Assembly (NCBI RefSeq): GCF_036865545.1
Contig: NZ_CP142208.1
Location: 2,976,001-3,040,000 of the forward strand
DNA: 64,000 bases
Source of the DNA: Erwinia sp. E_sp_B01_1
GTDB taxonomy: Bacteria; Pseudomonadota; Gammaproteobacteria; Enterobacterales; Enterobacteriaceae
Direction: 5' to 3'
Of the stretch, positions 1-64,000 are shown piece after piece. Within the stretch, counting starts at the first letter, position 1. Every line of letters starts with the position of its first letter. Below the pieces are notes generated by a model. It was not told the DNA's origin, made no database searches, and saw nothing but the letters and a program-made list of their open reading frames with translations. Both the position numbers and the translations under genes were made by a program.

Positions 1-548
1 TTCATTCGTCCGCGAGTAAGCGCTACGGACAGCGCTTCGCCCGCTCCGACCAGACCGATGCAACTTTGTTTTAACGACTGGGAAGACATATTTACATGTG
101 GTCTCAGGACTGACACGAACATTGCGACACAGTTGTCCAGAAGTTCCTGGAAAACCGCCACCTTCTCTTCGCTACCTGCCAGGGCCGCACCTACCGCGTG
201 AAACTCGTCCGTTTTATCTGCGGCGCAGTGGACATAGGCACTCGCCAGCATCTGTACAGTTTCCTGCAGGCTTCGCGTAGCGATGCTCATAGCCTCAGTA
301 AACGTTCTGACCCGCTCTGTATCAATCCATCTGTAAAGCTCAATCAACAGCGCCGAACGAGTCGCGAAATGATCATAAACTACAGGTTTCGAAACGCCTG
401 CACACACAGCCAGATGTCCCAGAGTGAGCCGATCAGCATTTTCCTCCCGAACGATCTTGAGCGCGGTGTCCAGAAGCTGTTGTCGTCGTTCTGCCCTGGA
501 TAACCTCCGCGCAGCTGAACCGATTACCAGAGAATTGTGTTCTTTCAT
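1..548 (-). CDS. TetR/AcrR family regulator, partial (runs off left edge)
   Basis: Read directly from the minus strand. The frame stays open from an ATG at 546-548 to the window edge, giving 182 codons without a stop. The N-terminal part (about residues 17-62) has the TetR helix-turn-helix pattern, with RRQQLLDTALKIV, then TLGHLAVCAGVSKPVVYDHF. The rest is helical, as expected of a ligand-binding domain. An AGGGAAA ribosome site lies just upstream of the ATG. The gene is divergent from the oxidoreductase at 688, so it probably represses that gene and itself. The ligand is unknown and the C-terminus lies outside the window. Confidence 0.85.
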   Translation of the reverse strand, partial: MKEHNSLVIGSAARRLSRAERRQQLLDTALKIVREENADRLTLGHLAVCAGVSKPVVYDHFATRSALLIELYRWIDTERVRTFTEAMSIATRSLQETVQMLASAYVHCAADKTDEFHAVGAALAGSEEKVAVFQELLDNCVAMFVSVLRPHVNMSSQSLKQSCIGLVGAGEALSVALTRGRM

Positions 549-562
549 TATATTTCCCTATC

Positions 563-616
563 AAACCTACCAAACCTACCAAACCTACCAAACCTACCAA
601 ACCTACCAAACCTACC
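563..616. repeat. Six perfect tandem copies of a 9-bp unit AAACCTACC
   Basis: Six uninterrupted copies of AAACCTACC fill 563-616, in the 5' region of the TetR gene. On the other strand each unit reads GGTAGGTTT. The half-site GGTAG recurs in the palindrome that ends the array and again at 661, so the array could be amplified operator half-sites. Short ORFs through it encode only repeated dipeptide-like patterns and are not genes. Confidence 0.9.
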
Positions 617-671
617 AAAGGTAGCTTATTGCCAAATGTGGTGCTATGCTTCCTACTAATGGTAGCTTACC
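612..671. promoter_or_regulatory. Divergent promoter region with GGTAG palindromes (probable TetR operators)
   Basis: CTACC-AAA-GGTAG at 612-624 is a perfect inverted repeat. GGTA-GCT-TACC at 661-671 is a second, shorter one. The direct repeat GGTAGCTTA occurs at 620-628 and 661-669. All lie between the divergent TetR gene and the oxidoreductase, where TetR repressors normally bind. Binding is inferred. Confidence 0.55.
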
Positions 672-687
672 ACATCAACGAGGAATC

Positions 688-1722
688 ATGATTATGTCAT
701 TCGATCCTGTCTTACTCATGGGCGGCTCAGGTGCTATTGGTCACCAGGCTGTTCGGGCGCTACGCACTACTTATCCTGATATCCCTGTACTTATAGGCGG
801 TCGCGACCTTTTCAAAGCCCAGAAAGCAGCGGCAGAAATCGGAGGTGCAGAGGGTGTTGCAGTCGATACGAACTGCGCAGATCTCGGCCTCGGTGAGCGA
901 AAAATCAGTGCTGTAGTCGTTCTGTATAAAGATCATACTCTCGCCGGACTCCGCTTTGCTCAATCACGTGGCGTACCACACCTGAGTATTTCCTCGGGCG
1001 TATTCGAAATAGCTCCGGAAATCGCAAGCTTCATGAATGCTCCGGGGGCGGCGGCAATAACACTTGGCTACGAGTGGCTGGTCGGAGCCACGACGGTTCC
1101 TGCACTTCATCTGAGCAAGTCATTCAGCCAGGTACACGAAATTCGTATTGGAGCCCTGGTCGATGAAGAAGATGTCGGCGGTCCTGCGGTCGCAGCGGAT
1201 TTTGCACATCTCAACCACCTGATGCCAGCGGCTCTGACGCGCCGGGTCGGTGCCTATATGTGGCGCGAAGGCAATGATGCCAGAGCGACGTTCTCAGCGA
1301 TCGACGGAACTGAAATCGCCGCTACAGGCTTTTCATCGATTGACGTGGTTGGCCTGGCATCGGCAACGGGTGCGGGCAACGTCCAGTTTGACCTGGGCAT
1401 GGGTATCAGTTCGCGCCGACGTAAAGGCGAAACATTCTCCACTGAAATCATCATTGATATTTCGGGTCTGGACATTGCCGGGCAGGCTCTTCATACCCGA
1501 CATGCGATAATGCATCCGGGCGGAGCAGCACCGCTGACAGGAATGGGGATTGCACTGCTTATTGAACGCATGGTCGGGCTGGATGGAAAGCCACCGGTTG
1601 CGCCGGGCCTGTATTTTCCTTATCAGATTCTGGATGCGGCGCACTATTTAGCGCGACTTAAGCAAGAGGGAGGCCAGCTCATGGAACTGCCATTGTCATC
1701 TGTTTCAGGAGCACAGCAATAA
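688..1722 (+). CDS. NAD(P)-binding oxidoreductase, saccharopine-dehydrogenase-like
   Basis: A 344-residue protein beginning with a Rossmann fold: the strand VLLMGGSGAIGHQAVRAL carries a glycine-rich GGSGAIG dinucleotide motif, followed by an IGGR segment typical of saccharopine-dehydrogenase-like reductases. No substrate can be assigned. A longer frame opens at 646, but the ATG at 688 has an AGGAAT ribosome site and starts just before the Rossmann strand, so it is preferred. The gene is divergent from a TetR repressor with shared operators, which suggests induction by a small molecule. A stem-loop follows at 1736. Confidence 0.75.
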   Translation: MIMSFDPVLLMGGSGAIGHQAVRALRTTYPDIPVLIGGRDLFKAQKAAAEIGGAEGVAVDTNCADLGLGERKISAVVVLYKDHTLAGLRFAQSRGVPHLSISSGVFEIAPEIASFMNAPGAAAITLGYEWLVGATTVPALHLSKSFSQVHEIRIGALVDEEDVGGPAVAADFAHLNHLMPAALTRRVGAYMWREGNDARATFSAIDGTEIAATGFSSIDVVGLASATGAGNVQFDLGMGISSRRRKGETFSTEIIIDISGLDIAGQALHTRHAIMHPGGAAPLTGMGIALLIERMVGLDGKPPVAPGLYFPYQILDAAHYLARLKQEGGQLMELPLSSVSGAQQ

Positions 1723-1735
1723 CCAACAAGTGCAT

Positions 1736-1769
1736 ACCCTGAATCACTTAAAAGTGTAACTCTCAGGGT
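1736..1769 (+). terminator. Stem-loop after the oxidoreductase gene
   Basis: Outer arms ACCCTGA/TCAGGGT (7 bp) and inner arms CACTT/AAGTG. There is no clear T-tract, so this is a weak intrinsic terminator or an RNA-stabilising hairpin. Confidence 0.4.
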
Positions 1770-1945
1770 CTGAATGACTCTGAGTTTCTCATGTTCAATT
1801 ATGGCTTCAGGTTTGAAGCTGTATTTCAATGCAACGGGCTGTCTGCGCACTTAATATGTGGCAAATCCATTTTATGTATTACCCCCTTCCGTGCTTTCCT
1901 GTCAGGGTCCTGACAGGCTCTGGTTCTGCATTATCAATTAACGCG

Positions 1946-2281
1946 TTATGTGAAGGTCATTACCCAGGTAATGATGCAGGCCACAATCGTTGTAAAAGTC
2001 AGGGCGATGATAAAGACAATATCTGTAATTTTTTCAAGCAGGTGATTACGGCGAATATTTTTGGTCCTGAGCTGCCAGTAGGAGAGTAAGGTTGCCACTA
2101 AATACATGATTACATTCACAGCAAGAAGATCGTCTCCAAGCGTATTTTCCCGCCGGAGAGTGGTTATGACCTGAAAAATGCCAATGACTGTGATGCATAC
2201 GCCCACCATAACGGCGGAAGCCGTAAACACATGAACACAAATCTCATTATCAAGTTGGCTGCTCTGTTTACTCTCTGACAT
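1946..2281 (-). CDS. Small inner-membrane protein, three predicted TM helices
   Basis: A 111-residue protein with hydrophobic stretches near residues 20-43 (VFTASAVMVGVCITVIGIF), 55-72 and 88-108. It is probably a polytopic inner-membrane protein of unknown function. A longer frame starts at 2308, but the ATG at 2281 is preceded by AGAGG at good spacing and gives a short polar N-terminus (MSESKQSSQLDNE). The neighbours give no functional hint. I do not recognise the family with certainty. Confidence 0.65.
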   Translation of the reverse strand: MSESKQSSQLDNEICVHVFTASAVMVGVCITVIGIFQVITTLRRENTLGDDLLAVNVIMYLVATLLSYWQLRTKNIRRNHLLEKITDIVFIIALTFTTIVACIITWVMTFT

Positions 2282-2452
2282 AAAAACCTCTTTTAAAGAA
2301 TGATTCACCTTTTAATTTTAAGTTTCGATATCATTTGTTCACTAACCATTCCAGTGTAGCGTAGCTCACTTCCGGGAGCAGCCTGGGATTCCTGTGCGTG
2401 AGGTTCTGGCTATGGGCGTAGTCGTGGGCCTCACGCGGGATAACCGACTGAC

Positions 2453-2929
2453 TTACAGACCCAAATCTGACAGGCCTGGATGATCATCCGGACGACGCCC
2501 CAGCGGCCAGAAGAATTTGCGCTCGCTTTCTTTGATTGGCATGTCATTGATACAGGCGAAGCGACGCTTCATCAGGCCATCGGCCTCAAACTCCCAGTTT
2601 TCATTGCCGTAAGAGCGGAACCAGTTACCTGAATCATCACGCCATTCATAGGCGTAACGGACGGCGATGCGGTTACCGCCGAATGCCCACAGCTCTTTAA
2701 TAAGGCGGTACTCAAGCTCTTTTTTCCACTTACGGGCAAGGAAGCCTTCCGCCTCTTCACGGTTATTTGCGAACTCGGCACGGTTACGCCATTTAGTATC
2801 CAGTGAGTAAGCCAGCGATACTTTTGCAGCATCGCGACTGTTCCAGCCATCTTCAGCCAGTCGAACTTTTTCAATCGCCGATTCAAGAGTAAATGGAGGC
2901 AGTGGCGGACGTACTTGTGCATCAGACAT
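2453..2929 (-). CDS. DUF1348 / NTF2-like protein
   Basis: A 158-residue soluble protein whose pattern ([51 protein letters not shown]) matches the DUF1348 family of the nuclear-transport-factor-2 / SnoaL-like fold. The length is typical, with no signal peptide. Its biochemical role is not established. It lies 56 bp downstream of a TetR gene on the same strand and is probably cotranscribed and repressed by it, a common arrangement for this family. Confidence 0.85.
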
Positions 2930-2985
2930 GGTAAAACTCCTTTGAATTTTAGTTATGAGTAAAAAATATTTTCACTACTCTGGCC

Positions 2986-3555
2986 TCAGGAAGAGACCTG
3001 TTTCAGCAAAAGCTTCGCCACTTCCCTTGCGTTGTCGGCGGCGCTCCAGTCGCCCATCACATATGCCGTGGTGATAGCCCCCTCCATCAGAATCAGTAGC
3101 TGTCTGGCCAAAACTGCCGGGTGTTCAACGTTCAGTTGTTCGGCAAGTTCAAGGGCGTAATTCAGCAATTTCTGTTTATGCATCTTCGCTATCTGGCGAA
3201 CGGGGTCGTCTGGATCACCAACTTCTCCGGCCGTGTTGATAAACGCACAACCACGGAATCCCGCGGACTCAAACCAGCTCTTCAGAACAGTGAACATATT
3301 CAGAATGCGATCCTGAGGCGTTTCGCCTTTATCAGATTCAGTTCTGAACCAGTGCATCCACCGTTCGTCACGCCCATTTAACGCGGCTGCTGCCACGTCC
3401 TCTTTGTTCGCGAAATGGCGATAAATACTTTTCCTTGCGACTCCTGAGGTCTTAACCAGAAGCTCCATGCCGGTGGCGTGAATGCCGTTCTGATAGATGA
3501 GCTGCTCAGCAGTTTGCAGGATTTTTTCTCGGGTATTGCCTGGCTTCTTATTCAT
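2986..3555 (-). CDS. TetR/AcrR family repressor
   Basis: 189 residues. The N-terminal HTH (about residues 8-53, TREKILQTAEQLIYQNG then GVARKSIYRHF) is a textbook TetR domain. The C-terminal region (FESAGFRGCAFINTAGEVGDP) resembles the LmrA/YxaF-type ligand domain. A perfect 20-bp palindrome sits 9 bp upstream of the start codon, so autoregulation and control of the downstream DUF1348 gene are likely. The ligand is unknown. Confidence 0.88.
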   Translation of the reverse strand: MNKKPGNTREKILQTAEQLIYQNGIHATGMELLVKTSGVARKSIYRHFANKEDVAAAALNGRDERWMHWFRTESDKGETPQDRILNMFTVLKSWFESAGFRGCAFINTAGEVGDPDDPVRQIAKMHKQKLLNYALELAEQLNVEHPAVLARQLLILMEGAITTAYVMGDWSAADNAREVAKLLLKQVSS

Positions 3556-3564
3556 AGCCTAAAA

Positions 3565-3584
3565 GGTAGAACGATCGTTCTACC
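3565..3584. promoter_or_regulatory. Perfect 20-bp palindrome, probable TetR operator
   Basis: GGTAGAACGA followed directly by its reverse complement, just upstream of the TetR start. The core TAGAACGATCGTTCTA resembles the NemR-box layout (TAGAC...GTCTA) of electrophile-sensing TetR repressors. Position and symmetry argue for autorepression; the link to electrophile sensing is inferred. Confidence 0.75.
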
Positions 3585-3937
3585 TGGTCAATGGTTTTTT
3601 CTGAAATCTTTTTTGAGATTGTAGAAACTCACTTTCCGGTAGTTAGCTAACTCTTTATTTTTATAGAAATAATGCGATCGGAAGCGATCTTATTTCATGT
3701 TGAATGTGGGAAGGTCGGGAGTGGTGAAAATGAGTTTTTAGCAATGGGCTGACGATAAAGCCTGAGTTGAGCCATTACCCAGGATTGGGAAGTGGCAGGC
3801 CTGGAGTGGCACAAAATGAATGAGTTAAGCCCGTTTATGGCACGAATCGGCCAGGATCATTAAACCAGGGCGTCTGTGAGTGACAGGCAGACATAACGTT
3901 GGGTTTCTGCCCTGTACCATCGACATAGTAGTAAATA
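3585..3937. other. Intergenic stretch without a recognisable gene
   Basis: No ORF with a convincing start or family signature, and no repeat-family member or strong hairpin, was seen. Confidence 0.5.
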
Positions 3938-4282
3938 TTAGTTTTTAAAAAGCAGCGTTATCATAAACGCTTCATACCCTTCATGCTGATCCTGAACAAC
4001 GTTACTGACAGCTAATTTGTCATTCTCATGAAAGTTTTTATCTTTGATCAGTTGAGCTTTTGCGTCCCATGTGGCTGACATATCAGGGCGGAAACCTTGA
4101 CCAATCCAGTGTCCTGCTTCCACGCGAGCAACGTAGTAACCATACTGTGCAGCTTTAATGCAAACTGCTTTCGCTGCCAATGGGGTCAACTTCATAGCTG
4201 AGTTACCATTCAGCTTGAAAAATTCTTCAGAACTGCCATATGCGATACTTCGATTGAAACCCGCTTCAGTCATCTTTTTCAT
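3938..4282 (-). CDS. Hypothetical protein, 114 residues
   Basis: A compact soluble protein without signal peptide or membrane segment, with the pattern KLTPLAAKAVCIKAAQYGYYVARVEAGHW. I do not recognise the family. A start upstream of the ATG at 4282 is possible in the same frame, because the frame stays open about 57 bases further with no ATG, so the 5' end is uncertain. The neighbourhood (TonB-like lipoprotein and TetR pair) gives no functional clue. Codon use is normal, so it may well be a real gene. Confidence 0.5.
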   Translation of the reverse strand: MKKMTEAGFNRSIAYGSSEEFFKLNGNSAMKLTPLAAKAVCIKAAQYGYYVARVEAGHWIGQGFRPDMSATWDAKAQLIKDKNFHENDKLAVSNVVQDQHEGYEAFMITLLFKN

Positions 4283-4471
4283 CCGAACATTGGTCTGATT
4301 GATTGGCCCATTATTAATGGAAAAACAGTAATGTTGCTAATACCAGTTCCTGGTTCATTACTGCCAATGCTAAAGGTCATGATGAATTAATCAATAAAAT
4401 CAATGGGTAAAGTAACACTTTGATTTTATAACATTGTATTTGAAGTCGCCAAAGGAGTGAAATGTAAGTAT

Positions 4472-4490
4472 AATGATAATCTTTATTAAC
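4472..4490 (+). promoter_or_regulatory. Fur-box-like site
   Basis: AATGATAATCTTTATTAAC fits the NAT-rich Fur pattern (GATAATGATAATCATTATC) with several mismatches. It lies about 15 bp before the TonB-like lipoprotein gene. Iron repression is inferred. Confidence 0.5.
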
Positions 4491-4504
4491 AAAGGGAGAT
4501 TGTT

Positions 4505-4837
4505 ATGTATCGGTATCTGATCGTTCTGGCTGTTCTTGTAATAAGTGCATGTTCCACTCATTCACCTGGTAAAGTTGAACAACCAAAGCCCCTTCGGCAA
4601 GATCGGCCCGTCTACCCATACTATGCGGTCAAGAACCGGATTGGGGGTATGGTTAAGTTTAACTTTGACGTTGATACAGAAGGCAGGGTAAGCCAGATGA
4701 GAATTATTGAGTCCACGCCAGACCACTTGTTCGATGATGCTGTAATAACAGCCGTATCAAAATGGCGTTTTGAAAAGGGCAAACCTGCCAGGAATCTGCC
4801 CATGACTGTAAAATTAAAAGTGCAAAATCAGATTTAA
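4505..4837 (+). CDS. TonB C-terminal-domain lipoprotein
   Basis: 110 residues. The N-terminal hydrophobic segment ends in a lipobox (VISAC, Cys about residue 16), predicting a lipid-anchored protein. Residues about 32-108 match the TonB C-terminal fold: PVYPYYAVKNRIGGMVKFNF, then VSQMRIIESTP, then AVSKWRFEKGKP. It lacks the TonB N-terminal helix and proline-rich spacer, so it cannot energise receptors in the usual way and may be a short TonB-like periplasmic adaptor. AAAGGGAG precedes the ATG. The Fur-like site upstream suggests iron control. Confidence 0.8.
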   Translation: MYRYLIVLAVLVISACSTHSPGKVEQPKPLRQDRPVYPYYAVKNRIGGMVKFNFDVDTEGRVSQMRIIESTPDHLFDDAVITAVSKWRFEKGKPARNLPMTVKLKVQNQI

Positions 4838-5385
4838 TTTGAAGGCTGCATATTTGAAATTGATGACTGATATTCTGGAAGTTCTTATGACTGTATGTCG
4901 GTCTTCAAATCGTTAACTTATAATATCAGATACGTCCGCTTCTGGTGCAAAGCGGATAAACCCGCGGGTCAAGGTCCGATGTGAGCGAAAAGCGGACATT
5001 AGCTTTCCGGCGTGTACGTACACTCTTGGGCTGTTCAGTTGAAACAGTATTGTAGCGTCCGAATGTCCCCTGTCAGATTTACGGATTAAATGACTAACGT
5101 ACATTCAGTGCAACTGTCATCGATTAACGTGGCACTGAAAATTTTTAAGATAAATCTCACTATGCGAACGCGGTATTCAGAGCCTCGAAAATTTAATCAG
5201 AAATAACCTGAGGACAACATGCCTGCACGGCGAAGAAAGCAACGTTCTCACCTTGCAGGCTGAGAGAAAAACCGGGCATTGCACGTTTTACCGGGCCAAA
5301 AACAAGCTGAGCGCCAGGCTGAAAACCACATAATCAGCAACAGGGGACATAATTCATATAAATAAATTACCGGGGAGTGAGATTT
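4838..5385. other. Long intergenic region with one full-size palindromic repeat
   Basis: About 550 bp without a believable gene. It contains repeat element R1 (4933-5000). The ORF-like stretch on the minus strand at 4913-5104 runs through that repeat and is not considered coding. The promoter for the membrane gene pair at 5386 should lie in its right end. Confidence 0.5.
4933..5000. repeat. Dispersed palindromic repeat R1 (two-part form)
   Basis: The left half CGTCCGCTTCTGGTGCAAAG plus CGGAT is followed by a spacer of about 16 bases. The right half is GTCCGATGTGAGCGAAAAGC plus GGACATT. Each half is an imperfect palindrome, and the same two-part design recurs at 17077 and 63711. Confidence 0.8.
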
Positions 5386-5892
5386 ATGATTGCCAGTATT
5401 GTTCGCCTGGTTTTAACTAACATTCCTCTGGTAGCGTTTATTCTTGCGTTGCTGTTATCGGTAATTTACACCCGAAAAACTATCAGCCGCGCTGAGAATT
5501 TTCTTTCCTGGTTACTGCTGCTTTCTATAGGTTTTACTTCTCTGTGGGCTGGGCTTTATCACACGCTATGGCCGCAAACCGCAGCGGCATTCATAGGCTG
5601 GCAGAGCAGCCCGTTTCAGTTCGAAATGGGTATGTCGGATATTGCCCTGGGCATTGTGGCTATGGTCTCCTTCTGGCGCACCCTTGAATTTAAATCAGCA
5701 GTGGTGATGTTGGTTGCGATTGAGTTTGCCGGCCTCGCCTATGGGCATTTTCATCAAATTGCGCGTGCCGGGGATTATCAGGCCGGGAATGCAGGGGTCT
5801 TGCTGGGGTTAACAATAATCCAAATAGTATTGCTGCCGCTGCTTCTTATTCTGGCTTTTAAGGCCAGGCGCCCTACCCGGAAAGTAACCTGA
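5386..5892 (+). CDS. DUF6790-like integral membrane protein
   Basis: About 168 residues with four or five hydrophobic segments. The central motif GLYHTLWPQTAAAFIGWQSS followed by PFQFEMGMSDIALG is characteristic of the DUF6790 membrane family (function unknown). A GTG at 5377 opens the frame, but it overlaps the GGGGAG ribosome site, so the ATG at 5386 is the better start. Only 25 bp separate it from the next membrane gene, indicating an operon. Confidence 0.75.
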   Translation: MIASIVRLVLTNIPLVAFILALLLSVIYTRKTISRAENFLSWLLLLSIGFTSLWAGLYHTLWPQTAAAFIGWQSSPFQFEMGMSDIALGIVAMVSFWRTLEFKSAVVMLVAIEFAGLAYGHFHQIARAGDYQAGNAGVLLGLTIIQIVLLPLLLILAFKARRPTRKVT

Positions 5893-5917
5893 CGACCGAT
5901 TTTGACTGGAGAACAAG

Positions 5918-6433
5918 ATGACCCTATTGTCCGGTTTTTTATCAGGCACCCCGTTCTGGGTTTACCTGCTGTTTATTTACCTCATGCTGCGTGGTATCAA
6001 GGCAAGAAAGCCTGGTGAGGTCACGCTGGGAAAACTGGCCATAGTACCGCTGATTTTTACCATTATGGGACTTGTCGAGATGCAGCGTCTGTATGGTTTC
6101 AGGCTGGAATCGGTCTCTCTGTGGCTTGTGTCACTGATTGCAGGTATGGTCATCGGTGCGCGGTTCGTAAAACCGAAAGCCCTCACTGTCGATCGACGGC
6201 GCGGGATTATCGTCCGCCCCGCTGATTTCACCGTTCTGCCTGTAATGCTGGCGGCTTTTGTCAGCAAATATGCTTTTGGAGTATTGCAGGCTACCGACCC
6301 TGGGGTGGCTACACAGCCCTGGGTAATGGTTTCAGAAATTATCACTTATGGTCTGTTTGCTGGCATATTTGTCGGCAAATTCAGCCGGTACATTCAGGCT
6401 TACCGCGCGGCGCCTGAACATGAAGCTGGCTAA
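5918..6433 (+). CDS. DUF6622-like integral membrane protein
   Basis: 171 residues with about five transmembrane helices. It begins GTPFWVYLLFIYLMLRGIKA and has the middle segment FTIMGLVEMQRLYG, resembling the DUF6622 family of unknown function. TGGAGAACAAG provides the ribosome site. It is the second gene of a two-gene membrane operon. A member of the dispersed repeat family follows at 6538. Confidence 0.72.
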   Translation: MTLLSGFLSGTPFWVYLLFIYLMLRGIKARKPGEVTLGKLAIVPLIFTIMGLVEMQRLYGFRLESVSLWLVSLIAGMVIGARFVKPKALTVDRRRGIIVRPADFTVLPVMLAAFVSKYAFGVLQATDPGVATQPWVMVSEIITYGLFAGIFVGKFSRYIQAYRAAPEHEAG

Positions 6434-6537
6434 GCGAGCGGAGAAGTTCCTCAACTAACCCCAGGCAAGCGCGTTCCGGGCTTTCCGGCTGGGCTCGGAT
6501 GGCAAACGGCAAGGCTACCCGCTGCAGTTGGTTTACA

Positions 6538-6567
6538 GTCCGCTTTGAGCGAGGAGCGGACATTGAG
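6538..6567. repeat. Dispersed palindromic repeat R2 (right-half form)
   Basis: GTCCGCTTTGAGCGAGGAGC followed by GGACATTGAG. This is the right half of the two-part element, and its last bases match copy R10 at 63750-63769. Confidence 0.8.
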
Positions 6568-6607
6568 AGTAATAACCCGTAATACCTGCGTTTACGGTTC
6601 ATCTTTT

Positions 6608-7924
6608 TTATTCTCTCACCAGCAGAACCTCGGGCTCAGACACTTTTTGTTTTACTGCCCTGAAACCAATGATCGCAAAACAAACCGTTCCCACGCAAAG
6701 GGTCGGGAGTACCCAGGCCAGCTTTTCATCAAACAGCGGAAGATTCTTCATAAAACCAGGCATCGCTGAAGCAGGTACAAAACTCTGAACGCAGCCGATT
6801 ATCAGAGAGGTTAATACGCAGGGAAGGTAAACCATAACCGGTCGGGCATTTTTACCGGAAACGATAGCGGCCATAATCAGCACAATGAATGGCGGGTAGA
6901 TTGAGGTAAGTGCTGGCAGGGAAATCTTTATAATTTCGGTCAGACCAAGATTCGATACCAGCATCGAAAACAGAGCAAAACCAATAACCAGTTTTTTATA
7001 GGAGAACTTCGTCAGTTGGGCGAAGTAGGCAGCACAGGTGCTGGTAAGACCGATAGCTGTCACCAGGCAGGCAAGCGTAATGATAAACGTGAGGAGTAAC
7101 ATGCCCCGGTACCCGAATGCATAATTTACATAGGCGATCAGGATGTCTGCGCCATTGGTGGCTCCCGGAGCGATTGGCAGACTGAATGCCCCCAGATAGA
7201 ACAGGCTGATGTAGACATATGTCAGGCCAGCACCCGCGATAAGTCCGGCGATAATGACGCCTGACACGATTTTTCCCGGACGTATCTCCCCGTGCTGACG
7301 GATTGCTCCGACAATAATCATACTGAACATCACTGCAGCCAGCGCATCCATGGTGAGATATCCGTTTACCATCCCCAGTGAGAATGCACCCTGCTGATAA
7401 TCCGTAAACGTGGATATTGCTTTGCCGGCAGGGTGAGTAAGCGCCCAGGCACCCAGCAGCCCCAGCGCGATAATCTTCATAGGGGAAAGAAACTTTCCGA
7501 TAAGATGTAAAAGCCTGGCAGGGTTCAGTGAGCACAGGATGACCAGAAGGAAAAAGGTGCCGCTGAAAAGGCTCAGCGGCAGATGCCCGGAGAAAAGAGG
7601 ATTTATCCCGGCCTCAAAGGAAACAGTCGCTGTACGGGGAGTTGCAAACAATGGCCCAAGAGCCAGATAGCAAACCACAGAAAGCATCAGTCCCAGTGTC
7701 TTACCGGCAGGCTTCATCAGCTCCCCGATATCTCCTCCACATCTTGCCATCGCGATCAGCGAGATGACAGGCAGGCCCACGCCCGTAGCCAGAAAACCAC
7801 TGGCCGCACTCCATAAATTTCCGCCCGCCCGCAGCCCGATAAATGGCGGAAAGATGATATTTCCGGCACCCACAAACAGCGCAAACGTCATAAACCCTAA
7901 AATAACCAGTTCTTTATTAGTCAT
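6608..7924 (-). CDS. brnQ: Branched-chain amino acid transporter, LIVCS/BrnQ family
   Basis: 438 residues and about 12 transmembrane segments. The N-terminus LVILGFMTFALFVGAGNIIF followed by PPFIGLRAG is the LIVCS family signature. A cation-coupled importer of Leu/Ile/Val in the inner membrane is expected. The length matches E. coli BrnQ. It is divergent from the YheO/DauR-type regulator at 8070, and the shared intergenic region holds a TTCAACA-type inverted repeat, so it is probably part of that regulon. The exact substrate in this context is unknown. Confidence 0.92.
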   Translation of the reverse strand: MTNKELVILGFMTFALFVGAGNIIFPPFIGLRAGGNLWSAASGFLATGVGLPVISLIAMARCGGDIGELMKPAGKTLGLMLSVVCYLALGPLFATPRTATVSFEAGINPLFSGHLPLSLFSGTFFLLVILCSLNPARLLHLIGKFLSPMKIIALGLLGAWALTHPAGKAISTFTDYQQGAFSLGMVNGYLTMDALAAVMFSMIIVGAIRQHGEIRPGKIVSGVIIAGLIAGAGLTYVYISLFYLGAFSLPIAPGATNGADILIAYVNYAFGYRGMLLLTFIITLACLVTAIGLTSTCAAYFAQLTKFSYKKLVIGFALFSMLVSNLGLTEIIKISLPALTSIYPPFIVLIMAAIVSGKNARPVMVYLPCVLTSLIIGCVQSFVPASAMPGFMKNLPLFDEKLAWVLPTLCVGTVCFAIIGFRAVKQKVSEPEVLLVRE

Positions 7925-7988
7925 ACCTGTCCCCCGCCTGATATCAGAAGTTCTGCTAACTGCCTACAGATTACATTCGATAAAATTA

Positions 7989-8050
7989 ATTCAACACATT
8001 GTTGATATAAGTTCCGTAACTCTGGTAGCATATTCCACATGATGTTGAAT
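7989..8050. promoter_or_regulatory. Divergent control region with TCAACA/TGTTGA palindromes
   Basis: TCAACA-CAT-TGTTGA at 7991-8005 is a perfect inverted repeat. ATTCAACA (7989) is also matched by TGTTGAAT at 8043-8050. These lie between brnQ and the divergent regulator and are good candidates for its operators. Confidence 0.6.
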
Positions 8051-8069
8051 TAAACAATACGGAAAAGTG

Positions 8070-8774
8070 ATGACTGAACGAGCCGACGAAATGTCTTACG
8101 AGCAGGAAATGCTGCTAATGCTCTCGGCTGCCGTTCGTGCCATTGGCAGTGTGGCACCCGGTAATACCGAGATTGTTCTGCACGACCTGCGCAATCCTGA
8201 GTTTTCGATTGCCGAAATCGCGAATGCCTACGTGACCGGGCGTAAGAAAGGGGATTCAGTCCTTGCGGGGCTGAGAAAAGACAAGGCGTTTATCACTGCG
8301 CTTGAGGAAAGTCAGGAGCGCGTCACGCTTCTGCCGGATTACGAAACGTTCTCCCGTGATGGCACCCCGCTGCGAAGCAGTACAGCTATTTACCGGGGCC
8401 GTGATGCGCGGCCCTTTGCGGCTCTGTGCGTCAATGTGGACAACAACGGCATCGCGCAGGCACTTAACCTGCTGCAGACGCTGTCAGGCGTAACGCTGAC
8501 GCCCGCTGCTCCGGCGGCTGAAGCCAGGAATACCGAGCAGCCTCATGACAGCATTGAAGATCTGATGAAGGAAATTATCAGCAATGCAACCGGCCTCAAT
8601 CCCGGGAGCCGTCGCGCTGACGCAAAGAAAGCCAAAATGATGGCCGTACAGCAGATGCAGGAGCGCGGAATTTTTCTGATGAAGGGTGGCGTTGAAAAGG
8701 CAGCAGACGCTCTGGGCGTGACCCGATACACCATCTACAACTACCTTGATGAACTGAAAAGCGCAGCCAGCTGA
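8070..8774 (+). CDS. YheO/DauR-type transcriptional regulator (PAS-like + HTH)
   Basis: 234 residues. The N-terminal half (about 20-125) matches the YheO-like PAS domain: EIVLHDLRNPEFSIAEIANA, then GTPLRSSTAIYRG, then FAALCVNVDNN. The C-terminal part holds a short HTH ending VEKAADALGVTRYTIYNYLD. DauR, the best-studied relative, controls D-arginine catabolism, so amino-acid sensing is plausible. The ATG at 8070 is preferred over the overlapping GTG at 8067. It leads a run of genes (RidA, PLP lyase, exporter, AlaX) and is divergent from brnQ. Confidence 0.88.
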   Translation: MTERADEMSYEQEMLLMLSAAVRAIGSVAPGNTEIVLHDLRNPEFSIAEIANAYVTGRKKGDSVLAGLRKDKAFITALEESQERVTLLPDYETFSRDGTPLRSSTAIYRGRDARPFAALCVNVDNNGIAQALNLLQTLSGVTLTPAAPAAEARNTEQPHDSIEDLMKEIISNATGLNPGSRRADAKKAKMMAVQQMQERGIFLMKGGVEKAADALGVTRYTIYNYLDELKSAAS

Positions 8775-8799
8775 TGACTGCCGGGCGCGTGGAGACACT

Positions 8800-9156
8800 A
8801 TGAAAAGATATACCAGCTCGATGCCGTACCCTTTTGCGCGCGCAGTTGAGGCTAACGGTTTCCTGTTCCTGTCCGGCCAGCTGGCTATGAATGCAAAGGG
8901 TGAACCCGTTCCCGGCACCGTTGAGGAGCAGACGCGCCTGATAATGAAAAACATCAGCGAGACGCTTGAAGTATGCGGCTCCTCGCTGGACCGACTGGTT
9001 AAAGTCACCGTCTGGATTTCAGATATGGCGCATTTCAGCGCATTCAATGAAATTTACCGCAGTTACTTCCCGGACGGATTTCCCGCGCGCTCTACCGTTG
9101 TCAGCCAGCTGGCGTACGGTCTTGACGTGGAACTGGAAGTTCAGGCTTTAGCCTGA
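8800..9156 (+). CDS. RidA family enamine/imine deaminase
   Basis: 118 residues, the standard RidA length. Family features are NGFLFLSGQLAMNAKGEPVP, the long helix EEQTRLIMKNISETLE, and PARSTVVSQLAYG with the conserved arginine that binds the substrate carboxylate. RidA proteins hydrolyse reactive 2-aminoacrylate-type intermediates released by PLP dehydratases. The gene directly precedes such a dehydratase, so the two very likely act in sequence. It is cotranscribed with the regulator 25 bp upstream. Confidence 0.9.
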   Translation: MKRYTSSMPYPFARAVEANGFLFLSGQLAMNAKGEPVPGTVEEQTRLIMKNISETLEVCGSSLDRLVKVTVWISDMAHFSAFNEIYRSYFPDGFPARSTVVSQLAYGLDVELEVQALA

Positions 9157-9183
9157 ATCAGGCCTTTTAACCGGAGTTGAGAA

Positions 9184-10094
9184 ATGTCACTGAGTATTAA
9201 AACCCCCTGCTTGAATCACTGCCGCTGGGCGAGATGAACAGAACCCGCGTCTGGATGAAGATGGAAGCCGCGCAGCCATCAGGATCGTTCAAAATCCGGG
9301 GTATTGGCTTTGCCTGTCAGTATCACTACGGGAAGGGTGCGCGTCGTTTTATTTCTTCCTCAGGTGGAAACGCCGGACTGGCGGTCGCCTATGCCGGTCG
9401 CAAGCTCGGCGTGCCGGTTATCGTCGTCGTGCCTGAAACCACGTCTGAACGTGCGCGTCACCTGCTGCAGCTTGAAGGGGCAGAGGTCATTGTGCACGGC
9501 AAAATGTGGTCAGAAGCTAACGAACTTGCGATGTCACTGCTGACCGATCAGGATGCTTTTCTTCACCCGTTTGACGATCCGCTTCTCTGGCAGGGGCACG
9601 CCTCGATGATTGATGAGGTTGTTGAGGACGGTATCAGACCTGACGCCGTGATCCTGTCTGTGGGCGGTGGTGGACTGCTGGCCGGGGTTGATGAAGGACT
9701 GCGCCGAAACGGCCTGGATAATGTTCCGGTTTATGCCGTAGAGACGCAGGGCATGTCATCTTTCAACGCCGCTCTTGAAGCCGGTAAACCTGTTGAAGTC
9801 GCCTCTCTGACAGGCGTGGCGACCTCTCTTGGCGCACGTCAGGTGTGCCAGCGCGCTTTCGACCTTGCGAAGAAACGCACCATTGTGCCGGTTACCGTCT
9901 CCGATCGTGAAGCGGTAGATGCCTGCCTCACTTTCCTTGACGATCACCGTATGCTGGTTGAACCGGCGTGCGGCGCGTCCCTGGCACCGTTGTACGGCAA
10001 AAAGCTGGACCTCAGTAATTACAAAAATGTACTGGTCATCGTCTGTGGTGGTTCAACGGCAACGGTGAACTCGCTCAGCACTTTTAAAGCCTAA
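9184..10094 (+). CDS. Serine/threonine-dehydratase-like PLP enzyme, frameshift near the N-terminus
   Basis: The intact frame from 9234 gives 286 residues with fold-type-II features: QPSGSFKIRG (Schiff-base lysine), SSGGNAGLAVAYAG, and SVGGGGLLAG for phosphate binding. The true start is most likely the ATG at 9184, which has GGAGTTGAGAA before it. That frame reads MSLSIKTP and then breaks in a run of five C. One extra C would join it to LLESLPLGEMNRT, the usual serine dehydratase N-terminus. As read, about 16 residues are lost; a sequencing slip is likely. Expected product of a Ser/Thr substrate is 2-aminoacrylate or an analogue, matching RidA next door. Confidence 0.8.
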
Positions 10095-10103
10095 AACTGC
10101 AGC

Positions 10104-10159
10104 CCTCCCGCTCAGGGAGGTTATACCCGGGAAATCCACAGCAGGGCGCATTGCGCCCT
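10104..10159 (+). terminator. Two consecutive hairpins after the PLP enzyme gene
   Basis: CCTCCC/GGGAGG (10104-10120) and AGGGCGCA/TGCGCCCT (10143-10159). Both are GC-rich, but neither has a T-tract. They may attenuate transcription into the exporter gene. Confidence 0.45.
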
Positions 10160-10224
10160 TATCCTGACAGCCCATATCCGGTCTGTTGTGTTTTTCTGCG
10201 TTCGTACCTCACAAGGAATTCAGC

Positions 10225-11157
10225 ATGGACCCCCGTTTGCGTAAGCGGTTGTTCTCACCCGCCCTTCTTTTAATCGTGCTGCCTCCTCTGTTCTGGGCAG
10301 GCAACTTTATTATAGGCAGAGCGGTGCACGGTACGGTTCCTCCTATGACGCTGTCGCTCTGGCGATGGGTACTGGCGATGTTTTTCATTCTGCCTTTTGC
10401 ATGGAAATCTGTTCGCAGGGATTTTCCGCTGTATATGGCAAATCGCTGGCTTGTTGTCAGACTGTCGCTCACCGGCGTGGTGGCGTTTAATTCGCTTGTT
10501 TACATGGGGCTTCATGAGACAACGGCGGCTAATGCGCTGCTTCTGAACTCATTTATACCCGTGCTGATCGCCCTGTTTGGCGCGATGTTTTTTCGCGAAC
10601 GCCTGGGTGGCTTACAGGCAGGCGGGCTGCTGATTTCCTGTGCGGGCGTTGTGATCATTATCTCTCACGGTGACTGGCATACGCTGGCGGCTCTTTCATT
10701 TTCTCACGGCGATTTGATCGTGTTCTGCGCAATGGTTTCCTTCGCGTTTTACACGCTCTGGCTGCGAAGCGTTCCCTCTCAGATTGACCGCCTTGGCCTG
10801 ATGGCCGTACAGATAGCGGTGGCGTTCATCTTTCTGATCCCCCTCTGGCTGACAGAGTATGCCAGAGGGATCGTTGCGGTCTGGGATACGCCATCGCTGC
10901 TGGCTCTGCTCTATCTGGGCATCTTCCCGTCCGTTCTCGCCTACCTGCTGTTTAATCATGGCGTGGCGCGTTTTGGTGCGGCCCAGGCCGGTCTGAGCAT
11001 CCACCTTATTCCGGTATTTGGGGCCATTCTTGCCGTGCTGTTCCTCCATGAGTCGCTGCATGCCTACCATGCGGCAGGCATGGCCGCCATTCTTACGGGG
11101 ATCTGGCTTGCAATGAAGAAGCGCAGCGGCGCGGTAACAGAAAGCATTGCCGAATAA
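10225..11157 (+). CDS. EamA/DMT superfamily transporter
   Basis: 310 residues with ten hydrophobic helices in two EamA repeats. The first starts PLFWAGNFIIGRAVHGTVPP; the second has SFAFYTLWLR and later GVARFGAAQAGLSIHLIPVF. DMT-family proteins commonly export amino acids or metabolites. The ATG at 10225 with AAGGAATT upstream is chosen over an earlier in-frame start at 10186. Its position between a PLP dehydratase and an AlaX editing protein suggests export of an amino acid or analogue. Confidence 0.88.
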   Translation: MDPRLRKRLFSPALLLIVLPPLFWAGNFIIGRAVHGTVPPMTLSLWRWVLAMFFILPFAWKSVRRDFPLYMANRWLVVRLSLTGVVAFNSLVYMGLHETTAANALLLNSFIPVLIALFGAMFFRERLGGLQAGGLLISCAGVVIIISHGDWHTLAALSFSHGDLIVFCAMVSFAFYTLWLRSVPSQIDRLGLMAVQIAVAFIFLIPLWLTEYARGIVAVWDTPSLLALLYLGIFPSVLAYLLFNHGVARFGAAQAGLSIHLIPVFGAILAVLFLHESLHAYHAAGMAAILTGIWLAMKKRSGAVTESIAE

Positions 11158-11201
11158 CCACATTTAATTTTTCGAAACACAGGTAAACCAGGATAACCAG
11201 C

Positions 11202-11834
11202 ATGACAGAAAGAACCTACTACAACAGTGACGCACTTGAAATGGAATCACAGGTGGACAGCTGTATTCCACATGAGGACGGTCGTTTCCGTATCATCCTT
11301 TCAGCAACCCTGTTTCATCCGCAGGGCGGCGGTCAGCCTTCCGATAAGGGCACCATCGGAAACGTGAATATGGTTCAGGCCGTACAGGAAGGTGACAACA
11401 TCATTCACATTACTGATGCACCTGTCGCAGAAGGTCCCGTTCATATCTCTGTAGATGCGGACCTTCGCCGTATCCACACCCGCTATCATTCTGCAGGCCA
11501 CATTATTGGCGTGGCGGGGGAGAAATATGGCTGGCACGGTAATAAAGGCAATCATCGCCCGGGAGAAGGGCGTGTGGTGTTTGATGCAATCCGGCTGACC
11601 AGCCCGGTCACTGCAGAAAACTTTGCTGCAGATGCGGCGGAGATGATGGCACGCAACCTGGAGCTGATTCTGAGCGAAGAGGAAGGCAGACGCATGGTAA
11701 CCTGGGGCGATCTGACGCCTTACGCGTGTGGCGGGACGCACGTGAAGAAAACCACGGAAATCGGTGAGATACGTATCATTAAAGTAAAAGAGAAAAAAGG
11801 TCAGCTTTCCGTTCAGTACGAACTCGGGAACTAA
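11202..11834 (+). CDS. Alanyl-tRNA editing protein (AlaX-like)
   Basis: 210 residues, a stand-alone version of the AlaRS editing domain. It has HPQGGGQPSDKG near residue 39 and two zinc-binding motifs, H96-SAG-H100 and C176-GGT-H180. AlaX proteins hydrolyse Ser-tRNA(Ala) (and in some types Gly-tRNA), preventing mistranslation. No aminoacylation domain is present. It sits in a run with a serine-dehydratase-like enzyme, RidA and an exporter, consistent with a response to excess serine or a related amino acid. Confidence 0.9.
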   Translation: MTERTYYNSDALEMESQVDSCIPHEDGRFRIILSATLFHPQGGGQPSDKGTIGNVNMVQAVQEGDNIIHITDAPVAEGPVHISVDADLRRIHTRYHSAGHIIGVAGEKYGWHGNKGNHRPGEGRVVFDAIRLTSPVTAENFAADAAEMMARNLELILSEEEGRRMVTWGDLTPYACGGTHVKKTTEIGEIRIIKVKEKKGQLSVQYELGN

Positions 11835-11915
11835 TCTGTACGGGGCCGCCTGACTTTACTCCGGGCGGTCCCGGTGAGTTGCGTCATCAACTGTGACCTG
11901 ACTGAGGGAAAACGT

Positions 11916-12017
11916 GTGGGTTCAAGTGTAAAAAAAGGCAGCAGAATCGTAGTGGCCACGGTTGCCGTCGTCGCGGTTCTGTATCTTATTCTGATAGTAA
12001 AGTCATTCATCAGGTAA
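11916..12017 (+). CDS. Small single-span membrane protein (33 residues)
   Basis: A GTG start at 11916 follows GAGGGA at correct spacing. The product has a basic start (residues 1-10, with KKGSR), a continuous hydrophobic helix VVATVAVVAVLYLILIV, then KSFIR. This is the usual layout of bacterial small membrane proteins (N-in single span). It is the last gene of the run that begins at 8070, about 80 bp after the AlaX gene. It has no recognised family; it could be a regulator or stabiliser of a nearby transporter. Confidence 0.6.
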   Translation: MGSSVKKGSRIVVATVAVVAVLYLILIVKSFIR

Positions 12018-12089
12018 GCCTGTATTCAGTCATTTGATATTTGCAGTACTGAGTGCAGGCTGACTCTGCGGCCTGATTTCCGGGCAGTT

Positions 12090-12560
12090 TTATCCTGCCG
12101 GATCGATATGCAACGGCAGTGGCCTGTCCTGAACAACCGTCTTCATAACCAGCGTGGTATTTAACCGCTGCACGCCAGGCATTCCTGAAAGCTTTTCATC
12201 GTACAGGACCTGGAAAGACTTCAGGTCGCGTGAGACTACCTGCAGCATGTAGTCCGGGTCACCAAACAGCCGCTGCGCCGTAATTATCTGCGGCACATCC
12301 TTCACTGCTTCTTCAAATTCACTGACTGCCGGTCTGTTCGCCACGCTCAGCGTTACGAACACGATGGCTGAAAAGCTGTAGCCCATACTGGCGGGGTCCA
12401 GATTCGCCCGGTAACCCGTAATCACGCCGTTCTGCTCAAGTGTTTTTACCCTGCGATGACAGGGAGACAGGCTCAGGCCGACTTTGTCAGCTAGCTCCGT
12501 GACTGACAGACGTCCGTCCGCCTGAAGTTCAGCAAGAATTCTTCTGTCCATACGGTCCAT
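12090..12560 (-). CDS. Lrp/AsnC family regulator
   Basis: 156 residues. The N-terminal winged HTH (DRRILAELQADGRLSVTELA, GLSLSPCHRRVKTLE, NGVITGYRANLDP) is followed by the AsnC-type ligand domain (VFVTLSVA, ITAQRLFGDPDYMLQVV). The length is standard. It is divergent from the LysE-type exporter at 12770, the classic Lrp-type regulator/exporter pairing, so it probably activates export when an amino acid accumulates. Confidence 0.92.
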   Translation of the reverse strand: MDRMDRRILAELQADGRLSVTELADKVGLSLSPCHRRVKTLEQNGVITGYRANLDPASMGYSFSAIVFVTLSVANRPAVSEFEEAVKDVPQIITAQRLFGDPDYMLQVVSRDLKSFQVLYDEKLSGMPGVQRLNTTLVMKTVVQDRPLPLHIDPAG

Positions 12561-12769
12561 ATGGAAGATTCTCCCTAAAATAAGCTCATATTTAGGTATC
12601 TATGAAAGCACATTCTAACTGCATGAGCATATTCTTTTTACTCGATTTATCCGGTGAGTGCGGGCACCGGCCCGCATGCCGCAGAGGAAAAATAAAATAT
12701 GCAACTGAACAAGCGTGAGTGCTTCACTTCCGCCCTGCCTGTCGCACTGGAGAAGCAAGGGGGGAAAGC

Positions 12770-13396
12770 ATGCCACTGAGTCTTTTTGCCGCATTCTGGG
12801 CCGTGTCGGTTTTATTTGTTATCACACCGGGTGCTGACTGGGCCTATGCAATTTCAGCCGGTATCCGCGGAAAAGGCGTTATGCCTGCCGTTGCGGGGAT
12901 GCTTTTCGGCCATCTGCTTGCCATTCTGATTGTTGCCGCAGGGATCGGGAGTGTCATCACCGCTCAGCCGCAGCTGATGCATATATTGACGCTTGCGGGT
13001 GCGCTGTATCTCGCCTGGCTGGGCACAGGCGTTATCCGGAGACCGTCGATACCGGCTGCCAGCGAAGAAAATGATATTACGAGCCGCGCAGGATGGGCGG
13101 TCAAAGGGCTGTGCATCAGCGGACTGAACCCAAAGGTATTTCTGCTGTTTCTGGCCCTGCTTCCGCAGTTTACTGATACGCATGCCAGCTGGCCTTTGCC
13201 AGTGCAGATGATGGCTATGGGGATGGTTCATCTTATCAGCTGCGGCGCTGTTTACCTGCTGGTTGGATATGGCGCGCGCATAGTGCTCAAAAGCCGTCCC
13301 CGTCTGGCAAGAGGGGTCAGCCGAGTGTCTGGCATTCTGATGATCATTATTGCTCTGATGCTGATATCCGAGCAGTTCTACAGGGCTGTTACCTGA
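12770..13396 (+). CDS. LysE/RhtB family amino acid exporter
   Basis: 208 residues with six hydrophobic segments. The family start is LFAAFWAVSVLFVITPGADW followed by AYAISAGIRGKG, with GLNPKVFLLFLALLPQF in the middle. It exports amino acids (lysine, threonine, homoserine and similar). The frame is open from 12719, but the ATG at 12770 has a strong AGGGGGGAAAG ribosome site. It is divergent from an Lrp regulator. Confidence 0.9.
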   Translation: MPLSLFAAFWAVSVLFVITPGADWAYAISAGIRGKGVMPAVAGMLFGHLLAILIVAAGIGSVITAQPQLMHILTLAGALYLAWLGTGVIRRPSIPAASEENDITSRAGWAVKGLCISGLNPKVFLLFLALLPQFTDTHASWPLPVQMMAMGMVHLISCGAVYLLVGYGARIVLKSRPRLARGVSRVSGILMIIIALMLISEQFYRAVT

Positions 13397-13470
13397 TAGC
13401 GAAAATATGGTGCTAATAGATTCAAAAGCACCATATCATCAAAAATCAGCTGAATTTAGCTTCAGTTATA

Positions 13471-13498
13471 CGTCCACTTCTGGCACAAAGCGGACATT
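13471..13498. repeat. Dispersed palindromic repeat R3 (left-half form)
   Basis: CGTCCACTTCTGGCACAAAG followed by CGGACATT. It matches the family core with one substitution. It lies in the 470-bp gap between the LysE gene and the phosphoesterase. Confidence 0.85.
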
Positions 13499-13575
13499 AG
13501 AATGCTTGTCATTCCCGAAACATGTGTTGTGTGATTGGTGATATAAATGAGATGGCGTAAAATCACTCACTCAAC

Positions 13576-13592
13576 TTAATGATAATCATTAA
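13576..13592. promoter_or_regulatory. Perfect Fur-box palindrome without an adjacent iron gene
   Basis: TTAATGATAATCATTAA is a perfect palindrome containing the core of the Fur consensus. The nearest recognised gene is 278 bp downstream. The rest of the gap (13397-13869) contains repeat R3 and no convincing gene, so the site may be a relic or may control an unrecognised transcript. Confidence 0.6.
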
Positions 13593-13869
13593 AACAATTG
13601 CCTTTATGGCATCGCTCCACTGGATAGAAGTACCTTTTCATCAAAGATTTTCTGTGCACACATCCATCGTATGCGCCAGTTTGTAAGACTCGTGTGAAAT
13701 GTTGGCAATTGCTTCTTATCAGTCCTCGAGCAGGACAGGTATTCTACCTCCAGGGCAGGCTCCAGGTATAAGAGCTAAAGCTCTCTCTGCAGGAAGGTAA
13801 TCTGTTGTCTCGGGGTGAGCACTACCGGGTAAAATGTATGAGAACAAAATAAATAAAAGGGTTTTTCAT

Positions 13870-14604
13870 ATGAAACTGGCCGTAATTTCTGATATTCATG
13901 GCAATCTGCCGGCACTGAATGCTGTGCTGGCGGATATAAGGTCTCAGGGCGTCGATCAAATCCTGAATCTGGGTGATATCGTCTCGGGTGGGCTATTTCC
14001 GGCGGAAACCGCAGACAGGCTGATGCAGCTAAACATTCCAACCATTAAAGGCAATCATGAGAGGCAACTCCTTGAGACCTGCCCCTCCAGCATGAGTCTT
14101 TCCGACAGGCATGCCTTCGATAACCTTCGTGCTGAGCACTGGCAGTGGTTAAAAAACCTTCCAGCAGAATTAACACTGTACAGTGACGTACTTATGGTGC
14201 ATGGCGTTCCGGGTGATGATCTCATTTATCTTCTTGAAGACGTTTCTCGTACAGGTGTCCAGCCGTCTTCTGAGGCGCGCGTTTTATCGCTTATTGCTAG
14301 CACCAACGCATCCCTGATCCTGTGTGGCCATACTCACATCCCCCGAAAATTACGCCTGAGCGATGGCCGGTTGATTGTTAACCCCGGCAGCGTTGGTCTT
14401 CAGGCATATGATGATGATCAGCCTTTCGTGCATAAAATGGAAAGCGGTTCTCCCCATGCACGCTACGCGATTCTGCAGCAGATCAATAAAGTTTGGACTG
14501 TTGAGCTCAAAGCGATTGAATATGACTGGGAGTTAGCAGCAGCGGCAGCGATTAGAAACAACAGGCCAGACTGGGTCAACGCCATCCAGACTGGCCGAAT
14601 GTAA
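13870..14604 (+). CDS. Metallophosphoesterase family protein
   Basis: 244 residues with the calcineurin-like metal-binding motif set: SDIHGN (residues 7-12), LNLGDIVSGG, KGNHE, VHGVPGDD and GHTHIPRKL. All metal ligands appear present, so the enzyme should be active. The substrate (phosphodiester or phosphomonoester) cannot be told from sequence. The ATG at 13870 directly precedes the first beta strand; the frame upstream to 13834 lacks a better ribosome site. Confidence 0.88.
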   Translation: MKLAVISDIHGNLPALNAVLADIRSQGVDQILNLGDIVSGGLFPAETADRLMQLNIPTIKGNHERQLLETCPSSMSLSDRHAFDNLRAEHWQWLKNLPAELTLYSDVLMVHGVPGDDLIYLLEDVSRTGVQPSSEARVLSLIASTNASLILCGHTHIPRKLRLSDGRLIVNPGSVGLQAYDDDQPFVHKMESGSPHARYAILQQINKVWTVELKAIEYDWELAAAAAIRNNRPDWVNAIQTGRM

Positions 14605-14722
14605 AGCCGGGACGATTTTAAAGGACATTTCAGGTATTGAGAGTGAACGTTACTTCTTTGCCTGATCTGAAAGGACTGACCTCAAAGCCTTCCTCACTTA
14701 GACCGGATTTTAATCGACTCAG

Positions 14723-15340
14723 TCACTTTAAAAGCAATCGCAATCCCAGCAGGGCCATTACTCCACCGCTTAATTTATCAATGAATTTGCGATAACGAAT
14801 GTAAGCCTGACGCGGCCCACCTGTTGACAGTAAACATGCGACGAGCGCATACCAGACAACATCAATCGCGAACGCCATCAGGGGAAGAATAATGTACATG
14901 GCAGGCTGAATATTATTGGTGAGCGCTGCGGAAAAAATACTGGCAAATACAAGTGCGGTTTGGGGGTTACTGATTTGGGTTAAGACCCCTGTAACGAAAC
15001 CTCTGGAGGCACTTAATTCCTCAGTAACACCCGATTGAGTAAAATCCTTCGAAGGACGACGAAACATTTTTAGCGCCAGCCACAAAAGGTAAAAGCCGCC
15101 GGCAATCTTCAGGCTTGTATAGAGCGATGGAACCAACGTCAGCAGTGCGTTAAGTCCGGCTAATGCGATGACTGCAAAGATTAGCGCGCCAAATCCCATA
15201 CCTGCAGCCACCGATATTGCCGCACCTCTTGAACTGGACATAGCTGTACGGGCAACGAGAAGAAAACTGGCTCCCGGGCTCATTGCGCCAAAAAGGATGG
15301 CAAGGCTAATAGCGGAAAGTGCAACCAAATCAATTGTCAT
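14723..15340 (-). CDS. LysE/RhtB family exporter (second copy)
   Basis: 205 residues with six hydrophobic helices. SLAILFGAMSPGASFLLVAR and FVTGVLTQISNPQTALVF are typical of the LysE family. It is distinct from the exporter at 12770. GGAG lies 8 bp upstream of the ATG at 15340, which is better than the ATG at 15361. No neighbouring regulator is evident, so the substrate is unknown. Confidence 0.88.
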   Translation of the reverse strand: MTIDLVALSAISLAILFGAMSPGASFLLVARTAMSSSRGAAISVAAGMGFGALIFAVIALAGLNALLTLVPSLYTSLKIAGGFYLLWLALKMFRRPSKDFTQSGVTEELSASRGFVTGVLTQISNPQTALVFASIFSAALTNNIQPAMYIILPLMAFAIDVVWYALVACLLSTGGPRQAYIRYRKFIDKLSGGVMALLGLRLLLK

Positions 15341-15430
15341 ATCTATACTCCATCCATGCAAAATGTCATTCAGTCCTCTCGGTGCGTGTTCCGCACCACT
15401 GTGAAGCGTTTCCGTTTACAACATAACACG

Positions 15431-15499
15431 ATGTCTGCGATATGCACTTACCGGTTCGAAAGGGGCATATGGTCCGCAGTAAGCAAAAAAACGGACATT
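15431..15499. repeat. Degenerate palindromic repeat R4 (two-part)
   Basis: The right half reads GGTCCGCAGTAAGCAAAAAA followed by ACGGACATT. A degraded left half (ATGTCTGCGATATGCACTTA) precedes it. It is recognisable only by comparison with R1, R5 and R10. Confidence 0.6.
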
Positions 15500-15551
15500 G
15501 GCAGCCCGGTTACGATGACTGTCAGTCTGGGAATAAATGAATCTCCTTATT

Positions 15552-16118
15552 TTAAATATTTGAAAATTTCTGTGTTTTTGTGACTGCCTGTTCAATGCTT
15601 TTCCATAAATCATTCATTCTTGGGCATATTTCCGTGTTTTCAACAAGTTCAAACTCTGTCGCATCAGGAAGTGTATAAGGCGCATCAGGCGTTGCTCTGG
15701 GGCAGCACTCTTCTATCAGCACTGCGCCCATAACGTTTAGTGTTTCTGCGAGCTGGAAGTGTGCCATATGGGCCCGGACAGACAGATTGGGCAATGACAG
15801 CGGCTTATCCAGCAATTCCCCACTGCTGACAATCCAGTCGAGAGCATTTTTTATGACGCCGGTGACACCATGTGCATATTCCGGGCTGGCAAATATAACC
15901 AAGTCTGCCCTGGAAAGCGCATTTCTCCAGCGGTCAACTGCAGTGTTCTGTTCAGCTTCATCATCAACATTAAAAAGGGGGATTTTGTTCAGAGAATCAT
16001 ATATTTCAAATGTGATTCCTGCAGGACAAATCAAAGCCATAGCCCGTAAAAATAGGGTGTTCAACGAAGCGGAACGAAGACTACCGGATACGCCCAACAC
16101 ATGCTTTCCATTACTCAT
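15552..16118 (-). CDS. NADPH-dependent FMN reductase family protein
   Basis: 188 residues with a flavodoxin-like fold. The phosphate-binding loop GVSGSLRSASLNTLFLRA is followed by the FMN motif SPEYAHGVTGVIKNALDWIV. These enzymes reduce FMN, quinones or metals with NAD(P)H in the cytoplasm. The length is normal. The neighbours (LysE exporter, broken GST) suggest a general redox or detoxification role only weakly. Confidence 0.88.
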   Translation of the reverse strand: MSNGKHVLGVSGSLRSASLNTLFLRAMALICPAGITFEIYDSLNKIPLFNVDDEAEQNTAVDRWRNALSRADLVIFASPEYAHGVTGVIKNALDWIVSSGELLDKPLSLPNLSVRAHMAHFQLAETLNVMGAVLIEECCPRATPDAPYTLPDATEFELVENTEICPRMNDLWKSIEQAVTKTQKFSNI

Positions 16119-16194
16119 TGAAATACGTCCTAAATATTTATAGTGTCTTACCCTGCCAGTCTAATGACCAGATATTGTCATTATTTTTCAATGG

Positions 16195-16806
16195 CTAAGC
16201 CCTGAGTTCATCATAAGAAATCATGAAATGTTCAAGGAAAGGCTGACGGGAAGTCAGTCGCATATAGTATGCCCGCAAATTGGGAAGGGGATGGCGGTCA
16301 ATATTGATATCGTAAAAACGGTATAATACGTGACCAAACTGAATGTCGGCCAGGGTGAGGGATTCCCCGACTAAAAAGCTGTGTTCTTCCAGGCACTCTT
16401 CTGCAATCTGAAGCTTTATTTCGAAGACTCCACAGCTGAGCTGATAGCCTCAGCATCCCGCTTATCCCAGGAGTGCGAACGACTCGCCAGAAGACTGGCG
16501 CAGTAAATGCCTGAGCGATATTAAGCTTCGACCACTCCGCCCATCGATCAACTTCGGTTTTAGCTAACAGCTCAGCAGGCCAGAAGCTTTCACTCCCATA
16601 CCGATTGGCGAGATAACGTAATATTGCGCCTGTTTCCCAAAGTGGTGTATTAGAGCCATCCTGCAATACGGGTACGGTACAATTAGGGTCAATGTTGTAA
16701 AACTCGTCAGAGTCTGTTCCCCATACTTGTGGCCTACATTGTGACGTTTATAAGGTAGCCCTATTTCCCCAATACACCAAATCAGGGCTTGTACATTCGA
16801 TGACAT
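16195..16806 (-). pseudogene. Glutathione S-transferase, broken by three one-base losses
   Basis: The pieces in three frames rebuild one 204-residue GST. An N-terminal thioredoxin-like part (ALIWCIGEIGLPYKRHNVGH) is followed by QDGSNTPLWETGAILRYLAN and a C-terminal helical domain ending RQPFLEHFMISYDEL. Frame breaks fall near 16730 (a run of four G where five restore the frame), 16495 (CC where CCC gives RTPWDKRD) and 16428 (TT where TTT restores the frame). All three are single-base losses, so a sequencing artefact is as likely as decay. GGGGAAAG precedes the ATG at 16806. Confidence 0.8.
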
Positions 16807-17187
16807 TTTCTTTCCCCACACAGTCAGCGCTTATTGCTCCGGTCTGTAACAACTTAGAAAAGATTAATAGTATTTTCCCAATTTAACGTTTGGGGCATCC
16901 ATATGCACATCTCTTTCATTTGAACATAATCGGGCAATACCATCGGCAAGTATGCGATGTCCTTGCGAGCTGCCCATGACTGCTCAAAATTCTTATCCAT
17001 AATCCTCAGTTACATTACAAGAGATAGATTCCTCGCGTCATCTGTTTCACTGCGTAACAATGTTATATATCTTTCAATGTCCGCTTCTGGCACAAAGCGG
17101 ACATGCGCGCAAGGCAAGGTCCGCTGTGAGCGAAGAGCAGACATTTCAGGCAGGTGAGCTTTAACTTATCGTCTTTAAACGGCCTTT
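16807..17187. other. Intergenic region holding repeat R5
   Basis: About 380 bp. Apart from the palindromic repeat at 17077-17145, no gene, promoter or hairpin could be supported. Confidence 0.5.
17077..17145. repeat. Dispersed palindromic repeat R5 (best full-length copy)
   Basis: The left half at 17077-17104 is a near-perfect palindrome (ATGTCCGCTTCTGGCACAAA then GCGGACAT). A 14-base spacer separates it from the right half at 17119-17145 (GGTCCGCTGTGAGCGAAGAG then CAGACAT). It serves as the type copy for the two-part element. Confidence 0.88.
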
Positions 17188-18171
17188 CTACATCTCCGTG
17201 ACTCGCGTATCAGCAATGGTTTCTGCAAAGTCTTTTCCAAATAACCCGACTGGTGTCTGGAAACCGGGGGACGATTCTCCGGCTAAGATCCGGCGTGCCG
17301 CTTCAGCGGCAGCCATTGCAGTAAAACTGTAGCCATTTACTGTATCCAGCAGGAGGCGCAAGGTGTTGCCTTCAGCATTCATAATTTCCGCGACGGCCTG
17401 ATAACGATTCCTTTCAAGCTCCTGAACGGTCGGGCCGTCCGGCAGGTTTGCCGGTTCTCCTTGCGGGAAACCTTCGCCCGTGATATGCACAAAGGTTTCG
17501 ATATCAGCGATGCCTGTTGCTTTCCAGACAGTGATGAGATCAGGCAGTGTAACGGGAAAACAGGCTTGTGGCCCCTGGCCAAAATCGATCTCTTTTAACT
17601 CAGTGGACTCGCGTTGCATCAAATGGCCGTTCCGGCGAATCAGACACTCAGTTGAGAGATTCCCGGTTGCACTCACCACAGATCCGCGTGACATCGTTCC
17701 GGTGACATTCAATGCGAGTGAAAGGTGGAGAGGTGCATTGATCCTTGCTGCGGCATGAGCAGCCAGACATCCCAGCATCGCCACGCTCCCACCACAGCCG
17801 GGTAACAGCATCACGCCTGCTTCAATGGCCTGCTTGTCCAGTGTTTCTGCAAGCTGATAGCTGTCCAGTTCAGCCGCCACATCCATATAATGAATCTTTT
17901 GACGGATTGCGGCTTCCATCAACGGCCGTGCGGTATACCTGTACGGACCGGCACAGTTGATGACGACGTGAATATCGGCCAGCGCCTTATCAGTGAGGTC
18001 AGGATCATCCAGCCCGAATGCGCGGAAGGGGACATTCTTCTCTGATGTCATTGCTGCCAGTTTTTGCTGGTTACGTCCGGCAATGATTATCTGCAGTCCG
18101 GCGTCTAATGCGTGCTGGACGATCATGCTGCCGGTATAACCTGTTGCGCCATAAATCATCAGTTTTTTCAT
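17188..18171 (-). CDS. Saccharopine dehydrogenase-like NADP-binding oxidoreductase
   Basis: 327 residues. The N-terminal Rossmann fold MIYGATGYTGSMIVQHALDA with an IIAGRNQQKL segment, then VVINCAGPYRYTARPLMEA and MDVAAELD, matches the trans-acting enoyl-reductase / saccharopine-dehydrogenase-like family. The substrate is unknown. It is the last gene of a minus-strand operon (SDR, VOC, this gene) facing away from an AraC regulator. It is not closely similar to the oxidoreductase at 688. Confidence 0.82.
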   Translation of the reverse strand: MKKLMIYGATGYTGSMIVQHALDAGLQIIIAGRNQQKLAAMTSEKNVPFRAFGLDDPDLTDKALADIHVVINCAGPYRYTARPLMEAAIRQKIHYMDVAAELDSYQLAETLDKQAIEAGVMLLPGCGGSVAMLGCLAAHAAARINAPLHLSLALNVTGTMSRGSVVSATGNLSTECLIRRNGHLMQRESTELKEIDFGQGPQACFPVTLPDLITVWKATGIADIETFVHITGEGFPQGEPANLPDGPTVQELERNRYQAVAEIMNAEGNTLRLLLDTVNGYSFTAMAAAEAARRILAGESSPGFQTPVGLFGKDFAETIADTRVTEM

Positions 18172-18248
18172 GTAATCATTTTTCCTGACTGAGGTGACAA
18201 AATATGAGGGTCTTGAAGGCTATAAGCATTTCTCATTAGCGGTTGCTG

Positions 18249-18650
18249 TCACTGCCCGTGCTGCCAGCTTTTATAGACAAACTCGAGGCTGTAACCATCA
18301 GGATCCCTGACCTGAGTTGCGTAATAACGTGGGTCATAGTGCAACTGCGCACCCGGCGGATGAATTTCTGTAGCGCCCGCCGCGATAGCCTCTTTATAAG
18401 CCTGATTCACCATGAGTTCGGAATCCGCCACGAACCCAATATGAACAGTATCCGGTGAGGGTGTACCCGATCTGAGCCAGAAAAAAATGCGTCCGTTGGC
18501 GCCGAATCCCTTTAAGTCAGGATGACCCGAGGGCCCTTCGCTGCCTTGATAGTCGTGGCGGTTGATGATGCCCAGAACAGGAAGCACTGTGTTGTAGAAG
18601 GTAATTGAACGATTAATGTCACTTACGGTAATAAAGATGTGGTCAAGCAT
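18249..18650 (-). CDS. VOC family (glyoxalase-like) protein
   Basis: 133 residues, a single VOC module: LDHIFITVSDINRSITFYNT at the start, a central HIGFVADSELMVNQAY, and YYATQVRDPDGYSLEFV near the end. H3 and a late Glu are in the usual metal-ligand positions. It could be a lyase, a resistance protein or a small dioxygenase; it cannot be assigned further. It is 14 bp downstream of the SDR gene in the same operon. Confidence 0.85.
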   Translation of the reverse strand: MLDHIFITVSDINRSITFYNTVLPVLGIINRHDYQGSEGPSGHPDLKGFGANGRIFFWLRSGTPSPDTVHIGFVADSELMVNQAYKEAIAAGATEIHPPGAQLHYDPRYYATQVRDPDGYSLEFVYKSWQHGQ

Positions 18651-18664
18651 GTAACACTCCGCGA

Positions 18665-19408
18665 TCAGATGTTATAGCCGCCGGCCACTTCAATGCTTTG
18701 CGCATTGATCCAGCCGCTGTCAGAAGAAAGCAGGGATACGATCGCTCGCGCGACCTCTTCAGGTTCGCCAACCCGTCCCAGTGCGGTTTGTGAGGCGAGT
18801 AGGTTTTCAAACTCATCATTTAATCCGCCACCCAACTCAGTGCGAATTGCCCCCGGCGAAATGGCATTAACCCGAATGCCGCGCTCCCCAAATTCTTTCG
18901 CCATATAGCGGGTCAGCACTTCAAGGCCGCCTTTAAAAGTGGCGTAAGGTGCAACACCGGCAGTGGCTACGCGTGTGGTAGCACTGGTGATATTGACGAT
19001 GGCGGAATCGTGACGCAGTAAAGGAAGTAATGTCTGCGTGAGGAAGAATGGTCCTTTAAGATGCACATTCATCAGATTGTCGAACTGCGCTTCAGTAACG
19101 TTCTCAATCGGAGCATACAGGCCATATCCGGCATTATTAACCAGACCGTCGAGACCCGCATCACCCCAGCGGTTTAGCATGGTCTGTTTTAGATCTGAAC
19201 AGAAACCTGCAAAGCTGCCTGAATCGCCCACGTCCAACTTTAACGCGATGGCTTCTCCACCTTCTGCTTTGATTCGTTCAACAACCTTGTCAGCGGATTC
19301 CGGCTGGCTGTTCCAGGTCAAAATTACCCGGTAACCACGACGGGCACAGGCTAAGGCGGTACTGGCGCCAATCCCGCGACTGCCGCCGGTAATCAGAATA
19401 TTTTTCAT
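18665..19408 (-). CDS. SDR family NAD(P)-dependent oxidoreductase
   Basis: 247 residues, classical short-chain dehydrogenase. It has GGSRGIGASTALACARRGY (cofactor motif), NNAGYG, the catalytic serine in NITSATTR, YATFKGG with the Tyr and Lys of the active site, and ISPGAIRTEL. The C-terminal GWINAQSIEVAGGYNI is family-typical. The substrate is unknown. It is the first gene of an operon divergent from an AraC-type regulator. Confidence 0.92.
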   Translation of the reverse strand: MKNILITGGSRGIGASTALACARRGYRVILTWNSQPESADKVVERIKAEGGEAIALKLDVGDSGSFAGFCSDLKQTMLNRWGDAGLDGLVNNAGYGLYAPIENVTEAQFDNLMNVHLKGPFFLTQTLLPLLRHDSAIVNITSATTRVATAGVAPYATFKGGLEVLTRYMAKEFGERGIRVNAISPGAIRTELGGGLNDEFENLLASQTALGRVGEPEEVARAIVSLLSSDSGWINAQSIEVAGGYNI

Positions 19409-19545
19409 ACAAACCTCTTCGATGTCAGGATGTCGAAGTACAGGTTACGCATATGTAGAGTGTCTGGCTGATGCAATCCTCTTTCAAAGCTGCCTAATCC
19501 TGCCTGTCTCTTGTTGTAACAGGGGGGACGTGTTATCAATCGGTC

Positions 19546-20436
19546 ATGGAAACACAATTACAGCAATTACGTTTACTGGCTTCCGGCGCGGATAATCAGC
19601 GCACTGAGACCGGCATTCCACGGGTGGCAATGGTGCAGGGAGAGATCCCTGAACACCGATTGTCTGCCGTTTATGAACCGATGATTAATCTCATTCTGAC
19701 GGGCTCTAAAAGCATGACGGTTGGGGACAGCACCCTCCGTTATGATCCCGCGACTTACTTTGTCATGTCAGTGGATTTACCGGCGGTAGGCCAGGTATTT
19801 GCCGATGAACACACCCATGCGCCCTATCTTGCCGTCAGCCTGACCCCTGAACCGGAGATACTCGCGACTTTGCTGACAGGTGTTCCTGATTCTGCTATCT
19901 CACATCACAGTCATACCGGATTTTCGGTCGCGCCAGTAACGCCAGAATTACTGGATGCATGGTTACGAATGCTCAGCCTGATGAATAAGCCGGACGAAAT
20001 TACCGCTCTGGCCCCGGTTTATGAACGCGAGATTCTGTTCCGGGTTCTTCAGGGACCGCTGGGCTGGATGCTGCGTGATATCGCAACACCGGATACCTGT
20101 CTTGCCCGCATCCACAAAGCGATTAACTGGTTAAAGCAGAACTATATGCAGTCGGTTCGGGTTGAAGAACTGGCAGAAATGGCTGCGATGAGTGTTTCTG
20201 CATTTCACCGGCATTTCCGTTCGGTAACGGCGTTAAGCCCGGTGCAATATCAAAAAAGAATGCGCCTGATGCAGGCCCGGCTCAGACTTTCCTCCTCAGG
20301 TGAAAGTGTAACGACAATTGCTTTATCCGTGGGATATCAGAGCCATACCCAGTTCAGCCGGGAATATGCGCGCCAGTTTGGCCGCTCGCCCACAGCCGAT
20401 ATTCGCTATCTGTTTCGCGGCAGTAAACCGGAGTGA
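19546..20436 (+). CDS. AraC family regulator (AraC_N + HTH)
   Basis: 296 residues. The N-terminal cupin-like AraC_N domain contains YEPMINLILTGSKSMTVGDS and YFVMSVDLPAVGQV. The C-terminal double HTH is VEELAEMAAMSVSAFHRHFR, then SPVQYQKRMRLMQARL, then VGYQSHTQFSREYARQFG. Relatives such as YqhC control oxidoreductases that detoxify aldehydes. It is divergent from the SDR/VOC/dehydrogenase operon, which is its likely target. Confidence 0.92.
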   Translation: METQLQQLRLLASGADNQRTETGIPRVAMVQGEIPEHRLSAVYEPMINLILTGSKSMTVGDSTLRYDPATYFVMSVDLPAVGQVFADEHTHAPYLAVSLTPEPEILATLLTGVPDSAISHHSHTGFSVAPVTPELLDAWLRMLSLMNKPDEITALAPVYEREILFRVLQGPLGWMLRDIATPDTCLARIHKAINWLKQNYMQSVRVEELAEMAAMSVSAFHRHFRSVTALSPVQYQKRMRLMQARLRLSSSGESVTTIALSVGYQSHTQFSREYARQFGRSPTADIRYLFRGSKPE

Positions 20437-20473
20437 GGTTTTAAAAACCACTGAAGTTGTTATCTGGAAAAGT

Positions 20474-20875
20474 TTACTCCAGGTTACGGCTGTCATATTC
20501 AGCTTGAGCATCTGTAACAGCCGGGCTGTATTCAACAGTCCAGTTATATAAAGCCTGAAAAGGTATTTCAAGCGTTCGGCCCAGAGGAGTAATGCTGTAT
20601 TCAACGCCGACCTGAGATGTCGGGATGACCCGACGACCGACAATGCCGTTGCGTTCAAGTCGACGCAAACATTGCGTTAACGATTTTTGCGTTATCCCGT
20701 CCATGTTTCTTTTTATCTCATTGAAGCGAAGGGGTTCTTTGCAAAGTAATGAGAGAATGAGAATGGACCATTTATCGGTAATTTGATCAAGCAAAAGACG
20801 GCTGGAAATCTGATCTTCACATAGCAAACCAGAGGGTACATTTGAGTCTGTTTGTTTACTTTTTAACGGTGACAT
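20474..20875 (-). CDS. HxlR family winged-helix regulator
   Basis: 133 residues. LLDQITDKWSILILSLLCKE, then PLRFNEIKRNMDGITQKSLT and QCLRRLERNGIVGRRVIPTS match the HxlR domain; the N-terminal cysteine (GLLCED) is also typical. HxlR proteins often sense aldehydes or oxidants. It is divergent from the SnoaL-like gene at 20973, with an inverted repeat between them. Confidence 0.9.
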   Translation of the reverse strand: MSPLKSKQTDSNVPSGLLCEDQISSRLLLDQITDKWSILILSLLCKEPLRFNEIKRNMDGITQKSLTQCLRRLERNGIVGRRVIPTSQVGVEYSITPLGRTLEIPFQALYNWTVEYSPAVTDAQAEYDSRNLE

Positions 20876-20905
20876 GCAGTTTACCTCAGTATACCTGGTT
20901 GAAAA

Positions 20906-20926
20906 TTAGTGCCTGATTGACACTAA
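20906..20926. promoter_or_regulatory. Inverted repeat TTAGTG-N9-CACTAA, probable HxlR operator
   Basis: Six-base perfect arms in the divergent promoter of the HxlR and SnoaL-like genes. Position and size fit a dimeric winged-helix operator; binding is inferred. Confidence 0.55.
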
Positions 20927-20972
20927 GTATCCATTGTATACCATCATGACTCCATTAACTAAGGAGTTAACT

Positions 20973-21437
20973 ATGCCATCGAAAATATTGACTGAGAATG
21001 AAAGTAAAGCTGCGATCACGGAATCCCTGTATCAATACGCTGCAGGAATTGATATGAAAAACCCGGTTCTGATTGCTTCGGTTTTTACACCGGATGCGAT
21101 ATCTGATTTCAGGCCAGCTGCCGCAAAAGCGGGTTTTGATTATCCCGTTTTGAAAGGAAGGGAGACAATTACTTCGGCCTTGATGAATTCTCTCGGCTCG
21201 CTTTTGACGACGCATTCGGTAAACAATTCCCGCGTCTTCATTGAAGGAGATAAAGCAAAAATTGACGCACTGGTCGAAGCACAGCATGTACCGAAATCAG
21301 ATGCATCGCGTCATTACTTAATGAAAAATCGGTACGATGTTGAGCTGGAAAGACATAACGGACAATGGCTCATCAGCTGCATTACGGTTGATAATATCTG
21401 GCGGAGTGGAGACCCTGCGGTATTGGCAGGGATTTGA
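20973..21437 (+). CDS. SnoaL-like / NTF2-fold protein
   Basis: 154 residues. ITESLYQYAAGIDMKNPVLI, then VFTPDAISDF, VLKGRETITSALMNSL, and YDVELERHNGQWLISCITVD fit the SnoaL_4 domain of small cyclase/isomerase-like proteins. The catalytic role cannot be predicted. The ATG at 20973 with AAGGAGTTAACT is clearly the start, rather than one at 20934. It is probably controlled by the divergent HxlR regulator. Confidence 0.85.
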   Translation: MPSKILTENESKAAITESLYQYAAGIDMKNPVLIASVFTPDAISDFRPAAAKAGFDYPVLKGRETITSALMNSLGSLLTTHSVNNSRVFIEGDKAKIDALVEAQHVPKSDASRHYLMKNRYDVELERHNGQWLISCITVDNIWRSGDPAVLAGI

Positions 21438-21473
21438 GCCAATAGAGCGGGATAGTATCGTTGGTTAGAAGAG

Positions 21474-21509
21474 GGGGATTTGAAGACTCGTTTTTACTCA
21501 TCCCCTTTT
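21474..21509 (+). terminator. Possible intrinsic terminator
   Basis: GGGGAT/ATCCCC arms followed by TTTT, 36 bp after the SnoaL-like gene. The loop is long (20 bases), so strength is uncertain. The rest of the gap to 21767 contains repeat R6 and nothing else recognised. Confidence 0.45.
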
Positions 21510-21700
21510 GAAGGTTGATGGTGAGAAATTTTTCCTGCCATCAATATTCTATTCAGTTGAATGAGCTAACCTAACATATGCGATACAGAACATTCCACCC
21601 TGGACTAAACTCCCCCGTACCTTATAAGTGACTGCATTAGTTGTGAAGGTCAGGTCTGCTACAGTTCAGCAGACTGATTATATAATCTAATTCACTGAAG

Positions 21701-21725
21701 CCCGCCTCTGGCACAAAGCGGACAT
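21701..21725. repeat. Dispersed palindromic repeat R6 (left-half form)
   Basis: CCCGCCTCTGGCACAAAGCG followed by GACAT. Half of the family element with two changes, lying just downstream of the polygalacturonase gene. Confidence 0.8.
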
Positions 21726-21767
21726 CGAAAGCAGCAGGGTTAATCAGAAATATCCCCGTTCATTCCG

Positions 21768-23105
21768 TTAATCTGTTCCGGGATTCAGTTGCAGTGTTGC
21801 ATCCGGACCTTTTTCCAACGTCGGTCCTTGCTTCACGGAAACGCGCACGTTATCCCCCTTCCCTGCGACATATCTTGCCTGCACGCCATAACTGGCATCA
21901 ATCCTGATGTTATGCAGCACCACATCTTGTATGGGGGACTCCGGCAGGCCGCTGAAAATCATGGCACAGGTCGCTTTGGTCGCCATCAGATCTGATATGA
22001 TTATCCCTTTGATTTTTGGCGTTGATGCCGTCACCGGGGCCGTTTCTATCGGCTGAAGCGTGTGGCCTTGTGCTCCTGCCTGGCCGCTGTAGCTATTAGT
22101 CACGAGGATTGGCGTATTCACATTGGTCATGGTGAGATGACTGGCGATTAGAGGGCCTATGGTATTGCCTCTGTCTCTGGCTGATTTAATGCGCACGCCA
22201 TTTTCCGTATTCAGAAATGTGACGCGACTGAGAGTCACTTTGCCGATACCGTTAGCGGTTTCACTGCCCACAGAGATACCGTGGCCATCACGCATAATGG
22301 AGTCGTGGATGGTGATATCCTTCGATGCTGCTGCCGTGCCGTTAACCAACCCGGACTTGATAGCAATATTGTCATCACCGGTATGAATATCCATGTTTGC
22401 AACCGTAATATTCCGGGAAGAGACAATGTCCATCCCGTCAGTATTCGGCGAGGTGACAGGATTGGTAATCTTTACGTGGTTCACATCAATATCGGTGCTA
22501 TTGCGAATAACAATGTTCCACATTGGCGAATTAGTCAGGTGCAGTTGTTCAATCTTACCCTTAGTGACCTCATTAAATTCTACAAACCAGGGGCGGGGAA
22601 CACCGTTCGCCAGGGGAATTCCAGGGAAACGGTCGGTGAAGGCTTTTTTATTTCCCCCTCTCACTTCGCCACGAATTTTCAATGCTTCAGGCCACCAGCT
22701 TTTCTCTCCATCGCCATCCAGTGTGCCTCCCCCCGTAATGGCCACATTGTTTACGTTACTGGCGAAGATAAAGGCTTCATTCACTTTGGCTGGATGCCCG
22801 ATAAAGGCTGAGATGAATTTTCCTTCCTGGTTGCTGGCTTTCAGCGTTGCCCCTTTTTCAATCTGTAGCCTGATATTACTCTGTAATTGCAGCGGCCCGC
22901 TTAACCAGAGCCCCGGCGACAGTTGAACCGTCCCCCCTCCGCGCTGACTACATTGCTGGATAGCCTGTTGAATAGCATGTGTATTCAGGGTTTTTCCATC
23001 AGCTTTACCCCCAAAATTCTGGGGGAGACAGGCTGAAGAGGCGGCTTGCGCTATACAGGACGAAAAAGAAACGCAGCAGACCAGAGTCATCAGAGATTTA
23101 TTCAT
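21768..23105 (-). CDS. GH28 polygalacturonase (pectinase), secreted
   Basis: 445 residues. A Sec signal peptide is visible (MNKSLMTLVCCVSFSSCIAQ, cleavage likely after AQAA). The parallel beta-helix GH28 catalytic motifs are all present: N221-TDG, G243-DD, G274-HG and R305-IK, giving the three catalytic aspartates and the substrate-binding Arg/Lys. It hydrolyses alpha-1,4 linkages of polygalacturonate in the periplasm or outside the cell. It is the last gene of an operon with a periplasmic lactonase, a sugar-acid dehydratase-like enzyme and an MFS transporter. Confidence 0.93.
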   Translation of the reverse strand: MNKSLMTLVCCVSFSSCIAQAASSACLPQNFGGKADGKTLNTHAIQQAIQQCSQRGGGTVQLSPGLWLSGPLQLQSNIRLQIEKGATLKASNQEGKFISAFIGHPAKVNEAFIFASNVNNVAITGGGTLDGDGEKSWWPEALKIRGEVRGGNKKAFTDRFPGIPLANGVPRPWFVEFNEVTKGKIEQLHLTNSPMWNIVIRNSTDIDVNHVKITNPVTSPNTDGMDIVSSRNITVANMDIHTGDDNIAIKSGLVNGTAAASKDITIHDSIMRDGHGISVGSETANGIGKVTLSRVTFLNTENGVRIKSARDRGNTIGPLIASHLTMTNVNTPILVTNSYSGQAGAQGHTLQPIETAPVTASTPKIKGIIISDLMATKATCAMIFSGLPESPIQDVVLHNIRIDASYGVQARYVAGKGDNVRVSVKQGPTLEKGPDATLQLNPGTD

Positions 23106-23181
23106 GCATCCTCAACAGATTAGACAATTGTAGAGCCGTCAGTCAGGGCGACCAGTGCCAGCTTCATGCTCTGAGGCGGCC

Positions 23182-24297
23182 TTAATACGTCACCACCGTC
23201 ACCCAATTCGCATCACCTCCGACAGGCGCTTCACTCACCTTCCTGAGCGCCCCGCTTTTAGCATTGATTTCATAGCTACCGGTCACTGCGCTCTTCTCAC
23301 CGCTGGCAATCAGCCAGCGACCATCAGGCGAAATCGCTATGCCGCGCGGCTGTTTCTCAACTTGCCAGCTACCAATGAGCGTCAGTTTGCCGTCCGCCTT
23401 ATTCACCTGATACCCGCTAACGGTGCTGCTGGTCCGTTCGCTGACATAGAGAAAACGTCCATCGGGAGTCAGGCCAATATCGGCTGCCCAGATACGCGGT
23501 GTGGGATCGCTGTAGTCAGCGGGACGCTCTTTCCCGTGTTCCAGCTTGTATTTTTCAGCAACGGCATTCGGTGTCTCCGCAACTTTTACCAGCTCGCCGC
23601 TGGCCTCACGACGGAACTGCGTGATGATGCCGCCCATCTCGCCAATATTATAAAGATAGCGATTATCCGGTGAGAGCACCGAATGGCGGGGTCCGTTTTC
23701 TGCAGCAGTGTTGACATAACCGTTACCCAGCGCCTTCAGTTCACCCCCGGCGCTCAGCTTCAGCTGAAGCACGCGGTCGGTACCCAGGTTGCCGACATAG
23801 GCCTCTTTCCCGCTGGCATCAACAATCACCGAATGCGCGGCGTGTCCGGTTTTGTAACTCCCGACTGGCGGTGCAATCACTTTGCCATCGCTGGCAAGTC
23901 GGTAGACGTGCACCACGTCGCCGTCATATGACGCGCCAAGCAGGAAGCGCCCCTGTTTGTCAGTGCTGATATAGGGATAACTGGCTGCTGCGGCAACGGC
24001 ACTGGGCTGGCTGAGGTCGCCGGTTTTGCTGTCGATGCTCCAGCTCACCAGTTGCAACGGTTTACTGCGGATCGCCGCATACAGATATTTATGATCGGCG
24101 CTCAGCGCCATCGGCATCACTTTTCCGTTGGCTTTGGTGTGCCCCAGCAGTTGCAGCGCTCCGGTTTGCTCGTTCAGCGCGTAGCGTGCGATGGTGCCAT
24201 CACTGGCTTCTGACACGTAGACAAAGGTTTGTGCCAGCAGTGGCGCGCTGGCGGCAATTGATGCCAGTAGCGTCGCCGCACGTAATATTTTCTTCAT
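23182..24297 (-). CDS. Periplasmic lactonase, YbhE/Pgl-type beta-propeller
   Basis: 371 residues with a signal peptide (ATLLASIAASAPLLAQ). The remainder is a seven-bladed propeller of the 6-phosphogluconolactonase type: FVYVSEASDGTIARYALNEQ, HSVIVDASGKEAYVGNLGTD, GPRHSVLSPDNRYLYNIGEM, PRGIAISPDGRWLIASGEK. The cytoplasmic homologue Pgl hydrolyses a sugar lactone. An exported version probably opens aldonolactones or aldarolactones formed by periplasmic sugar oxidation. It lies just downstream of the glucarate-dehydratase-family gene. Confidence 0.87.
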   Translation of the reverse strand: MKKILRAATLLASIAASAPLLAQTFVYVSEASDGTIARYALNEQTGALQLLGHTKANGKVMPMALSADHKYLYAAIRSKPLQLVSWSIDSKTGDLSQPSAVAAAASYPYISTDKQGRFLLGASYDGDVVHVYRLASDGKVIAPPVGSYKTGHAAHSVIVDASGKEAYVGNLGTDRVLQLKLSAGGELKALGNGYVNTAAENGPRHSVLSPDNRYLYNIGEMGGIITQFRREASGELVKVAETPNAVAEKYKLEHGKERPADYSDPTPRIWAADIGLTPDGRFLYVSERTSSTVSGYQVNKADGKLTLIGSWQVEKQPRGIAISPDGRWLIASGEKSAVTGSYEINAKSGALRKVSEAPVGGDANWVTVVTY

Positions 24298-24306
24298 ATT
24301 GCTTCC

Positions 24307-25650
24307 TTAGCGAACCAGTGACGGACGTTTGGCGTCATAGCGCCAGTTATCGATTAAAAATTGCATCCCCAACGCATCGTTTCGGTTCTTATCCGGCAGC
24401 GCGTTGTAAAGCGCATGCGCCTGTTCGACGCGTTCCATATTCAGCTCGATGCCCAACCCTGGACCCGGCGGCAATTCCAGATAGCCATCGCGGATCTGCG
24501 GCGGTTGATGCGTCAGTTGCTGACCATCCTGCCAAATCCAGTGGGTATCAAAGGCGGTCTGACGATCGCCCGGCGCCGCTGCGCCCAGGTGCGCCACCAT
24601 TGCCAGGGAGATATCAAAATGATTATTGGAGTGGCAGCCGGTGGTCAGCCCCCATTCGTTGCACAACTGCGCCACCACGTTGGCGTTACGCATCGTCCAG
24701 AAGTGCGGATCGGCGAGCGGAATATCGATGGCGTTAAGTTGCAGCGCATGATGCAGTTGGCGCCAGTCGTTAGCGATCATATTGGTAGCGACCGGCACGC
24801 CCGTGGCGCGACGGAATTCGGCAAGCGTTTCCCTGCCTGAATAGCCCTGCTCCGCACCGCAGGGATCTTCCAGATACGGCACCCTTCCCGCCAGCTGTTT
24901 ACCAAAGCGAATCGCTTCATCCAGCGACCAGCTGGCGTTGGGATCGACGGTAACGCGCGCATCAGGAAATCGCGCCAGCAGCGCTTCAACCGTTTCAACT
25001 TCCACTTCGCCTGCCAGCACTCCGCCTTTCAGCTTGAAGTCACGAAAGCCGTACTGCTCAACTGCCGCTTCGGCCAGCCGTTGTACTCCGGCGCTGTCCA
25101 TCGCCGCCTCATGACGCAGACGGAACCAGCCATCCGGCGCCTTATCTCCCGAGCGATACTTCATAGTGGTAAGCCTGCGATCGGCGATGTAGAACAAATA
25201 GCCCAGCACCGGGATTCGCTCCCGCTGTTTACCGCTGGCAAGCAGATCGGCTACCGGCAGGTTAAACAGCTTGCCTTGCAGATCCAGCAGCGCGGCTTCA
25301 ATGGCAGCAGCGGCGTTATAAAACTTCTCCGGATTCATCTGCGGAATATGAATGTCGTTGGTGTGTGAGGTTTGTTGCTGGCGCGCCTCGCTGTTGAAGA
25401 GCTGGCTCAGCGTGGCATTCAGGCGCAGCAGCGGGCTGCCTTCAATCAGCGGGCGAAACTGCTCCAGCAGCTGCAGGGTGGAGGCATGACAGGGCGTTTC
25501 GCCAACGCCGGTATGCCCGGCAGAATCGGTCAGGATCACGATAATGCGCGTGAAGAAGCAGTTATGGGCACCCCCAATATTCAGAAGCATGCTGTCGTAA
25601 CCAGCAACCGGTATGATGCGCATGGAGTTAATGACTGGACTGTCTGACAT
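24307..25650 (-). CDS. Glucarate-dehydratase family protein (enolase superfamily)
   Basis: 447 residues, aligning over its full length with GudD/GudX. Active-site residues appear intact: K206/K208 in FKLKGG, D236/N238 in VDPNASW, E261 in LEDPCGAEQG, N290 in ATNMIANDW, D314 in PLADPHFW and H340 in GCHSNNHFDISLA. It should therefore dehydrate an aldarate to 5-keto-4-deoxyglucarate. GCHSNNH is, from memory, closer to the GudX (glucarate dehydratase-related) branch, so the true substrate may differ. Its 3' neighbour is the lactonase. Its start overlaps the MFS gene by 23 bp. Confidence 0.88.
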   Translation of the reverse strand: MSDSPVINSMRIIPVAGYDSMLLNIGGAHNCFFTRIIVILTDSAGHTGVGETPCHASTLQLLEQFRPLIEGSPLLRLNATLSQLFNSEARQQQTSHTNDIHIPQMNPEKFYNAAAAIEAALLDLQGKLFNLPVADLLASGKQRERIPVLGYLFYIADRRLTTMKYRSGDKAPDGWFRLRHEAAMDSAGVQRLAEAAVEQYGFRDFKLKGGVLAGEVEVETVEALLARFPDARVTVDPNASWSLDEAIRFGKQLAGRVPYLEDPCGAEQGYSGRETLAEFRRATGVPVATNMIANDWRQLHHALQLNAIDIPLADPHFWTMRNANVVAQLCNEWGLTTGCHSNNHFDISLAMVAHLGAAAPGDRQTAFDTHWIWQDGQQLTHQPPQIRDGYLELPPGPGLGIELNMERVEQAHALYNALPDKNRNDALGMQFLIDNWRYDAKRPSLVR

Positions 25651-26980
25651 CGTGTCTCTCCTTGTGACCTAAAGCGGGGGGAACAGGTTTGCTACGCAGC
25701 AGCAGCCACAGGCCGGTAACCACTGACACGCTGGTGAGCGCGTAGAGTCCGCCGGTGGTGCTCCCGGTGTGCATTTCAAGATAGCCGAACACCGTAGGCG
25801 CAAAGAATCCGCCAAGGTTGCCAATGGAGTTGATCATCGCGATGCCTGGTGCAGCTATCGATGCGGGCAGTTCGCTTTGCGGCATCGGCCAGAAGAATGC
25901 GGCGCTGACTTTGGAACCCACACAAGCCACAATCATCGCCACAAAACCTGACCACGGCGTGCCCAGGGTGGCCATAAAGGTACCGCAGGCGGCGATCAAC
26001 ATGGCGATGCCGAGCCCTCTGTCCAGCTTATCGCGATAACGATCGGTGGCTTTACCCAGCAGAAACAGAGCAACGATGGCGAACAGCCAGGGGATGGCGG
26101 TCAGCAGTCCGGTTTCGAAACTGTTGAACCCCTGAATACGCTGGATGATTTGCGGTAACCAGAACACCAGGGTGTAGCCGGTCATGGTCATGGTGAAGAA
26201 GATCAGGCAGTAGGATATAAGGCGGCGATCTGTGATCAACCCCCAGCGCCCCTGCGTTACGGCACGCCCGTCACGGGCAGTCTCTTCCAGAGCCAGTTGC
26301 TGCGCCAGCGCCTGTTTTTCCGCATCGCTGAGCCATTTCGCCCCTTCTGGCTTCGATACCAGCACCATCGCCGCCAGCAAGCCGATCGCTATCGATCCGC
26401 CGCCTTCCAGAAACATTACCCATTTCCACCCCGCGAGACCGCCCACATCATGCATCATCAGGATTGCGCCCGTGAGCGGGCCAGAGAACAGAAAAGCGCT
26501 GGCGGTTGCACTCAACACCATTGCGGTGGCGCGTCCCCGCCAGGCATTTGGCACCCATTGACGGAAATAGAACAGAACGCCAGGGAAGAAGCCCGCCTCA
26601 GCTACGCCGAGCAGGAAACGCAGCAGATAGAAATGCAGCGGCGTGCTAACAAAACCGGTAAGCACCACCACCATTCCCCAGGTGATCATAATGCGCGTGA
26701 GCCAGACGCGTGCGCCGAGTTTTTTCAGCATCATATTGCTGGGCACTTCAAACAGCGCATAGCCAATAAAGAACAGCCCCGCGCCTAAGCCGAAAGCAGC
26801 GGCGCTGATACCGGCATCGGTTTGCAGTTCGGCTTTGACGAAGCCAATGTTGGCGCGGTCAATCTGATTAACGATAAGCATCAGCGCCAGCATCGGAATA
26901 ATGCGGCGGAAAAATTTGCCGATGGCAGAAGCGATATGCGCCTCGTGATCGGCTGATAATTCATGGAGTTGTTGTGTCAT
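25628..26980 (-). CDS. MFS transporter, anion:cation symporter (sugar-acid) family
   Basis: 450 residues with 12 transmembrane helices. Features are IPMLALMLIVNQIDRANIGF, then VPSNMMLKKLGARVWLTRIM and GVAEAGFFPGVLFYFRQWVP, typical of the ACS family that includes GudP, ExuT and tartrate/phthalate transporters. It is the first gene of the pectin/sugar-acid operon, overlapping the dehydratase gene. It probably imports galacturonate, aldarate or a related uronic acid released by the pectinase. Confidence 0.9.
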   Translation of the reverse strand: MTQQLHELSADHEAHIASAIGKFFRRIIPMLALMLIVNQIDRANIGFVKAELQTDAGISAAAFGLGAGLFFIGYALFEVPSNMMLKKLGARVWLTRIMITWGMVVVLTGFVSTPLHFYLLRFLLGVAEAGFFPGVLFYFRQWVPNAWRGRATAMVLSATASAFLFSGPLTGAILMMHDVGGLAGWKWVMFLEGGGSIAIGLLAAMVLVSKPEGAKWLSDAEKQALAQQLALEETARDGRAVTQGRWGLITDRRLISYCLIFFTMTMTGYTLVFWLPQIIQRIQGFNSFETGLLTAIPWLFAIVALFLLGKATDRYRDKLDRGLGIAMLIAACGTFMATLGTPWSGFVAMIVACVGSKVSAAFFWPMPQSELPASIAAPGIAMINSIGNLGGFFAPTVFGYLEMHTGSTTGGLYALTSVSVVTGLWLLLRSKPVPPALGHKERHDVRQSSH

Positions 26981-27298
26981 GCGTCACCTTTAGGGGAGAA
27001 AAACACCGCTATAGGTATACGCAGCACAGTTGGATAGCAGTTATGTGTTTTTGCCCTGGAACACTTAGGCAAATGCCATACAGTTATTAAATTTCATGAG
27101 GTTATGTAAATTTACGTCGTAGAGTTTCGTGCTGGTTTGTGCGCTGGCTCACTCGGGCAGTATGTTTGCTTCTGGCACAAAGCGGTCGAATGAAGTCCGC
27201 TTTGTGCCAGAAGCGGACATTTGTGAATCGAGGTGTTGTGATAGATGTTGTGTTTAATTCCGGAGACAGCTCACCAGTGTTAATAGCAGCGTATGCTG
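26981..27298. other. Intergenic region with the sugar-acid operon promoter and repeat R7
   Basis: The promoter of the minus-strand MFS operon must lie near 26985-27060, but no clear operator was seen. Repeat R7 occupies 27163-27221. The minus-strand ORF at 27102-27335 runs through the repeat and is not accepted as a gene. Confidence 0.5.
27163..27221. repeat. Dispersed palindromic repeat R7 (head-to-head, 18-bp perfect arms)
   Basis: GCTTCTGGCACAAAGCGG (27168-27185) is followed by an 11-base loop and its perfect inverse at 27197-27214, then GGACAT. In this copy both halves are the left-type core, forming a strong long hairpin. Confidence 0.88.
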
Positions 27299-27787
27299 TC
27301 AGTTGATAAAAACTTCTGCCACCATGAAAATCCACATTAAAGTACCCACCATCAAAAATAACTTTAATATATTATCGCTCAAAGGAAAATGATAGGTCGC
27401 AGCCAGGCCTCTTTTTCGGGCGACAAGAAGTAAAACCGGCGGTAGCAACACTGCCCATATAACAAGTGCTATGCCAGCATAGGAAATGGCAAGCAGAAAA
27501 CCATCAGGCTTGATAATACAAAACAGAGCCGGAGGTAAATACGTCAAAAGAACAGGTAACATTTCATTTTTCTTCGCCATCCGGTTTTTCAATAAGTCAC
27601 GAAAGTAATCACACAAACCTAACGAAGCTGAGAGCAAAGAAGATAATATGGCAAACATTGCGAAAAAAACCAGAATTACTTCCATTGATGCTACCGCTTT
27701 CGCTCCTTCAATCATTCTGATAAAAGGACCTATATTACCGCCGGAACGCTTGATTTCTGCAAAGGTGGCCTTATCAACCACACCCAT
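27299..27787 (-). pseudogene. C-terminal part of a HAAAP/TyrP-like amino acid transporter (5'-truncated)
   Basis: About 160 residues with four or five membrane helices. VVDKATFAEIKRSGGNIGPF, then FAMFAILSSLLSASLGLCDY and FRDLLKNR resemble the second half of aromatic amino acid permeases. The N-terminal helices are absent, and the frame begins inside the overlapping end of the aminotransferase remnant. A deletion seems to have joined the two genes near 27790. It is AT-richer than the flanking DNA and unlikely to be functional. Confidence 0.7.
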
Positions 27788-28552
27788 ATTTAGACAGCGA
27801 TCCCGCAATAATAATTCTGTCGTCCAACTTGTTGTCGAGGCATTCCATTACATAACCGGAGCCGTTTTCACCGAAGATAGAGGTTCCATGAGCATCATCA
27901 ATATAAGCATAACCATTATACTTACTGATTAACTGCGTCAGAAACTTAACCGGTGCCACGCCGCCCATAGAGCCTACACTATCAGAGATAGATATCGGCG
28001 TAAGGCCATTATCAAAGGCAAACTTAAATGCATCTTCTATTTTTTTGTGATCTTGGAAATCTATACGCACCACATCGCCAAATTGCTGCAACAGGCCCCG
28101 ATTAATTTGTAAGGTAGCGTGCGCTGTTTTCTCAAGTATGAAGTAAGGTTTATTGATAAAAGTGTATTTTGGCAATATTCCTGATGCCAGTAATGGCAAA
28201 ACCGCGATATGACAAGGCGTCACCGCATTGAAAGTAAGGGTGCATGCACCTTTCATTATGGCGCTTAGTTTACTTTCAATGTCCCTAAAAATGTCTGGTT
28301 TAATTCGCGTTCTTGCCACCGAAAGTTGTACACCAAAGCGCTCCATTGCTTCATATACAGCCACTTTAAGTTTTTTGTGCGTTTCAATACCAAGATAAGA
28401 GCAGGACACAAACTCGATCATTTCCCTGCCATCATCGAGTCTGATTTTTTTCCCTCTCTTTCAGTGACAATCAACTCATTGATGTTTTCCGAAAAAACAC
28501 GTGTTTGATATTTTACGGATTTTTCAATTTTGTTTCTTTGCCAGTTCTGCAC
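27774..28552 (-). pseudogene. Alpha-oxoamine-synthase-like PLP enzyme, frameshifted and 3'-truncated
   Basis: A GTG at 28552 with AAGGAG ahead of it opens a frame (MQNWQRNKIEKSVKYQTRVF, then ENINELIVTEREGKK) that breaks at seven A (28445-28451). One more A joins it to IRLDDGREMIEFVSCSYLGI and the long frame ending IDDAHGTSIFGENGSG and GSLSKYG. That is the AONS/KBL-type pattern up to the Schiff-base lysine, where the sequence stops. Roughly the last 40% is missing, lost in the deletion that fused it to the transporter remnant. It overlaps the end of the MFS gene upstream. Confidence 0.72.
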
Positions 28553-29669
28553 TTCGCTCTCCTTAAATAGCTAACTACCAGTAATGATAAAATCGCCAGA
28601 GATAATCCACTTATCCCCATCACTTTTTCAAACCCAATCCCTAAAGAAGTGGATTTTGTTACACAATAACTAATAACACCTGCACAGACAGTTTGCGTAA
28701 ACCCGGTCAATGATGAAGCTACTCCCGTTTTATTACCTTTAATCTGCAATGCGGTGAAATGAGCGACTGGGTAATATGCACCTAATGTAAAATTGAACAC
28801 AATAGCAGAGAGTAGATATAAAATAGGATCATAGTTTCCTATAATAAAAGGAACTAATGACAGTGCATTGATTCCAAAAAGTAAAAATGGGTTTGTGAAT
28901 GCGTTAAGCTTTGAAGCCTGATTTCCTGCTATGAAAAAAAGAACAGAAAATGAGAAGACCAGTGAGTATTGAAAAGGCGTAAATTTTAAATTTTCTATAA
29001 AAATCACAGGCGTCAGCGTAATGAAACAAAAAAGCGAACTCAGGATCAAGGAAACCAAAGCCGTCCCCGAAAAAATTCGGTTGTCATAAAGCTGCCATTA
29101 TATTCTTCAGACTTTTCTCCAGAACCAGGTAAACTTTTTGGGGCAAGAATGACTGTGATCATTCCAAAAATGAACATCGTTAAGAATATGTAGTTCCAGC
29201 TTACATAACCAAGCATAACACCACCCGCGAGCGGTGCGATCAGAGGAACTACCGCACTGGCAGAGGAAATATCAGATAGGGCTTTTTTTAAGCTTTCAGC
29301 TGGAAAACTATCTTTTGCGATAGCTCTGGATAATACCGGTCCTGCGCCAGCGCCTACGGCCTGTATAAATCTTCCTGCCATAAGTAAATAGATATCTTCC
29401 GCCATATAGCACAGCAAACTACCCGCTGAAAAAACGATAAAACCTGCCGTTATTGTTTTTATTTTTCCTAACCTTTCACTTACAAAGCCTACACATAATT
29501 GACTGATAGCATAAACGATAAGAAACCCGCTGACCGAAAGCTGAATAAGAGAATAATCAACCTGAAAAACTTTTTGCAGATTTGGCAGAGCCGGAACAAT
29601 CATGTCGGTAGCCAGAGCTGACACAGATGCAGCCATTACAAGATATAAATACACTCGGTTCATAATCAA
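28513..29669 (-). pseudogene. Bcr/CflA-like MFS drug exporter, single frameshift
   Basis: Two adjoining frames (29046-29669 and 28513-29058) together make a 12-helix MFS protein of about 386 residues: SVSALATDMIVPALPNLQKV, AGRFIQAVGAGAGPVLSRAI, then FNFTLGAYYPVAHFTALQIK. The break is at a run of six T on the coding strand; seven T would give EFFSGTALVSLIL and one continuous protein. It is AT-rich compared with neighbours, which suggests acquisition by transfer. As a drug or metabolite exporter next to a biosynthetic-type PLP enzyme, it may once have exported that product. Confidence 0.78.
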
Positions 29670-30308
29670 AATTAGCTTAAGTTCTAAAGAGCAATCAAAC
29701 TATCAAAACAGCTTATAAATATCAATTTATCTTATGTAATCATAGTGCTATACAGCCTCCAGCTAAATAACCCTCCATTAAATTTAAAATAGCATAAAAA
29801 TCAATAGAATATGAACTAACCGTACGAATAGCAATCAATTCTTCCAGATATTCTGTTTACGAAAAGAACAATTTAATCCCGGTAGAATTTCTATTTGTAA
29901 AATGATAATTACACAGATAATGCTACTAAATGGGGTGTTGTTAAGAATAATTAACCATAGAAGCAGGAATGACGATAGGTAATAAAATTATGATCAATTT
30001 TCAACCACTCGGAAGATAAAAATCTGCAAAAAAAGTGATTTGTTAACTTTACACTTTTATGTGACATTTTTATAACAAATGAAGATGAAATTATTGACTG
30101 GTAGAACCTCATATATTAAATGAGGTTATCTGATGTGTGATATACATGCTCACCTGATTTCAACGCAGATGAGTACGGCCCCTTCCCCTTCTTTATCGAT
30201 GAAAGAGGACTTTATTTCCTGAAGTACCCCAACGCTTCCCGACAGGTACCACGTCCAGAAAGGCCGCCGCCTGGCCTGCCGCGCTCTCTGCCTCATCGGG
30301 AAGCGTCC
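29670..30308. other. AT-rich intergenic region
   Basis: About 640 bp, mostly very AT-rich up to about 30120, with an abrupt change to GC-rich sequence near 30160. A 29-codon ORF starts at 30133 after GAGG, but it has no recognisable product. The composition break suggests a junction between DNA of different origin. Confidence 0.5.
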
Positions 30309-30602
30309 GTGCCACTCAGCCTGACCACGCCACCAATAGTGACGCCGAATCCGGAAAGCGACTGTAATCTTCTCCTGGCCCGTGCTTCAAACGAGCGACA
30401 GGAAGGCTTCATCAGCAACCACTCCGGCGGGCGGATATTCCTGTTCCTGCAGACCGACGACTTCTGTCGCGACTATAACGCCATGAAAGCGAAGGGCGTC
30501 CACTTCTGCCAGGAGCCGCGAGAGGAGGAGTACGGGATGGTCGTTGTGTTTGAGGACATCTACGGCAACCGTTGGGATCTTTACCAGAACAAGCGAAATT
30601 AA
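30309..30602 (+). pseudogene. C-terminal remnant of a VOC family protein
   Basis: From about residue 14 the 97-residue frame reads PESDCNLLLARASNERQEGF, then GGRIFLFLQTDDFCRDYNAM, KAKGVHFCQEPREEEYG and FEDIYGNRWDLYQ. That is the conserved second half of small VOC proteins of about 130 residues. The upstream residues are proline-rich and unlike the missing first half, so the gene is 5'-truncated. A conserved metal-ligand Glu is also missing or shifted. Confidence 0.65.
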
Positions 30603-30690
30603 ATCACTGAGGGTCAGGTTACCAATGGGTAATCGTCAGCCAATACCAGATCCGATTTTCGCTCACAGGGGACCTCAGCTCAGCCAGTTT

Positions 30691-30715
30691 GTCCGCTTTG
30701 TGCCAGAAGCGGACG
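30691..30715. repeat. Dispersed palindromic repeat R8
   Basis: GTCCGCTTTGTGCCAGAAGC followed by GGACG, the family core on the opposite strand from R3, R6 and R9. Confidence 0.85.
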
Positions 30716-30814
30716 TTTAAGATTTGAATTTTTTCTTAGCTTACTGGTTCAGGAAAAATTACCATGAAGCATAACTTTCAATAACTTAACCGCTGCTCTG
30801 GATATATCGATCAT

Positions 30815-31060
30815 ATGCGTAAATTACAAAAACTTATTGCAGCCGAAAATACTCTTTCCTCACCCTCTTTCAGCCTCTCTTCGACAGCTATATCTTGTAT
30901 CGCATCAAAATGTCGAAAGGATGAAGTTGCCGATGCACATATCCTGATAAAACAGCTCAAAGCTGAATTGGCCACAGTTTCTGACTGGGATGGTGATACA
31001 CAGGATGATATCTGGAAGAGCATCGAACTATTTAGAGCCATCTTAGCAAAGGTGAGATAA
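30815..31060 (+). CDS. Hypothetical small protein, 81 residues
   Basis: A charged, helical soluble protein (MRKLQKLIAAENTLSSPSFS, later DAHILIKQLKAELATVSDWD and DDIWKSIELFRAILAKVR). There is no clear ribosome site before the ATG, and I do not recognise a family. The amphipathic helices look protein-like. It is flanked on both sides by dispersed repeats. Kept as a possible gene only. Confidence 0.4.
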   Translation: MRKLQKLIAAENTLSSPSFSLSSTAISCIASKCRKDEVADAHILIKQLKAELATVSDWDGDTQDDIWKSIELFRAILAKVR

Positions 31061-31073
31061 GGCATGGCCTTCG

Positions 31074-31101
31074 TGTCCGCTTCTGGCACAAAGCGGAGCA
31101 T
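31074..31101. repeat. Dispersed palindromic repeat R9
   Basis: TGTCCGCTTCTGGCACAAAG followed by CGGAGCAT, 13 bp downstream of the small ORF. R8 and R9 bracket 30716-31073 in opposite orientations. Confidence 0.85.
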
Positions 31102-31185
31102 TTTTCAAACCACATATTTCTACCTTAGCATTGGCTGACAAGAGACAATTAATTAATGGTCACAGTTGTTTTTAGAGTATTACTA

Positions 31186-32417
31186 TTAATTAACCTCAGC
31201 AAGATTGACGCCGGTTGCATTTGGAAGGCAGAGCGCCGCAAGAATACCAACACAATAAGAAGTAATTGCCAGACTTCCCATTGCATAGCCCAGATGAATG
31301 TGGCTTGATAAGATACCTACCAGTGCCGGCATTAACGAGCCAAATCCGCGTCCAAAGCTGGCACAAAAACCTGCGCCGTTACCTCTGATATGGGTGGGAT
31401 ATAATTCTGAAAAAGCAGGTGTTAAACCGGAGGCCAGTCCGCCTTGTAATGCGCCGAGGAAAAAGCCCAGAACCAGGGTAATATCCATACTGACGTTTGC
31501 AAACATATACACGCTTACAACAATCATCTGACAAAGCAGGAAAAATATGACTGTCTTCCACCTGCCAAACTTATCACTTAACCTGCCATAAATGAAGGGT
31601 CCCAGAAGAGAGCCTAAAATGTTTATTGCTAAATATCCAGACATGGAAACTACTGGTAACCCCAGTTCCATACGCAAATAGGTGGGGAGCCAGGTTATCA
31701 TTATATAAGCCCCTCCAAATATACCGCCAGATAAAATGGTTGCCGTTACAGTAATGCGCCGATGCTTCCCCTGAAATATTTCCGTGATTTTATTAGGTTT
31801 TTTACTTTGAGAGGTTGATGAGAAAACGGGTGATTCAGGGACTAAACGACGAATGAACCATACCAAAATGGCCGGAATTATACCAATAAGGAAAAAAAGC
31901 TTCCAGGCAAGCTCTTGTGGGAAAAAGTTAAGTAACACCGGCAATACGCCCAATGAAATAGCGTAGCCAAGTGCGTATCCGCTTTGAATTGATGCACCAA
32001 CGCGACCACGATAACTTGCACGAATTACTTCACTGATCAAGACACCGCCAACGACGACTTCACCACCATAACCGAGCCCCTGTAAGAAGCGCACAATAAG
32101 AAACTGCCAAAAATCTCCGCAGAGTGCGGTTAAACCGGTAAAACAGGCTACCCATAATACAGTTAACTGCATAACGCGTATGCGTCCCCAGCGGTCGGCC
32201 AGCATCCCAGCGCTCCAGCCGCCCAGAGCGCTTCCGATTAATGAAGCCGACCCCAAAATTCCAGCCTCAGATTTAGTCAGTATTGCCATACTGAGTAAAA
32301 TCGGCATGACCAATGAATAAATTGTGCTGTCCATCGAGTCCAGGGTAAACCCTCCCAGACATGCCCACCAGGTTTTTTCTCTTTTGGAGTGAGCTCACTG
32401 TACCATCCGATTTTCAT
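31186..32417 (-). pseudogene. MFS transporter (sialate/aromatic-acid type), frameshift near the N-terminus
   Basis: The long frame (to 32334) gives 382 residues of an MFS permease: DSTIYSLVMPILLSMAILTK, GGWSAGMLADRWGRIRVMQL, RFLQGLGYGGEVVVGGVLIS. The first helix is incomplete. Upstream, ATG at 32417 starts MKIGWYSELTPKEKK in another frame. Adding one A to the run of six at 32373-32378 joins it as KTWWACLGGFTLDSMDSTIY, a normal N-terminus. The intact protein would be 410 residues. It lies upstream of the ring-cleavage cluster and may import its substrate. Confidence 0.8.
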
Positions 32418-33132
32418 TTTTCACCTGTTGTTAGCTACAAAATATTCGCCCCCTGTTCAGAGCGCGCTGTTTTAATATTATTAAAAATAAAATTATATTA
32501 TAAGCAGTATGACTAACAGAGCTTTAGCGTTATTTTGTGATCTCTATCTCGTAGGGATTATAATTAATTTAATTCGATTATTTTTCGGATAAATGTTTAT
32601 TTAAATCCAATCAATAATATTTATAGAGCTATGATTTCTATTTATAGGAATTTTTATCATACGTTGAATTATTGCTTGCATCTTAAACTTCACCGGATGG
32701 AGTTCGAGTTTCCTGATATTATTTTTAAGACGGATTCAATTTACAGGGGCCTGTCCTGGGTTGCAGGAGTCAGTAAGGGGACGGGCTGAAAACGTATTTT
32801 TACTTACACCGGGAATTATGCTGGCATCCCTGCTATTCAAAGCGTCAGGATCCAAAGAAGAAACGCTATTGATAACGGAGACGGTCAGTCCATATTGCAC
32901 GCCGTTACGACCAGAAGAGGCTTGGCAGAGAAGCCAGGCAAGCTGCTACACGTTCAGCCTGCCGGAAGGATATAACTGATAGCAGAGATGATTCATAGTC
33001 AGAATTTAACGTAAAGCCTTACGGGGCTATTCTGCCTGTCCGGTGAGAGTACGGGTTGGAAATCTTAAAATCACGCAGCGAGCAGGAAAGACTTTTTATT
33101 TGCCATCCAACAGCAGTTGACACAGGTAGAGA
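32418..33132. other. Intergenic region of about 715 bp, no supported gene
   Basis: The left part is AT-rich and probably holds the promoter of the MFS gene. A TTG-initiated 72-codon frame at 32761-32979 has neither a ribosome site nor family features. Nothing else is recognised. Confidence 0.5.
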
Positions 33133-34113
33133 TCATTTTTCCAGATCCTTTGGTACCGGCGGCGTGCCATGCGTATGGAAGGTATCGATGGTCTTCAATC
33201 CCCAGGCTTGTCCTTTTTTTCGCTCGGTTTCTGTCCATACTATGGTCTGCCAGTCCGGGGCGAGAATCAGGCGAGCACCTGAGTTGGCTAATTCCACCCG
33301 GTTGCCCGCAGGTTCCCAGACATACAGAAAAAATGTCCCCTGAATAGCATGTTTATGCGGCCCGGTTTCGATGTGTACGCCATTTTCTAAAAAAATATCT
33401 GCTGCGCGCAATATGTCCTCACGAGTATCTGTTGCATAGGTCACGTGATGCAGACGTCCTTTTCCTCCACCCTGCTCTTCCGTACATGCCAGGTCGTAAG
33501 TTTTATTGTTGATGGTAAACCAGCAGCCACCTATACGGCCATTATCAAGCTCTATCATTTCGGTAACTCGCGAGCCCAGACAGGTTTCCATAAATTGTTT
33601 GAACTCACGCACGTCTGCTGCCAGCAGGTTAAGGTGATCGAGACGGCGGGGAGAAGCACCACGGCCGTGATAGCGCTGAGCCAGATTTTTCAACGATGGA
33701 CGTTCGCCTGCTTCAGCCTGATAGCGGACGGTATCATAATAGATCTCAAATATATGGCCAAAAGGGTCAGCAAAGCGGAAAGCACGACCCTGCCCCTGTT
33801 CCTCTTTCACCCAGCCAATGACTTCATATTTGCTGGCCTCAATCACAGCCACACGTCGCATTAGCGCCGCTTCTGAGCTGGCGCGATAAGCAATGTGGCC
33901 CACACCAGTCGTGTGATGACGCGTTAACTTCAGGGTATGAAATTCATAGTCATCCCAGGCGCGCAACCAGGCATGATTTTCATCCTGCTCCGAGACTGTC
34001 AGACCATATACATTAACGAAGAAAAAAAGACTCTCCTCAAATTTATCAGTATAAAGCTCAACATGTGCTAAATGTGCAATATCATGGCAGGGTTCTGATG
34101 AATGATTTGTCAT
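33133..34113 (-). CDS. Type-I extradiol (catechol 2,3-dioxygenase-like) ring-cleavage dioxygenase
   Basis: 326 residues, two VOC modules. The N-terminal module starts HLAHVELYTDKFEESLFFFV; the C-terminal one carries the iron ligands H160 (LDHLNLL), H222 or H223 (LHHVTYATD) and E274 (NRVELANSG). This is the 2-His-1-carboxylate set of type-I extradiol dioxygenases, which open catecholic rings next to the diol. It is the last gene of a run with GalB/C/D-like enzymes, so it probably supplies their substrate. The aromatic substrate is not known; the usual gallate dioxygenase GalA belongs to an unrelated (LigAB-type) family. Confidence 0.85.
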   Translation of the reverse strand: MTNHSSEPCHDIAHLAHVELYTDKFEESLFFFVNVYGLTVSEQDENHAWLRAWDDYEFHTLKLTRHHTTGVGHIAYRASSEAALMRRVAVIEASKYEVIGWVKEEQGQGRAFRFADPFGHIFEIYYDTVRYQAEAGERPSLKNLAQRYHGRGASPRRLDHLNLLAADVREFKQFMETCLGSRVTEMIELDNGRIGGCWFTINNKTYDLACTEEQGGGKGRLHHVTYATDTREDILRAADIFLENGVHIETGPHKHAIQGTFFLYVWEPAGNRVELANSGARLILAPDWQTIVWTETERKKGQAWGLKTIDTFHTHGTPPVPKDLEK

Positions 34114-34401
34114 GCATACCTCCTTAGTGGTTTAAGCGGCCGGTTTTTATTCATAATCTCTGAGATAAGTTATCCGCCTTACGCCTGTCAGGTCAGATGG
34201 TTTTAGTTCTGAAGTCATGAGTTTTTTTATACTGTGACATTGGTAACGCCCCGGAATGAGCAAAGATCGGCAGCGATGGATTTGTAGTAAAATATTGCCT
34301 GAAAGATCACCGAATTAAATAGCAAAGGTTTTCTATCTCATTTTCAGACAAAAGAGTGACGATGACACCTGTTGGCTGAATTAATTACTCAGGAAAGATG
34401 T

Positions 34402-35283
34402 TTAACCAGTCTGGTTAAGCTGATCTACCGCCTTCTGCCAGTCGAACGAGGTTGAATCGCTGTAAGACACACCCACTTTCGCCATTCTTGCCGGTAATGC
34501 TGCCTGTACCTGCTGTATTGCCTGGCTCATCAGTGCGGCGACACCCACATCCTGCAAAGTTTTAACCACTTCGCTCATCTCTTCAGCGCGTCTGATGCCG
34601 TGTTCAGCAACACGACTGATAAGATAATGCGGCAGCCGATCGTTCCATCCAAGTGACGGGAAACTGGTATGCAATGAAGCCAAAACGGCCTCTTCCACAC
34701 CGTATTGCCGTGCCGCGCTGAGACATTCAGTGGTTAATGCTTCCAGACCTTTAATCATCACGCTGCGGCACATCTTAATCGCAGACACATCACCAACACG
34801 CTCACTGGTTGCCCTTGCGTTGCATCCCAGCGCAATTAAGATGTCCGCAACACGATTTGCTGATGGCCCGCCAATCAGCAGCGGCGTGGCAAGGCGCTCA
34901 GGAGGCACCGGCGCCATTACCGCAACATCCAGATAATGCCCGGCACCCGCGGTTACCGCTTTAGCAGCGGCGCGCTTGGTGTCAGGCGAAACGGAATTGA
35001 AGTCGAGAAAAGTCTGACCGGTATACAACAGCGGCGCAGCCTGCACAGCTACGTCGAGCGCGCTGCCCGCTGTCACCAGCGATAACACTAAATCTGCGCC
35101 ATCCAGCGCATCAGCCAGAGAACTGGCTGTTTGTATACCCGCTTCAACTGCCAGCGCCTGTAAAGAGTCAGTTTGCAGGCCGGGAAACTTTTTATCCCAG
35201 ACACGCACATCCGCTGCTCCCGCCATATCCTGCGCATAAATCTTTCCGGCCTCACCGAAACCTACAACCGCAATACGTACCAT
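34402..35283 (-). CDS. NAD(P)-dependent dehydrogenase, 6PGDH-like with DUF1932 C-terminal domain
   Basis: 293 residues. The N-terminal Rossmann fold begins VRIAVVGFGEAGKIYAQDMA. The segment LDFNSVSPDTKRAAAKAV and the C-terminal helical domain with SAIKMCRSVMIKGLEALTTE match DUF1932 / phosphogluconate-dehydrogenase-like enzymes. It presumably oxidises a hydroxy acid or aldehyde in the aromatic pathway. The ATG at 35283 with AAGGAG is preferred; the frame upstream reaches 35340. It follows galD by 10 bp and is probably cotranscribed. Confidence 0.82.
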   Translation of the reverse strand: MVRIAVVGFGEAGKIYAQDMAGAADVRVWDKKFPGLQTDSLQALAVEAGIQTASSLADALDGADLVLSLVTAGSALDVAVQAAPLLYTGQTFLDFNSVSPDTKRAAAKAVTAGAGHYLDVAVMAPVPPERLATPLLIGGPSANRVADILIALGCNARATSERVGDVSAIKMCRSVMIKGLEALTTECLSAARQYGVEEAVLASLHTSFPSLGWNDRLPHYLISRVAEHGIRRAEEMSEVVKTLQDVGVAALMSQAIQQVQAALPARMAKVGVSYSDSTSFDWQKAVDQLNQTG

Positions 35284-35293
35284 TCTGCTCTCC

Positions 35294-36376
35294 TTAACTG
35301 CCTGACCACACTGAACCCGGAACAGCAACCCGACCTTCAAACAGCAGACGTGCGGTACGAATCAATCCGCTGTTGATGACGTTACCCGTCGCATCGCGTG
35401 TCAGCATCACGCTAAACTCGCCGGTGGGATGTTCCACCGCCAGCCGCTGCTCACCAGCCTCGCTGACATTTGCCACTCCTTGTGTCACTGAACCGGGGAT
35501 GAGACAGGCGGTTGCCACACTCACAGCGCCTAATACGCCAATGGATGCATGGCAGCGGTGTGGGATAAAGGTGCGGGTGGTCAGCGTCCCGCCCTGGGTT
35601 GGGGCAGCAATCAGGGTCATTTTTGGCACCGTGCGTTGCGTCACATCGCCCAGATTCATGCGTGGGCCAGCCTGCAAGCGGATGGCTTCCAGGCGCGCTT
35701 TCAATTCGTGGTCATTATCCAGCTGCTCGCGTGTTTCCAGCCCGCTGCGCTGCAAATCGGCTGCCCGTATCAGCACCACCGGCATGCCATTATCAATACA
35801 GGTAACCTCAATACCCTCAAAGCGGTCGCGTGCGTTGCCCGTCGGCAGTAAGGCACCACAGCTGGAACCGGCGATATCTTCAAAATTCAGTATCTGTTCT
35901 GCTGCGAAACCCGGCACGCCGTCAATGTGTGCGTCACCTTCATACTCTATCGCACCGTCAGGCGTGGCGATTTGTGCTTCGGCGATTTGCCCGGTGTTTA
36001 CCATAAAAATACGCACCAGCGTGACCGCGCCCTGCACCTTTACCAGCTCTTTTTCAATGGCGAAAGGTCCGACGGCGGCCAGGATGTTGCCGCAGTTTTG
36101 CCCGTAATCCACCACGGCTTCAGTGACGTTAACCTGCGCAAACAGGTAATCCACATCCGCGTCCGGGCGCGTTGAGGGGGAGATAATCGCAACTTTGCTG
36201 GTCAGTGGGTCGGCCCCACCAATCCCGTCAATCTGACGTGCGTCAGGCGACCCCATCACTGCCAGCAGCACGCGGTCGCGAGTGGCGTTATCTTGTGGCA
36301 GATCCGCCGCCAGAAAACAGGCGGCTTTGGAGGTGCCGCCACGCATTAAGACGCAGGGGAGAAAGGTCTGTTTCAT
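35294..36376 (-). CDS. galD: 4-oxalomesaconate tautomerase (PrpF/GalD family)
   Basis: 360 residues, PrpF-fold isomerase. It has LPCVLMRGGTSKAACFLAAD at the start, VVDYGQNCGNILAAVGPFAI (conserved cysteine), SSCGALLPTGNARD, and PHRCHASIGVLGAVSVATAC. In the gallate pathway GalD converts the keto form of 4-oxalomesaconate to the enol used by the hydratase. 2-Methylaconitate isomerases are close relatives, but flanking GalC- and GalB-like genes favour GalD. It ends 10 bp before the DUF1932 gene. Confidence 0.82.
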   Translation of the reverse strand: MKQTFLPCVLMRGGTSKAACFLAADLPQDNATRDRVLLAVMGSPDARQIDGIGGADPLTSKVAIISPSTRPDADVDYLFAQVNVTEAVVDYGQNCGNILAAVGPFAIEKELVKVQGAVTLVRIFMVNTGQIAEAQIATPDGAIEYEGDAHIDGVPGFAAEQILNFEDIAGSSCGALLPTGNARDRFEGIEVTCIDNGMPVVLIRAADLQRSGLETREQLDNDHELKARLEAIRLQAGPRMNLGDVTQRTVPKMTLIAAPTQGGTLTTRTFIPHRCHASIGVLGAVSVATACLIPGSVTQGVANVSEAGEQRLAVEHPTGEFSVMLTRDATGNVINSGLIRTARLLFEGRVAVPGSVWSGS

Positions 36377-36378
36377 CG

Positions 36379-37095
36379 TCAGCTATTCTTCAGCTCATCC
36401 AGGGAATCAACGTAGCGCAGCCCTTTTTCAGCTAAGGTGGGCCGCATCTGATAAATATCCAGCCCCAGCTCTCCCGCTGCGAGTCGCTGGCGTTTACCTT
36501 CCTCAGCATCAACGCGTTTTTTTGCAGCAGCATCCACGGTGGTGGCCTGTTCACGAGGCACAATGACCACACCATCATCATCGGCTACCACGATGTCGCC
36601 CGGATTGACCAGCTGACCGGCACAGATCACCGGAACATTAACAGAACCCAGGGTCTCTTTTACCGTTCCCTGCGCATAGACAGCTCGTGACCAGACGGGG
36701 AAGTGCATCTCGCGCAACGTCTGGCTGTCGCGTATACCAATGTCGCCCACGAGGCCCACTACGCCACGCGCTTTCAGTGATGTCGCTAACAGGTCACCAA
36801 AAAAGCCGTCGTGACAGTCAGACGTCATCGCCACCAGCAACACATCACCCGGCTGGCATTGTTCTACCGCCACGTGAAACATCCAGTTATCACCCGGCGA
36901 TACCAGCACGGTTACTGCGCTGCCCGCGACAGCGCATTTCTGCTGAATCGGACGCACGCGAACATCAAGCAGGCCTGTACGTCCCTGTGCTTCATGCGTG
37001 GTCGCCACGCCGTAACCCGCAAACCCTGTGACCAGACCGGGTTCGGCACGCTCAATGTTTCGCACGACAACGCCTTTCTTATTCAGCAGACTCAT
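36379..37095 (-). CDS. galC: 4-carboxy-4-hydroxy-2-oxoadipate aldolase (RraA-fold, GalC/LigK-like)
   Basis: 238 residues, RraA/HMG-CHA aldolase family. [20 protein letters not shown], then [16 protein letters not shown] with the Arg/Asp active-site pair, then [20 protein letters not shown]. GalC cleaves CHA to pyruvate and oxaloacetate. Its start overlaps the galB stop by 4 bp, so the two are translationally coupled. A pure RraA ribonuclease inhibitor would be shorter and would not lie in this context. Confidence 0.85.
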
Positions 37096-37832
37096 GACAA
37101 ATCCTCCGTCACGCGCGGGAACAGGCTCTGATAACCTTCGCCATGGCTGATAACTTTTGGTGAAGCGATGCCCACGTTACGTTTGGCCTGAACACCACGC
37201 TGCAAAGCGACGCGCGTATAGTATTCCCACAGGTGCTCCTGCCCAGCCATGCACTGTATTGCCGCGTATTTCTTATCCCATACCGGGGTGATATCCAGAA
37301 GGACGTCCGGCTTCCAGTTGCACTGCTCGGGCTGGTGTGGTTCAAAACAATAAACCGGCGGCGCACCGATGATGGTTTCACCGGGACGATAACCTTCAGC
37401 CTGCGCGATGATACGTGCTTCCTGCGTCAGATTAGCGGCCAGCGGATGGTCATAGTTATAGGGATCGTTCACCGAATGGGTCAAAACGAAGTGTGGCTGT
37501 ACCCGACGGAACACGTCAGCAAGGCGAAACAGCGTCTCTTTGTCTGAGCGAAGCGGATAGTCACCCATATCGAAGAACTCAATGCTGGCTCCGAGGATTT
37601 TGGCCGCAGCTTCGGCCTCACCCTGTCGGTTTTGCTTCACGATAGTTTCGGTCATGTTACCTTTGCGCCACAGCTTTGCTGATTCACCTCGTTCGCCGTA
37701 GGAGAGACAGACCACATGCACGTCATATCCTCGTGAGGTATGCAACGCAATCGCGCCGCCCGCACGCCAGACAAAATCAGCGGAGTGTGCACTGACCACT
37801 AAAGCGCTCTTTTTAGCTATCTTTTCCATCAT
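37092..37832 (-). CDS. galB: 4-oxalomesaconate hydratase (PIG-L/LmbE-fold, GalB-like)
   Basis: 246 residues, PIG-L fold. It starts [20 protein letters not shown], where H16-S-A-D19 occupies the usual H-P-D-D zinc site. [20 protein letters not shown] and [20 protein letters not shown] complete the family pattern. In P. putida the hydratase of the gallate pathway is of this type rather than an amidohydrolase. It is the first gene of the operon galB-galC-galD-dehydrogenase-dioxygenase, divergent from the LysR-type regulator. Confidence 0.82.
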
Positions 37833-37914
37833 CTCATCCTGCGTTTTGCTGTTTTTTTCATCCTGGCATGCTGTTTAACGCACGGATAATGCCTTTCATT
37901 GCGTGAGCTATGAC

Positions 37915-37936
37915 TTTTATTTATGTTGGGATAAAA
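37915..37936. promoter_or_regulatory. Candidate LysR-type binding site in the divergent promoter
   Basis: TTTTAT-N10-ATAAAA lies 22 bp before the regulator start in the 126-bp divergent region. It has the dyad symmetry expected of an LTTR recognition site, but the AT-rich sequence makes chance likely. Confidence 0.35.
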
Positions 37937-37958
37937 CCTTTAAACTTTTTACGACGAC

Positions 37959-39185
37959 ATGAAAATAAACCCGCAAGAATTTCAATTAAAAATCATGCAA
38001 ATACGAGCATTCTGTATGATTGCAGATCGTGGCACCGTGTCAGAAGCCGCCAACAAATTGTTTCGCACTCAGTCGGCAATCACCCGTTCAATCCGTGATC
38101 TTGAACACACTTTAGCCACGCCGCTGTTCGAACGTCACGCGAGCGGCATGATGCTGACGGAAATGGGAAAATGTGTTTTGCCACGTGCCCGCCGCGCTAT
38201 CCAGGAGCTGCAGCTGATCCCCTCATTGCTCAGCAAACTCAAACAGCGCGACAACGGACGTGAAGAGGCTGAACCTGTCTGGTTATTTAACCTGCGACGT
38301 CTGCAAATTTTCCTGGCGCTGCACCGGCTTCATCACACGCAAAGCGTGGCGACTTCACTGGGTATCAGCCAGCCTGCTGTCAGCGCAGCGTTAAAGGTGC
38401 TGGAAAAGGGAGCAGGATTGACGCTGTTCCAACGCACGCCAAAAGGCATGATGCCAACGCCCGCCGGGCGGGAAATAGCACCTTTCATTAGTCGCGCACT
38501 GAATGAGATCCGGCATATTCCTGAAGAGCTTGCGGCGCAGCAGGGCGTGCTAACCGGCACTGTGCACGTGGGAGCCCTGCCCCTGTGCCGAAGCAGTTTA
38601 CTGCCTCGTGCCATTGCTCACCTGGTGACGCGTTATCCCGGTATCAAAGTAGTAACCAATGAAAGCGCCTTTAGCGCGCTGGTGACAGAGTTAAGGGCGG
38701 GTGATATTGATTTCATTCTCGGCGCTTTGCGGCAGAACGACACGGTGACGGATATCCATAACCAGTTTTTATTCGATGAAGAACTTATTTTAGTGGCGCG
38801 CCCTGAGCATCCGCTTACCGGACGGTTGCTTACGCCAGACGAGCTGGCCCTGACGCAGTGGATCCTCCCCCGTGATAACACTCCGGCACGCCATTTATTA
38901 GATCGCGCATTTCAGGCATCAGGCATGCCCGCCCCACAACCTTTAGTGGAAAGTGGGGATCTGGCGATAGTGCGTGGGCTGCTGCTGCATTCAGATATGG
39001 TCGCGGCCGTCTCTTCGCATCAGCTTGAATATGAGTTACGTGCCGGGATTCTGACGTCGCTGACGTTCGATCTGCCTGATACGTGTCGTGAGATTGGTTT
39101 AACTTTCCGTCGGGGGGCGCTGCATTCACCTGCGGCAAAAGCGTTATTGAGCTGTATCGATGAGGCGCAGACTCACTCCGTCTAA
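37959..39185 (+). CDS. LysR family regulator with two tandem HTH domains
   Basis: 408 residues, about 100 longer than a normal LysR protein. Residues about 13-85 form one LysR HTH (MQIRAFCMIADRGTVSEAAN, then SAITRSIRDLEHTLATPLFE). Residues about 108-183 form a second (NLRRLQIFLALHRLHHTQSV, then SQPAVSAALKVLEKGAGLTL). An effector domain follows. It is divergent from the galBCD-like operon and upstream of the MFS permease, so it likely controls both, in the role of P. putida GalR. Whether both HTHs bind DNA is unknown. Confidence 0.85.
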   Translation: MKINPQEFQLKIMQIRAFCMIADRGTVSEAANKLFRTQSAITRSIRDLEHTLATPLFERHASGMMLTEMGKCVLPRARRAIQELQLIPSLLSKLKQRDNGREEAEPVWLFNLRRLQIFLALHRLHHTQSVATSLGISQPAVSAALKVLEKGAGLTLFQRTPKGMMPTPAGREIAPFISRALNEIRHIPEELAAQQGVLTGTVHVGALPLCRSSLLPRAIAHLVTRYPGIKVVTNESAFSALVTELRAGDIDFILGALRQNDTVTDIHNQFLFDEELILVARPEHPLTGRLLTPDELALTQWILPRDNTPARHLLDRAFQASGMPAPQPLVESGDLAIVRGLLLHSDMVAAVSSHQLEYELRAGILTSLTFDLPDTCREIGLTFRRGALHSPAAKALLSCIDEAQTHSV

Positions 39186-39216
39186 AATAAAATCATATAA
39201 GAACATAATATTTACA

Positions 39217-39257
39217 GCGTCAGAACTGCATATTTAAGGCCTCTGACGCCATTTTTA
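39217..39257 (+). terminator. Intrinsic terminator after the LysR gene
   Basis: Perfect arms GCGTCAGA/TCTGACGC followed by CATTTTTAA. It separates the regulator from the MFS gene. Confidence 0.65.
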
Positions 39258-39424
39258 ACTTCTAAAGACAATGTTAAATTCGTCACAATATAAACCCAAC
39301 TCATACCTCTAAAAGCCTTTTTTGACAGACAGGGTTGTTTCCCCCGCTTAACGTGTTACCAGATTGTTACCTTTCTCATATCCACCCCCAACTGCCGCAG
39401 ACAGCAGAGAAGAGAGTGTACCCG

Positions 39425-40795
39425 ATGACAGCAAATAACCTGGTTAACGTGAAAGCGTGGATAGATGCGCGACCCATCTCATCTTTTCAGTGGCGCCTGC
39501 TGGTGCTGTGCCTGATTATCATTATGTTTGACGGCTATGATGCCGCCGTGATGGGCTTTATTGCGCCGGCCCTGATTGAACACTGGGGCATCAGCCGTGC
39601 AGCGATGGGCTCCATTCTGGGTGCGGCGATGTTTGGTGTGGCGCTGGGTGCGCTGATCGCCGGACCGCTGTCCGATCGTTATGGCCGCAAGCGAATCATT
39701 TTACTGGCAGTGCTGATCTTTGCCGCGTTCAGCCTTGCCTGTGCGTTTGCTACTACGCCAGTACAGATGATGGTGCTGCGCTTTATAGCCGGATTAGGAT
39801 TAGGCGCGGTGATGCCAAACTGCGTAACCTTACTGTCTGAATATATGCCTGAACGCCGTAAAGGCGTCATGATTACCCTGATGTTCAGTGGCTTCAATAT
39901 TGGTTCGGGACTGGGAGGATTTATTGCCGCAGGGTTGCTGACACAGTATAGCTGGCCCGCGGTACTGATTTTTGGCGGTGCGGTACCACTTTTGATGTTG
40001 CCGGTTATAGCCTGGTTGTTACCAGAATCGGCCCTTAATCTGGTGATACGTAAAGCACCACGTGCTCAGATAGCCGCATTGCTCAATCGTATGGGGGGAA
40101 GTTTTGGCAGTGATAATGCCTTCATTCTTGATTCTCCCCGCGTCAAACGTCACAACACCATTTCGGAGCTGTTTCGTCATGGCTTTGCACGCGGCACCAT
40201 CATTCTCTGGATGACCTATTTTATGGGTCTTTTTGTGATTTATCTGCTGAACGGCTGGCTGCCCACCATTATGCGGTCAGGTGGCATTTCGCTGGAGCAA
40301 GCTGCCATTATTGCCGGCCTGTTTCAGCTGGGCGGTCCGCTGGGGGGTATCATCGTCGGCACACTGATGGATAAGCTACGCGCTAAATGGGTAATCGGCG
40401 TAGTTTATTTTATCGGTTCTGTCTGTTTGATTATCCAGGGCCTGTTTAGCCTGAGTGGCGTGGCGCTGGGGATTATTATTTTTATCACTGGTATGTGTAT
40501 TAATGGCGCGCAGAATGGCCTTCAGGTCTACTCTCCGGCTTTTTACCCCACAGAGATCCGCGCCACTGGCGTGAGCTGGATGCACGGTATTGGACGCATC
40601 GGCGCCATCCTGAGTTCATCATTGGGTGGCGTGTTGATGGGCGCCTTTCCGGGACAGTCAGCCATATTCTTCATTCTTGCACTGCCAGCACTGCTTGCCG
40701 CATTCAGCATTGTTTTACATCGGAATATTCGTCTTAATATGAAAATCAAAGGCGCAGGCCTCAGTGAGCATGTTCCTGAAGTACAAGCGCAGTGA
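39425..40795 (+). CDS. Aromatic acid:H+ symporter (AAHS) MFS permease
   Basis: 456 residues and 12 membrane helices. The family start is LVLCLIIIMFDGYDAAVMGF followed by IAPALIEHWGISRAAMG (the DGYD motif of aromatic acid transporters). Also present are GPLSDRYGRKR and LRFIAGLGLGAVMPNCVTLL. It probably imports the aromatic substrate of the adjacent cluster, as GalT or PcaK do. The ATG at 39425 is chosen; the frame extends to 39335 without a better start. Confidence 0.9.
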   Translation: MTANNLVNVKAWIDARPISSFQWRLLVLCLIIIMFDGYDAAVMGFIAPALIEHWGISRAAMGSILGAAMFGVALGALIAGPLSDRYGRKRIILLAVLIFAAFSLACAFATTPVQMMVLRFIAGLGLGAVMPNCVTLLSEYMPERRKGVMITLMFSGFNIGSGLGGFIAAGLLTQYSWPAVLIFGGAVPLLMLPVIAWLLPESALNLVIRKAPRAQIAALLNRMGGSFGSDNAFILDSPRVKRHNTISELFRHGFARGTIILWMTYFMGLFVIYLLNGWLPTIMRSGGISLEQAAIIAGLFQLGGPLGGIIVGTLMDKLRAKWVIGVVYFIGSVCLIIQGLFSLSGVALGIIIFITGMCINGAQNGLQVYSPAFYPTEIRATGVSWMHGIGRIGAILSSSLGGVLMGAFPGQSAIFFILALPALLAAFSIVLHRNIRLNMKIKGAGLSEHVPEVQAQ

Positions 40796-40838
40796 GGATG
40801 TGGCGGTCATAGCTTTACAGCAGGAAAATGCCCACATA

Positions 40839-40883
40839 TTTCCTCATCAGCGCGAGCGCATCAGGGTCGCGCCGGTGAGGAAA
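40839..40883. terminator. Strong bidirectional-type hairpin between convergent genes
   Basis: Arms TTTCCTCA/TGAGGAAA enclose GCGCGA/TCGCGC, between the permease gene and the convergent UPF0303 gene. A-rich and T-rich edges make it usable on both strands. Confidence 0.6.
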
Positions 40884-40912
40884 CAGAAAGCCTGGTGATA
40901 AACAGATTGTTA

Positions 40913-41371
40913 TCAAAGTGTCTGTTGAAGTTGCTGTATACCCCAAAATGCAAGCGCATGATCGTCTTCAGAAGGTAAACCGCTTACGCTTACTGCGCCG
41001 ATAACCTGACCGGTCAGGTTCAGAAGGGGAAATGAGCCTCCATGATCCGTATACCTCGCATGATCGATGTGTTTCTGCATGCTCATCGATTCTCCCCGGG
41101 ATGCGTTATCGATTCCTACATACAATGATGAGTGCGCACAACGCAGGACTGTGTTGCGTTTGCGACGCATCCATTCCAGGTTATCTGCGCTTGAGCCAGG
41201 TAATGCCGCAACAAATAATTCCTGACCAAAAGCATAGACCTCCAGCGATACGGGCGCCGCAAGCACTACTGCACGCTCATACAGAAGTTGGCCCAGTCGC
41301 CAGGCAAGAGTGAAATCAAACTGCGCCAGTCGGGCTTCATTTTCCTGTTGTAGCATTTCTTCAGGTGTCAT
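40913..41371 (-). CDS. UPF0303 / heme-degrading-domain-like protein
   Basis: About 152 residues. FTLAWRLGQLLYERAVVLAA, PVSLEVYAFGQELFVAALPG, WMRRKRNTVLRCAHSSLYVG and YTDHGGSFPLLNLTGQVIGA are the UPF0303 signature (YBR137W/GlcG-like fold). Function is uncertain. Relatives are often found next to catabolic permeases, as here. The ATG at 41371 is favoured over the GTG at 41383 by the GGAA upstream. Confidence 0.85.
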   Translation of the reverse strand: MTPEEMLQQENEARLAQFDFTLAWRLGQLLYERAVVLAAPVSLEVYAFGQELFVAALPGSSADNLEWMRRKRNTVLRCAHSSLYVGIDNASRGESMSMQKHIDHARYTDHGGSFPLLNLTGQVIGAVSVSGLPSEDDHALAFWGIQQLQQTL

Positions 41372-41383
41372 TTGATGTTCCAC

Positions 41384-41868
41384 GAAGTGAGTAAATGAAA
41401 TTTAAATTTCAATATACTGAAAGACTACATTGTTGTGAATATGTTTTTTTCAGAAATTTAGAGAAAAATCAGTACCATATCCTACATTTTTTTGCAAAAA
41501 GACCTAAAAATCAAGAACGTATGTTTCATATAATTTAATTTTGGAATTATTTCCCCTACAGACGTTGGAGGAGGATGAATGAGACTCAAAGTGCAGACTT
41601 TCTCATAGCATGTAAGAACAAGAGTCAGCACCCTGCAGGGGCATCAGAATGGATAAAGTCTCATTCGTTATAATCTGAAATGCATGGTGTAATGCTGCAC
41701 CGATGCAGTTTCTGAAAGGTTCTCCAGGGAAATAATTACATTAGTATTTCTCTGGCAATCGGGCCGCTAAGCCGATACTTTCACTTGTTACGGGCTGAAA
41801 CCGGCGGAATAGGTTCAAACATCCTGCCTGAAAATCAGCCAGATTGTTTTGTTACGTGGGTTATAAAA
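41384..41868. other. Intergenic region upstream of the LacI regulator
   Basis: About 485 bp, AT-rich at the left. It should hold the promoters of the two divergent genes. No operator, repeat or gene is convincing; a small palindrome CCCTGCAGGG lies near 41632. Confidence 0.45.
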
Positions 41869-42879
41869 ATGGAAGAAAAATCAAACAGTAAAAAGGCGAC
41901 CGCGAATGAAGTTGCTGAACTTGCGGGCGTCTCGAAATATACCGTTTTGCGTGCCTTTAAAGAGGGGGCTTCGATTTCACCTCATGCCCGCGAAGCAGTA
42001 ATGGCAGCGGCTGATAAGTTAGGATTTAGCCCAAACCTGTTAGCCCGTAGTTTAAAAAATAAGAAAACTAAACTGATTGCAGTTCTGGTTGATGAGTTCC
42101 AAAATCCACATACCTTGATGGTGCTGGACGAAGTCAGTAAGCAGTTGGGTGCGCGGGGCTATATGACCATATTACTTAATGTCAGCTCTGACGATAAATA
42201 CATATCCGTATTAAAGATGGCTGGACAGATGCAGGTCGATGGCATGATATTCGCCGCGACCATCTTACGTGATGAGCTGATTGTTACAGCAAAAGAAATT
42301 TATCACGTGCCTTCATTCCATATTTGTCGTAGCACCGAAAATCCAGACGTGAATGTTGTAAATATAGATGGTTTCAATGCTTCTAAAGCGCTTGGAAATT
42401 TACTTATACGGCAGGGTTATAAAAAATACGCTTATATGAAAGGTCATGATACACCTTCGTCACAGTTAATGCGTATACAGGGATATGAGGAAAGCCTGAA
42501 AGCAATCGGTCAGAATATAAGTAAACTCTTTATTGCGGGACATTATGACCGTGAGCGATCCTATACTTTGATAATGGATTATTTACAACAAACACCTCAA
42601 AGTGAAAGGGTTGATGCTTTGTTTTGTGAAAATGATGTTCTGGCTATAGGCGCCATTCAGGCTGTAAGAGACTTCGGTCAGGGTGCGCATATGGGAATAG
42701 TAGGCTTTGATGATATTAATGAAGCGCGCACAACCACCTGGCAATTGACAACATGGTCGCAACGGGCTGATTTACAGATTACTGAGGCCATCAATCGTCT
42801 TTTAGACGGTATTGCCGATGAAAGCGGTAGTTGGCGAACCGGTGAAATAAAGATCCGAAAATCGCATCTGAAGCCCTGA
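41869..42879 (+). CDS. LacI family transcriptional regulator (likely controls GADH operon 1)
   Basis: 336 residues. The N-terminal HTH and hinge are ATANEVAELAGVSKYTVLRA and NLLARSLKNKKT. The C-terminal domain is a periplasmic-binding-protein fold (IAVLVDEFQNPHTLMVLDEV, FCENDVLAIGAIQAV, GIVGFDDINEARTTTWQLTT). The ATG at 41869 directly precedes the HTH; the frame to 41785 is not needed. Twin LacI-type palindromes lie between this gene and the dehydrogenase operon downstream, so it probably represses that operon in response to gluconate or ketogluconate. Confidence 0.88.
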   Translation: MEEKSNSKKATANEVAELAGVSKYTVLRAFKEGASISPHAREAVMAAADKLGFSPNLLARSLKNKKTKLIAVLVDEFQNPHTLMVLDEVSKQLGARGYMTILLNVSSDDKYISVLKMAGQMQVDGMIFAATILRDELIVTAKEIYHVPSFHICRSTENPDVNVVNIDGFNASKALGNLLIRQGYKKYAYMKGHDTPSSQLMRIQGYEESLKAIGQNISKLFIAGHYDRERSYTLIMDYLQQTPQSERVDALFCENDVLAIGAIQAVRDFGQGAHMGIVGFDDINEARTTTWQLTTWSQRADLQITEAINRLLDGIADESGSWRTGEIKIRKSHLKP

Positions 42880-43422
42880 TATGTTAGCTATTATTTCAAA
42901 TGTAAACATCATGTAAAATATTGGGCAAACCAGCAGTGTTTGCTCACATAATGCCCTTCCATACACCACAAGCCACAACCTCATTAATACATACTCATCG
43001 TAAATAGCACTTTTTGATAACCCCTATCGCCCTCTTGCAAATTTTTATACATCATTGTTTTATATACAAAAAGTCACTTAACCTCGCTTTCTGTTTTGTA
43101 AATTTTTCTTTGCCATCGATGGCAAATTGCAGTTGCCATCGATGGCAAAAGTACACATAATCGCAACATTGTGGGGTTAAAGCCTGGTTCCCGGGAGTGG
43201 AAATCTGTCCTGCAGCAATGTTTAGTTTTGATTTGTTGATAACAATCGGCAGAGCTACGAGATGAACATAGTTGTCAGGTACAGGTAAAAACAATCAGTT
43301 TGATTAATTTAACCAGCCTGATTCTACTGTAAGGCAGTTATTATTCTAATTAAAACTGTAAGTCTTAAGCTGGATTTTATTACTGTTAAGAATGGTAAGT
43401 TTGAGTTTTATTGGAGCATCAT
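42880..43422. other. Intergenic control region of GADH operon 1
   Basis: About 540 bp between the LacI gene and the dehydrogenase operon. It contains the paired operators at 43109-43148 and AT-rich sequence that must include the operon promoter. The start region of the gamma-subunit gene has TTGGAGC as ribosome site. Confidence 0.55.
43109..43148. promoter_or_regulatory. Two tandem perfect palindromes TTGCCATCGATGGCAA (LacI-type operators)
   Basis: An 18-bp palindrome at 43109-43126 and its 16-bp copy at 43133-43148, with centres 23 bp apart. Even-length palindromes with a central CG are the standard LacI-family operator form. They lie about 275 bp upstream of the GADH gamma-subunit start and downstream of a LacI gene. 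Confidence 0.8.
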
Positions 43423-44157
43423 GTGAAAAGAAGAAGTTTTATTCAGGCAGGGTTAGTTTTAGCAAGTACCGGTACAGCTGCCTCAATATTCAAACCTGCA
43501 GGAGCCGCTGAGAGAGTTTTTAAGGGTGGCGAATTATGGCGTGCCAAAGCAACTCAGCCTCCAACGCCTGCAGATCCCACCAAAAGGTACTTTTTCACGG
43601 AGCAGGAAGAAGCATTAGTTAAAGCTATCTTTGACAGACTCATTCCCGCTGATGAATTAAGTATTGGTGCATCAGATGCGGGCTGTGTTGTGTTTATTGA
43701 TAATCAACTCGCCGGTCCTTACGGGGAGGCCAGTTGGCGTTATAAAGGGGGTCCGTATGAGCAGGGAACGGAATCACAAGGGAATCAAAGTCCATTAACG
43801 CCTCGCGAAATTTATCGTAAAGGGCTTTCAGAGATGGATATTCACTGTACAAAAGCGTTTGGGAAGTCCTTCGTCGTTTTATCCGATGATGATAAAGACA
43901 ACTATCTCGAACAGATGGAAGCGTCCAAATACACCTATCCGGGCTTTACGTCTTCAAATGCGCTTTTTGGCCAGTTCCTTTCCAATGTGATGGAAGGTTT
44001 CCTGGCCGATCCAATATATGGTGGCAACCGCAATATGGTCGGCTGGAAAATGATTGGTTTTCCGGGCGCACGGTATGACTACCGTGATGTAGCCAAGCTT
44101 AAAGGACAAAAAATCTCCCTTGAGCCGATCAGCATTATTGAACATTTGAAAGCATAA
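43423..44157 (+). CDS. Gluconate 2-dehydrogenase gamma (small) subunit, copy 1
   Basis: 244 residues. A twin-arginine signal (KRRSFIQAGLVLASTGTAAS) directs export of the folded complex. The rest matches the gluconate 2-dehydrogenase subunit 3 family: FIDNQLAGPYGEASWRYKGG, then SNVMEGFLADPIYGGNRNMV and GWKMIGFPGARYDYRD. It forms a periplasmic membrane-bound complex with the FAD subunit and cytochrome c subunit that follow, oxidising D-gluconate to 2-ketogluconate (other polyols possible). The GTG at 43423 is preferred over a TTG at 43411. Confidence 0.9.
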   Translation: MKRRSFIQAGLVLASTGTAASIFKPAGAAERVFKGGELWRAKATQPPTPADPTKRYFFTEQEEALVKAIFDRLIPADELSIGASDAGCVVFIDNQLAGPYGEASWRYKGGPYEQGTESQGNQSPLTPREIYRKGLSEMDIHCTKAFGKSFVVLSDDDKDNYLEQMEASKYTYPGFTSSNALFGQFLSNVMEGFLADPIYGGNRNMVGWKMIGFPGARYDYRDVAKLKGQKISLEPISIIEHLKA

Positions 44158-44176
44158 TAAGACGTAAGGAATACCA

Positions 44177-45948
44177 ATGAATTACACCAGACCTAAGGCT
44201 GACGCAGTTATTGTCGGCCTCGGATGGGCCGGTTCTCTGATGGCTGAAGAACTTACCCGTGCAGGACTTAATGTTGTCGTTATCGAACGCGGCGCATGGG
44301 AACAGACCCAAACCAACTTTTCGCCAGCCATTGCTGCAGATGAATTGCGCTATGGCGTCCGTCGGGAAATCCTGAAGCCGCCACGAATTGAAGCCCTCAC
44401 TTTCCGGAACTCATCCGATCAAAAAGCCCTGCCCGCGCGTGACCAGAATATTTTCATGATGGGCAACAGTGTTGGTGGCGCAGGCAAGCACTGGGCAGCC
44501 AACGCCTGGCGCTTCAATCCATCTGATTTTGAGATGGAAACCCGTCTGCGCGAGCGTTATCACAATATGAAACTGGCCGATGGTCTGATCGTTCAGGATT
44601 GGGGGGTCACCTATGATGAACTTGAGCCATTTTACGACCGCGTAGAAAAAATCGCCGGGATTTCCGGTAAAGCGGGCGTGATTAACGGCGTCAAACAGCA
44701 GGGGGAAATCCTTTTGAGGGCAACCGCACCAGCGAATACCCAACACCACCTTTGATCCGATCGCACTGGAATGATATCTACCACAAAGTCACTGAAAAAA
44801 TGGGCTACCACCCGTTTCCGATCCCTGGTGGAACAATCGGTGCCGCTTATACCAATCCATTAGGCGTTAATCTCGCACCCTGCACCTATTGTGGCTTTTG
44901 TGGGTTATATGGTTGCGGTAACTGGTCAAAGTCTTCACCTAATGCCTGCGTCATCCCTGCGCTCATGGATCGTAATAATCTTACAATGCTTACGGAATGT
45001 ACCGTATTACGGGTCAATAAAGCGGATGATGGTAAAACGGTCACCGGCGTGACCTTCCTGGATTCTGATGGCAATACCGGTTTCCAGCCCGCGGGCATCG
45101 TGTGTGTGTCAGCTTATCAACTGGACAATGTAAGACTGCTATTGTTATCAGAAATTGGTACAGCTTACGATCCTGCAACAGGTAAAGGCACGCTTGGTCG
45201 CGCTTATAATTATCAGACCATGATTAACGCATTCCTCTATTTTGAAAACGAACAGATGAATCCGTATATCTCTACCGGCGCGTTATCAACACAAATTGAT
45301 GATTATAATGGGGACAACTTCGATCACACCGGACTTGGTTTCCTGGGTGGGGCAGGCATTCAGGCACTGTCTGATCAGGGTACACCTCTGAGTCTGGCAG
45401 ATCGCGTACCGCCAGGCACCAAACTATGGGGTTCGAAATGGAAAAAAGCCTACCAGCAAAGTTATCAGAACTTTGGCAAAATTCAGGGACAGGGTACTTC
45501 ATACTCGCACCGTGATTCATATCTTTCACTGGATCCGAATTACAAAGATGCTAATGGACAGCCGCTGATGCGGATGACGTTTGATTACAATGAAAACGAT
45601 AAGCGTATGGCCAATTTTATTCGCGATCGTATGGAAGAGATTTGTAAAAATTCGGGTGCCAAATCCTGGGAAATTGTTTCTATTCCGGACAAACATAATT
45701 CGCCATATACCCCTTACGACAGCTCGCACACCATAGGTGGTGCGGTGATGGGTCTGGATCCCAAAACCTCAGTCCTTAACCGTTACCAGCAGCATTGGGA
45801 TGCACATAACCTGTTTGTACTTGGGGCCTCTTCGTTCCCTAATAATGCAGGCTATAACCCAACCATTACGTTAAGTGCGCTCACTTTATGGACGGCACAT
45901 GCCATCGTAAATGAATACCTGAAAAATCCGGGTTCACTGGTGGGGTAA
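44177..45948 (+). pseudogene. Gluconate 2-dehydrogenase FAD subunit, copy 1, one frameshift as read
   Basis: Two overlapping frames (44177-44755 and 44752-45948) make one GMC-type flavoprotein of about 590 residues. VIVGLGWAGSLMAEELTRAG is the FAD motif; NSVGGAGKHWAANAWRF and CTYCGFCGLYGCG follow; FVLGASSFPNNAGYNPT is near the end. The break is at five G near 44711; six G give the frame NPFEGNRTSEYPTPP, which aligns with copy 2 (NPFEGNRSHEYPLPP). The other operon genes are intact, so a base-calling error is plausible. It oxidises gluconate and passes electrons to the cytochrome subunit. Confidence 0.85.
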
Positions 45949-45958
45949 GGAGAAAAAA

Positions 45959-47272
45959 ATGGCGAATAAATTAAGACGTGGTGCGCTTGGCGTGGTGTAT
46001 ATCGCAGTGCTGGGTGCCCTCGGTTATACCGCACTGGTGAAATATGACGAACACAAAAGCTATCCACAGACCCTGAAGCCTGAAACGGGGGCGGCATTGC
46101 CTGAGCAGATCAAGCGAGGCGAGTATGTCGCCCGCCTATCAGACTGTACCGCTTGTCATACCGCACAGGGTGGCAAACCTTTCGCCGGCGGTTACCGGCT
46201 GGAAACACCCTTTGGTAGCATATTCTCATCGAACATTACCCCGGATAAAGAAACCGGTATAGGCAACTGGACGCAAGAGCAATTTGACCGTGCGGTGCGT
46301 CATGGTATTGGCTCGCATGGACATATGTATGCGGCAATGCCCTATAACGCTTATGCAAAACTTACCGATCAAGATCTGACCGACCTCTGGGCGTACGTCC
46401 GGACTATTCCCGCAGTGAAAAACAGCGTCGTTGAGAATCAATTACCTTTTCCGTTTAACCAGCGCTGGACGCTTGCTGGGTGGAATCTGCTCTTTTTCAA
46501 AGACCAGATATTTAAACCGACAACCAGCAACAGTGATGAGATTAATCGTGGCCAGTATCTGGTTGAGGGCCCCGGGCATTGTGCTTCGTGCCATACTGCC
46601 AAAAACTTTCTTGGTGGTGACAGTTCAGCCTATCTGCAGGGTGGTCAGTTAGAGGGATGGCACGCACCCGACCTCACGCAGAATCCGCACACAGGACTCG
46701 GTTCATGGAGTAAAGATGATGTGGTCACCTATCTGCGTACCGGAACCAACAGGATGGGGGCCGCGTCAGGGCCTATGTCAGAGGCAGTTGAAAACTCAAC
46801 GCAATACATGTCAGCTTCCGATCTTCAAGCAATAGCAAGCTATCTGCATACATTGCCCGCCTCCCCTGTAACAAAACCTTCGCCGGTGAGCGCCAGGGAC
46901 AATGCAATGATCGTCGGGAAGAAAGTCTTTGAATCTCAGTGTCAGGCTTGTCACGTTTCAGATGGATCGGGGATCCGTAATATGATCCCAACACTCGCGA
47001 ACAATCCGCAAATCAATGCGGACGATACCTCGAGTTTGCTGAACGTGGTGTTAAAAGGCAGCCAGGGACCATTTACCCATGCGAACCCTACTTCTGCAGG
47101 TATGCCTGATTTTGCCTGGAAGCTGTCAGACGATAACATCGCGGATGTGATGACCTATATCCGTAACAGTTGGGGGAATGCCGCACCGCCTGTCAGCGCA
47201 GATACGGTGACACAAGCGCGAAAAGAACTGAAGGCCAAACCCTGGATGGGAGAGGCCAGGGATAAGCAGTAA
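45959..47272 (+). CDS. Gluconate 2-dehydrogenase cytochrome c subunit, copy 1
   Basis: 437 residues with an N-terminal membrane helix (GVVYIAVLGALGYTALV) and three heme-binding CxxCH motifs: CTACH (63-67), CASCH (208-212) and CQACH (328-332). This is the triheme subunit that anchors the complex to the periplasmic face of the inner membrane and transfers electrons to ubiquinone. It starts 10 bp after the flavoprotein subunit. A strong hairpin follows the stop. Confidence 0.93.
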   Translation: MANKLRRGALGVVYIAVLGALGYTALVKYDEHKSYPQTLKPETGAALPEQIKRGEYVARLSDCTACHTAQGGKPFAGGYRLETPFGSIFSSNITPDKETGIGNWTQEQFDRAVRHGIGSHGHMYAAMPYNAYAKLTDQDLTDLWAYVRTIPAVKNSVVENQLPFPFNQRWTLAGWNLLFFKDQIFKPTTSNSDEINRGQYLVEGPGHCASCHTAKNFLGGDSSAYLQGGQLEGWHAPDLTQNPHTGLGSWSKDDVVTYLRTGTNRMGAASGPMSEAVENSTQYMSASDLQAIASYLHTLPASPVTKPSPVSARDNAMIVGKKVFESQCQACHVSDGSGIRNMIPTLANNPQINADDTSSLLNVVLKGSQGPFTHANPTSAGMPDFAWKLSDDNIADVMTYIRNSWGNAAPPVSADTVTQARKELKAKPWMGEARDKQ

Positions 47273-47282
47273 GCCTTAATCA

Positions 47283-47310
47283 ACAGATCGCCTGCAGGCG
47301 GGCGATCTGT
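47283..47310 (+). terminator. Terminator hairpin after GADH operon 1
   Basis: Ten-base perfect arms ACAGATCGCC/GGCGATCTGT, followed by TTGATC rather than a long T-tract. It ends the operon. Confidence 0.65.
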
Positions 47311-47379
47311 TTGATCAAACTGCCCTTTTAAGACTGTAATAGCGATATTTTTTTGTTAACACATTTGGCAGTTAAGTTA

Positions 47380-47492
47380 GATTGCCCATTCAGAGTTACA
47401 AATCAGCTTAAGCATAAATCAATGCCCGGTATTGTTTGTCTCAGGGCATTATTTATTAAATTTTAAAGCATGCACTCTACTGCACCCTTCTG
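47380..47492 (+). pseudogene. Remnant of the 3' end of a glutamine amidotransferase gene
   Basis: 47380-47395 equals 63372-63387 of the intact amidotransferase gene, and 47395-47492 equals 63506-63604 with only a few changes. The 119 bases in between are missing, so this is an internally deleted copy of that gene's end plus its terminator. No ORF survives. Confidence 0.8.
47395..47492. repeat. 98-bp direct repeat, copy A (partner at 63506-63604)
   Basis: Nearly identical to the last codons and terminator region of the amidotransferase gene 16 kb away, in the same orientation. About four positions differ, including one gap. Both contain the AATGCCC/GGGCATT hairpin. Confidence 0.88.
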
Positions 47493-47510
47493 AGCGATTA
47501 TGTAAATATC

Positions 47511-48038
47511 TTACTGAGAGGTAGGGATCCATCTTTTCTGAGTAGCCTCACTATCGCAGGTAACGCCGGAAGGAAGTGTTATCAACTCAATCAATACGCC
47601 AAAAGGAGTCATACAAAACCAGGTCTTATTGCCCTTTCCTTCTTCCTGAGCAAAGCAGTCGGATGGCCCTTCAAACATTCGGGCCCCATTAGCCCTCATT
47701 GTCTTGCCCGCCTCATAAATATCGTCAACATATACTGAAAAATGGTTAACACCCTGAGTGCAGATATTGCCTTTAGCGTGCTTCACTGGAGGAGCGATCT
47801 CAAACAACTCAACATTGCAGCCATTACCCAGACGCATCATCACCAGCCCGGTCACGTTCATTGAAGCAGGAAATCCATTCAGGGGATGCATACTTTCACC
47901 CCCTATCTCCTTGTCCTGCCGGTCAGGCGGCACAATATGATAGAGCGTGGTGGCGCCCAGGGCATTAATAAAAAACTGCTCGGCTGTCGGGAGATCGGAA
48001 ACAGTAATGCCAATGTGTTCGATGCCGTGTGCGTTCAT
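47511..48038 (-). CDS. VOC family protein
   Basis: 175 residues, two beta-alpha-beta modules of the VOC fold. IEHIGITVSDLPTAEQFFIN at the start, NVELFEIAPP mid-protein, QGVNHFSVYVDDIYEAGKTM, and FGVLIELITLPSG near the end. His and Glu metal ligands are present in both halves. Function is unknown (lyase, epimerase or dioxygenase). It is transcribed away from the IolE-like operon at 48230, with 191 bp between. Confidence 0.85.
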   Translation of the reverse strand: MNAHGIEHIGITVSDLPTAEQFFINALGATTLYHIVPPDRQDKEIGGESMHPLNGFPASMNVTGLVMMRLGNGCNVELFEIAPPVKHAKGNICTQGVNHFSVYVDDIYEAGKTMRANGARMFEGPSDCFAQEEGKGNKTWFCMTPFGVLIELITLPSGVTCDSEATQKRWIPTSQ

Positions 48039-48229
48039 TTTTCCTCCAGAAACAATCAGATATCTTTAACATGAGCCTGGCACAACCTGAACGGTTTTCA
48101 CCTGTTTTATCCCTCTCATTCATGGATGCCCCCCAAACATCTTGATGGAATTCCATCATTTAAGCGGTAACAGCTCCCTCAAAGCGCTGGATATAGTGTC
48201 AATATCCTGACCTGTATGGAGCCATGCCG

Positions 48230-49147
48230 ATGAATTCAACTCTTCAGTTAGGGGTCAGCCCCCTGAGCTGGACCAACGATGTTTTGCACGATTTGGGTGA
48301 TAATATTCCGCTGAAAACCTGCCTGCAGCAGGCCGCAGCTGCCGGTTATCAGGGCATTGAGCTGGGAAGAAAGTTTCCCCGCAATCCTGAAACTCTGGCG
48401 CCCTTGCTGCAGGCGGTAAGCCTGCAACTCGCTTCAGGTTGGCACAGCGGTTTTCTGGCTGAACGATCGCTTGAGGAGGAAGTCGAGGCAGTGGCACCCC
48501 ATGCCGCACTGTTAAAAGCGCTGGGTGCCGGCGTGTTGGTATACGGCGAATGCGGCAACCTGCCGGGGGACGCCCCCCTTGACCAGCCCCTGTCCCTTTC
48601 GCCTGCTCTAAACAGCATTGATGTTGCAGACTATGCCAACAAAGTCAGTGCTTTTGCCGACGTTTTAAAGCGCGATTACGGCCTGAGGCTGGCCTATCAC
48701 CACCACCTGATGATGCTGGTTGAACGCCCCGAAGAGCTGGAGGCGTTTCTTACCCTGACCAGTAACAGCGTCGGGCTGGTGCTGGATTCTGGCCACGCCT
48801 TTGCCGCTGGCGTGGATTTGGCGCAAACGGTGAAAAAATTTGGCCACCGCATTGTGCATATTCATCTCAAGGATGTGCGTCCTGATGTGCTTCAACGGGT
48901 ACAGGAACACGATCTCAGCTTCAATGACGCCGTACGGGAAGGGCTCTTTACCGTGCCCGGTGAAGGTTGCATTAACTACTCCCCTTTAATTGAGTTTGTC
49001 ACCACCTCCGACTGGCGGGGCTGGCTGATCGTGGAAGCCGAACAGGATCCACAGAAGGAAGAACCGTTCGCCGCCGTGTCACGTGCGGCCCGCTGGGCAC
49101 GCAATACCTTCCCGTTAGCCGTCAGGCCAGAGGTAACCCTGTCATGA
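48230..49147 (+). CDS. IolE-like sugar isomerase/dehydratase (TIM barrel)
   Basis: 305 residues, AP-endonuclease-2-like TIM barrel. The N-terminal LGVSPLSWTNDVLHDLGDNI, then GYQGIELGRKFP, LRLAYHHHLMMLV, VGLVLDSGHAFAAGVDLA, and IVHIHLKDVRPDVL resemble myo-inosose-2 dehydratase (IolE). Metal-binding Glu, Asp and His positions look intact. The ATG at 48230 has GGAG at normal spacing, unlike the ATG at 48224. Its stop overlaps the next gene by 4 bp, so the two are coupled. A related sugar isomerase role is possible. Confidence 0.82.
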   Translation: MNSTLQLGVSPLSWTNDVLHDLGDNIPLKTCLQQAAAAGYQGIELGRKFPRNPETLAPLLQAVSLQLASGWHSGFLAERSLEEEVEAVAPHAALLKALGAGVLVYGECGNLPGDAPLDQPLSLSPALNSIDVADYANKVSAFADVLKRDYGLRLAYHHHLMMLVERPEELEAFLTLTSNSVGLVLDSGHAFAAGVDLAQTVKKFGHRIVHIHLKDVRPDVLQRVQEHDLSFNDAVREGLFTVPGEGCINYSPLIEFVTTSDWRGWLIVEAEQDPQKEEPFAAVSRAARWARNTFPLAVRPEVTLS

Positions 49148-50319
49148 AAGAGATGCTGAATATTGGCCTGATAGGGTCCGGTTTTATGGGCCAGGCACAT
49201 GCAGATGCTTATCGCCGGGCGGCGATGATCTACCCTAACCTGCCTAAACGCCCACATCTGTATGCGCTGGCCGATCAGAATCAAATGCTGGCCGGGGAAA
49301 ACGCCCGCCGCTTTGGCGCAGAAAAAGCTTACGGTGACTGGCGCGATTTAGTAAAGGATCCCGCTGTGGATGTGGTGGATATTACCTCCCCTAATCATCT
49401 GCATTATGAAATGGCGCTGGCGGCTATTGCTGCAGGCAAGCATGTCTATTGTGAAAAACCCCTGGCCGTCACCACAGAGCAGGCACTGGCAATGACTCTG
49501 GCTGCTGAACAGGCGGGGGTAAAAACGATGGTGGCTTTTAACAACATCAAAACGCCCGCCGCGCTACTGGCCAAACAGATTATCGGGCGGGGTGATATCG
49601 GTACGCCAGTCCGTTTTCGCGGCACTTTCGACCAGGGATTTTATAACGATCCCGAACTGCCGTGGTCATGGCGCTGTTCAAAACAGCTGGGTGGCAGCGG
49701 TTCACTGGGCGATTTAGGAGCACATACGCTTTCAGTGGCGCAATTTCTTATGGGCGGGGTCAGTGAAGTCACCGCCAGTGCGCAGACCTTTCTGCGGCAG
49801 CGTCCCGTTCCTCAGGTGGATGCGGGTTATGCCAGCCGCGCAGGTGAACACGCGGAATGGCGTGAGGTAGAGAATGACGATCAGGTTCAGTGTCTGGTGA
49901 GTTTTACCAGCGGCGCTTCCGGCGTGATTGAAGCTTCGCGTATTGCTGCGGGCCGCATATTTGGTGTGTTCTGGGAGGTGTCCGGTACCGAAGGAACCCT
50001 TTATATGGATGGTGAACGTTTTAACGAACTTCAGGTTTACCGTTTCAATGATGACAAGCACGATCGTGGCTTCAAAACCTTATACGCGGGCAGCCAGATC
50101 CCTGCCTACTCGGGCTTTTTCGGCTTTGATTTTGGCGGCGGCGGTCTGGGCTATTTCGATGTGAAAGTTATAGAAGTGCACGATCTGGTACAGGGCATTT
50201 GCAGCGATAGCGGTTGTTATCCTGATTTTGCCTTCGGCCTGCAAAACCAGCAAATCCTCACTGCCATTGAAGAGTCAATGGCGTCACATCAGTGGGTCAG
50301 CGTAACGGAACGCCGCTGA
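49144..50319 (+). CDS. Gfo/Idh/MocA family oxidoreductase (first of three)
   Basis: 391 residues. The N-terminal Rossmann fold is LNIGLIGSGFMGQAHADAYR. The EKP motif (GKHVYCEKPLAVTT) and the C-terminal domain with GSGSLGDLGAHTLSVAQFLM are standard. Such enzymes oxidise sugars or inositols using NAD(P). It overlaps the IolE-like gene and is followed by a second relative, forming a cyclitol or sugar catabolism operon. Confidence 0.9.
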   Translation: MKEMLNIGLIGSGFMGQAHADAYRRAAMIYPNLPKRPHLYALADQNQMLAGENARRFGAEKAYGDWRDLVKDPAVDVVDITSPNHLHYEMALAAIAAGKHVYCEKPLAVTTEQALAMTLAAEQAGVKTMVAFNNIKTPAALLAKQIIGRGDIGTPVRFRGTFDQGFYNDPELPWSWRCSKQLGGSGSLGDLGAHTLSVAQFLMGGVSEVTASAQTFLRQRPVPQVDAGYASRAGEHAEWREVENDDQVQCLVSFTSGASGVIEASRIAAGRIFGVFWEVSGTEGTLYMDGERFNELQVYRFNDDKHDRGFKTLYAGSQIPAYSGFFGFDFGGGGLGYFDVKVIEVHDLVQGICSDSGCYPDFAFGLQNQQILTAIEESMASHQWVSVTERR

Positions 50320-50357
50320 ATTGCTGTCATGACAACATTTACCCATAAGGAGTCCCT

Positions 50358-51389
50358 ATGTTTCCCTCATCTCTGCCAGTCCCCCGCCTGCCTGCCGCGC
50401 AGTCAGTTCCTGTTTTGCGCTGGGGCATTATTGGTCCCGGCTGGATCGCCGCGCATTTTGCCAGGGCGTTAAAAGAGCATACCAGTCAGAAACTGGTGGC
50501 GGTAACAGCACGTAACGCGGATAAAGCCCGGGCGTTCGCCGAAGAATGGGCGATCCCAGCCGCCTTTACTGACGTCAACGAGATGCTGGCGATGAAAGAT
50601 TTGGATGCCGTCTATATCGCCACACCTCACAATCATCATTACCCGGATGGCCTGCGGGTGTTAAAAGCTGGTAAGCATGTGCTGATTGAAAAACCCCTGG
50701 CACTGAATGCATCAGAAGGTGCTGACTTACAGGCGGAGGCACAACGTCAGGGCGTGCTTTGTATGGAAGCGATGTGGTGCGACTATACCCCTAAATATGA
50801 CGTTCTGCGCCAGCTTCTGGAAGAGGGTGTACTTGGCGATCTTCATACACTTATCGCCGATCATGGCGAATTTTTCACTCCTGACCACCGGATTTTCAAT
50901 GCCGATCTTGCCGGTGGCCCCATGCTGGATTTAGGCAGCTATCTGGTCTCACTGAGCGTAATGGTCGCAGGTGCCCCTTCACGCATCCAGTCAAGCGGTC
51001 AGGCAGCAGAAAGTGGCGTAAACGGCCAGGCTTCAATGCTGTTTGAGCATGCTAACGGCATGCATTCGGTTCTCAATACCACCTTATTCAGCAATACGCC
51101 GGGTAAAGCCATCATAGCCGGTCGGGATGCCAGCCTTGTGCTGGATGGGCAATTCTACGCACCCGGCGGATTTGTTCTGACCTCAAGCCAGGGCAACAAA
51201 TCACTCCGCTGGGAAGAGCCGTTGAACCGCTACAATCAGCTGTTCCATGAAGTGCAGCATTTTGCCTGGTGTGTCGGCCAGGGACTGCAGCAATCGCCGG
51301 TGCGCCCTCTTGCCACGTCGTTGATGACCTTAGCGGCCATGGATACCGTGCGGGGCCAGTTGGGCATTGTGTTTAACGAAGAACGGTAA
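50358..51389 (+). CDS. Gfo/Idh/MocA family oxidoreductase (second)
   Basis: 343 residues. LRWGIIGPGWIAAHFARALK (Rossmann), GKHVLIEKPLALNASEGADL (EKP motif), MLDLGSYLVSLSVMVAGAPS. It is closest in pattern to the dihydrodiol-dehydrogenase-like branch. It is 38 bp after the previous gene with AAGGAG at the start, so it is in the same operon. The substrate is unknown. Confidence 0.9.
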   Translation: MFPSSLPVPRLPAAQSVPVLRWGIIGPGWIAAHFARALKEHTSQKLVAVTARNADKARAFAEEWAIPAAFTDVNEMLAMKDLDAVYIATPHNHHYPDGLRVLKAGKHVLIEKPLALNASEGADLQAEAQRQGVLCMEAMWCDYTPKYDVLRQLLEEGVLGDLHTLIADHGEFFTPDHRIFNADLAGGPMLDLGSYLVSLSVMVAGAPSRIQSSGQAAESGVNGQASMLFEHANGMHSVLNTTLFSNTPGKAIIAGRDASLVLDGQFYAPGGFVLTSSQGNKSLRWEEPLNRYNQLFHEVQHFAWCVGQGLQQSPVRPLATSLMTLAAMDTVRGQLGIVFNEER

Positions 51390-51486
51390 AGTGAATGCAC
51401 AGGTCAGCCCCCATCCGGGAATGGCCTGTGCTACTCCTGGGTTTAGCCTTGAAAAGCGAAGGTAAAGAGAGCGGGCGCCTGAGGCA

Positions 51487-52497
51487 TTACTTCATCAGGC
51501 CAACAGCACAGAAAGTTCTGGTTTGCAGTGATTTTACCGCTGCCTCCGCTATGGCCTGCGCCTGAATGCCGTCCAGCAGGCCCGGCAAATCGGCTACCTG
51601 CTCACCCCTCAGATAACGGACAAAAGCATCCAGATGGTGATAGTAAGTCGCCTGCACACGGCTGAACCAGTCAGGATAAAGCCCCGGTTTTGCGAGAGTG
51701 CCTCCCTGATAAAGCGTTATCCCCTGCGGGCTCTGTGGGCCGGACTCCACCAGCCCCTTTTCGCCCATCACGCTAATTCTTTCGTCATAGCCATAACCGG
51801 TACGCCGCGTATTATCCAGCTGTGCCAACCCTCCCTGTTGTAGCTGCATGATCAACACCGAGGTGTCCACGTCCCCGAATTCACTGATGGCGGGCAGTGC
51901 CAGCGCCGCTCCCATAGCGCCCACGGATGTCACCTCGTCGCCGGTCAGCCAGCGCAGCAAATCGAAAAAGTGAATTGCCTGGTCACGCATCTGCCCGCCC
52001 GAGGATTGCAGATAGCCGATCGGCGGCATTTCTGAAGCACGGCACACCATCTGGATGAGCTCCGGACGGCCCACGGTTCCCTGCAGGATCTGCTGTTTAA
52101 GCTGTTGATGACTGCTGTCAAAACGACGATTGAAACCCACGGTGATGCGGGCATTCAGTGGCAGCACGTTCTCAACCACGCTGTTTGCCCGCTCAAGAGA
52201 TAAATCGATCGGTTTCTCGCAGTAAACGGCCTTCCCTGCCCTCGCTGCGGATTCCAGTAGCCCGGCATGTGAAGGGGTGGCGCTGGCAATCAACACCGCC
52301 TCTATATTGTCGCTGTTGATAACATCACTGACGTCACCCACCTGGCAGTGAAAGCGATCTGCCAGCGTTTTAGCACGGGCGCTCTCCGTATCAGCCACCA
52401 TTGCCAGCTCAACGCCGGGGTGTGCCGCCAGGTTAGCAGCGTGGACCTGGCCGATAAATCCACAGCCAATCAGGGCAAAACGTTTTTTATCTGTCAT
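51487..52497 (-). CDS. Gfo/Idh/MocA oxidoreductase, inositol 2-dehydrogenase-like
   Basis: 336 residues. ALIGCGFIGQVHAANLAAHP, then AGKAVYCEKPIDLSLERANS, the VGFNRRFDSSHQQL motif, and GGQMRDQAIHFFDLLRWLTG match inositol 2-dehydrogenase (IolG) and relatives. Lys and the active-site D-x3-H (DQAIHF) are present. It converges with the upstream operon and is divergent from the LacI gene at 52611. The ATG at 52497 with AGGAATT is preferred. Confidence 0.88.
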   Translation of the reverse strand: MTDKKRFALIGCGFIGQVHAANLAAHPGVELAMVADTESARAKTLADRFHCQVGDVSDVINSDNIEAVLIASATPSHAGLLESAARAGKAVYCEKPIDLSLERANSVVENVLPLNARITVGFNRRFDSSHQQLKQQILQGTVGRPELIQMVCRASEMPPIGYLQSSGGQMRDQAIHFFDLLRWLTGDEVTSVGAMGAALALPAISEFGDVDTSVLIMQLQQGGLAQLDNTRRTGYGYDERISVMGEKGLVESGPQSPQGITLYQGGTLAKPGLYPDWFSRVQATYYHHLDAFVRYLRGEQVADLPGLLDGIQAQAIAEAAVKSLQTRTFCAVGLMK

Positions 52498-52610
52498 GGT
52501 GAATTCCTGTCTGCAGGTCAAAGTTCAGCGATAAAGTCGTTGCCAAAATAGCCTGCTCGCTTAGGCTGAGGAACGCGTGTTTTGATGGATTTCCCTCAAC
52601 AGGAGTGGCA

Positions 52611-53630
52611 GTGAAAAACATGACTCTGGAGAGGCTGGCTGAAAAGGCTGGCGTGGGCGTCGCCACGGTGGATCGTGTGCTCAACGAGCGCGGCGGTGTC
52701 TCACCCCGCACCATGCAGAAAGTGTTGCAGGCGGCGCGCGAGGCTGGGTTGAACCGCATTCTGCCGGAAGAACACCGTCAGGCCTGGCAGGTGGAGGTGC
52801 TGCTGAGCGGTAACGACTCCTTTTTCTTCAAACAGCTCGCCAATGATTTTGCGGCGGTAGCCACGGCGCTGGGTTATCGACGCCTTGTCCTGCACCGGAC
52901 TTTTGTCCCTGAATCCCGTCCAGACAAGCTTGCGGCACTGATCGTTGAACGCAGTAAAAAGCGCGACGGGCTGATTGTTTTTGCCTATGAACATCCGGCG
53001 ATCTACGAGGCTTTGCAGCTTTGTAAACAGCGCGAGGTGCCGGTGATCACTCTGGTAACTGATTTGCAGGGAGCCGACAGGTTATGTCACGTAGGCATCA
53101 ACCAGTTACAGGCAGGAAGGACTGCCGGGCTGATGATGGGCAGTATGGTGAAACAGGAAGGCGAGGTGATCGTGGTTAGCGGGCGGTTTGAATACCGTGC
53201 GCATCAGCAGCGTGTACAGGGTTTTCGCGATGTGCTGGAACAGCGCTTTCCGGCGATAAGGCTGCGCGAGGTGCTGGCAGGTCAGGAGAGCCGGATCACC
53301 ATCAGCAAGCTGCTGGAAAAACAGTTAATACAGTCCGGACAAGTCGTTGGTTTATATAATACCGGGCTGGGTAATACCGAAATCAGTCAGGCACTGGCAC
53401 GCCACCGTCTGACCGACTCCTGCACGTTGATCACCCATGAACTTTACGCAACGACCAGAGCCCTGTTTGCCCGTAAAGTGCTGGCACTGACGCTGGATCA
53501 AAATACCGGGCGTCATGCACAGCTTGCAGTTGATATTCTGCTGCGGTATCTGGAAGCCGGTGAAGAGCCGGACGACCTGGATACAGGTAAGGTGACTTTT
53601 ATGCTCTATACACAGGAAAATTATGAATGA
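52611..53630 (+). CDS. LacI family regulator (paralogue A)
   Basis: 339 residues. The HTH is MTLERLAEKAGVGVATVDRV followed by LNERGGVSPRTM. The binding domain (FVPESRPDKLAALIVERSKK, RDGLIVFAYEHPAIYEALQL, LYNTGLGNTEISQALARHRL) is of the sugar-binding type. The GTG at 52611 fits the AGGAG site and the start of its paralogue. It is divergent from the inositol-dehydrogenase-like gene and probably controls this block. It is convergent with, and clearly homologous to, the LacI gene at 53644. Confidence 0.88.
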   Translation: MKNMTLERLAEKAGVGVATVDRVLNERGGVSPRTMQKVLQAAREAGLNRILPEEHRQAWQVEVLLSGNDSFFFKQLANDFAAVATALGYRRLVLHRTFVPESRPDKLAALIVERSKKRDGLIVFAYEHPAIYEALQLCKQREVPVITLVTDLQGADRLCHVGINQLQAGRTAGLMMGSMVKQEGEVIVVSGRFEYRAHQQRVQGFRDVLEQRFPAIRLREVLAGQESRITISKLLEKQLIQSGQVVGLYNTGLGNTEISQALARHRLTDSCTLITHELYATTRALFARKVLALTLDQNTGRHAQLAVDILLRYLEAGEEPDDLDTGKVTFMLYTQENYE

Positions 53631-53643
53631 GGATTAAAGCCGG

Positions 53644-54663
53644 TTAGTTCAGGTTTTCAGCCGTGACAATTTTCAGTTCAACTTTGCCATCATCATACAA
53701 ATCGGGTAAATCACCGGTATCGAGGTGGTTGAGCATCAAATCAATGGATAATCTGGCATGTTGATGCGGATTTTGATCGAGCGTGAACAGGGCATGGTCT
53801 TCATTCAACAGGGCTTTTGTCACGGAATAAAGCTCATGGGTAATAAACCGACTCCTCCCCAACAAACCATGCCGCTGTAATATCTCTTTAATCTGACTGT
53901 TGCCAACACCTGTGTTGTAGACCCCGGCAACCTGACCAGATAAAGAGAGAGTAGAATTCAGGAGTGTTCGTATCATGTCCCTCTGATCCTGGCCGGCAAG
54001 CACTTCGCGCAGCGTTATTTCTGGCGATCTGCTCGTCATAGCATCTTTGAATCCTTCGATACGCTGCCGGTGCGCCCGGTAATCGATCCTGCCACTCACC
54101 ATGATGACGTCCCCTTTCATACCAAGGGTCTGACTCATTAACAACCCGGCAGTCCTGCCTGCCTGATACTGGTTGACACCAACATGGCAAAGTCTTTTTG
54201 CCTCAGGGATATCTGTCACAAAAGTAATGACCGGTAACCCTTTATGGTGGCAGTATGCCAGTGCCTGATGGATAACCGGATAGTCGTGACCAAATACGAT
54301 CAGGCCATCCCGTTTCTCGCTGCTCTCTATAATTCGCCGCGCAAGCACCTCAGGTTGTGATTCCGCAATAAAAGTTCTGTGCAGGGTGAGTCGTTGATAT
54401 CCCAGACTATTTGCCACTGCACCTAAGTCGTTATTCAGCCGGGTGAAAAAAGAGGACGGATTGCTGCTGAGGAAAACCTCAATTTGCCAGGGATGACGAT
54501 ACTCATCGGGTAATGCACGTTTTAATCCGGCCGTTCTGGCAACCTGCAACACTTTTCGGACCGTTACAGGGGAAACCCCACCCCGATCGTTGAGCACCCT
54601 GTCCACGGTAGCCACGCCTACGCCTGCCATTTCAGCCAGCATTTGCAGGGTTAACTTTTTCAT
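53644..54663 (-). CDS. LacI family regulator (paralogue B)
   Basis: 339 residues. MKKLTLQMLAEMAGVGVATV, then DRVLNDRGGVSPVTV for the HTH. The ligand domain (HRTFIAESQPEVLARRIIES, GVYNTGVGNSQIKEILQRHG, FITHELYSVTKALL) is collinear with paralogue A over the full length. The ATG at 54663 is preceded by GGAG. It faces away from GADH operon 2 and is a candidate regulator of it, in parallel with the LacI gene beside operon 1, though that one is not closely related. Confidence 0.87.
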   Translation of the reverse strand: MKKLTLQMLAEMAGVGVATVDRVLNDRGGVSPVTVRKVLQVARTAGLKRALPDEYRHPWQIEVFLSSNPSSFFTRLNNDLGAVANSLGYQRLTLHRTFIAESQPEVLARRIIESSEKRDGLIVFGHDYPVIHQALAYCHHKGLPVITFVTDIPEAKRLCHVGVNQYQAGRTAGLLMSQTLGMKGDVIMVSGRIDYRAHRQRIEGFKDAMTSRSPEITLREVLAGQDQRDMIRTLLNSTLSLSGQVAGVYNTGVGNSQIKEILQRHGLLGRSRFITHELYSVTKALLNEDHALFTLDQNPHQHARLSIDLMLNHLDTGDLPDLYDDGKVELKIVTAENLN

Positions 54664-55050
54664 ACAGGCTCCGGTATTAATCATCTGCCAGCATGATGCC
54701 CGCCATGAGCATGCTGGTTTTGCTGATTGTAATATCATTGTTAATGCCAGGCATTATGGGCCGTGTTTACCTTGTTGCAAGCGCATTGTCAGTGAAAGTT
54801 TATTGCGATTTATTACCCCACAAAAAAGGTTACTATTTCAGCAATTGCAGGCAAATGATGTAAAACCATCACAGAAAATCTTCCCTGTTTTTAAATGGCA
54901 AATTATCCTGCCCAGCTTGTTAACATATTATTAATTAATTTGCATTGATGTAAATATACCGCTCAGGCGTACCTTTACATTCGCCTTAAAAACGCAGTCA
55001 ACAAAACAATAATAATCAAACAATGTGAACAATTAATCCGCAGGGAAATT
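54664..55050. other. Divergent control region of LacI paralogue B and GADH operon 2
   Basis: About 390 bp, AT-rich. An imperfect palindrome TTTGCATTGATGTAAA at 54939-54954 resembles LacI/PurR-type operators. The twin TTGCCATCGATGGCAA sites of operon 1 are not found here, so the two operons are probably regulated differently. GCAGGGAAATT precedes the gamma-subunit start. Confidence 0.5.
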
Positions 55051-55767
55051 ATGAAACGCAGAGAGTTCCTCACCTCAATGGCGGCATTGGGCGTGGCTAC
55101 GTCACTACCTGCCGCCCAGGCAGAAGTGATAAATGGCGGACAGCCATGGGAAGCAGGAAAAGTAAACACACCCCCGTCCCCTCCAAGAAAAGGTGGACTG
55201 CAATATCTTACCCGGCATGAATTCGACACTGTGGGTAGCATTGCAGAACACTTTATTCCGGCCGACAACCTCAGCATCAGCGGTAAAGAAGCCGGATGCG
55301 CCACCTTTATCGATCGGCAACTGGCCGGTGATTATGGCAATGCGGTTGCGGTCTATCGTCTGGGGCGGTTTGTGAAAGGCACGCCAGAACAGGGACAGCA
55401 GTCAATACAGACGCCGGCTGAACGTTACCGGCATGGTCTGGCTGCTCTGGATAACGCCACTCTTCAGCAGTATGGCAAAACCTTTGTTGAACTGGACGCC
55501 TCCCGGCAGGAACAGATCCTGCATTTGATGGAAGCTGACAAGTTTGATCTTGGTCCCGGGGTGGAAACAAAAGTTTTCTTCGAACTGTTGCTGCAAAACG
55601 TGCGGGAAGGTTTCCTTTCCGATCCGCTTTATGGAGGAAATAAAGAGATGGCCAGCTGGAAAATGTTGGGCTTCCCTGGCGCACGGTACGACTTTCGCGA
55701 TCTGCTGAGTAAAAAAGGGCAGAAGCTGACGATCATTCCCACCAGCCTTATTGATAACACGCTCTGA
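55051..55767 (+). CDS. Gluconate 2-dehydrogenase gamma (small) subunit, copy 2
   Basis: 238 residues with a twin-arginine signal (KRREFLTSMAALGVATSLPA). The mature part has FIDRQLAGDYGNAVAVYRLG, REGFLSDPLYGGNKEMASWK and MLGFPGARYDFRD, homologous along its length to copy 1 but well diverged. It is probably a complex subunit for another sugar acid or polyol, or a second gluconate oxidase. It is the first gene of the operon. Confidence 0.9.
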   Translation: MKRREFLTSMAALGVATSLPAAQAEVINGGQPWEAGKVNTPPSPPRKGGLQYLTRHEFDTVGSIAEHFIPADNLSISGKEAGCATFIDRQLAGDYGNAVAVYRLGRFVKGTPEQGQQSIQTPAERYRHGLAALDNATLQQYGKTFVELDASRQEQILHLMEADKFDLGPGVETKVFFELLLQNVREGFLSDPLYGGNKEMASWKMLGFPGARYDFRDLLSKKGQKLTIIPTSLIDNTL

Positions 55768-55805
55768 CGGGCGGTTATATTTTTAATTGAGCAAGAGTTG
55801 TCATC

Positions 55806-57577
55806 ATGAATAATGTACGTCCAAAAGCGGATGTGGTGATCGTCGGTCTGGGATGGTGTGGATCGTTAATTGCCGAAGAGTTAACCCGTGCCGGTCTGAA
55901 TGTTGTAGCCATTGAACGTGGTCCCTGGTTTGAAACAGCCACGGATTTTCCCCCGTCAATAGATACCGATGAACTGCGCTGGGATACCCGCCGCAGTATG
56001 CTGCTCCCCCTGCTGTCGAAACCACCACCTTCCGCAATAATATTACGCAGAAAGCTTTACCCAGCCGGGACTGGAATCTGAACGAATTAGGTTACAACGT
56101 TGGCGGTTCCGGTACGCACTGGGCTGGAATGGCCTGGCGTTTTACCCCTTTCGACCTTCAGCCTTACACACAAACAGTGGAACGTTATGGCAAACAACAG
56201 ATATCCAAAGGGTTGATTCTGCAGGACTGGGGCGTGACCTATGACGAACTGGAGCCCTTTTACGATCGCTTTGAAAAAATTGCCGGTGTTTCCGGTAAAG
56301 CCGGAAAACTAAATGGCGAAGTGATGCCGGAGGGTAATCCCTTTGAAGGTAATCGCAGCCACGAATATCCACTGCCGCCACTGGAAGGCATGCGCCTTAC
56401 CGATCTGTTCAGGGATGCGGCAAAATCACTGGGGCAGCATCCCTTTATGGTGCCCGCAGGCCAGGCTTCACGCGCATACGTCAATCCTCTGGGCGTACGG
56501 ATGGGGCCCTGTACCTATTGCGGATATTGTCTCTATTACGGATGTGGCAACTTTTCTAAATCCAGCCCCAATGCCTGTGTTATCCCGGCGCTGATGCAGC
56601 GTGAAAACTTCACCGTACTCACTGACTCTGCCGTAGTGAAAGTCAATAAGGCTGAAGATGGTAAAACAGCCACTGGCGTGACCTATCTTGACCGCAATAA
56701 AAAAGAGTGGATCCAGCCAGCCGACATTGTGGTGCTGTCCGCTTTCCAGATGCAGAACGTCCGCCTGCTGCTGCTCTCGAAAATCGGCAAGCCTTATGAC
56801 CCGGTAAGCAAGACGGGCGTGGTGGGAAGAGCCTACAGTTTCCAGACAGTGTCAGGTGCAAGTCTGTTCTTTGAAAATGAGTACCTAAACCAGTTCATCG
56901 GCGCTGGCGCCCTTTCCCAGCAGGTTGATGACTTTAATGGCGATAACTTTGACCACACCGGCATGGGCTTCATTGGTGGTGCGGGGATCCTCGTGGTCGC
57001 CAGGGGTGCCCGTCCTATTGGCAATGCCGATGCTGTTCCTCCAGGCACGCCTCGCTGGGGCAAAGAGTGGAAAAAAGCTTATACCCACGCTTTCCAGAAC
57101 GGCACCTTTATTTTTGGTCAGGGTACCAGTTTCTCTCATGAGGATTACTACCTGGATCTGGACCCGGAATATAACGATGACAATGGCAATCCTCTGCTGC
57201 GGGTCACCTTTGATTACAACGAAAATGATCGTCTCTCCGCTAAGTTTATAGAAGAGAAAAGCGTGGAGATTGGCAGGGCAATGGGAGCTAAAACCGTTAT
57301 TGGCACCAACTCTGCCGCAGGTCACTACTCCCCCTACAATTTTGCCAGCGATCACACCATTGGTGGGGCTGTGATGGGAACCGATCCGCAAACCAGCGTC
57401 CTGAACCGGTATCAGCAGAGCTGGGATATGCACAATCTCTTTGTGCTTGGGGCTTCATCGTTTCCCAATAATGCCGGTTACAACCCCACTGGCACTATAG
57501 GCGCGCTCAGTCTCTGGACGGCAAAAGCCATTATTGAGCAATACATGAAAAACCCCGGCCCACTGGTGAAGGTGTGA
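55806..57577 (+). pseudogene. Gluconate 2-dehydrogenase FAD subunit, copy 2, one frameshift as read
   Basis: Frames 55806-56081 and the one read from before 56129 to 57577 make one GMC flavoprotein of about 590 residues: VIVGLGWCGSLIAEELTRAG, then GYNVGGSGTHWAGMAWRFTP, CTYCGYCLYYGCGNFSKSSP, FVLGASSFPNNAGYNPTGTI. The break lies at five C near 56008; six C give MLLPPAVETTTFRNN, matching ILKPPRIEALTFRN of copy 1. As in copy 1, the flanking subunit genes are intact. A base-calling slip is likely. Confidence 0.85.
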
Positions 57578-57578
57578 T

Positions 57579-58889
57579 ATGAAAAAAACCACAGTTTTAG
57601 GCAGTGTTGCCTTCATCGCAGCGGCTGTTGCAGCTGGGCTGCTTTGGGAAAACGGAGATACCAGCGCTGATGACATTGCAGATACCACCATTCTGACCAG
57701 TCAAAAGCCAGCACCGGCAGATGCTGAAGCCGTAGCCCGGGGCAAGTATATTGCCATGGCCGGGGATTGTGTAGCCTGCCATACAGCACCCGGGAGCAAA
57801 AATGTATTTGCCGGTGGCTACTCAATAAGTACGCCGTTTGGCGGGATCTTTGCCAGCAACATTACCCCGGATCCGCAAACCGGCATAGGTAACTGGACAG
57901 AGCATGATTTCTATCGTGCGGTGCGTCATGGCAAAGGAAAAGAGGGAGAGAACCTCTATCCGGCAATGCCTTACAATGCTTATGTCAAAGTCAGCGATCA
58001 AGATATGCATGACCTCTGGATGTATATGCGCTCGGTCGAGCCCGTTCATTATAAAGTGCCGGACACTAATCTCGGTTTTCCTTATAACATCCGTCTGGCG
58101 ATGATGGGCTGGAATCTGCTGTTCTTTAAAAACAGCGGTTACAATGCTGATACTTCTCAGTCTGAAGAGTGGAATCGCGGGGCCTACCTCGTTGAGGGCC
58201 TCGAGCATTGCAGCGCCTGCCATACACCCAAAAACCTTCTTGGCGGTGATACGGGTGCATGGCTACAGGGGAGCAACCTGGCAGAGTGGCATGCACCGGA
58301 TATTACCTCAAACAGTTACACAGGGATCGGAAGCTGGAATCAGCAGCAGATTGTTGATTATCTGAAACTGGGGAGCAACCATGTTGCCGTTGCATCGGGC
58401 CCGATGGCTGAAGCGGTGACCAATTCTACCCAGTATCTGACGGATGAGGATTTACGTGCTATTGCTGTATACCTGAAATCCCAACCTGATTCAGGCACGC
58501 AAAAACCGCAGCCGGTGGCCAGGGAGACTGCGCAGATGAGAATGGGTGAAAATGTCTACTCAGCCAACTGCACGGCGTGCCATAACAGCGACGGTAAAGG
58601 CATTCCCAATCTGGCTGCAAGCCTGGCAGGAAATCCGGGACTGATGGCCGTTGACTCTTCAACCATCATTACCACCATTTTGCAGGGTGGACGTGGAGCT
58701 GTAACGCAGGGAAACCCAACCAGTGGCGCTATGCCCGCCTTTGCCTGGAAGCTCTCTGACGAACAGGTCGCTGCTGCAGCAACCTATTTACGTAACAGTT
58801 GGGGCAATGCCGCGCCTCCGGTTAAACCAGAGGAAGTGGAAAAAGCCCGCGAGATTTTGAAAATGCCTGCACAGATGAACGTTCACTAA
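57579..58889 (+). CDS. Gluconate 2-dehydrogenase cytochrome c subunit, copy 2
   Basis: 436 residues with an N-terminal hydrophobic segment (TVLGSVAFIAAAVAAGLLW) and three heme motifs, CVACH (64-68), CSACH (211-215) and CTACH (331-335). It is the triheme membrane-anchoring subunit of the second dehydrogenase and is collinear with copy 1. It begins directly after the flavoprotein stop, indicating tight coupling. Confidence 0.93.
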   Translation: MKKTTVLGSVAFIAAAVAAGLLWENGDTSADDIADTTILTSQKPAPADAEAVARGKYIAMAGDCVACHTAPGSKNVFAGGYSISTPFGGIFASNITPDPQTGIGNWTEHDFYRAVRHGKGKEGENLYPAMPYNAYVKVSDQDMHDLWMYMRSVEPVHYKVPDTNLGFPYNIRLAMMGWNLLFFKNSGYNADTSQSEEWNRGAYLVEGLEHCSACHTPKNLLGGDTGAWLQGSNLAEWHAPDITSNSYTGIGSWNQQQIVDYLKLGSNHVAVASGPMAEAVTNSTQYLTDEDLRAIAVYLKSQPDSGTQKPQPVARETAQMRMGENVYSANCTACHNSDGKGIPNLAASLAGNPGLMAVDSSTIITTILQGGRGAVTQGNPTSGAMPAFAWKLSDEQVAAAATYLRNSWGNAAPPVKPEEVEKAREILKMPAQMNVH

Positions 58890-58901
58890 TTTTGGAGTCT
58901 C

Positions 58902-59126
58902 ATGCAGCGCCACATCTTGTATGGGCGACTCCGGCAGGCTGCTGTAGCTGTTGGTCACGAGGATTAGCGTATTCACATCGGTCATGGTGAGATGACTGGC
59001 GATAAAAGGGGCCGCTTAGTTGGCTTTGGTGTGCCCCAGCAGTTGCAGCACTCCGGTTTGCTCGCTTAGCGCGTAGCGTGCGAGGGTGCCATCACTGGCT
59101 TCTGACACATAGATAAAGGTGCCCGG
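58902..59126 (-). pseudogene. Chimeric deletion scar of polygalacturonase and lactonase genes
   Basis: 58902-58944 matches 21912-21954 and about 58941-59010 matches 22086-22155, both in the polygalacturonase gene. 59019-59121 matches about 24128-24229 near the start of the lactonase gene. Orientation and order are conserved, with substitutions throughout. Two deletions (about 130 bp and about 2 kb) explain the structure. No coding capacity remains. Confidence 0.85.
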
Positions 59127-59183
59127 TCCATATAACCCTGTGCCCACCGAAAGAACGGGTGGCTTATCTGCTGACATGCCCGG

Positions 59184-59753
59184 TTACATTGACATCTGCC
59201 GGGCGGACTTGAGATGCTGCTCAACGACCGGCGTATGCGCGTCGGCCAGAGCCTTCACATCCGGATCCTTGATCATCTTCGAGTCACTCTTCAGCTTCGA
59301 CAGCACCATCATATGGTCTTTGGTGCCAGCGTTTTCCATATACATCTTGTCAAATGCGCCGCCGCTCTGCTTTTCCAGCATGGCGGCCATCTCCTTGTGC
59401 ATGGCGTCCGGCTCTGTGGGCAGTGCCACGCCCTTTTGCCGGGCGACCGCCTGTACCTTAGTCAGGGCACTACCGTGGTCATCAACCATCTGCTGAGCAA
59501 ATGTTTTGACTTCGGTGCTTTGAGCCTTGCTCAGCGCAATCCTGGCGGCAGCGATTTCATTGATATTGGCCTGTGCCATGTCCTTCAGCGCTTTTTCATC
59601 GCCGGAGCTGAGCCTGGTACTCGATCCGGTCTGGCCTGTGGCACTGCTCTGCGCGGTGCTCACCGGCGTCTGGGCTTGCACGCCAGCGGTACCGAACATC
59701 ACTGCTACTGCCGATAAGGCTAGCAATCTTTTCAGGGATTGACTCTTTTGCAT
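59184..59753 (-). CDS. DUF4142 periplasmic protein
   Basis: 189 residues with a signal peptide (RLLALSAVAVMFGTAGVQAQ). The mature part is a helical DUF4142 (ferritin-like fold): DEKALKDMAQANINEIAAAR, STEVKTFAQQMVDDHGSALT, DKMYMENAGTKDHMMVLSKL, DPDVKALADAHTPVVEQHLK. The function is unknown; relatives are linked to envelope stress and polyphenol-rich environments. It has no obvious operon partner. Confidence 0.88.
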   Translation of the reverse strand: MQKSQSLKRLLALSAVAVMFGTAGVQAQTPVSTAQSSATGQTGSSTRLSSGDEKALKDMAQANINEIAAARIALSKAQSTEVKTFAQQMVDDHGSALTKVQAVARQKGVALPTEPDAMHKEMAAMLEKQSGGAFDKMYMENAGTKDHMMVLSKLKSDSKMIKDPDVKALADAHTPVVEQHLKSARQMSM

Positions 59754-60162
59754 TTTGTTCTCCTGAGAGGCATAGACAAGGCCGGTTTAAGTAATCAAAC
59801 CTGTGCGGCCTCGTATGTGACTTACCACTTCATTAGTCAGTATAGTAACTCAACGATTTAAGACAGCAGTTTAAGTTATTGTCCTCAACGGAGGACGCCA
59901 GAAAATGACTTAAGCTCAGGTGCAGGGATGGGCCTAAACAAGTGAATGATGATGATTTCAAAGGATAATGCAGAGCATTATGTTTGGGGTGAAAATTGCG
60001 ACGGTTAGTAACTGGTCGACCGTCAAGGCATGCTGGTCATTTTATGTCTGCACGCGGATGACACTAAAACCTCACCTTTCTTCCAACCAGAAAAATCCTG
60101 AAGTTTAAAACCTAAGACTCCCCCTACAGCCATTACCATTGCTGCTTAGTAGGCTGAATAAT
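59754..60162. other. Intergenic region upstream of the tandem RNA candidates
   Basis: About 410 bp with no ORF, repeat or hairpin that I can support. It should hold the DUF4142 promoter at its left end and a promoter for the first RNA candidate at its right end. Confidence 0.4.
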
Positions 60163-60242
60163 CTACACATGCAGTTGATTGCGTGTATGTAGTTCAAGAG
60201 TAATACTGATCCTCTTCCCGGCTGTGATGGCCGGGTTTTTTT
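60163..60242 (+). ncRNA. Candidate small RNA 1 with strong terminator
   Basis: CTACACATG begins a hairpin (CTACA...TGTAG arms, 60163-60192). It is followed by an intrinsic terminator at 60217-60242 (CCCGGC/GCCGGG then seven T). No gene precedes the terminator on this strand. A seven-codon ORF (MQLIACM) lies inside the hairpin. The layout recurs 200 bp downstream. Confidence 0.55.
60217..60242 (+). terminator. Intrinsic terminator of small RNA candidate 1
   Basis: CCCGGC-TGTGATG-GCCGGG followed by TTTTTTT, a textbook rho-independent terminator. Confidence 0.85.
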
Positions 60243-60362
60243 ATCTGAATTTATTAATGCTTTTGTCCCCCGTAACCGCAATGGACCGCATAAAAATGTG
60301 ATTTCCATCACCTTTTACTTACCTTACATGACTGGTTATATAACCGTGGTAAAATTCCTGAA

Positions 60363-60442
60363 CTACACATGGAAATGATTATGCGTGTGGTACGAGATTA
60401 AGTTTGTTTTACTTAGGCCGGCTAGCATAGCCGGTTTTTTTT
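60363..60442 (+). ncRNA. Candidate small RNA 2 with strong terminator
   Basis: CTACACATG again begins the unit, exactly 200 bp after the first. ACTACAC pairs with GTGTGGT (60362-60391). The terminator at 60418-60442 ends in eight T. A ten-codon ORF (MEMIMRVVRD) starts in the hairpin. Primary sequence differs from unit 1, while hairpin and terminator layout are kept. TTACAT and TATA-like sequence upstream could form a promoter. Confidence 0.55.
60418..60442 (+). terminator. Intrinsic terminator of small RNA candidate 2
   Basis: CCGGCTA-GCA-TAGCCGG followed by TTTTTTTT. It is the strongest terminator in the window and lies 28 bp before the end of the convergent Nudix gene. Confidence 0.88.
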
Positions 60443-60469
60443 GCGCAGGGATCTCGAATAAACGGAACG

Positions 60470-60907
60470 CTATTCCCGAAGCGGTGTTGAAATATTCTGG
60501 TGCAAAGTTGCTATCAGTGGCATCAGCTGATTTTCTGTAAGCGGGGCCAGCAATATCGATTGCGGACTGTCAGGGTAATACCATATAACCTCTTCAATTT
60601 CCGCTGCAGGCTTCAAATCGGTTGCCCCAATAACGCTCTGATAAATCTCAGCAATAACGACGCGAGCCGGCTCGTTTATCGCTTCATCCGTAAACCGCCC
60701 AACATAACTGATATTTTGACCGGTCAGGTTGAGATTCAGTTCTTCCTGCAATTCACGAGTTAAGGCCGCTACCGGTGATTCATCGGGTTCCATTTTCCCG
60801 CCAGGCTGAATAAAGTGCGTTGTGCCACGTTTTCTGACCAGAAGACAGCGCCCCAATGCGTCAGTAATAATGGCAGAGGCGATACGGATAGTCTGATTGT
60901 CGCTCAT
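60470..60907 (-). CDS. Nudix hydrolase
   Basis: 145 residues. The Nudix box GGKMEPDESPVAALTRELQE followed by EL fits Gx5Ex7REUxEEx with Leu instead of the final Gly. The upstream strand ALGRCLLVRKRGTTHFIQPG is typical. It hydrolyses a nucleoside diphosphate-X compound; the specificity is unknown. It may be in one transcript with the pdxK remnant upstream (23 bp). Confidence 0.9.
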   Translation of the reverse strand: MSDNQTIRIASAIITDALGRCLLVRKRGTTHFIQPGGKMEPDESPVAALTRELQEELNLNLTGQNISYVGRFTDEAINEPARVVIAEIYQSVIGATDLKPAAEIEEVIWYYPDSPQSILLAPLTENQLMPLIATLHQNISTPLRE

Positions 60908-60930
60908 GGTTCTCTCTCACGATAATTGAG

Positions 60931-61370
60931 TTAAATAATTTCATACATTGCGGAAGAGCTTTTCACTGCTGATAATTTTGATACCCGTAGGGCTGCTCTC
61001 AGGAAGGCATCTTTCCTGATCCGAACCCCATCTGACTCAAGACCCCCTTCCTCAACAAAAAGTACGTTCTGGAGCTTTGTGATGAGCGCTTCAGCCTGGT
61101 CAAGCGGCAACCCACGAAGTAAACCTGCTGTGAGTTCCGCAATAAACAGATCGCCTGTGCCCTTTGACGCGTTCTTATGTGCTTGGTGTTCTACGACGTA
61201 TACAGCGTTGGCAGTGACGCAGATGACCCTGGCAGGCCTGCACGCGATCGGCATCTGAGCTCGGCGGTCAGGTTGTCGATGAAAGCCTGTACGCTTTCTG
61301 CATGTGGCCAGCGATGATGCATTTCGTGGCGAGGCTGAGTGTCAGAGTTTAAGATTTGGGCATTTTTCAT
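60931..61370 (-). pseudogene. pdxK: Remnant of a pyridoxal kinase gene (PdxK-like C-terminus)
   Basis: The frame 60931-61254 carries the PfkB-type end ASKGTGDLFIAELTAGLLRG with the GTGD anion-hole/catalytic Asp motif, then PLDQAEALITKLQNVLFVEE. The first two thirds of the kinase are missing. The ATG at 61370 begins an unrelated-looking frame (MKNAQILNSDTQPRHEMHHR) that runs to 61191. A large deletion or rearrangement is likely. The gene is divergent from a PtsJ-type regulator, the normal partner of pdxK, which supports the assignment. Confidence 0.7.
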
Positions 61371-61439
61371 GGCGTATAGACAAGAGCCTGGCACTCATTT
61401 AACATTGACCTAGGCTAAAATTTTATTTGAACCAGATCA

Positions 61440-62768
61440 ATGAAAATAAGTGGCAAAACAGCAGGTGAAGTATTCGATCGGATCCGCGCAATGATTCAGG
61501 CTGGCGAACTTGCTCCCGGAACCCCGCTCCCTACGCTGCGCGAGTTGGCGGGTGAATTGGGCATTAATCGTAATACGGTAGCCCTTGCATATAAGCGCCT
61601 GACGGACGCCGGTTTTGTCATATCAAGAGGAAGAAACGGCACCCTTGTGCGCGAGTCCATCACGGCCACTGATATCGAAGGTAGCGCACCTGATTTGGTA
61701 CTCCGTGATCTTGCCAGCGGCAATCCTTCAGCTTCTGTTCTGCCCTCAGTCAGCCAGCTTGCCGCGCATATCCGAAAAACACCGGGGCTGTATGGCGAAC
61801 CCGTGATCCGCCCGGAATTTGAGACAGCGGGTCTGGAATGGCTTCAGCCCGATCTCAAAACGCCTTTTGATTTAAATCTGACTAACGGTGCTGTTGATGC
61901 CGTTGAAAGGGTACTTGCCAGCTACCTGATAGCAGGCGATCGCGTGGCGGTTGAAGATCCCTGTTTCCTGAGCAGCATCAGTACCCTGAGATACAGCCGC
62001 CTCCAGGCCGCGCCTGTGGCAATGGATGCGGAAGGTATGCAGATTGAGGCGCTTTCACGCCAGCTATCTGCAGGTGTACAGGCAGTGATCATCACGCCCC
62101 GAGCCCACAACCCAACCGGCTTTGGCCTCAGCGCTGGTCGGGCAGAAGGCATTCGTACATTGCTGGCAAGCTATCCTCAGGTTCTGGTGATAGTAGATGA
62201 CCACTTTTCGCTGCTTTCAACACAGGATTATCACCACATTGTTCCGGCGAATTCCCGTAACTGGGTGCTTATCCGCTCAATGTCCAAGTTTCTTGGGCCA
62301 GATTTGCGTATGGCCTTTGTCGCGAGCGATGCGGAAACCTCACAGCGTTTACGCCAGCGCCTGAATGCCGGGACTAACTGGGTAAGTCACATTCTGCAGG
62401 ATATGGCTGTGGGTCATATGCGTTCGCCAGACTTTCAGCAATCAATTCTAACCGCACGCGATCGTTATCTCGGGCAGCGGGAGCTGCTGGTCACTACGTT
62501 AAAAAAGCACGGTGTCACGGTGTCTGGCCATCACGATGGCCTGAACGTGTGGGTTCCGCTCGCCCGGCATAGCGCGACAACAGTTATGCAAATGGCGCAG
62601 AGGGGCTGGCTGGTTCGGGGCGGAGAAGGTTTTATCCTGGACAATGCCTGTTCTGGGGTGCGGATCACCATCTCTGATCTTGATGCACCGGAAACTGAAT
62701 TAATCGCAAAATCCCTGGCCGGGATTCTGGCACAGCAGCGTCAGATTCAAGCCAAAAACATGGCCTGA
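61440..62768 (+). CDS. ptsJ: PtsJ-like MocR regulator of vitamin B6 salvage
   Basis: 442 residues. The N-terminal GntR HTH is AGEVFDRIRAMIQAGELAPG, then TLRELAGELGINRNTVALAY. The C-terminal domain is a class-I aminotransferase fold with HNPTGFGLSAGR and the PLP lysine in RSMSKFLGPDLRMA. PtsJ in enterobacteria binds PLP and represses the divergent pdxK. Here pdxK is a remnant, so the regulator may have lost its target or control others. Confidence 0.87.
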   Translation: MKISGKTAGEVFDRIRAMIQAGELAPGTPLPTLRELAGELGINRNTVALAYKRLTDAGFVISRGRNGTLVRESITATDIEGSAPDLVLRDLASGNPSASVLPSVSQLAAHIRKTPGLYGEPVIRPEFETAGLEWLQPDLKTPFDLNLTNGAVDAVERVLASYLIAGDRVAVEDPCFLSSISTLRYSRLQAAPVAMDAEGMQIEALSRQLSAGVQAVIITPRAHNPTGFGLSAGRAEGIRTLLASYPQVLVIVDDHFSLLSTQDYHHIVPANSRNWVLIRSMSKFLGPDLRMAFVASDAETSQRLRQRLNAGTNWVSHILQDMAVGHMRSPDFQQSILTARDRYLGQRELLVTTLKKHGVTVSGHHDGLNVWVPLARHSATTVMQMAQRGWLVRGGEGFILDNACSGVRITISDLDAPETELIAKSLAGILAQQRQIQAKNMA

Positions 62769-62802
62769 GCTGGCCAGAACATCACTAATGGAGTTCTCTG
62801 CA

Positions 62803-63522
62803 ATGCGCGTACATTTCATCGTACATGAAGAATTTGAAGCACCTGGCGCCTACGAAACCTGGGCCAGAAATCACGGCCATGACGTGACTTACTCACGCGT
62901 TTACGCAGGTGATAAGCTGCCAGCGGACGCTGAAGGTATTGATTTCCTGATCGTGATGGGCGGCCCGCAGGATCCCGTCACTACACAGGAAGAGTGCCCG
63001 CACTTCGATGCTAAAGGTGAGCAGGTACTGATTGCTTCGGCGGTGAAAACCGGTAAAGCCGTGATCGGTATTTGCCTGGGCTCACAGCTGATCGGTGAAG
63101 CGCTGGGCGCGCCGTTCGCGCACAGCCCTGAAAAAGAGATTGGTAAATTTCCGATCACGCTGACAGAAGATGGCAGCAAGGATGAGATGTTCTCTCACTT
63201 TGCCCGGACGCTGGAAGTAGGTCACTGGCATAATGACATGCCGGGCCTGACCCCTGGTGCAAAAATCATTGCTTACAGCGAAGGTTGCCCGCGTCAGATC
63301 GTTTCATACTCAGATCGCGTGTTTGGCTTCCAGTGCCATATGGAACTGACGCTGGACGTTGTTGAGCTGCTGATTGCCCATTCAGAGAAAGACCTGAGCC
63401 GTGCAGCAGAATACCGCTTTGTTAACACGCCTGATGAACTTCGTGCGCACGATTACAGCGAAATGAATCAGGTGCTTTTTGGGTTCCTGGATAAGCTGGA
63501 AGCACGTTACAAATCAGCTTAA
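62803..63522 (+). CDS. Class-I glutamine amidotransferase-like protein
   Basis: 240-residue class, read from the ATG at 62803 (GGAG upstream) rather than 62788. VMGGPQDPVTTQEECPHFDA, then GICLGSQLIGEALG with the nucleophile C91, and FGFQCHMELTLDV with the catalytic His/Glu form the GATase triad. It is close to GuaA-type amidotransferase domains and to gamma-glutamyl-hydrolase-like proteins. The substrate is unknown. It is 34 bp after ptsJ, possibly cotranscribed. Its 3' end and terminator are duplicated at 47395. Confidence 0.88.
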   Translation: MRVHFIVHEEFEAPGAYETWARNHGHDVTYSRVYAGDKLPADAEGIDFLIVMGGPQDPVTTQEECPHFDAKGEQVLIASAVKTGKAVIGICLGSQLIGEALGAPFAHSPEKEIGKFPITLTEDGSKDEMFSHFARTLEVGHWHNDMPGLTPGAKIIAYSEGCPRQIVSYSDRVFGFQCHMELTLDVVELLIAHSEKDLSRAAEYRFVNTPDELRAHDYSEMNQVLFGFLDKLEARYKSA

Positions 63523-63604
63523 GCATAAATCAATGCCCGGTATTGTTTGTCTCAGGGCATTATTTATTAAATTTTAAAGCATGCACTGTACTGTGCCCCT
63601 TCTG
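63506..63604. repeat. 98-bp direct repeat, copy B (partner at 47395-47492)
   Basis: Covers the last codons of the amidotransferase gene, its stop and its terminator region. Same orientation as copy A, 16.1 kb apart. Confidence 0.88.
63532..63561 (+). terminator. Terminator of the amidotransferase gene
   Basis: Arms AATGCCC/GGGCATT with a 16-base loop, followed by an A/T-rich tail. The same hairpin is present in the remnant at 47.4 kb. Confidence 0.6.
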
Positions 63605-63710
63605 GTATTACCTGCTATAAGCACCATCCTCAATCCCACAAAACTTTTCACCTGCGATGCGGCAAAAGTTGCATCGTGCTTCCATTGTTTGACGTTTTAA
63701 GCTCAAACTG

Positions 63711-63769
63711 CCGCTCCTGGCATAAGACGGCAGAATGAAGTCTGCTGTGAGCGAGGAGCGGACATTGAG
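63711..63769. repeat. Dispersed palindromic repeat R10 (two-part)
   Basis: CCGCTCCTGGCATAAGACGG, an AATGAAG-containing spacer shared with R7, then TCTGCTGTGAGCGAGGAGCG followed by GACATTGAG. It shows both half types in one element. Confidence 0.8.
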
Positions 63770-63846
63770 CACTTACTGAACCTTATGACCATTAATTTTA
63801 AAAATTATTAATAGTAAACATTCATAAGAGACTTTTTTGACTAATT

Positions 63847-64000
63847 TTAACCGTCTGAAAGATTTGGATGTACCATCTTAATTTCTTCAATTCGTCTTAA
63901 CCCCAGATTCATCTGACAACTTAGCATTACTGAACTGTAACCATCAATCCCTTCAGCACCAGCGCTGGCCGCATTGCAGTAATCCTGACGATATTTCAAC
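63847..64000 (-). CDS. LprI-like (DUF1311) protein, partial, right edge
   Basis: The minus-strand frame is open from the edge to a TAA at 63847-63849, giving 50 residues: LKYRQDYCNAASAGAEGIDG, then SSVMLSCQMNLGLRRIEEIK. Two cysteines and the WLKYRDxxC-like pattern match the C-terminal part of lysozyme-inhibitor LprI N-domain / DUF1311 proteins, usually periplasmic. The N-terminus lies outside the window. Confidence 0.6.
   Translation of the reverse strand, partial: LKYRQDYCNAASAGAEGIDGYSSVMLSCQMNLGLRRIEEIKMVHPNLSDG

Follow-up and report, generated by a model that had tools for sequence, protein, structure and literature searches.

Gallic acid is a common building block of plant tannins, and 4-oxalomesaconate, the direct product of gallate, is the established entry point for the lower-pathway enzymes GalD, GalB and GalC. 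A 64,000-nucleotide stretch of DNA from Erwinia sp. E_sp_B01_1 (the window) encodes these three proteins together with a VOC-fold extradiol dioxygenase and without the expected GalA, which raises the question of how the aromatic ring is opened. From its sequence, the locus is quite probably a cluster for aerobic gallate catabolism whose ring-cleaving enzyme is not the LigB-family GalA but, in its place, a two-domain VOC (type I) extradiol dioxygenase. The features computed for this reading are gene content, absence of GalA, a near-exclusive distribution of the two enzymes, an in-operon position of the VOC gene in alphaproteobacteria, a shared operator and purifying selection.

Organisation of the locus

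The genes named in the original prediction were all found in place and belong to the expected families, namely galBCD, DUF1932, a two-stretch VOC gene, LysR and MFS (Table 1). The lower-pathway set is present, with GalD and GalC scoring above their equivalog cut-offs and GalB being a PIG-L protein whose 91% identical orthologue in Pantoea piersonii is annotated galB. The proposed coupling of the genes holds for galB-galC-galD-DUF1932, a tight operon on the minus strand, but not for the VOC gene, which lies 288 bp past the DUF1932 stop; no terminator-like site is reported on the minus strand within this gap. The DUF1932 gene probably starts at the ATG at 35283 rather than at the listed TTG at 35340, and AAGGAGGT stands immediately upstream of the VOC gene ATG. 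The permease, described at first as an AAHS transporter, is an MFS protein with the AAHS and PcaK models as its nearest, although its scores fall below both cut-offs; orthologue starts suggest a true start near 39425.

Table 1. Genes and predicted regulatory sites of the gal locus, in window positions
Feature	Position	Strand	Remarks
Second MFS transporter	31186..32334	-	
Weaker predicted GalR-like operator, upstream of second MFS gene	32627..32650	-	13.8 bits
VOC-fold (type I) extradiol dioxygenase, putative gallate dioxygenase, 326 aa	33133..34113	-	
288-bp gap, DUF1932 gene stop to VOC gene	34114..34401	-	Contains degenerate GalR-like operator copy
DUF1932 NAD(P)-binding dehydrogenase	34402..35283	-	Related to 6PGDH/3-hydroxyisobutyrate dehydrogenases
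galD, 4-oxalomesaconate tautomerase	35294..36376	-	NF033377, 547.8 bits (cut-off 440)
galC, 4-carboxy-4-hydroxy-2-oxoadipate aldolase	36379..37095	-	NF006731, 394.7 bits (cut-off 179)
galB, PIG-L-type 4-oxalomesaconate hydratase	37092..37832	-	PF02585; 4-bp overlap with galC
Predicted GalR-like operator, between lysR and galB	37906..37929	-	33.6 bits; exact pattern match
LysR-type regulator, GalR-like by position, 408 aa	37959..39185	+	Two HTH_1 stretches
Predicted GalR-like operator, upstream of permease gene	39285..39308	+	22.1 bits; exact pattern match
AAHS-like aromatic acid/H+ symporter	39335..40795	+	TIGR00895, 396.4 bits (cut-off 418.6); PcaK model, 422.3 bits (cut-off 770)

Absence of GalA and the DUF1932 dehydrogenase

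The absence of GalA, claimed originally for the locus, extends to the whole 4.80 Mb genome, in which a search for a LigB plus LigA protein gave no LigA match at all and a sole LigB match of 80.4 bits in a 274-aa frame; a galA elsewhere, which would have spoken against the proposal, was thus not found. As a positive control, the GalA of a relative (L022) has both LigB and LigA and matches the PDB entry 'Gallate dioxygenase' at 547.8 bits. A tannase search of the genome returned a single sub-cut-off match of 19.2 bits, which was not counted.

The genome also has no intradiol dioxygenase match, and protocatechuate would therefore need another route. Such a route could be built around the locus if the VOC enzyme cleaved protocatechuate at the 4,5 position, the DUF1932 protein, with its kinship to dehydrogenases, turned the resulting semialdehyde into 2-pyrone-4,6-dicarboxylate by oxidation, and 4-oxalomesaconate for GalDBC then came from a LigI-type hydrolase. 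A LigI-like amidohydrolase and DUF1932 do occur together in some GalA-type relatives, but no LigI-like gene was found among the window ORFs or in the VOC-type Enterobacterales loci, although some other VOC loci, alphaproteobacterial ones among them, carry distant Amidohydro_2 genes. The DUF1932 gene is located beside GalA as well and, by tblastn, was not found beside galBCD in L109, L113 and L116, making this explanation unlikely. The same distribution undoes the earlier suggestion that the dehydrogenase is part of what is new here. Because GalA-type clusters carry DUF1932 too (for example L002, L005, L014-L016 and L022), it is not special to the VOC variant and was ruled out as a partner that sets the pathway apart; it is an accessory in the gal cluster.

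Sequence features of the VOC enzyme

PF00903 matches the VOC protein in two stretches, corresponding to the two VOC modules of a type I extradiol dioxygenase, and a domain search found neither LigB nor LigA in it. In contrast, the GalA-type gallate dioxygenase (PDB 3wku), for which the proposed reaction from gallate to 4-oxalomesaconate is the same, has both domains. The type I extradiol dioxygenases have a second-sphere catalytic histidine, which is His200 in homoprotocatechuate 2,3-dioxygenase (HPCD). The latter (PDB 1f1x, 1q0c) is likewise a two-domain VOC protein with His/His/Glu iron ligands, and alignment with its H155, H214 and E267 bears out the claim that the ligands of the Erwinia enzyme, H160, H223 and E274, are intact. 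The positions of Asn157, Trp192, His248 and Tyr257 are also conserved, whereas His200 is replaced by Tyr206, Arg243 by Thr250 and Arg293 by Gly301. The tyrosine is found in every aligned relative of at least 60% identity, with histidine appearing in one 45% relative and two 28-29% relatives. The best solved match, at 342 bits, is PDB 9wgj, whose deposited title is 'Catechol 1,2-dioxygenase' and which shares the tyrosine and the glycine but has Leu at the Arg243 position; no paper naming it was found in the open-access library searched.

The best NCBIfam matches of the protein are catechol 2,3-dioxygenase (TIGR03211, 284.9 bits, cut-off 320.2) and HpaD (TIGR02295, 195.1 bits, cut-off 321.4), both sub-cut-off. 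An AlphaFold2 model built from nine sequences has a pTM of 0.43 and supports no claim, and since its pLDDT is only 48.5 substrate fit cannot be judged from it. The gene appears to be under purifying selection, with dN/dS of 0.02-0.03 in the five of ten pairs that have an estimable dS, which is there near saturation. A scan of viral contigs found no relatives of the protein.

Gene neighbourhoods and distribution

The VOC gene occupies an in-operon position in the order galB-VOC-galC-galD on four alphaproteobacterial plasmids (Agrobacterium vitis, two Rhizobium and Thioclava) and in L148 and L149. In L006, L008 and L009 it directly follows the permease gene, which is the place of GalA in L002, L005 and L035.

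In Erwinia sp. JUb26 (L017), the VOC-type cluster includes VanAB-like demethylase genes, which would fit an enzyme whose main substrate is some other trihydroxy or methoxylated acid, 3-O-methylgallate for instance, with gallate as a minor substrate. The demethylases could, however, simply supply gallate, whose direct product is where GalD, GalB and GalC begin, and a tannase gene beside the gal cluster in L002, together with a tannase-like gene split into two ORFs in L003, a VOC-type cluster, points to gallate as well, so that such a substrate preference is quite unlikely.

Among 44 genomes with a gal operon, 11 have only the VOC enzyme (including L007, whose VOC gene is in two pieces), 30 only GalA, one both and two neither; a LigB-only frame in L053 (270 aa, 118 bits) was not counted as GalA. 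In a family sample of 295 genomes, galD scores above 500 bits in 24, three of which carry the VOC enzyme (E up to 1e-40) and three neither enzyme, while none of the other 271 has the VOC enzyme; galD matches not exceeding 413 bits, taken as paralogues, and one partial LigA match of 27 bits, in G012, were excluded before counting. Strict exclusivity is rejected because Rouxiella badensis (L038) and G115, which groups with it, have both enzymes and L004, L053, G040, G022 and G004 have neither. In a phylum sample, 2 of 19 VOC genomes also carry a LigA domain.

With kinship ignored, the anti-association gives a Fisher p of 1.5e-6 on 49 rows, whereas a kinship-aware test gives a median p of 0.125, which is not significant; the anti-association is suggestive once kinship is respected. 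The best galBCD tree needs six switches between GalA and VOC, after omission of 24 loci in which one of the three genes has no full-length ORF, and of L114 and L115, which duplicate L002 and L005. To judge from these sequences, related bacteria seem to exchange the two enzymes for one another.

The GalR-like operator

An operator matrix trained on 31 galB promoters from genomes with GalA and without VOC also recognises sites upstream of the VOC gene in 10 loci, five of which have no gal gene within the 18-19 kb examined. No such site was found at the VOC gene by a matrix scan of the alphaproteobacterial loci or L063. The upstream region of the window VOC gene scores -2.7 bits, and the degenerate copy there (about 34213-34237) has a spacer one base shorter than those of its relatives. 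This and a further apparent one-base difference, near 32380-32400, fall in A-runs.

The VOC gene could conceivably encode an unrelated catechol or homoprotocatechuate dioxygenase lying by chance near an orphaned gal operon, as its NCBIfam matches and the 288-bp gap might imply. In an outer clade of 61-63% identity (f48), the homologues are indeed mostly not linked to gal genes, with galD matched in only 2 of 10 genomes and three of five inspected loci lacking any gal neighbour of the VOC gene. Against this, the Arg243 and Arg293 positions of HPCD are Thr and Gly in the VOC enzyme, and the near-exclusive distribution, the alphaproteobacterial operon position and the common operator, which sustain the original placing of the enzyme in the role of GalA, make a chance association highly improbable.

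Proposed pathway and relation to known systems

Most likely, then, GalA has been replaced by the VOC enzyme, which is not homologous to it and is predicted to cleave gallate to 4-oxalomesaconate. The permease would import gallate, the VOC enzyme would open its ring between C4 and C5, and GalD, GalB and GalC would convert the resulting 4-oxalomesaconate to pyruvate and oxaloacetate.

The gal cluster of P. putida KT2440 has, in the available text of its description (PMC9942251), the same galB, galC, galD and MFS permease, with a LysR gene divergent from galB, and its predicted regulatory site contains AACGCAT, a motif also found in many of the operator copies described here. Ring cleavage there is by GalA, in contrast to the VOC enzyme of the Erwinia window, and that text names no DUF1932 gene in the operon, whereas the window has one. 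In the available text of AromaDeg (PMC4250580), gallate dioxygenases belong to the LigB superfamily, and gallate is missing from an open-ended list ('among others') of VOC extradiol substrates. Searches of an open-access library listed no publication on a gallate dioxygenase of the VOC type.

Taken jointly, the observations lean towards a VOC subfamily, marked by tyrosine in place of the catalytic His200, that would as a whole form a second class of gallate dioxygenase with an independent evolutionary origin. It would spread between alpha- and gammaproteobacteria, in part by way of plasmids, and repeatedly displace GalA under the same GalR-type control; the tyrosine may have arisen to suit a substrate that carries three hydroxyls side by side. 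If the VOC enzyme is a gallate dioxygenase, a plant-polyphenol pathway would offer a clean case of non-homologous displacement, and the role of His200 could be studied in a natural type I enzyme whose second-sphere residue is altered. Annotation pipelines could then recognise gallate degraders that at present look as if they had no galA, the gene being annotated 'VOC family protein'.

The GalR-like LysR regulator would probably sense 4-oxalomesaconate, as reported for P. putida, and may drive galB and the permease gene, in relatives also the VOC gene, with the second MFS gene as a further possible target. In L010 and L011 this second MFS gene adjoins the VOC gene, and in L003 and L009 the two belong to one string of genes.

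The gal gene cluster

The galB-, galC- and galD-like genes proved to be contiguous, as originally predicted, and their spacing is given with the other features in the table below. The LysR regulator is above the usual length, and LysR reading frames of about 400 aa or more are also found in most related loci. On the far side of the cluster lies a set of LacI, oxidoreductase and cytochrome genes, and similar sets occur near some other gal clusters (compared loci L023 and L105).

Features of the gal/VOC region in the window
Feature	Coordinates	Strand	Remarks
Second MFS gene	31186-32420	-
VOC gene	33133-34113	-	288 bp past DUF1932 gene; strong ribosome-binding sequence
DUF1932 dehydrogenase	34402-35283	-	last of galB-galC-galD-DUF1932 run
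galD	35294-36376	-	above NCBIfam equivalog cut-off; 10-bp gap to DUF1932 gene
galC	36379-37095	-	above NCBIfam equivalog cut-off; 2-bp gap to galD
galB	37092-37832	-	4-bp overlap with galC
LysR regulator	37959-39185	+	408 aa; two HTH_1 stretches
AAHS-like permease gene			like lysR, on opposite strand to gal/VOC genes
LacI-type regulator gene, then GMC oxidoreductase-like and cytochrome c-like genes	41785-47272

A terminator scan gave no terminator-like site on the minus strand in the gap between the DUF1932 and VOC genes, so read-through into the VOC gene is possible. The DUF1932 dehydrogenase had been regarded as an extra enzyme contributing to the novelty of the pathway, a view that falls away because DUF1932 accompanies GalA clusters as well as VOC clusters; tblastn of the stretches around galBCD returned none in L109, L113 and L116. 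In two Pseudomonas loci (L039, L044) DUF1932 is paired with a dicarboxylate carrier gene. Our guess is that it may convert between a hydroxy acid and an oxo acid that are related to the pathway intermediates.

Absence of GalA and residues of the VOC enzyme

The predicted absence of GalA holds across the whole 4.80 Mb genome (one contig), where LigB gave a single match of 80.4 bits in a 274-aa frame and neither LigA nor an intradiol dioxygenase gave any. The positive control, a 436-aa protein adjoining the permease in Klebsiella L022, was detected as LigB plus LigA, with 547.8 bits to PDB 3wku 'Gallate dioxygenase'. It is probable that the VOC enzyme replaces GalA in the gallate pathway. Judged by their listings, none of the open-access matches listed describes a VOC gallate dioxygenase.

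The iron ligands were rightly called intact, all being kept in alignment with homoprotocatechuate dioxygenase, together with the Asn157, Trp192, His248 and Tyr257 positions, whereas His200, Arg243 and Arg293 of that enzyme are replaced by Tyr206, Thr250 and Gly301. In homoprotocatechuate dioxygenase His200 takes part in catalysis, and its variants can move the cleavage site, whilst the carboxylate is bound by Arg243 and Arg293. Tyr206 is found in all aligned relatives at 60% identity or more, and His occupies this position in one 45% relative and two at 28-29%; Thr250 becomes Ser in one genome and Gly301 becomes Ala in another. The dN/dS of the VOC gene against relatives is 0.02-0.03 in five of ten pairs, dS being saturated in the other five.

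Distribution of GalA and the VOC enzyme

Within the best 80 of 240 DUF1932-relative loci, galBCD with DUF1932 is common across Enterobacterales. In 44 genomes drawn from these loci, GalA was scored from LigB matches in reading frames about 420-450 aa long and VOC at 400 bits or more; they comprise 11 with VOC only, 30 with GalA only, one with both (Rouxiella badensis L038) and two with neither (L053, and L004 with its decayed cluster). The VOC gene of Pantoea brenneri L007, a VOC-only genome, is split in two pieces. In L004, Mixta mediterraneensis, galD lies in two ORFs, the LysR ORF has 159 aa and a 72-aa LigB remnant is found on a separate contig.

As this set is biased by the DUF1932 query, a family sample of 295 genomes was also used, with thresholds of galD above 500 bits and LigA above 100 bits for GalA. 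The 24 galD genomes include 19 with GalA, three with VOC (the window's own and G286 without GalA, G115 with it) and three with neither (G040, G022, G004), and VOC was found in none of the other 271. That the VOC gene encodes an unrelated dioxygenase near the gal operon is very improbable; VOC genes with no gal genes nearby do occur (see below). Most genomes carry one enzyme or the other, and some carry both (L038, G115) or neither; the comparison across genomes supports an exchange of GalA for VOC, though not a strictly exclusive one.

The best galBCD tree, which was built quickly and is weak at 18 of its 60 inner branches, calls for at least 6 changes between the GalA and VOC states. Fisher's test of GalA against VOC, with kinship ignored, gave p 1.5e-6 on 49 rows (12 VOC, 31 GalA, 2 both, 4 neither); the kinship-aware pair test gave a median p of 0.125. 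The nearest galBCD relative (92% identical), Mixta theicola L002, has GalA behind the permease and, at the place of the window's VOC gene behind DUF1932, a tannase gene.

L110 and L111 contain galBCD-DUF1932 with a strong operator and neither GalA nor VOC in the genome. Their gal neighbourhood holds LigI-like amidohydrolase and dicarboxylate carrier-like genes, with an FAA hydrolase also in L110, and perhaps serves a route taking up a ring-opened acid.

The GalR-like operator

A 24-bp motif was trained on 31 galB upstream regions from genomes with GalA and without VOC. The loci and the window were then scanned, 2.03 Mb in all with the training loci and some duplicated segments counted in. Of the 107 sites that scored at least 20 bits, 105 lie beside lysR/galB, the permease or the VOC gene; a first-order Markov control gave none at 14 bits or more in 5.8 Mb. 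The VOC gene is preceded by a site at a distance of 103-125 bp in L003, L010, L011, L017 and L107, and likewise in L101, L106, L112, L117 and L118, where the 18-19 kb covered contain no gal gene. None was found at the VOC gene of L063, nor at 8 bits or more in alphaproteobacterial loci L102-L105 and L108.

The window has copies at galB (33.6 bits), at the permease (22.1 bits) and ahead of the second MFS gene (13.8 bits); the copy at the VOC gene, whose spacer is one base short, is below threshold. The initial codons of the second MFS gene are out of frame with the remainder, compared with a 410-aa L010 protein. Both differences are in or near an A run and hence may be sequencing errors. Allowing up to two mismatches, the pattern matches three times in the genome, exactly at the galB and permease copies and with two mismatches elsewhere, and the reversed pattern once. 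We infer that the motif is bound by the window's LysR protein. According to PMC9942251, P. putida GalR responds to 4-oxalomesaconate and its predicted site contains AACGCAT, which also appears in many motif copies here.

Position of the VOC gene and the wider family

The VOC gene is directly behind the permease gene in L006, L008 and L009, the same place as galA in L002, L005 and L035. From eight of 70 plasmid records found, the order galB-VOC-galC-galD, divergent from DUF1932 and lysR, was seen on plasmids of Agrobacterium vitis (with transporter genes between the two groups), two Rhizobium strains and Thioclava. L148 and L149 also have galB-VOC-galC-galD, and A. tumefaciens H25/79 has its VOC gene downstream of galC-galD. 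Plasmids of Pantoea At-9b and Chimaeribacter arupi DSM 115072 carry the VOC gene with no gal genes in the 19 kb examined; the C. arupi genome (L026) has no galA, and both congeners (L020, L021) have it. Divergent beta-propeller lactonase and porin-like genes are upstream of the VOC gene in L017 (lactonase by Pfam, porin by position and size only) and L107 (record annotation).

At E 1e-80 or better, VOC is present in 20 of 398 phylum genomes, the window's own included. All eight others at 68% identity or more have galD, and in seven of them it shares the contig of the VOC gene at a distance of up to about 9 kb. At 61-63% identity (one family, f48) only two of ten genomes have a galD match, and two of five VOC loci inspected have galB-like genes nearby; LigA is also present in two of 19 VOC genomes of the phylum sample. 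This outer clade may thus do something else.
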